This document shows, piece after piece, positions 1-22,326 of a DNA stretch of 22,326 bases (positions are counted from its first letter, which is position 1; each line of letters opens with the position of its first letter). The position numbers and the translations under genes are program-made. This DNA comes from a virus: the IMG/VR virus record IMGVR_UViG_3300042465_010132, positions 1 through 22,326 of that record, one strand, 5' to 3'. The notes below the pieces were generated by a model that was given only the letters and a program-made list of their open reading frames with translations, was not told where the DNA came from and made no database searches.

Positions 1-41
1 TTGGCTACTTTATCAAACGTTGGGGTCGTGCGAATACGCAT
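1..41 (-). CDS. RelE/ParE-like toxin, first 13 codons (cut by window edge)
   Basis: Only the N-terminus, MRIRTTPTFDKVA, is in the window. The ATG (39-41) lies 5 bases beyond the stop of the ParD-like antitoxin, with AAGG just ahead of it. An 'RTTPTFDK' start is typical of RelE/ParE-family mRNA interferases or gyrase poisons, whose first strand begins this way before a Lys-rich helix. Gene order (antitoxin first, tight spacing) fits a type II toxin-antitoxin operon. The rest lies outside, so neither completeness nor target can be judged. Confidence 0.6.
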   Translation of the reverse strand, partial: MRIRTTPTFDKVA

Positions 42-46
42 CCTTG

Positions 47-268
47 TTAAACCCCGAATTGATATTCAGCAGTCTGCCCAGCCTCGGCTTGCGCCTTGCC
101 AAGTAATGTTTCTTGAATAAACGGCAGCGGCAAATCTGGGTTTTCTTCCACCATTTTTCCCAAGCGAGCCCAATATTCAATCTGCTTAGGCAAAGAGCGA
201 TGCATCACAACAGCATGGGCCCGAGCCAAATCAACCAGTTCATCCGATAATTTCAATGCAGTGGACAT
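47..268 (-). CDS. ParD-like type II antitoxin
   Basis: A 73-residue protein beginning MSTALKLSDELVDLARAHA. The start 'ALKLSDELVDLAR..A....RSLPKQIEYWARLG' is the ribbon-helix-helix pattern of the ParD_like family: a short DNA-binding strand, then two helices with the S-x-x-x-Q-I-E-x-W-A-x-L-G signature. The acidic C-terminus would wrap the toxin. I chose the ATG at 266-268 because AGGAG sits 7 bases before it. A reading frame extends further upstream but has no such site and no family match. The protein should neutralise the toxin that starts 5 bases downstream and repress the shared promoter. It lies 67 bases beyond the phage head gene, so it is a separate module at the end of that operon. 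Confidence 0.8.
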   Translation of the reverse strand: MSTALKLSDELVDLARAHAVVMHRSLPKQIEYWARLGKMVEENPDLPLPFIQETLLGKAQAEAGQTAEYQFGV

Positions 269-295
269 GTCACTACTCCTAAATATATAGGTTTT

Positions 296-324
296 ATAAT
301 GGCTCAAAAAGAAACCTTTTGCAA
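296..324 (-). promoter_or_regulatory. Candidate sigma-70 promoter of the toxin-antitoxin operon
   Basis: On the minus strand TTGCAA (319-324) and CATTAT (296-301) are separated by 17 bases. Each matches 4 of 6 consensus positions. It ends about 28 bases before the antitoxin start. The region is AT-rich and TA operons have their own promoter, but no operator repeat is convincing. Confidence 0.35.
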
Positions 325-335
325 CCGTTGTTTGC

Positions 336-1196
336 CTAGTCCCTTTTAAACACCGCCACCACATAACTCAGCGTATTAGGATGTGCAGGCCACGGATTTT
401 TGCCGTGAGGATAAACGCCCTTACCCAGCCCATATAAATCCGCATTGGCATGGATATCGCAAATATCACGATCCCTGTGCCGTGGGGAAAGCAAGAACCG
501 CGTGCCGATGCAGCCTGGGGTTAGCTCTGCAGCGTTTTGATAGGCCGTGCCGTGAGCTCGGTTTAGCTCGGTCCTGAACACGCGGGCAGCATTGTAATAG
601 GCGCTTCCGCCCTCTCCCGTCAGTAAATCCCTTGCGGCTTTGGCTATGTTTTTATGTTTGGCGGCATTCATGCCATCGACTGTGCCGCTCTTGCCTCTGG
701 CCAGCATCTCTAGTGCAGCTTGCTGGGCGCTATGGCCACGAATAATGGCGTACTCAATATCATTTAAAAGCCGCTCTTTAGCCCCTCGATCTACCCGCCA
801 CAGGCGATCAGATAAACGCAGACCATCGGCCTGCCTGAATTCATGCACAAAGCGCACTGCATCATGATTAATCCGCGAGATAGATTGATTTTCATGAAAT
901 GGAGAGCTACCCAGAGCTGCAGCTTCGGGTAGTGTTTTATCCAGTAGCTGATTTTTCTCTTTGGCCACACGGTCTATTTTCTGAATGATTTGCTCTCGCA
1001 ACGCAGGCAATTGGTTTAATGCAACTATATCGCCATCGATGGCGGCCGCCGCAATCTGCTCTTCAATATCGTCCGCTGCTTGCTGATAAATATCCTGCAA
1101 TGCAGCCAGCGTTTCAGCGTCTAGCGCGTTCATGGCCGCTTGCGCTGCTAATGATGCCGCTTGGATTTTTTCTGCAATGGTTTGAGTACCTGGCAT
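336..1196 (-). CDS. Phage minor head protein, MuF/SPP1 gp7-like head morphogenesis domain
   Basis: A 286-residue protein with a long helical first half and, in its last third, the MuF signature: 'FRTELNRAHGTAYQNAAE', then a D-x-C-D-x-H-A element, 'GLGKGVYP', and 'NPWPAHPNTLSYV' close to the end. MuF proteins sit at or inside the portal vertex and help head assembly or DNA ejection. The usual 'HPxCxC' ending is here HPNTLS, so metal-binding cysteines seem lost. The start is the ATG at 1194-1196, which shares one base with the TAA of the upstream gene (TAATG, coupled translation). A longer frame reading through that gene is unlikely. MuF usually follows the portal directly. Here the lysis genes lie between the two. 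Confidence 0.8.
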   Translation of the reverse strand: MPGTQTIAEKIQAASLAAQAAMNALDAETLAALQDIYQQAADDIEEQIAAAAIDGDIVALNQLPALREQIIQKIDRVAKEKNQLLDKTLPEAAALGSSPFHENQSISRINHDAVRFVHEFRQADGLRLSDRLWRVDRGAKERLLNDIEYAIIRGHSAQQAALEMLARGKSGTVDGMNAAKHKNIAKAARDLLTGEGGSAYYNAARVFRTELNRAHGTAYQNAAELTPGCIGTRFLLSPRHRDRDICDIHANADLYGLGKGVYPHGKNPWPAHPNTLSYVVAVFKRD

Positions 1197-1756
1197 TAAA
1201 ACGCCCACCCTAAACGCACGCGAGTTTCTATGCCCTGCTCGGCTTTGTTTAGATCCAGCCCCAGCCGCACACGTCCTAAATCCCGCTCTAGCCAAAGGCC
1301 AGGTGCTTGCTGATTAACGCCGTAGCTGGCCCCTACAGCCCAGCGTTTAGGCTCTGTAGGCATACTTTCAGCAGCGATTGGCAAATCGAGTGCGCTGATG
1401 ATTTCGCCATCGGGGGAGCTGGCTACAACACGGCGGCCGTCATCACCCCGCACCAGCGATAAATCCAAATGCACCGGCCCGCAATCACTGGCCGTCAGCG
1501 CCTTAGGCTTGATGGCAATAGAAATACGGCGCTCTTCCTTGCTGCCTGCAGGCAGTAAATGTGGGGCTTTAGGCGGGGAGAGAGTAAGGGCTGATCGCTG
1601 AAGCACCAAGCTGCCATCGGCTTGCTTAATCGCTGGCTTGGGCAAAGTATCTAAGGGCACCGGAGGCTGCAGCCATGCGTGCAAGCACAGCAGCCCGACA
1701 CCGAGGCTGACCATAAAAAGGATGCGTAAGGTTAAAGTTCGGTCTGTCGTTCTCAT
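1196..1756 (-). CDS. Membrane-anchored periplasmic phage protein of unknown function
   Basis: A 186-residue protein with a single N-terminal membrane segment (about residues 8-29, RILFMVSLGVGLL) and a proline-rich linker. The rest is polar and strand-like, ending 'RVRLGLDLN...GIETRVRLGWAF', which alternates like a beta-hairpin or barrel edge. The start is the ATG at 1754-1756, overlapping the endolysin stop as ATGA with GAGAG ahead; a GTG 15 bases upstream is the alternative. Position right behind holin and endolysin would suit a spanin, but there is no coiled coil and no lipobox cysteine, so I do not call it one. Another possibility is a lysis accessory or superinfection-exclusion protein acting in the host envelope. 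Confidence 0.55.
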   Translation of the reverse strand: MRTTDRTLTLRILFMVSLGVGLLCLHAWLQPPVPLDTLPKPAIKQADGSLVLQRSALTLSPPKAPHLLPAGSKEERRISIAIKPKALTASDCGPVHLDLSLVRGDDGRRVVASSPDGEIISALDLPIAAESMPTEPKRWAVGASYGVNQQAPGLWLERDLGRVRLGLDLNKAEQGIETRVRLGWAF

Positions 1757-2220
1757 GTTTTTCTCTCGCACATCGCACGCTCTGCAGCACGGCGTTTCAC
1801 CAAGCCTGGCAAGACGCGGCCACCGGCGTAAACCCAGCGCGATAATTCCGCGCAGGCCCCAGCGTAATCCACTGCATTTAGCCTGCGCGCAATACCGCTA
1901 CCGCAGAATTTTTTTCCTCCCACGTTAAACACAAAAGAAAGCATGGCCGCACGCTGGCCAACGGTAAGTGGCGCCTTAATGCAGCGATCGATATCCGCAT
2001 TTGCCTCAAGTAAATCTTGCTGCAGTAATGCCTGGCACTGCTCTGCCGTATAGCGCTGGCCAAGCCGCACATCAGGGCCTGTATGGCCAACACAGGCTGT
2101 GGGAATACCAATAGGGTCTAAATAGGTATGCCGTATTTCACCCTCAAATGTGGTGAGTAGCGCTGCCGCAATAACAGTTGCGGCAGATACCGCTGTGGCG
2201 GCAAGGCGCGGATTAATCAT
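1753..2220 (-). CDS. SAR-type phage endolysin (GH24 lysozyme)
   Basis: A 155-residue muramidase that hydrolyses peptidoglycan glycan strands at host lysis. The catalytic triad of the T4/P21 lysozyme family is visible as E26, D35 and T41 (E-8-D-5-T spacing: 'FEG', 'YLDP', 'PTACVGHTG'). Residues 6-24 are a weakly hydrophobic, Ala/Thr-rich segment with no signal-peptidase site. This is the signal-arrest-release (SAR) type, which tethers the enzyme inactive to the inner membrane until the membrane is depolarised. C43 next to the active site may take part in disulfide control, as in related SAR lysozymes. The start is the ATG at 2218-2220 inside the holin's last codons (8-base overlap), with AGGGA upstream. 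Upstream in-frame codons would put charged residues ahead of the SAR segment. Confidence 0.88.
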   Translation of the reverse strand: MINPRLAATAVSAATVIAAALLTTFEGEIRHTYLDPIGIPTACVGHTGPDVRLGQRYTAEQCQALLQQDLLEANADIDRCIKAPLTVGQRAAMLSFVFNVGGKKFCGSGIARRLNAVDYAGACAELSRWVYAGGRVLPGLVKRRAAERAMCERKT

Positions 2221-2452
2221 CAGCACCATCCCTATCATTAACAGGGAGAGAAGCAGACGCTCGCCAGTGTCTGCGCACCAGCCATGCAATCTGCAACAGT
2301 AGATAAACGAGAGTAGCAAGCTGGATCCAGTCATTCATAGACCAAGATCCAAACCCAGACAGCAGGAGCGTCAGGGCAGTTTTTGCGGAGACCGCAGCGG
2401 GAGTGTCGTCTTTAAGCATGGTTAGGATCTGGCTATGGATTTCCACCATCAT
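2213..2452 (-). CDS. Phage holin, two-membrane-segment (class II-like)
   Basis: A 79-residue protein with two predicted membrane helices (about residues 20-37 and 43-60), a short N-terminus and a charged C-terminal tail (RRHWRAS...DRDGADD). Size, topology and position directly before a SAR endolysin identify the holin, or a pinholin, that triggers lysis by permeabilising the inner membrane. The start is a tandem ATGATG (2447-2452); either codon could be used, and a dual start is a known way to tune holin timing. No good Shine-Dalgarno site precedes it. A terminator and other structures lie just upstream (2472-2612), so this gene may be transcribed from its own promoter. Confidence 0.75.
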   Translation of the reverse strand: MMVEIHSQILTMLKDDTPAAVSAKTALTLLLSGFGSWSMNDWIQLATLVYLLLQIAWLVRRHWRASASLPVNDRDGADD

Positions 2453-2493
2453 CTATGCGAATGACAAGCTTAAAAAGGCACCAAAGCCGCCTA

Positions 2494-2528
2494 AAAACAA
2501 AGCGCCCCGCTCGTTTGAGCTAGGGCGC
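2494..2528 (-). terminator. Rho-independent terminator between portal and lysis genes
   Basis: Read on the minus strand, a GC-rich hairpin (2502-2528; arms GCGCCC and GGGCGC with an inner GAGC/GCTC stem) runs into TTTGTTTTT. It lies downstream of the portal gene and upstream of the holin, so it could separate packaging from lysis transcription. Confidence 0.7.
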
Positions 2529-2542
2529 GGTGTGTGAAGCAG

Positions 2543-2562
2543 TTATCTACAGGTTTTCCACA
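2543..2562 (+). other. Two tandem DnaA-box-like 9-mers
   Basis: TTATCTACA (2543-2551) and TTTTCCACA (2554-2562) each differ by one base from TTATCCACA and are separated by only two bases. They lie in the portal-holin gap. This could be chance, but two in a row in a 160-base gap is notable. Confidence 0.35.
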
Positions 2563-2577
2563 GAAAACAGTGGGTAA

Positions 2578-2607
2578 GACCATTTTCCTGCCGTCAGGAA
2601 AATGGTC
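2578..2607. repeat. Perfect 13-bp inverted repeat with 4-base loop
   Basis: The arms GACCATTTTCCTG (2578-2590) and its exact complement (2595-2607) enclose CCGT. It begins 6 bases beyond the portal stop codon. There is no T-run on either side, so it is either a transcript 3'-end or processing hairpin, or a protein-binding site. Confidence 0.75.
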
Positions 2608-2612
2608 TCTCG

Positions 2613-3953
2613 CTAACTAGCGATGTGAGTACCACTATCCCCTTTGCGACCATTCCCCGGCGTGATTTTCACATTGGGAATCGGGTCCTCACTTGGATAC
2701 GGGTCCATATTTTTAGCCTCCCACTGCCTACGCTTCTCTACCGTTGCAGCGTCATAGCCCAGCTCCTCATCAACCATGCCCTGCGGCAGGCCAACCGCAC
2801 GCAATTTCAGCGCGCGATCGACTGTCTGGCTAAGCGATTCAGTACGGCGCTCGGCGAAGCTGATCGTGAAATCAAATGCATCTGGGTTCAGGCCGCGAAA
2901 TAAGAGCTGTAATCTAAATGCTTGGGCGTAACCAAAGGCCAGCGTGTCTTGCAGCACATCCACTTCATCGTAATAGTCGCGCTTCAGGTCTTCTAAAATA
3001 TCCCGCGCCATGCCATCGGTGTAACCCATCAGGCCCTTAGGCAGGGGCGAGCCAGCAAAGAAACAATCCATCAGATGCACCACATCACCGATCTGGTCCA
3101 GATTGGCATCGCCCTGTAGTGGTGTAACGCCGCCTTTTCTATTGCTGTAGTAATCCGTCACTACGCCATGCGCTTGATCAGCTTCTACTGCGGCGCGATA
3201 TGCAGTTAAAGCCGTATCATCCGCCCCTTCCAAAACATGAGCCATACGGAGCGGCGCTCGCATGCGGCGGCGTAGAACTAAGTCTTCTTCGGTCATGACT
3301 AGCTTTTGCCAAGCGCTGCGGCTGGCATCTAAAAACGGACGGCCCATGCTGCCATAATCATCAAAATTATCTGGATCAAAACGCAAAAGGAGCAGTTGCC
3401 ACAGCGGGAATGTGGCGAGGGCTTTGCCTGTCTGTAAATCAAACTGCACATAGGCCTGCGCTGGGTCGGCAAACCGGCCCGAGGCCCCCACATTGGGCTT
3501 GATTGTTTCGCTCGGCATGCGCACGGCTGCGGTAATATTCATTTCATCATCCAGCACAAACTGAAGTGCCAAATTGCCTTCTTTCACCAAACCCTGCGCG
3601 TCTGATTTCAGCTTTTCAACCCTATTGAGCTGTAGCCTACGCTGGAATGATTTCCACTCTTTAGCGATCACATCACTAGTTTCGGCCTGCTGCAAGACCA
3701 AACCGCCCTTTACCGTATCGCGGGCAATTTTGCTGTGAATACGCTTTACCCGGCCATCTCGCCTATCCATATCCCGGATATGCAGAATTGTTGCCCGCAA
3801 GCAGTAATCTACCTGCAGCGTGGCATAGAGGCGCTTGGCCTGATCTTCTGGCGTGGCACGTCGGCCAGATTCCGTAGTTGGGCGGGTTTCTTCACCGGGC
3901 TGATGCGTATCCGCTGTGGGCTTTTTAGCAAACCATCGATCAAGAATTCCCAT
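2613..3953 (-). CDS. Phage portal protein
   Basis: A 446-residue protein with the usual portal layout. A variable basic N-terminus is followed by a helical entry ('YCLRATILHIRDMDRRDGR'), and a central strand-rich wing region has 'AVRMPSETIKPN'. A conserved C-terminal clip/stem region contains 'GSPLPKGLMGY..GMARDILEDLKRDYYDEVDVLQ'. Portals form the dodecameric ring through which the terminase pumps DNA and to which the tail attaches. The start is the ATG at 3951-3953, with GGGG upstream and 14 bases of overlap with the preceding small gene; an ATG 12 bases further upstream lacks a ribosome-binding site. Context (terminase upstream) supports the call. I cannot name the subfamily. Confidence 0.82.
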   Translation of the reverse strand: MGILDRWFAKKPTADTHQPGEETRPTTESGRRATPEDQAKRLYATLQVDYCLRATILHIRDMDRRDGRVKRIHSKIARDTVKGGLVLQQAETSDVIAKEWKSFQRRLQLNRVEKLKSDAQGLVKEGNLALQFVLDDEMNITAAVRMPSETIKPNVGASGRFADPAQAYVQFDLQTGKALATFPLWQLLLLRFDPDNFDDYGSMGRPFLDASRSAWQKLVMTEEDLVLRRRMRAPLRMAHVLEGADDTALTAYRAAVEADQAHGVVTDYYSNRKGGVTPLQGDANLDQIGDVVHLMDCFFAGSPLPKGLMGYTDGMARDILEDLKRDYYDEVDVLQDTLAFGYAQAFRLQLLFRGLNPDAFDFTISFAERRTESLSQTVDRALKLRAVGLPQGMVDEELGYDAATVEKRRQWEAKNMDPYPSEDPIPNVKITPGNGRKGDSGTHIAS

Positions 3954-4176
3954 GCACCACCCCATTTACCGTTACGTTTTTAATTGCTCGCAGCCCGTCC
4001 ACCATGCCCAGGCTATGCAGCTCTTTTAAGAAATCCATCGCTTCAGGGATATGCTCTTTGACCAGCGCCACCCGTACAGCTACTGCGGCTTTTTCTTTTC
4101 CAGTCAAAGGCGCAATCACTGCTGCTGGCTGATTGCACTGAGTGGCCTGCCGAGTAGAACCCTTATAGATACTCAT
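3940..4176 (-). CDS. Small phage protein of unknown function (78 aa)
   Basis: No family recognised. Residues 1-25 are polar. Residues 26-60 ('KEKAAVAVRVALVKEHIPEAMDFLKELHSLGMVDG') look like two amphipathic helices, followed by 'LRAIKNVTVNGVV'. Translation is coupled at both ends: its ATG overlaps the previous stop (ATGA at 4173-4176), and its last codons overlap the portal start. It lies between terminase and portal, so a packaging or head role is likely by position only. Confidence 0.6.
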   Translation of the reverse strand: MSIYKGSTRQATQCNQPAAVIAPLTGKEKAAVAVRVALVKEHIPEAMDFLKELHSLGMVDGLRAIKNVTVNGVVHGNS

Positions 4177-4334
4177 TTTCTATCCCGCTGAGCCAGACAC
4201 TCAACAACGGGAATACCCAGCACTCGCCGCGCTCTATCGCGCACTTCTGGAGTCACTGCCCAGCCAAAAGCCTCCGTCTCTAAAAAAGCCTCAGCAAAGA
4301 GAGTTAACTCAGCAATCCGCTCTTGTTCTGTCAT
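4173..4334 (-). CDS. Small phage protein of unknown function (53 aa)
   Basis: A 53-residue acidic helical protein (MTEQERIAELTLFAEAFLE...). The ATG at 4332-4334 overlaps the terminase stop as ATGA, and its own stop overlaps the next ATG in the same way. An upstream extension of this frame lies inside the terminase gene and reads as low-complexity Gly/Ser, so I reject it. Conservation of both overlaps is the main evidence that it is a real gene. Confidence 0.6.
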   Translation of the reverse strand: MTEQERIAELTLFAEAFLETEAFGWAVTPEVRDRARRVLGIPVVECLAQRDRK

Positions 4335-5941
4335 GATCCCAACCCCATTAATTGTTCCCGCGTTTGCACCCTGCTTTGAATCACTGTTGGCGCGCTCACC
4401 TGGCCCCGCGTCACCAGTGCCCACACACCAGCACAGGCCGCATCAAATAAGTCATCACCGATTTTGATATCAGCCATTTTGTAACTTGAATAGCCAGCCT
4501 TGGTTGGCTCGCTCTTAATATTGGAAAGCTGGCGCACTAAGGTCATCCAGTCCGCATTCGTCGGATCTTCTTCATCAAAACTTGGAATGGCCGCTTGCCT
4601 GTTATGAAATGCAGCGCGCAGCGTGCTGGCCATGCTGTGTTTAACCATGCCTTGAAAGCGAATCGGCGCGAATGGCCACTCTGTCCAGGTAGTCGCCGTA
4701 CTCTGGCCATCACCAATAGTGCGGCGATCGATATGCGTTAAGCCTTTCGCATAAAGCCTATCGTTTAGGCTAGTCATCATGCCGATACCGAAGGCATCGC
4801 CCATGGCGTAATCCGGCCTAAAGTAGTCCCACAGGCCCAGCAGATCGTCTTCAACCACTCTGTCATCGGTGCCAGCTGGCCAAGTGCGGCAATAGATAAT
4901 CACCACGTAATTGCCAATCTGCTCTGTAACCACAAGCGCGGATTTAGACGCCGTGGCACTCTCGCCATGCCCGCTATGGTCATAACCAAAACTTAAAAGG
5001 CCACGCTTCTTATAACGCTGCCCAGGCAAAGGCCCCGCCGCCTGCAGATTAGCAGAGAGACCAGTAGCAATGGCAAGCCGGATATACTTTTCCCAGATGT
5101 AATTGGTGGAGCGGGTATTGATGCAGAGAAACTGCCGAATCCACTCTGATTCGGTCTGCTGAGCGCGCATATCCAGCGCCCAAGATTCATTCAAAATGCC
5201 CAGCTCTATACCCAGATAAATATCAACCGCCGATAGCATCACGTACTGGCCGTTATCTAACAGCGCCTGCAGCACATCAGCGCCTTTATAAACGCCAGTA
5301 ATACGGATTTGCGGCTGAAATTTAGTTGTGGAGTCTGCCCCTAAGCGGCGGGCGGAACCCAGCATGGGCAAGAAACGGCTCATTAAGCGGTCTTGCGGGC
5401 AATCATCCACTTCATCGATCGACGCAAAGCTGATGGCATCGCCATCAATCTGGCTCATGATCCCGAAAGCAGTGGCTTTGCTGCCATTGGCAAACTGGTA
5501 CTGCGTGTCCTTCATTTGCCTGCGGCCATTCTTTACGCCGATATAGGCCGTCAACATTTCAGAACGGCGGATGGCCTCTAGGTGATAGCCCAAACCAATC
5601 TGCGACTGCTGCAAACGAGGTGCCACAATCCCCTCTTCTTGGTGCGGCGTCGTCGCTAAAAACTGCAGCGCATAAAGCTCTTTAACCGTCGTTTTACCTG
5701 TACGGCGGCAAGACACGTCGATTGAATTTGGATTGTTGTCCATCTCAATGCATTTGAGCACCTGCATAGGGTCAAGCTCAACACCATGCACATGCTTATG
5801 CCACAAGGCGTGCGGGCGCATTCCGGTCGCCAAATCCACCCGGCCGTAACGCATGATTTCGATCTCGGCGCGGTTTTGAACAATCACCCGCTCCCGAGCG
5901 CTAATGCGCTCATTCGCCAAAGTGCTGCCCTGTTTCAGCAT
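4331..5941 (-). CDS. Phage terminase large subunit (ATPase-nuclease)
   Basis: A 536-residue packaging motor. The Walker A is S-C-R-R-T-G-K-T-T (residues 77-85, the arginine-rich terminase type) and the Walker B is FASIDEVD (172-179, D176/E177). The RNase H-like nuclease acidic residues are visible at D321 (GYDHSG), D382 (GDAFG) and a late Asp in 'GDDLFDAACAG'. It cuts concatemeric DNA and translocates it into the prohead through the portal. I chose the ATG at 5939-5941, which overlaps the end of the methyltransferase gene by 32 bases. A later Met 30 codons in is possible but would cut conserved-looking sequence. The length is normal for the family and no key residue is missing. Confidence 0.9.
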   Translation of the reverse strand: MLKQGSTLANERISARERVIVQNRAEIEIMRYGRVDLATGMRPHALWHKHVHGVELDPMQVLKCIEMDNNPNSIDVSCRRTGKTTVKELYALQFLATTPHQEEGIVAPRLQQSQIGLGYHLEAIRRSEMLTAYIGVKNGRRQMKDTQYQFANGSKATAFGIMSQIDGDAISFASIDEVDDCPQDRLMSRFLPMLGSARRLGADSTTKFQPQIRITGVYKGADVLQALLDNGQYVMLSAVDIYLGIELGILNESWALDMRAQQTESEWIRQFLCINTRSTNYIWEKYIRLAIATGLSANLQAAGPLPGQRYKKRGLLSFGYDHSGHGESATASKSALVVTEQIGNYVVIIYCRTWPAGTDDRVVEDDLLGLWDYFRPDYAMGDAFGIGMMTSLNDRLYAKGLTHIDRRTIGDGQSTATTWTEWPFAPIRFQGMVKHSMASTLRAAFHNRQAAIPSFDEEDPTNADWMTLVRQLSNIKSEPTKAGYSSYKMADIKIGDDLFDAACAGVWALVTRGQVSAPTVIQSRVQTREQLMGLGS

Positions 5942-7121
5942 GCACAGCCTGCAGGCCCGTAAAGGTTTGCCAGCGCTGCACAATCACATCCACATAGCGG
6001 GGGTCCAGCTCCATTAGCCGTGCATGGCGGCCCAGTTTCTGGCAGGCAATCAAAGTACTGCCGGAGCCGCCAAACAGGTCCAAGACAATATCGCCGCCAC
6101 GGCTGCTATTACTGATGGGATAACTCATCAGCTCGACGGGCTTCATCGTGGGATGGATATCATTGCGGGAGGGGCGATCAAACCGCCAGACTGTGGTTTG
6201 TTTGCGATCGGCATACCAGCGGTGAGAGCCGGTCGGCTTCCAACCATAGAGCACCGGCTCATGCTGCCAGTGATAATCCTGACGCCCCAATACCAGCGAT
6301 TGCTTTAGCCAAATGCAGCACTGCGCCAGCTTAAAGCCAGCATCTAGCATCGCCTTTCTAAAGTTCATACCCTCGCTATCGGCATGAAATACATAAAGGC
6401 CCGCGCCATCTTTAGCAAAGGCAAACATCCCCGCATAGGCATCGAGTAGGAAACGATAAAAATCACCATCTTTCATCGCATCATTTGCAATCGTCAGTTT
6501 GTCTTTAGTTTTACCCTCATAAGCCACGTTATAGGGCGGATCAGTCACCACCAGATCAGCTAAATAGCCATTCATCAATGTGGCGATATGATCCAAATTG
6601 GTGCTATCGCCACAAAGCAGACGGTGCGGCCCCAAAATCCACAGATCGCCAGGCTTGCTATATGCCTCATCAGGCACCGCTGGGGCTTCATCCTCATCAC
6701 ATAGCCCTTCTTCATTCAGCTCAGGCAAAAAGCGGGCCAGATCTTCTTCATCAAAGCCAATCAGCGATAGATCAAACTCCATATCCCGCAAAGCGCCCAG
6801 CTCAATTTCTAACAGGCCCTTATCCCAGCCAGCATTCATGGCCAGCTGGTTATCTGCAAGGATATAAGCCCGCTTCTGTGCCTCGCTCATATGCGATAGC
6901 TCAATCACGGGGATCTCGCTCATATTGCGCTTGGCAGCTGCCAGTACCCGGCCATGCCCCGCAATAATGCCGTTTGTGCCATCTACTAAAACAGGATTAG
7001 TCCAGCCAAACTCATCAAATGAGCGGCCAATTTGCTCGATCTGCTCTGCAGAATGGGTGCGGGCATTATTTGCGTAAGGGATCAGATCCGCGATCGGGCG
7101 GTATTCAATATAAAGCTTCAT
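5910..7121 (-). CDS. ParB-like domain fused to beta-class DNA methyltransferase (m6A/m4C)
   Basis: A 403-residue two-domain protein. Residues 1-110 are a ParB/Srx-like domain ('IADLIPYANNARTHS', 'VLVDGTNGIIAGHGRVLAA', with the G-H-G-R box at 55-58). Residues 155-390 are an adenine-N6 or cytosine-N4 methyltransferase of the beta order: motif IV T-DPPY (193-197) comes first and the SAM-binding FGGSGST (350-356) follows. 'HPTMKPVEL' is the usual motif X region. No restriction nuclease is next to it, so it is an orphan phage enzyme that may protect phage DNA or mark pac/cos sites. It sits inside the packaging operon, overlapping the gene before it as ATGA and the terminase after it. Target sequence and modified base cannot be read from the sequence. 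Confidence 0.88.
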   Translation of the reverse strand: MKLYIEYRPIADLIPYANNARTHSAEQIEQIGRSFDEFGWTNPVLVDGTNGIIAGHGRVLAAAKRNMSEIPVIELSHMSEAQKRAYILADNQLAMNAGWDKGLLEIELGALRDMEFDLSLIGFDEEDLARFLPELNEEGLCDEDEAPAVPDEAYSKPGDLWILGPHRLLCGDSTNLDHIATLMNGYLADLVVTDPPYNVAYEGKTKDKLTIANDAMKDGDFYRFLLDAYAGMFAFAKDGAGLYVFHADSEGMNFRKAMLDAGFKLAQCCIWLKQSLVLGRQDYHWQHEPVLYGWKPTGSHRWYADRKQTTVWRFDRPSRNDIHPTMKPVELMSYPISNSSRGGDIVLDLFGGSGSTLIACQKLGRHARLMELDPRYVDVIVQRWQTFTGLQAVHAETGQHFGE

Positions 7122-7471
7122 TTTTTTACACCAAGGATGTCTTTGATACGCTGCTGAAGCGCTGATTTAGCAAAGGGGTGGACGCTGCCATCCGGATAAA
7201 TCAGATGTAAGGCAATGGCACGGCGCAGCAATACTTTAGTGGGGCCAATATCAAGGCCAGCCAGAGATGCAACGTCAGCCTCGCTATATTTGACGTAGGT
7301 CCACAAGCATTTCCACTCTTTAGGCTCAAGCTCAATAGGCTGCACAAGCTCAATATTTGGCCAGACGGCAATAATCTTTTGCAGACCTCGGTCTTCAAGC
7401 ATGAGTAAGGTTGCTTCGATTTCCCGAGCCTCTTTTGCCCGGATATCTGCAATAAGGGTTTTAAAATTCAC
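7118..7471 (-). CDS. Phage protein of unknown function (117 aa), possible winged helix
   Basis: A 117-residue protein with a helical, charged N-terminus and a C-terminal stretch 'SEADVASLAGLDIGPTKVLLRRAIALHLIYPDGSV' that reads like a helix-turn-helix followed by a wing. It starts at a GTG (7469-7471) that overlaps the previous stop as GTGA, and ends overlapping the methyltransferase ATG. Position before methyltransferase and terminase would suit a DNA-binding packaging helper, perhaps the small terminase. This is inference. Confidence 0.55.
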   Translation of the reverse strand: MNFKTLIADIRAKEAREIEATLLMLEDRGLQKIIAVWPNIELVQPIELEPKEWKCLWTYVKYSEADVASLAGLDIGPTKVLLRRAIALHLIYPDGSVHPFAKSALQQRIKDILGVKK

Positions 7472-8421
7472 TGCCCACCACCGTTTTCCCGCCGATATTC
7501 AATCAGCACCGGATCACGGGCGGCATTAGCCTTGGCTTTGCCCATCTTTTCAACGAGGGCAGCCAGGCTATTAGCTTGCTGAGTCATAAAGTCAGTAACC
7601 GCCTCGCGCTGATCTCCGGCGTTTTTAAGCTGCCCCATGTCCTGGGCTTTTTCATCGACAATCTTCGGTGTCATGCCCAGATCAGCCATGCTCATATTGT
7701 TGCGGCTCAAGAATTCGGCCAGCGGTTTGAGTAGCGGATGGGCCTCAATATTGATGATCTGCGTTGTTTCGCCAGTCTGCGGATCAGCAAACTGCGCTAA
7801 TTTCAGATTGCCCTCCTTATCGGTAAACCACTCTGGATTTCGAATGGCAACGCCATCAGCGAGAATGGTCTGCAGCATCTGCTGCACCATGGCCAAGGTG
7901 GCGGCCTGCATGCCGCTGAAAATCCCTGTGAGGTGCCGTGGGTCTTTTTGCTCAAAAGCAGCATGGGTTTTCATAAACAACATGGTTTGCTTTTCGCAGG
8001 CAGGCTGAGTAGCGCAGTAATCGCGGTCTACTTTGCAGCCAGAGCAAAAGGCATAGCCATCAGGCTTGGCAGGGAAATAAGTCGCTGTCTTAGCTGCTAG
8101 GCCATGGCGCATGGCATTAAAGCGCGTGCGCAGGGATTCTTCTGACGTGGGGTGGCCTTGCAGATTGGCGGCCGTTGCGGCTTTGCCCTCAGCAGTCTTA
8201 GGGCCAGTGGCATTCTTCCAAGCTTTAAAGAGGCTTTTTTCAAACGAAGCCTGTTCGACATCGTTTTTACAATACGGGCAGGGAGAAAAGTAGCGAAACG
8301 GGTGATGCTCAAGCTCAGGCGCATCGATCACCTGCGCCGGAGCCACCTTGAACGTATGGCTGCACGGGGCGCAGCGGAAGGTAATGCGAGCAACAGGAAG
8401 GGAAAGATTATGTTTAGCCAT
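7468..8421 (-). CDS. Zinc-ribbon phage protein of unknown function (317 aa)
   Basis: Residues 17-51 hold two CxxC knuckles (C17-A-P-C20 and C48-P-Y-C51), a classical zinc ribbon. A second cysteine set (C126, C129, C136, C142) follows a basic stretch 'GPKTAEGKAATAANLQGH...RFNAMRHGL', a motif seen in many phage small proteins near terminases. The rest is helical and ends Asn/Gly/Gln-rich. The start chosen is the ATG at 8419-8421 (MAKHNLSL); ribosome-binding signals are weak at every candidate, and an ATG 9 bases upstream or a TTG 27 bases upstream are alternatives. Order in the operon makes it a candidate terminase small subunit or DNA-recognition partner, but I recognise no named family. Confidence 0.6.
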   Translation of the reverse strand: MAKHNLSLPVARITFRCAPCSHTFKVAPAQVIDAPELEHHPFRYFSPCPYCKNDVEQASFEKSLFKAWKNATGPKTAEGKAATAANLQGHPTSEESLRTRFNAMRHGLAAKTATYFPAKPDGYAFCSGCKVDRDYCATQPACEKQTMLFMKTHAAFEQKDPRHLTGIFSGMQAATLAMVQQMLQTILADGVAIRNPEWFTDKEGNLKLAQFADPQTGETTQIINIEAHPLLKPLAEFLSRNNMSMADLGMTPKIVDEKAQDMGQLKNAGDQREAVTDFMTQQANSLAALVEKMGKAKANAARDPVLIEYRRENGGGQ

Positions 8422-8451
8422 GCTGGGCATATTGCGCCAGCAGGGCAAGTC

Positions 8452-8487
8452 AAAAAAGGCACCAAAGCCGCCGTTTACGCGGCTTTG
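8452..8487 (-). terminator. Rho-independent terminator at the end of the 158-aa gene
   Basis: On the minus strand a perfect 9-bp stem (8463-8471 with 8479-8487, loop of 7) is followed by GTGCC and TTTTTT. The stem overlaps the last codons of the 158-residue gene. It may attenuate transcription into the packaging operon. Confidence 0.6.
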
Positions 8488-8951
8488 CTGATGATTTTGC
8501 TAATGCGATCGTTAGATAGGGATATTGCGTAATGCTCTTTCATGGCCGCTTGAATCTGGAGCGAGCTGGCCCCTTTTGCAGCCAAGGCTTTGATATGCAA
8601 ATCGCGCTGGTAGCGCTGCCAGCTTTTAAACGGCCTGCAGCGCAGCAACAGCATGCCAGTATCGGTACGCGGCACATCATCCGCACGATCAACCTCGCGC
8701 CACATCTCTAAAAACGCATCGACGCCGATTTTTTCCGCGACGCGCAGCCAAAACGGCTGCAAGCCCATTTTGTCGAGATTATCCAAGCGCGGATCGCGCG
8801 GCAAAAGTTTGAAACCAGTGCAATTCTGTAGGTACCCACCTCCCCCAAGGCCGAGGGCTGATCGCCTATGCCGACCCCCCACCCCTAGCGACCCTAGCTC
8901 TTCCCTGCTGACTTCCCTAAATGCACTGCGCACTTGTACGGTGTTGCTCAC
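8475..8951 (-). CDS. Phage protein with C-terminal helix-turn-helix look (up to 158 aa), start uncertain
   Basis: From about residue 51 the sequence is well behaved: 'PRDPRLDNLDKMGLQPFWLRVAEKIGVDAFLEMWREVD', then 'MLLLRCRPFKSWQRYQRDLHIKALAAKG'. The end, 'SSLQIQAAMKEHYAISLSNDRISKII', resembles the helix-turn-helix tail of Mor/small-terminase-type DNA-binding proteins. Residues 1-45 are odd (GVGGRHRRSALGLGGGGY) and coincide with a G-rich DNA run, so the true start may be an internal TTG near 8804 or the ATG at 8766-8768. The GTG at 8949-8951 has AGGGG about 8 bases upstream and gives the longest form. It is the first gene of the packaging operon. Function is inferred from position only. Confidence 0.55.
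   Translation of the reverse strand: MSNTVQVRSAFREVSREELGSLGVGGRHRRSALGLGGGGYLQNCTGFKLLPRDPRLDNLDKMGLQPFWLRVAEKIGVDAFLEMWREVDRADDVPRTDTGMLLLRCRPFKSWQRYQRDLHIKALAAKGASSLQIQAAMKEHYAISLSNDRISKIISKAA
8875..8905 (-). other. G-rich run with quadruplex potential
   Basis: The minus strand carries GGG, GGG, GGGG and GGGGGG runs separated by loops of 8, 6 and 1 bases, with a fifth GGG 9 bases further out (8915-8917). It overlaps the doubtful N-terminal coding part of the 158-aa gene. Possible roles are a quadruplex in the mRNA leader or a packaging-site element. Confidence 0.4.
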
Positions 8952-8987
8952 TCTTCACGCCCCTGTTTACGTTACCTGATCCATTGC

Positions 8988-9019
8988 CCACTGCGCTTTC
9001 CTACAGGAGTACGCAGTGG
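8988..9019. repeat. Hairpin with 8-bp perfect stem
   Basis: CCACTGCG (8988-8995) and CGCAGTGG (9012-9019) enclose a 16-base loop that itself contains a small TCCT/AGGA pairing. There is no T-run, so it is not an obvious terminator. It lies in the 287-base gap (8952-9238) between the endonuclease and the packaging operon, where a promoter, cos/pac site or operator would be expected. Confidence 0.5.
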
Positions 9020-9140
9020 TCTTATTTTGAGTTAGCCCGATATTGTAAGCGTTTTGGTAAGGATGGCTGAACCCCCGTCAACCCTAAGCTTTCTTCTTTA
9101 GAACAGTGGAACTAGATACGGGCTATTAAATTTGTACACA

Positions 9141-9194
9141 TCAACTTGAAACCGAACTGTCCTTCTTTGCTTTCAAAAACTCACCACCTCCTTT
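9141..9194 (-). promoter_or_regulatory. Orphan strong Shine-Dalgarno with an 11-codon frame
   Basis: AAAGGAGGTG (minus strand, within 9181-9194) is an almost perfect anti-16S match, but no normal gene follows. A TTG at 9174-9176 opens an 11-residue frame (encoding KAKKDSSVSS after the first residue) that ends at 9141. It is either a leader peptide, the remains of a deleted gene, or chance. Confidence 0.25.
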
Positions 9195-9238
9195 ACCCTG
9201 CTCAGATAAAAAGATCGGACTTAGTGTCCAGCTCGAAA

Positions 9239-9715
9239 TTAATCATCTATATCTGACACCAGTTTAACTACGGGCTTGATCTCACCCGCAAGTAGTAGAT
9301 CTGAATAAATTGCCTGAGCCATCTCATAGTTAATAATGTGCTTATCATGTGGTACTCCAATCACAAACACAGAGATTTCCTTAGGTGAAAACGAAAAACT
9401 TTTAGGCAGTTTTAGCTTTTTTTTGGCATGACCATCAGCTCCATTGCACTGATCACAGATGATTGTCCGTGGAAACCTAGACTGCCCATTAGAAAAAAAT
9501 TCAACCGAGTGATCATGATGTTTGTGAAGTGGTGCCACCCAACCTTGAAATGGGCTTGCACTATTGGGAAACCGAGTTGTCCACCGAAGAGTTTGAAATT
9601 TGGTTCGATGACATACCGGACACTGCCAATCAGGACCAACCTCCTCCCACAAAAGGGGAGTATGCGCACCTTTGTACGCAAGAAAATCATCAAGACTAGG
9701 AACACGCCTTTTCAT
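9239..9715 (-). CDS. Endonuclease VII-like His-Me finger nuclease
   Basis: A 158-residue protein with the treble-clef layout of T4 endonuclease VII: C32-P-V-C35, then the catalytic 'LHKHHDHS' (H67-D68-H69), then 'IICDQCNGADGHAKKK' with C87xxC90 and N91. In T4 the equivalent stretch is 'LLCNLCNAAEGQMKHK', a close match. Such enzymes cut Holliday junctions and branched DNA, or act as HNH nicking enzymes during packaging. The region after the finger is shorter than in T4 and lacks an obvious dimer helix, so a stand-alone HNH function is possible. The start is the ATG at 9713-9715 (AGGTCAGGT upstream); a TTG at 9751 gives 12 more residues. It follows the recombinase gene in the same direction, 37 bases from its stop, so they are probably one operon. 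Confidence 0.65.
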   Translation of the reverse strand: MKRRVPSLDDFLAYKGAHTPLLWEEVGPDWQCPVCHRTKFQTLRWTTRFPNSASPFQGWVAPLHKHHDHSVEFFSNGQSRFPRTIICDQCNGADGHAKKKLKLPKSFSFSPKEISVFVIGVPHDKHIINYEMAQAIYSDLLLAGEIKPVVKLVSDIDD

Positions 9716-9752
9716 AGATACCTGACCTTTGAAATAAATAGCACCCTTCAAT

Positions 9753-10757
9753 TTATACCTGCCCCATTCGTTTTAATAACTCAGAAGCTGGCGTACGAAT
9801 TTTTGCCAGTGGATTTGCCCGATCAATGGTTTCGGTCTTCTTTTTCATTGCCAGGTGCGTATAGATCCGGGTGGAGTCTGCTGACGAATGCCCCATCAGC
9901 TCGCCGGTTTGGTTTTCTGGCACATCGGATTCGGTCAGCTCGGTGCCAAAGCGGTGGCGCAAGGCGTGCGGGTGGAGCTGATCCTTTGGGACTCCTGCCT
10001 TTAGGCCGTGCCGAATCACAATACCCTGCACGCCTCGAGCAGAAAGCCGACGACGCTCGCCAATGAACTCATGCGCGGGAATGCGGCGGTTATTGGTAGA
10101 AACAAACAGCGGCTGATCGCCATTAGCCAGTGCCGAATCAATATCCACATGATCTTCGTGCTCCATATAAACCCGAAGCAAAAGCTCGGCCTCACGCGGC
10201 AGCGGCACCAGCCGCTCCTTCTCACCCTTCTCAAATGTCCGCACCGATAATCGCGGCTGGCCATCCACCGTAAACGGCACCAAGCTGCTGCGGTTTAATG
10301 CCACCAGCCCCGCCAGGCGCAGCCCGCAACCAATTAGCACTGCGAACAGCGCAGCATCACGAATCCCCTCAAAGGTTGCCAGATCCGGGGCAGAAACCAG
10401 CCGCTCTGCGTTTGATAGCTCAATGACTCGCGGTAGCGGTTTTCCTGATTTGGGGTATGGCAGGCTTTCTGCAGGGTTTTTCCCGCTGATATGACCAATG
10501 CGATGCAGCCATTTATAAAACTCACGGATGCAGGATATATACGGGATCCGGCTACGGGCATGCAGCTGAAATGTTTTATTTAAATACATGCCGGTAAATA
10601 GCAGCAGCTGCTGATCATCACACTCACGCGGATCTTGCCCCTTTAGCCAGGCACCGAAGCGCGACAAAATATCGCCATATGCCTGAATCGTCCGTACAGA
10701 GCAGCCATCATTCATGCGTTTGTACTCTAAAAAGCGATCCTTGAAAGAATCCATCAT
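9753..10757 (-). CDS. XerC/D-like tyrosine recombinase (integrase)
   Basis: A 334-residue recombinase with an N-terminal SAM-like core-binding domain (about 5-95) and a complete catalytic domain. R147 (GCGLRLAGL), a Lys in EKGEKER (K177/K180), H264-A-L-R267 (HPHALRH), H290 (MGHSS) and the nucleophile Y299 (TRIYTH) are all present. It breaks and rejoins DNA through a 3'-phosphotyrosine. The Xer-like look ('TRIYTHL', 'GHSSADST') differs from typical tRNA-targeting phage integrases, so it may act in element resolution as well as integration. The start is a tandem ATGATG (10752-10757), with only a weak GAG upstream. It is transcribed from a TATAAT promoter at 10821-10826 amid the CCGTGG repeats, with a nuclease gene behind it. 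Confidence 0.88.
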   Translation of the reverse strand: MMDSFKDRFLEYKRMNDGCSVRTIQAYGDILSRFGAWLKGQDPRECDDQQLLLFTGMYLNKTFQLHARSRIPYISCIREFYKWLHRIGHISGKNPAESLPYPKSGKPLPRVIELSNAERLVSAPDLATFEGIRDAALFAVLIGCGLRLAGLVALNRSSLVPFTVDGQPRLSVRTFEKGEKERLVPLPREAELLLRVYMEHEDHVDIDSALANGDQPLFVSTNNRRIPAHEFIGERRRLSARGVQGIVIRHGLKAGVPKDQLHPHALRHRFGTELTESDVPENQTGELMGHSSADSTRIYTHLAMKKKTETIDRANPLAKIRTPASELLKRMGQV

Positions 10758-10792
10758 TTACATGCTCAACAAAAGGGGTGGGGCAAAACAAA

Positions 10793-11154
10793 CCGTGATC
10801 CGTGGACCAGCGCACACCACATTATAACCCTTTGTTTTTCTTGAATAAATCAATTAAATCAATCCACCACTAAGCCGTGGATTAGCTTTGCAATTCGTGG
10901 ACAGTTTGGCGTAATTTTTTATCTTCCGTGGATTTATATCTGCAATCCGTGGATTCTATTTTTTGCCTTTATCTATCTCTATCTCTTTATTTTAAAAAGA
11001 AAAAGAAAGGAATAAGGGTAAAAAAAAACCCAAATCAGAACAAAATTAAAACCGTGGGGAAAAGAGGGTAAACCGTGGAATTAAACATATAAACCGTGGG
11101 TATAGTTTTCTAATTAATCAAAGACTTAGCGGCCAAGAGTAGCAAAATCCACGG
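10793..11154 (+). repeat. Array of about ten CCGTGG iteron-like boxes, phased by 21 bp
   Basis: Exact CCGTGG starts at 10800, 10875, 10926, 10947, 11052, 11073 and 11094. Variants lie at 10793 (CCGTGA) and 10895 (TCGTGG), and one inverted copy at 11149 (CCACGG). Common contexts are AAACCGTGG and AATCCGTGGATT. Neighbour distances are 21 (10926-10947, 11052-11073, 11073-11094) and 105, which is five times 21 (10947-11052), so these boxes face the same side of the helix. The gap 10953-11050 is very AT-rich. The array covers a gene-free stretch upstream of the recombinase gene. Plasmid-type iterons, integrase arm sites and repressor operators all look like this. Confidence 0.8.
10821..10849 (-). 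promoter_or_regulatory. Promoter of the recombinase-nuclease operon
   Basis: A perfect TATAAT (minus strand, 10821-10826) is preceded after 17 bases by TTTATT (10844-10849), a poor -35. The predicted transcript starts near 10814 and runs straight through two CCGTG boxes (10793-10805), so a protein bound there could block it. Confidence 0.55.
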
Positions 11155-11388
11155 GTCGTGCATACCTGCGCCAATTTCTTATTCAGCCTTACCCCTCGGA
11201 GCCTTCTTTTCAGACTTTTCACTAGGCTGGCCAGCTTTAGAGCCACACCCAAGGCTAGCGACAGCCAGCGCTGCTCACCTTTGCCTTCTTGGCCAGCGGC
11301 GCAGCCGGAGCGCGGCCTTTTTCCTGCGTGGGGGGTACGGGGGACAAAGCAAAGGCCAAGCAACACAGCCCCTTTGTGTGGATGTTAA

Positions 11389-11411
11389 GAAGCCGGCGCA
11401 AGGCCGGCTTC
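11389..11411. repeat. Perfect 9-bp GC-rich hairpin
   Basis: GAAGCCGGC (11389-11397) and GCCGGCTTC (11403-11411) enclose GCAAG. On the minus strand it is followed by only two T, so it is a weak terminator candidate at most. Confidence 0.6.
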
Positions 11412-11436
11412 AGGTGTTTGAATATATAGGCGGAGA

Positions 11437-11477
11437 GAAGGGCAAGGTTAGCCAAGCCAAACGAATATGTTCACCTG
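11437..11477 (+). repeat. Left copy of a long imperfect direct repeat flanking the large gene
   Basis: This copy aligns with 16120-16161 at 35 of 42 positions, including a perfect 17-base core TTAGCCAAGCCAAACGA (11448-11464) and shared ends GAAGGG and CACCTG. The copies are 4.68 kb apart in the same orientation and enclose the 1254-residue gene with its decayed upstream region. Confidence 0.75.
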
Positions 11478-11733
11478 TACTTATGCATTTATCCAATGGG
11501 TTGACAGGCAGCACGCGGCCACTACCGACACTCAGCGAGCCTCATCATGAATAGCAGATAAGCATTTGGAAGCGGTCGCTAAGCTATCCTTGCCGAGCGG
11601 CATCAATTCGGCCTTAGCAGACGGTAAGCGCAACCTTGTTTGGCGGCCAAATTTAGTGTGCAACTACACACTACATAAATCAACCAACAAGCTGAGTAGG
11701 CACAACAAAGCTGGCAACGGAGCCAAGTTTGAA

Positions 11734-14700
11734 TTAGCGCTTGAGTTTCTTAATTTCCGCTGCAATATCAGCTTGCCTTGCGCTTTCATCCCACCCATCT
11801 GCGATGCACTCCAGCATAGCTACAGTGCGTGGCGATGCTGATTGTTGTGCCCACTGGCGATAACAAGAAGCAAGAGTCCGTTCCTGTTCCCCTCCCTCAA
11901 AGTACCCCTTAGAGTAGACACCTCGCATATTATTACGCTCAATCTTAATCCCATTTTCCAAGATTTCCGATGCAATCTGCTCGATGACTGAGGAAACTTC
12001 TGGTGGTGGCCAAGCTCCATTAACCAAGTTCGGGTTGGAGTGCGCGAGAAGTTGGCCTAAAAATTCGTCTGCGATGTCTCCACGACCGCTTGCTGCAGTC
12101 AACCTTCGAACTTCCAAAACCCAAGAAAAAAGAGTCGGCTCGTCGATGATGCCGTCCTGATCTCCAGGAATGATGTGGAAGGACTTGAGAAGTCGGTAAG
12201 AAAGCCTTGCTCTTGTCTGCTCGGCCTCTGACGGATTAGGATTCCTTTCCTCATTTTTACTAACAAAGACACTCTCAATGATGCTAACGTATTCGGCCGC
12301 CTCCTTCGCTAGCAGAGCATGAATGGAGAGCCCCTTGACGCTGCCTTCAATCAATGGAAGATAACTGTATTCACGCTTTGCTACCTCCACAAGTGCCACG
12401 TCATCTCGACCAGCAAGCGTCGTAAACACGCCACTAACAGCATAACTAAGCATTGAAGAAGCGTCACGTTGACTAGCAATCTCAGCGAGAGATTCGTCTA
12501 ATAAGTACAGTAACGTCTGCGAAGCAAGATCCTCAACGCGCTTATGAAGTGACATTATCACTTTCAAGCTGTGACCGACTCGGCGAAGTTCTGCTATTGC
12601 CTCTTGGAGGTTTTCAGTAGGCACATTCCAAGGCAAGGAACCAACCTCACGCCAGTAGATATCTGCAAACTCTTGGCCCAAGGATTGAACAAATGCCCAC
12701 GTCTCGACATCGTTCGACCAGTTAGCGAGAAGCCAAGCTAGGTCTTTCAATGATTTACAGCGCGGAATAACGAATTCTGTGAAGTAGCTAACCCAAGCCT
12801 CACCATCGCGACGCCTCAAGCTACCAGAAATTAGGCATGCCAAGCCATAGCACTCTCCGCCAGCATCCATGAGGGAAAAAATGAGATTGGCCGCATCGTT
12901 GAAAGGCAGCTCAAGAGCATCGAATGCTTGCCCCATCTGGCGAGGCATGTTGACGGTCGTAGCCAATCGCAGAAGTCCTGGAATACCTAGTTCAGCATGA
13001 ACACGGCGGAGTTCCGCAATCCTAATTACTTCAGCATCCTCTAACATGGTGTTCAAATTTCCACCCAAATGCGGGGTCCATGCATCAAACAGGTGGCGAA
13101 CCTGTGCGACTAAATCAGAGGGCCGGTAAATGTCCACCAACTGCTTAAGACGCGCCAGTTCCGCCCCCTTAAGTGACCAATCGGTATCCTGAAACGCTTC
13201 TTGATGCGCAGTAAAATCTCTGATTTTATGCCAAAGAACGCTGCCTTCAGGTTTTGAATAAAGCTTTAGATTAACCTCGAACAAATCGATCAAGCGCTCT
13301 CTATTTTGGGGCTGCAAGTTATCGAGATGGTCGACAAGTATGGTTACACGTTGCTCTTCTTGATGCGCAAGCTCAATCACTCGATTCAAAGCGCGAGTCT
13401 CTGCCTCCCAAACTAGGCCGAAAGTAATCTCTTCAGGCTCAAGAGATTCCGTATCACGTAATTTGGGTCGCGCTGTAGGTTCACTTATATCGTGCGTGCG
13501 TGGCATCAGTAGGAGTAGCAGCTCCCACGCAACATCTGGTAATCCACTAATTAAGTGGTCAATAGCAAGAAATCGTCGCTTCAGGTCAGCGTTGGTATTA
13601 GGTGACCATGCCAAGAAAATTGTCCTCAAACTACTCAGAGGACGGTTTCCATTCTTAGATTCCTTATTTGGGTCGATAGCAGCAAGCTTTCCTAAAACGA
13701 AAGTAACCCGAAGCAATAGTTTTGGATCCCACGCCAAGACTTCAAGAGCCCATAATACGTAGATATGCGGACTGTCGTTATTAAAGAAATAGTTATTATT
13801 ATTTGACTCTTGAAAAAGACCGAGTGCATCGTCAGCTTGGCCCTCGAGACTCTTCTCGAGGGCTTCCAAGAAAGGGATGGGAGCAGCCTCTGCAACTGCT
13901 GTCAATTGCGGCAGGATTGGAAGTATCCAGCGATGATTATGTGCGAAGTTAGGAAGAGAACGAATAACGTCATCGACGTATCGTTGAGGTGTTGTTCCGC
14001 TCAATTGAAGACCACCAACATCTGGCATAGCGGCGAACAACATCAGGGTATATGCAAGACCATCTCGCAGCCAGCTACTGTAATCCGCTGGAGCACGATA
14101 GCTAAAGGAAAACTTCTCTTCTGTACTAGGTTTAGCAACTTCGTGGCCTAGGACGCGAATTGCTGCCGCCTTGAGACGCTGAAGGTCGTTTTCATCAATG
14201 AGATGCCCATAGTGCTGGAAGGCATCAACAGCTGCTCTTACCTGCCAAACTTGCTCCACCATGTCAAAAGGTGGATCTGACATGTTCAGAGTCTGCCTGA
14301 TTTGCGCTTCTACAGCGACGTAGTCCGTACCTCCAGCGAGACTTGCGACAACCGTCTTGTCAAGCTCCGAGTCAGTACTCCATCCACCTGCGAGTAACGC
14401 AGGTTTGAGCTGTACAGCCAGATGGGCCCATTCAGCGTTTGCTTCAATACCGGCTGAAGGATGCAGGCGTCGAAGAATAGTAAGGCTTCGACCACATTTT
14501 TGCGCCAAAACATAACCATCTTGACGGTCAATGTTCATTGACTCCATAGCCTCGGCCATAGCGCTAGCAGTAGGCCTCTTCAGGAGAGGAAGCCCTTGGC
14601 GCTTACGCTGCTGACCAGTTGCGGCGGTCAGAGTCGGCCCCTTCTGTCCGAGCGGACCGGCGAGCTTTTCCGCTTCTTTCCATACGAGGAAGGTCATGTC

Positions 14701-15498
14701 CTTCATCCCCATAAGGAATTGTGCGGCGTCATAAGTCTCGACAACCATCGTCCGAGCTTCAAGCGTCTTACGAACTTCCTCTGGTGCAGTGCGAATGACC
14801 GCAACAGCAAAAGCAATAACCTCTTCTGCCGAGTCCGCAGCCAAAGTGAAGTTTTGTGGGCCTCCGCTCAGCACCTGCAGAAGCTGCACAGCTTCACTCT
14901 CACGCCCACACAAGAGCATTTTTTCTGTGAGCGCAGGCTTAAAACTCCCGCTATAGCACTCCCAAAACTCATCCGTACTAAGTGCGCCGTTACGAGGCGC
15001 CTTTTCAAGAATGTTCCTCGCGTATCGAGCAGCCACAGCGGGCTTCTCTTCAAGCCAGTTCGCTAGGACAGTACCATCGATGAAGTGAATCTCTCGCCAT
15101 TTCCCTTCAGCGTTTCGGTCAGCTAACCAAGTGACCAAAGTTTCCTGTGGTGTATCCCAGGAGTGTAGATTAAGCATCACGAAGGCATTCTCGGTCATTA
15201 CATGTTCCGGTGTCTTCAATGTACGCTTATCGTAATCGCTTTGTGCCTTAGTCTTGCCAGCTGATGTTGTACCGAACTCCCATTTGGATTTACCGGCTGG
15301 AACCCTAGAAACGGCCTTTGTTGTCTCTAAGTCGCCATCAAAACCTCGCAAGGTTCCTGAGCTTTGACCTGGAAACCTAAAGTTATTTACATCCGCGACG
15401 GTCGCACGAATAAGGTTGCCGACAAGGTCTACGAAGAGCTCGCGGGCATCAGTCCGGCGACTCCAGGTCTTCAGGTCTTCGTCGGTAATCCATTTCAT
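11734..15498 (-). CDS. Giant 1254-aa protein, nuclease-like N-terminus plus long helical region, putative anti-phage effector
   Basis: I know this as a widespread but unnamed family. Residues 1-165 form a module with G52-F-D54-G, then 'VPAGKSKWE74FG' and 'K84AQSDYDKRT'. The D...E...K set resembles a PD-(D/E)xK nuclease, followed by 'VTWLADRN..GKWREIHFIDGTVLANWL', a strand-helix pattern. Residues 195-350 read like an NTPase fold whose P-loop position is 'LAADSAEEVIAF', so ATP binding is probably lost. The remaining 900 residues look like an alpha-solenoid (repeated L/A-rich helical pairs) suitable for sensing a large ligand. The start is the ATG at 15496-15498 with AGGAAG 8 bases upstream. It is alone, bracketed by direct repeats, in a tRNA-linked island. 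All this fits a single-gene defence system, but the function is inferred. Confidence 0.7.
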   Translation of the reverse strand: MKWITDEDLKTWSRRTDARELFVDLVGNLIRATVADVNNFRFPGQSSGTLRGFDGDLETTKAVSRVPAGKSKWEFGTTSAGKTKAQSDYDKRTLKTPEHVMTENAFVMLNLHSWDTPQETLVTWLADRNAEGKWREIHFIDGTVLANWLEEKPAVAARYARNILEKAPRNGALSTDEFWECYSGSFKPALTEKMLLCGRESEAVQLLQVLSGGPQNFTLAADSAEEVIAFAVAVIRTAPEEVRKTLEARTMVVETYDAAQFLMGMKDMTFLVWKEAEKLAGPLGQKGPTLTAATGQQRKRQGLPLLKRPTASAMAEAMESMNIDRQDGYVLAQKCGRSLTILRRLHPSAGIEANAEWAHLAVQLKPALLAGGWSTDSELDKTVVASLAGGTDYVAVEAQIRQTLNMSDPPFDMVEQVWQVRAAVDAFQHYGHLIDENDLQRLKAAAIRVLGHEVAKPSTEEKFSFSYRAPADYSSWLRDGLAYTLMLFAAMPDVGGLQLSGTTPQRYVDDVIRSLPNFAHNHRWILPILPQLTAVAEAAPIPFLEALEKSLEGQADDALGLFQESNNNNYFFNNDSPHIYVLWALEVLAWDPKLLLRVTFVLGKLAAIDPNKESKNGNRPLSSLRTIFLAWSPNTNADLKRRFLAIDHLISGLPDVAWELLLLLMPRTHDISEPTARPKLRDTESLEPEEITFGLVWEAETRALNRVIELAHQEEQRVTILVDHLDNLQPQNRERLIDLFEVNLKLYSKPEGSVLWHKIRDFTAHQEAFQDTDWSLKGAELARLKQLVDIYRPSDLVAQVRHLFDAWTPHLGGNLNTMLEDAEVIRIAELRRVHAELGIPGLLRLATTVNMPRQMGQAFDALELPFNDAANLIFSLMDAGGECYGLACLISGSLRRRDGEAWVSYFTEFVIPRCKSLKDLAWLLANWSNDVETWAFVQSLGQEFADIYWREVGSLPWNVPTENLQEAIAELRRVGHSLKVIMSLHKRVEDLASQTLLYLLDESLAEIASQRDASSMLSYAVSGVFTTLAGRDDVALVEVAKREYSYLPLIEGSVKGLSIHALLAKEAAEYVSIIESVFVSKNEERNPNPSEAEQTRARLSYRLLKSFHIIPGDQDGIIDEPTLFSWVLEVRRLTAASGRGDIADEFLGQLLAHSNPNLVNGAWPPPEVSSVIEQIASEILENGIKIERNNMRGVYSKGYFEGGEQERTLASCYRQWAQQSASPRTVAMLECIADGWDESARQADIAAEIKKLKR

Positions 15499-15501
15499 GT
15501 T

Positions 15502-15631
15502 TCATTCTTCCTGCTGTTGATGATGATGCAGTCCGTAGCCCTGTTCAAACAACCGGCTAATGCCTTCGTGGCGCAGATCGTGAATTTAGATCGTTAATCC
15601 CAGCCAGAACAAACAGCAGCTCAAATCGCCC
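15502..15631 (-). pseudogene. Remnant of a second tyrosine integrase
   Basis: In one frame 'GINDLN' (about 15583-15601) is followed, after a frameshift, by 'HDLRHEGISRLFEQGYGL' (ending at 15502). This is the catalytic H-x-x-R block of phage/ICE integrases, normally read as 'DL.FHDLRHEAISRLFERG'. The C-terminal GH and Tyr motifs are gone: the frame runs into 'HHHQQQEE' and stops. The remnant ends 4 bases before the start of the large gene, and its last codons contain that gene's ribosome-binding site. It is evidence for an older integration event at this site. Confidence 0.75.
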
Positions 15632-15872
15632 TTACACTACCTCCATGATAAGGAAATATCCGTTCGTCAGGTCGATTTTGTGCTTGAATAATTCAAAGTA
15701 ACTTCCCCAGTAAGGGTACGGCTTGATGATGGCGAAGCTTTTCTTGAGGGTCTTTGCGATCTCAAATCAGGATAGTACGTTCGGCTTCGTTCAGATCCGC
15801 CCAGCTCAGGCCAGTGGCAATTGAGATGTGCTGCCAAATATGGTCATCAGCGCTTGGGATAAAATTTAGCAA
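15632..15872 (-). pseudogene. Two overlapping decayed coding frames of unknown origin
   Basis: One frame (15762-15872, TTG start with AAAGG upstream) encodes a 36-residue peptide containing 'DDHIWQHISIATGLSWADLN'. The other (15632-15766), shifted by one frame and overlapping by 5 bases, encodes 44 residues including 'FAIIKPYPYWGSYFELFKH'. Both compositions look like real protein rather than random translation. They read best as one broken gene, or a tiny gene plus a fragment. I do not recognise the product. From 15873 to 16119 I see no gene. Confidence 0.4.
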
Positions 15873-16119
15873 ACATAGCCTTTATTTGTCCGCTTTGGCC
15901 GAGGAGCGGAAGAGTTGCTGAAGGATTGAGTGTCTGCAACCGTGAATGCTGCGGACGCTCGACAGGGAGAAATCATCACGTCTGAGAGGCTGCTTCTGGA
16001 CGACTGTGGCCTGTCGCTTAGTTTAACCAGATCCACCTCAGTCGAGCATTACCCTCCTAATTAGTACGCGCAGTGGCATAGTCCGATACGTTTGAGCGGA
16101 TATTCGCATTTAGCAAAAT

Positions 16120-16161
16120 GAAGGGTAAGACTTAGCCAAGCCAAACGATCATGGCCACCTG
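16120..16161 (+). repeat. Right copy of the long imperfect direct repeat
   Basis: This is the partner of 11437-11477; the perfect core is at 16132-16148. Its last bases run into a 10-bp hairpin (16151-16174). Confidence 0.75.
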
Positions 16162-16199
16162 ATGAGGTGGCCATATCATAAAAAAGGGGCCAAGGCCCC
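16151..16199 (-). terminator. Terminator of the 106-aa gene, with an adjacent second hairpin
   Basis: On the minus strand a GGGGCC/GGCCCC hairpin (16186-16199) is followed directly by TTTTTT (16180-16185), 6 bases beyond the stop of the 106-residue gene. Next comes a perfect 10-bp stem ATGGCCACCT/AGGTGGCCAT (16151-16174) with loop GATG. Confidence 0.75.
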
Positions 16200-16204
16200 A
16201 AGGT

Positions 16205-16525
16205 TTAGACTATTTCAATCCCAACGTAGCGGGCGTAATCGCCTCCTGAAGGGTCAACAAACAAAGTGCTACGCTTAGGCGCTGTGATCACGATGACGCT
16301 CCGTAGGCCGTTTTTGCTACCGCCCTTACCCGCCATCCAGTCATGCGAAGCAAGCAGCGACTCGGTAAAAGCATCGTATTCTCTACTACTCAGCTCCTTT
16401 TTAAGCTCTACCCTTACCTGCTCTGCTCTACCTTCTTCTAGCTCATAGCGCGCTTGCTCATGCACGTCGCTAAGGCTGTATGGCTTACGGGAAAAATATA
16501 TATTTGAAAATGTATTGGCGTTCAT
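16205..16525 (-). CDS. Unknown 106-aa island protein
   Basis: The sequence divides into a polar helical half (residues 15-55, 'YSLSDVHEQARYELEEGRAEQVRVELKKELSSREYDAF') and a strand-rich end 'GLRSVIVITAPKRSTLFVDPSGGDYARYVGIEI'. The second half is the kind of short conserved tail I have seen in prophage and plasmid hypothetical proteins, but I cannot name it. There is no membrane segment. The ATG is at 16523-16525 with a weak AGAG upstream. It has its own terminator and an upstream inverted repeat (ATAGAT/ATCTAT, 16594-16614), so it is a single-gene unit. It is the last gene before the attachment site, where excisionase or accessory genes often sit. Confidence 0.6.
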   Translation of the reverse strand: MNANTFSNIYFSRKPYSLSDVHEQARYELEEGRAEQVRVELKKELSSREYDAFTESLLASHDWMAGKGGSKNGLRSVIVITAPKRSTLFVDPSGGDYARYVGIEIV

Positions 16526-16619
16526 TTTGCGGCTCTAGTTCGGTTTGGAATGAACACACATTCGCTCTGTTTAGCCGTCTAAGCAACTCATTAATAGATA
16601 AAAACTTCATCTATTTTTA

Positions 16620-16691
16620 GTTCCGCAAAGTGATTTTCACCCTATATAGAATAAGGGCTGACAAGATGGCATTCCCCCCGTTTTGCGGAAC
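16620..16691. repeat. 10-bp inverted repeat pair near the attachment site
   Basis: GTTCCGCAAA (16620-16629) and its exact complement TTTGCGGAAC (16682-16691) are 52 bases apart, just left of the tRNA fragment. Spaced inverted sites beside an att core could bind recombinase arms or an excisionase. A partial TTTTGCGG also occurs at 16526-16531. Confidence 0.45.
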
Positions 16692-16734
16692 AGTAAACCA
16701 TCATAAAGCCTTGCAAATACTGGCTTTAACACCA

Positions 16735-16788
16735 GACTTAAAATCCCTCGCTTATGGCGTATCGGTTCAAGTCCGATCCCGGGCACCA
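16735..16788 (+). other. 3' fragment of tRNA-Leu(UAA): attachment site (att) at the island end
   Basis: The sequence from the anticodon loop onward is a perfect tRNA-Leu: loop CTTAAAA with anticodon TAA (16737-16743), stem TCCCT, long variable arm CGCTTATGGCG, T-arm ATCGG-TTCAAGT-CCGAT, acceptor CCGGGC, discriminator A and CCA (16786-16788). The 5' half is absent: the bases before 16735 do not pair with the anticodon stem and no D-arm exists. So identity begins in the anticodon arm, the usual crossover region for tRNA-targeting integrases. The gene itself is not functional here. Confidence 0.88.
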
Positions 16789-16803
16789 CAGCAAAATATT
16801 AAG

Positions 16804-16840
16804 CCCGCATCCTCACGGATTAGCGGGTTTTTTGTTTTTT
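16804..16840 (+). terminator. Rho-independent terminator after the tRNA fragment
   Basis: The stem CCCGC/GCGGG (16804-16808, 16823-16827) with inner ATCC/GGAT is followed by TTTTTTGTTTTTT. It would have ended the original tRNA-Leu transcript and marks the start of host sequence. Confidence 0.85.
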
Positions 16841-16851
16841 AGGCTCGGCGT

Positions 16852-17596
16852 TTACTTCCCAGCTGCTAAATCAATAAATGCTCCCGTTGCATAAGATGCC
16901 TCATCGGACAAGCCACATAATGGCATGGGCCCCCTCTAAGGCGGTGCCACCGCGCTGCATGGGGATAGTAGATTTAAGACAATCTGCCCTCCCTGCCTCA
17001 CCGCCGTCTGCATGAATATCGGTGTAGATAAAAGCTGGCCTGACAGCATTGACACGAATAGCTTCACTGATGACTTCTTTGGATAAGCCAAAGGTCAGGG
17101 TATCAATGGCACCTTTCGAAGCTGCATAATCCACGTATCCCCCCGCCGAGCCAAGGCACGATGCCGCGGATGAGACATTAACAATCGCCCCGCCGCTGCC
17201 ACTATAACGATTAGACATCCGCTTGACGGCTTCTTTAGCGCATAAAAAATAGGGAATCACATTGCTGGCAAAAATGCGATTTAAACGAGCGCCATCCATT
17301 TCATCCACTCGCATTTGTTGCTCTAAAATATCTGCGTTGTTAACCAGAGCCGTAATAGGGCCAAACTGCTCGTCAAAGATTTGAAATAGGCGCTGCACTT
17401 CGGCCTCAAGCGATACATCCGCAGCCACAGCAATGGCAACGCCACCTGAGGCGGTGATCTCATCCGCAACACTTTGAACCGCAGCGTGGTTTTTTAAGCA
17501 ATTTACGCAAACAGCATAGCCACGCGTGGCAGCCAATTTGGCGGTCGCGGCACCAATGCCTTGGCTAGCACCGGTAATAACGATCACTTTATTCAT
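16852..17596 (-). pseudogene. Short-chain dehydrogenase (YgfF-like), frameshifted near the 3' end
   Basis: An NAD(P)-dependent SDR: TGASQGIG (8-15) binds the cofactor, S142/S143 and Y157-x3-K161 form the catalytic set, and long stretches resemble E. coli YgfF ('GYVDYAASKGAIDTLT', 'IPMQRGG'). The first frame stops at 16901 after 'AIMWLVR'. The next frame continues with exactly the expected family ending, 'DEASYATGAFIDLAAGK', to 16852. So one extra base near 16911-16914 disrupts the last 18 or so residues. The dinucleotide-stabilising NNAG is NNAD here (D89), also unusual. A 231-residue product could still be made, lacking the terminal strand. The ATG at 17594-17596 has GAGAAGAG upstream and lies 21 bases after the acetyltransferase gene, so they share an operon. 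A sequencing error is the alternative to true decay. Confidence 0.8.
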
Positions 17597-17617
17597 CTCT
17601 TCTCAATGTGATTAAAC

Positions 17618-18259
17618 TTAAGCGCGCACCACCGCCGCCAAAGCTTCAATATCCCCCGCCATAATCTCAGCTAAATGCTGGCTAATGATTTCCACCGGCC
17701 AATCCCACCAAGCTATTTCTTCTAATCTTGCCACTTGATCTAGGGTAAAGCGATGCTTAATAAGCTTTGCTGGATTACCACCAGCAACGGTGTAGGCAGG
17801 GATATCACAAGTAACAACAGATCGAGCAGAAATCACTGCACCATGGCCAATTTTAACGCCGGGCATAATTAATGCATCAAAACCTATCCAGACATCATGA
17901 CCAATAATGGTATCGCCTTTGTATGGAAAGTCAGAGAGTGGAGGGGCGTTCTTTTCCCAGCCATTGCCAAATACTTGAAAGGGATAGGTTGAAATACCAG
18001 AAAGCTTATGATTGGCACCATTCATTATAAATTTTACCCCCTTAGCTATGGCGCAAAATTTACCAATGATTAATTTATCGCCTATAAAGGGGTAGTGGTA
18101 AAGCACATTGCGTTCGAAGTTTTCTGAATCTTCTGGGTCATCGTAATAGCTGTAGTCACCAATGATGATATTTGGATTAGCCACGGTGTTTTTAATAAAA
18201 CAGACCTGAGGAAAGCCATCCTTAGGGTGAGGGTTATCTGGACTTGGGCCGATGGTCAT
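17618..18259 (-). CDS. Vat-family streptogramin A O-acetyltransferase (xenobiotic acetyltransferase)
   Basis: A 213-residue left-handed beta-helix enzyme. Resemblance to VatD is strong: 'IIIGDYSYYDDPEDSENF', 'LYHYPFIGDKLIIGKFC', 'FIMNGANH84KLSG' with the catalytic His, 'YPFQVFGNGWEK', 'GDTIIGHDVWIGFDALIMPGVKIGHGA' and 'AGGNPAKLIKHRF'. Vat enzymes transfer acetyl from acetyl-CoA to the hydroxyl of streptogramin A antibiotics. Close CatB-type relatives acetylate chloramphenicol, and environmental homologues may act on other substrates, so resistance is not proven. All hexapeptide turns seem intact and the length is normal. The start is the ATG at 18257-18259 with AGGAG upstream. It is the first gene of an operon with the SDR and diverges from the chemoreceptor. 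It lies outside the island and looks chromosomal. Confidence 0.87.
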   Translation of the reverse strand: MTIGPSPDNPHPKDGFPQVCFIKNTVANPNIIIGDYSYYDDPEDSENFERNVLYHYPFIGDKLIIGKFCAIAKGVKFIMNGANHKLSGISTYPFQVFGNGWEKNAPPLSDFPYKGDTIIGHDVWIGFDALIMPGVKIGHGAVISARSVVTCDIPAYTVAGGNPAKLIKHRFTLDQVARLEEIAWWDWPVEIISQHLAEIMAGDIEALAAVVRA

Positions 18260-18380
18260 GATGACTCCTGCTACAGTTTAATTAACAAGATAAAGGGTGG
18301 CTGCAATTTAGATTATTTTCAAGAGGGCATACTCCAAACACACCAATAAGAAGTGCCTAGACAAGAGTACTTATTTGGCC

Positions 18381-18412
18381 TAAATTGTAATTAATACCTA
18401 AGCCACAATTTA
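18381..18412. promoter_or_regulatory. 8-bp inverted repeat in the divergent vat-like/chemoreceptor control region
   Basis: TAAATTGT (18381-18388) and ACAATTTA (18405-18412) are exact complements with a 16-base spacer. They lie midway between the acetyltransferase (start 18259) and the chemoreceptor (start 18489). This fits an operator for a dimeric regulator. No regulator gene is adjacent and promoters on either side are not clear. Confidence 0.4.
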
Positions 18413-18488
18413 AATGCATAAGCATATCCTAATAACATTATTAAAAGAGGATAATTCGGATTAATTCTCTTTACTTTTAGGTCAATGT

Positions 18489-20366
18489 ATGAAATCAATT
18501 AGAAGTAAAATCACGCTATTAATCGCTTTGTCGATGCTTTTTGCAACAATCAGCATCACCCTGATTACTTGCTTTAACATCCGCAATCACACCTACGCCG
18601 AAGCCGAGCGAGAGGTAGATTTGGTTGTCGCAGGCCAATCGGCAATGATCAGCCAGTGGCTTAATGCACGTAAGCGCGTTGTTAAATCTGCACTGCGCCA
18701 TAGCGGTGAAGAGAACGTCAGCCTTTATTTGCAACAGCTTGCAGATGCGGGTGGCTATAGCCTGATGTTTGAAGGCGATGGCACAAACAAAACGATGATG
18801 TATTCAGTACCCGGCCAAAGTAAACCGAGCCCTGAGTATGATCCAGCAGCACGCCCTTGGTATATTCAGGCAAAATCAGCCAATGATGTGATTCTTTCAG
18901 AGCCTTACCACGATGCCGCCCTGAATGAATTGGTCATCACTTTGGCACAAAAAGTCGGTGGTCAAGAGAAAGTAATTGGTGGCGATATTTTAATTGGCGA
19001 CTTGGTGAAATCTACTCTTGCCATCAAGCTGGCAGGCAATGGCCATGTATTTTTAATGACCAAAGAAGGTAAAGTCATTGCTTATCCTAAGTCAGGATTT
19101 GAGCTTAAGCCCATTACTGAGTTAATCCCAAGCTTAGACAGCCAGCACTTATCAGCACTTTTAAATAAAGGAAGTGCCAGTCAAGTAGAAATTGCAGGTG
19201 AGCCATTTTTAATCAAGCTTTCCCCAATTGCGGGTAGTGACTGGATACTAGGTGTTGCCCTAGATAAGGCTGAAATTGATGCGCCGCTTATTCGCTTGAT
19301 TATGATCATTATTGCCGCCGTTGTATTAGTCTTAATTATCGTACTTACATTCTGTACCACTTATTTAGTTCGCTTATTGGCGGGCTTATTACAGATTCGC
19401 GATGCCATGCTGGATATATCCAAGGGCGAAGCCGATTTAACTCAGCGCATCCCAAGTACTGGTAACGATGAGGTGGCTGAAACCGCACAGGCGTTTAACC
19501 TGTTTATTGAGCGCTTAAATATTTTATTTAAAGAATTACGCCGTGAAGCCATTGAGCTAACCGGAGGGGTAAGTACAGTTAATCACTCAGTACTAAAACT
19601 TGCAGATGATTCACACATGCTGGCCGATATTTCTAGCTCTAATGCCGCAGCCATCGAAGAAGTGAGCGTCAGCATCTCGCATATTGCCGAAGCCGCGCGC
19701 GAAACCGACAATCTAGTGAAAGACGCGGCAAAAGCTTCGCTGCATGGTAGCGAAAACGTGCTTAAAATCAGCACAGAAATGGAGCACACGCGCCAATCAG
19801 TCAATGATTTATCTAGCCTACTGGTATCACTAGAGCATCGCTCCCAAGATATTAGCAAAATCACCAATGTGATTCGCGAAATTGCCGACCAAACCAATCT
19901 ACTGGCACTGAATGCTGCGATTGAAGCGGCACGAGCTGGTGAGCAAGGCCGCGGCTTTGCCGTAGTGGCTGATGAAGTGCGCAAGCTAGCTGAGCGCACG
20001 GGCAAGGCCACCATGGAGATCAGCCAGATGATTGGCGATATCCTTAGCGAAACAGGCCTTGCTGTTAGCAATATGCAAACCACGGTAAAGGCCGTAGATG
20101 TAAGTAGCGCACTCACCCAAACTGCTAGCGAGCACATGCTGTTGATTGGCCATTCGATGAAACAAGTAACCGAAAGAATCGGTGAGATTGCGCTATCTAC
20201 TAGTGAGCAGCAAAACGCTACCACCGCCATGGCGCAAAGCACAGAATCGATTAATGGCCAAATTCTTGATTCTGATGCGGCCCTGCAATTCTCTATGAAA
20301 ACGCTAAAAATGCTCGATGAATTAGCTAAAAATATGCAGGATACTTTTAATCGCTTTAAAATTTAA
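18489..20366 (+). CDS. Methyl-accepting chemotaxis protein with dCache sensor
   Basis: A 625-residue chemoreceptor. The first membrane helix is at about 8-29, followed by a periplasmic double-Cache domain at about 35-262 ('ARPWYIQAK' and '[20 protein letters not shown]' are typical of Cache domains that bind amino acids or small acids). The second membrane helix is at about 264-292, HAMP at 292-345, and the methyl-accepting signalling domain runs to the end. The conserved hairpin tip is '[41 protein letters not shown]'-like at about 465-505; it contacts CheA and CheW. There is no C-terminal CheR/CheB-binding pentapeptide (the end is NRFKI). The ATG at 18489 has TAGGT upstream and is followed by a clear membrane helix. 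The ligand is unknown. Its own terminator shows a single-gene unit. Confidence 0.93.
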
Positions 20367-20384
20367 TTAATTGTGTTTACTCAC

Positions 20385-20413
20385 GCGCTGCCCTGCTGGG
20401 TGGCGCTTTTTTT
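20385..20413 (+). terminator. Rho-independent terminator of the chemoreceptor gene
   Basis: GCGCTGCCC and GGGTGGCGC form a 9-bp stem (two G-U pairs) with loop TGCT, followed by TTTTTTT. Confidence 0.9.
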
Positions 20414-20575
20414 GGACATAATTATGCCAATGAGTTAATTGTGCCGATTCACTTATCCTCGCTTGTATTATTTTAAACAAAAAACAAACGACGTAAGGGA
20501 ATCCCCAGTAGTAAGATCTTCATTTAGCTCTTATCCTCCCCCCCTAAATCATTCCGCATTCAAAGCCCCTTTCTA

Positions 20576-20604
20576 TTCACTAGAAATCGGCTGCGCGTTA
20601 TTAT
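20576..20604 (+). promoter_or_regulatory. Predicted sigma-70 promoter of sstT
   Basis: TTCACT (20576-20581), a 17-base spacer and TATTAT (20599-20604, 5 of 6 matches) lie 35 bases before the sstT start. The rest of the 226-base gap from 20414 shows nothing else I can support. Confidence 0.55.
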
Positions 20605-20639
20605 TAAATAATGCCATATAGATAACAAAAGGAAATTCA

Positions 20640-21887
20640 ATGCCACAGGTAAAAAATCCACTCATTAGGCTATTGAACAGCACCAGTTTAGTCAGTCAAA
20701 TATTAGTTGGCTTAATTCTAGGCATTATGCTTGCGCTATTCTTTCCTGAATTTGCCGAATCATCTGGCTTATTAGGTAATTTATTTGTAAGCGCGTTAAA
20801 AGCTGTCGCGCCAATTTTGGTATTTGTATTAGTTGCTGCATCGATTACCAATCAGAAACCCAGCCAAAAATCAAATATGCGGCCTATTCTGGTTTTATAT
20901 TTATTCGGCACCTTCGCCGCTGCAGTAGTCGCTGTGGCTGCTAGTTTTTTATTTCCATCTACATTAATTTTGGTCAAACAGGCCAGCGACATCACCCCGC
21001 CTAGCGGCATTGTTGAAGTGCTGCGTAGCCTGCTGCTTAGCGTGGTAGATAACCCAGTAAAAGCACTAATGAACGCAAACTTCATCGGCATTTTAGCTTG
21101 GGCAGTGGCACTGGGCGTTGCCATGCGCCACGCCAATGAAACGACTAAAACCGTGATAAGCGATTTATCGGGCGGCGTGTCAGTGATTGTGGGTGTGGTA
21201 ATTCGCTTTGCACCGCTAGGGATTTTTGGCTTGGTGGCCTCTACCATTGCTGAAACAGGGATTGAATCGTTGTTGAACTACGCTCATCTGTTATTAGTAC
21301 TGGTAGGCAGCATGCTGTTTGTAGCACTGGTGATGAACCCAGCGATTGTGTTCTGGAAACTACGCCGCAATCCCTATCCATTAGTATTTGCTTGCCTACG
21401 TGAAAGTGGCGTTACCGCCTTCTTTACCCGTAGCTCCGCCGCCAATATCCCGGTAAATATGGCGCTATGCAAAAAACTAGGTCTGCATGAAGACGATTAC
21501 TCGATATCGATTCCACTAGGCGCAACCATTAATATGACCGGCGCGGCGATCACTATTTCGGTACTGACTTTAGCAGCAGTCAACACCCTAGGTATTCAAG
21601 TTGATTTACCAACTGCACTTCTCCTCAGCGTTGTCTCTGCCATTTGTGCCTGCGGTGCTTCTGGCGTGGCGGGTGGCTCGCTCTTGCTGATTCCTATGGC
21701 TTGTAGCTTGTTTGGTATCTCTAATGATCTAGCCATGCAAGTAGTTGCCGTCGGCTTTATTATTGGCGTACTGCAAGATTCCGCCGAAACCGCCTTAAAT
21801 TCATCCACCGATGTCTTATTCACTGCTGCAGCCTGCCAAGCCGCCAGCAATAAAGCACAAGATCAACTGGCTTTTGCTGATCGCTAA
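20640..21887 (+). CDS. sstT: Serine/threonine:Na+ symporter SstT
   Basis: A 415-residue inner-membrane transporter of the dicarboxylate/amino acid:cation symporter family, nearly the same length as E. coli SstT (414). The N-terminus '[17 protein letters not shown]' and '[20 protein letters not shown]' are characteristic of SstT. The family's substrate and sodium sites are visible as '[20 protein letters not shown]' (hairpin 1 SSAA), '[14 protein letters not shown]' (NMxG type), '[16 protein letters not shown]' (hairpin 2) and '[16 protein letters not shown]'. It imports serine and threonine with Na+. The ATG at 20640 has AAAGGAAA upstream at good spacing. It is a single-gene unit with its own promoter and terminator. 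Confidence 0.95.
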
Positions 21888-21913
21888 GCGCTCAGTAGCC
21901 TAATATCCTTTTC

Positions 21914-21941
21914 AAAAGCGCAGATCAATCTGCGCTTTTTT
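21914..21941. terminator. Rho-independent terminator of sstT, usable from both strands
   Basis: AAAAGCGCAGA and TCTGCGCTTTT are perfect complements with loop TCAA. The T-run follows on the plus strand, and the A-run on the other arm makes it bidirectional in form. Confidence 0.92.
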
Positions 21942-22015
21942 ATATCCGTTTACTACACTCCCGCGGACTACTCGTAAAAATTCCTTTCCTCTGGAGCGGC
22001 AAACTGCGAGAATCA

Positions 22016-22037
22016 ATTGACCCATCAATCATTGACC
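22016..22037 (+). promoter_or_regulatory. Direct repeat ATTGACC upstream of the efflux gene
   Basis: ATTGACC occurs at 22016-22022 and 22031-22037, 15 bases apart, immediately before the MFS start. It could be an operator or a -35 repeat. No regulator gene is visible in the window. Confidence 0.3.
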
Positions 22038-22045
22038 AGTCTACT

Positions 22046-22326
22046 ATGCAAACACCCAACACCGAACGCACTTTCACGCAATCCTTGCTCGCCATGTTGG
22101 GTATTTGCTTTGTGACCATGATGGTGGCCCTTGATCAAACCGTGGTGGCCACCGCACTGCCCACCATCGTGGCAGAGCTGCATGGCTTTGAGCTTTATGC
22201 TTGGGTTTCTACCGCTTATTTACTGGCATCGGTGGTTACCATTCCCATCTTTGGCCGCTTAGGCGATTACTATGGCCGGCGGCCCTTTGTGGTAGTGGCC
22301 ATCATCATCTTTACCTTGGCATCCAT
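22046..22326 (+). CDS. DHA2-type (EmrB/QacA) multidrug efflux MFS transporter, 5' part
   Basis: The first 93 residues of a membrane transporter, cut by the window end. Helix 1 carries 'MMVALDQTVVATALPTIVAEL' (motif D1 of 14-helix drug:H+ antiporters, with the membrane Asp), then 'YAWVSTAYLLASVVTIPIFGRLGDYYGRRP' gives motif A in the loop between helices 2 and 3. These exports are driven by the proton gradient and act on hydrophobic drugs. The start is the ATG at 22046; no good Shine-Dalgarno precedes it, and an internal ATG at 22093 would remove only the cytoplasmic tail. Substrates are unknown. Confidence 0.88.
   Translation, partial: MQTPNTERTFTQSLLAMLGICFVTMMVALDQTVVATALPTIVAELHGFELYAWVSTAYLLASVVTIPIFGRLGDYYGRRPFVVVAIIIFTLAS

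What the first reader, a model, noticed from the sequence alone, without database searches (positions are those of the whole stretch)
10793..11154. Helically phased CCGTGG iteron array upstream of the recombinase gene
About ten copies of CCGTGG (nine on the plus strand, one inverted) lie in a gene-free, AT-rich 360-base stretch. Key spacings are 21, 105 (five times 21), 21 and 21 bases. Same-face phasing is a hallmark of iteron origins and of arrays bound cooperatively. An AT-rich gap of about 100 bases inside the array resembles an unwinding element. The array also overlaps the start of the recombinase transcript, so the bound protein could control integration. No standard phage feature explains it, and no Rep gene is visible nearby.
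Basis: partly seen in the sequence, partly recalled or inferred. Interest (0 to 1): 0.72.

Follow-up and report, generated by a model that had tools for sequence, protein, structure and literature searches.

The report
Phage replication origin tracking its primase
The repeat array is almost certainly the replication origin of a temperate phage; in dozens of related phages its repeats change in step with a few residues in a DNA-binding domain of the phage primase-helicase, so its partner is the primase and not the neighbouring recombinase.

Summary
The array is real: 7 direct and 1 inverted exact CCGTGG in 355 bp (local shuffles: mean 0.11, maximum 2), with spacings 21-105-21-21. The same array lies in relatives upstream of a XerD-like recombinase, with an AT-rich gap of conserved length (mostly 101-105 bp) and an IHF-consensus site. 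The recombinase is not its partner. (1) The true integrases are other genes, and prophages keep the array intact. (2) The homologous array lies 3' of the same primase gene (phrog_5629) in P2-like Burkholderia phages and most primase-bearing viral contigs, without this recombinase. (3) Four scattered phages whose primase was replaced by another family (phrog_47) have entirely different repeats, although their recombinases are ordinary. (4) In primases about 97% identical, wing residues of the predicted C-terminal winged helix covary with the repeat: Arg-Tyr with GCCCC (10/10 called arrays), Pro-Tyr with GCCAC (21/21), Ala/Ser/Gly-His with CCACGG. Best reading: an iteron origin opened by the phage primase-helicase, working like P4 alpha/ori and the PICI origin. 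The window lacks the primase because the contig is a fragment. Initiation and binding are inferred, not shown.

The parts
10793..11154 (.). iteron array, putative phage replication origin
   Evidence: conserved in relatives
10800..10805 (+). iteron CCGTGG, recombinase-proximal (preceded by CCGTGA at 10794)
10863..10880 (.). degenerate inverted iteron pair (TCCACC at 10863-10868 / CCGTGG at 10875-10880); a clean palindrome CCACGG-N5-CCGTGG stands here in many relatives
10895..10900 (+). iteron with one mismatch, TCGTGG
10926..10952 (+). two iterons 21 bp apart (10926, 10947)
10953..11051 (.). AT-rich gap with a pyrimidine tract followed by a purine tract, putative unwinding element; spacing across it 105 here, 101-105 in 23 of 39 distinct arrays
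   Evidence: hairpin not better than shuffles here
11052..11099 (+). three iterons 21 bp apart (11052, 11073, 11094)
11116..11128 (+). perfect IHF consensus AATCAAAGACTTA (WATCAANNNNTTR), same place in relatives
   Evidence: sequence
11149..11154 (-). outer inverted iteron, 55 bp from the last direct copy as in relatives
9753..10757 (-). XerD-like tyrosine recombinase, catalytic residues invariant; neighbour of the origin, not the integrase
16735..16836 (.). attR: copy of the 3' part of tRNA-Leu(taa); prophage right end, host DNA beyond
11734..15498 (-). cargo gene of 1254 aa (phrog_18693, function unknown) inserted between array and attR, absent from the two close relatives

Best explanation
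The array is the replication origin of a temperate phage. After excision and circularisation, the phage primase-helicase (about 920 aa; CHC2/Toprim half, helicase half, C-terminal winged helix; phrog_5629) binds the 21-bp-phased iterons on both sides of the AT-rich gap through its C-terminal domain. IHF bends the outer flank, the AT-rich gap opens, and the same protein loads as helicase and primes both strands. Shown by comparison: conserved anatomy, linkage to the primase and not to the recombinase, repeats that are replaced when the primase is replaced, and wing residues that covary with repeat bases. Inferred: physical binding, opening, helicase loading, priming, and IHF occupancy.
For: Array anatomy kept in L008, L009, L010, yong1 and many viral contigs; gap length clusters at 101-105; perfect IHF consensus in a fixed 45-bp slot in 15 of 82 loci against 0.1% of control windows. 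Primase gene on the far side of the array in most loci. The homologous array is 3' of the same primase in P2-like phages Carl1, KS5, Mana and AP3, without this recombinase, and the array's IHF element is found 3' of the primase in 69 of 80 viral contigs, 66 without the recombinase. The four G-type arrays (TTGCACCC) have a phrog_47 primase instead and sit in three separate places of the recombinase tree next to A-type phages. Iteron type covaries with primase wing residues: RY with GCCCC 10, PY with GCCAC 21, no crossover among called arrays; S-N with CCACAG in two separate primase clades and S-R with CCACCA. The C-terminal domain is predicted to be a winged helix, pLDDT 87.6, with best PDB match TcpK, which reads tandem 9-bp repeats with its beta-wing. 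One such array per host genome.
Against: No replication assay or binding data. The primase is not on this contig; it is inferred from relatives (recombinase 97% identical; aligned blocks mostly 87-95% DNA identity). Foldseek matches are weak in E-value (0.011). Array and primase are adjacent, so a swap could reflect block transfer of linked DNA. Covariation counts include close relatives; exceptions exist (L132, L138, L134/135/207, L294); 23 of 54 PY/RY arrays had fewer than 3 callable iterons. GC skew gave no origin signal. KS14 and FLC5 have the primase but no array was recognised.
Confidence: 0.85

Rival explanations
1. The array is a recombination or resolution site (attP arms, or a dif/cer-like site) of the adjacent XerD-like recombinase.
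For: Recombinase next to the array in many phages with invariant catalytic residues; inverted iteron pairs with a short spacer exist.
Against: Integration is done by other enzymes (separate Tyr integrase at tRNA-Leu, or Ser integrase at tRNA-Asn) and the array stays whole inside prophages. Arrays exist without the recombinase. Repeats follow primase replacement, not recombinase descent.
Confidence: 0.07
2. The array is an operator: a repressor binds it to control the recombinase gene.
For: It ends about 40 bp before the recombinase start, and inverted pairs near a gene start resemble autoregulated iteron operators (general knowledge).
Against: About 1-1.5 kb separates array and recombinase in L159, L167, L170, L173; P2-like phages keep the array without this gene; 21-bp phasing on both sides of a fixed AT-rich gap plus an IHF site is more than an operator needs. 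A secondary regulatory role is not excluded.
Confidence: 0.05
3. The array is a partition or incompatibility site (parS-like) of a plasmid-like prophage.
For: L029 has a ParA-like gene close to the array; KS14 is a plasmid prophage (PMC3091744).
Against: The window-type prophages and L010 integrate at tRNA genes, and no ParA/ParB neighbour was noted beside their arrays (not searched systematically). KS14 and FLC5 carry ParA but no recognised array.
Confidence: 0.03

Closest known systems
PICI / SaPI origins (pri-rep-ori)
   Same: Two iteron sets flank an AT-rich region just 3' of the primase/initiator gene (PMC6092414).
   Different: Found here in full-size temperate phages, with an IHF site, a gap of conserved length and often a XerD-like recombinase neighbour; [quoted passage not shown]
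Satellite phage P4 alpha protein and its ori/crr
   Same: One protein with Toprim primase, helicase and a winged-helix domain that binds origin repeats (summarised in PMC4234260).
   Different: phmmer and hmmsearch against PDB sequences found no relative of the primase or of its C-terminal domain, and the P4 origin-binding domain was not among the 50 best PDB fold matches; anatomy and iterons differ.
Iteron plasmids with Rep_3-type initiators (R6K, pSC101, P1)
   Same: About 21-bp phasing, AT-rich unwinding region, IHF, inverted half-iterons (general knowledge; review PMC4980987 listed, not read).
   Different: No Rep_3 gene; the candidate initiator is a primase-helicase.
TcpK / oriT repeats of pCW3
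   Same: Best structural match of the C-terminal domain; winged helix reading tandem 9-bp repeats with the beta-wing (PMC6137059).
   Different: Conjugation accessory protein, not an initiator; low sequence identity (5-7%).

Membership tests
[quoted passage not shown]
PICI-type origin | Located 3' of the primase/initiator gene | tested here: met
   in relatives; in the window type it is 3' of the primase only across attP in the excised circle
PICI-type origin | Carried by a phage-dependent satellite without a full set of its own virion genes | tested here: not met
   head and portal genes in the window; P2-like carriers are complete phages
[quoted passage not shown]
   Toprim/CHC2, winged helix predicted; helicase only by phage annotations and a GxGKST-like motif in the sequence, no Pfam helicase hit
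P4 alpha/ori | Homology to the alpha protein | tested here: not met
   no PDB sequence match; P4 domain not among the listed fold matches
Iteron plasmid origin (Rep_3 class) | Cognate Rep_3 initiator encoded beside the origin | tested here: not met
   no such gene found in the window; primase instead in relatives
attP of a tyrosine integrase | Site is split by integration | tested here: not met
   array intact in prophages; attL/attR at tRNA-Leu
Any replication origin | Supports autonomous replication with its initiator | not testable with these tools
   needs a bench assay

The most novel reading that the evidence does not exclude
A widespread family of full-size temperate phages uses a PICI-like primase-bound iteron origin in which a few wing residues of the primase's winged helix (the pair after R-R-V) set the iteron sequence, so that origins switch specificity by a few substitutions plus concerted change of all repeats; a BRO-N protein carrying the same C-terminal domain may regulate such an origin in trans.
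Probability: 0.45. Interest if true: 0.76.

Novelty: new variant of a known kind. Interest (0 to 1): 0.64.

Why it matters
It names the likely origin and initiator for a large group of temperate phages (P2-like Burkholderia phages and many unclassified ones) for which none was found in the papers searched. It extends an origin plan that was published as unique to phage-inducible islands. It supplies a natural series of about 10 repeat types matched to small changes in one domain, which makes the question of how an initiator and a dozen repeats change specificity together directly testable.

Tried and rejected
DNA similarity of the region to plasmid and phage records: nothing beyond short chance matches. 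attP or integrase reading: rejected by att mapping. Recombinase-array partnership: rejected by tree and swap evidence. Cumulative GC skew as an origin signal: no clear turning point. Conserved hairpin in the gap: folding no better than shuffles in the window and L010, strong in only one of five different sequences. Overall drop of C-terminal against N-terminal identity between different-iteron primases: small and not decisive. Many of the 119 pattern hits are coding or simple repeats and were discarded. PDB sequence search with the primase: no relative.

Full report
Observation. CCGTGG occurs at 10800, 10875, 10926, 10947, 11052, 11073 and 11094 on the plus strand and at 11149 on the minus strand, with two one-mismatch copies at 10794 and 10895. 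In 5000 dinucleotide shuffles of the stretch the mean was 0.11 copies and no 21-bp pair arose; in 300 shuffles of the whole window no 361-bp stretch held more than 3 copies against 8 observed.

What the window is. The contig is an IMG/VR record of 22,326 bases. It matches two metagenome-assembled bacterial genomes, L008 (Janthinobacterium, genome G001) and L009 (Lac Pavin, G002), over the phage part and over flanking host genes. In G001 and G002 the prophage lies between tRNA-Leu(taa) and a copy of its 3' part; the same copy is at window 16735-16836, so the prophage ends there and the rest is host DNA. A separate tyrosine integrase of 352-354 aa stands at the tRNA end. The recombinase beside the array is therefore not the integrase, and the array lies whole inside the prophage, 5.6 kb from attR in the window.

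Conservation. Of the viral contigs found with a three-copy 21-bp pattern, seven carry a homologous recombinase beside or near an array of the same plan. Searching with the recombinase family gave 80 loci, most with the same plan: outer inverted copy, IHF consensus about 24 bp inside it, direct copies 21 bp apart, an AT-rich gap with a pyrimidine then a purine tract, further copies and often a palindrome. Gap length is 101-105 in 23 of 39 distinct arrays, with smaller groups at 114-117 and 121-125. A perfect IHF consensus lies in the same 45-bp slot in 15 of 82 loci against 0.1% of control windows. Repetition at lag 21 stands out in both sets (0.43-0.46 against about 0.27 at other lags).

Which protein belongs to it. 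In most loci a primase gene (phrog_5629) lies on the far side of the array, and a serine integrase follows the recombinase. In the window type the primase is 33 kb away on the linear prophage but on the array side of attP, so it faces the array in the excised circle. Cargo is found either between primase and array (L134, L143, L138, L207) or between array and recombinase (L159, L167, L170, L173), so the array is an autonomous site.

Three lines tie it to the primase. First, P2-like Burkholderia phages Carl1, KS5, Mana and AP3 carry a homologous primase and, just 3' of it, the same array plan, but no such recombinase there. Among 80 viral contigs found with the primase, 69 have the array's IHF element 3' of it and 66 of these lack the recombinase in the stretch held. 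Second, four phages (L161, L162, L171, L208) have a different primase (phrog_47) and entirely different repeats (TTGCACCC), while their recombinases sit in three separate parts of the tree beside phages with CCACGG repeats. Third, repeat type varies with residues in the primase's C-terminal domain: R-R-V-[A/S/G]-H with CCACGG, P-Y with GCCAC, R-Y with GCCCC, N-Y with TCCACGAG, S-N with CCACAG (also in L176, which the primase tree puts in another clade), S-R with CCACCA. Among arrays with at least three callable iterons the split is 10 RY/GCCCC and 21 PY/GCCAC with no crossover (Fisher 2e-8; rows are related, so the p-value overstates). The closest RY/PY pair is 97% identical, with several C-terminal positions changed (802, 806, 808, 829, 883), so residue 883 alone is not proven to be the switch. 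Exceptions are L132, L138, mixed arrays L134/L135/L207, and L294.

Structure. AlphaFold2 of that domain (first row L213) gives a confident winged helix (pLDDT 87.6); the covarying residues lie in the second wing strand. The best PDB fold match is TcpK (E 0.011, probability 1.00), which reads tandem 9-bp repeats chiefly with its beta-wing (PMC6137059). The P4 origin-binding domain was not among the listed matches.

Mechanism. I propose that the primase-helicase binds the iterons by its wing, IHF bends the flank, the AT-rich gap melts, and the bound protein loads and primes. Binding, melting and priming are inference. Skew analysis and hairpin folding gave no support.

Comparison. [quoted passage not shown] P4 alpha is the mechanistic parallel (PMC4234260). 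Searches of the held papers found no description of this origin: the KS5/KS14/KL3 genome paper has no hit for iteron or primase, the AP3 paper none for iteron or origin of replication, and a search for Burkholderia, Peduovir and iteron gave nothing. Subscription papers were not searched, so prior description cannot be excluded. I rate it a new variant of a known kind.

Noticed in passing
L008:11510-12418 (+): A 302-aa protein joins a BRO-N (anti-repressor type) domain to the primase's C-terminal domain; it may bind the same iterons in trans. The window has a methyltransferase gene (5910-7121) at the matching place instead.
   Followed up: partly
window 11734-15498: 1254-aa gene of unknown function (phrog_18693; no Pfam or PADLOC hit) inserted between array and attR, absent from L008 and L009; looks like cargo, possibly defence.
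   Followed up: partly
window 9753-10757 and homologues: XerD-like recombinase with full catalytic set, kept beside the origin in many phages yet not the integrase; a multimer-resolution role is a guess, its core site was not found.
   Followed up: partly
L161, L162, L171, L208: Replication module swap: phrog_47 primase with TTGCACCC repeats replaces phrog_5629 with CCACGG repeats while the recombinase and serine integrase stay.
   Followed up: yes
L145:3361-6225, L149:2965-5847: Primases that match both the phrog_5629-type query (about 1000 bits) and the phrog_47-type query (about 118 bits), with unusual CCACCA repeats; possible mosaics.
   Followed up: no
L229 (KS14) and L232 (FLC5): Phages with the primase but no recognised array; KS14 has a Rep gene (gp37), ParA and its own AACCGGGG repeats near 28.6 kb, so may carry two replicons.
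   Followed up: partly
L011 (Microcystis phage vB_MaeS-yong1): Recorded host is a cyanobacterium, but its primase (53%), recombinase (41%) and array belong with phages of proteobacteria; the host may deserve a check.
   Followed up: no
L140, L141, L175, L179, L188: Recombinase homologues for which no clear repeat motif was found upstream.
   Followed up: no
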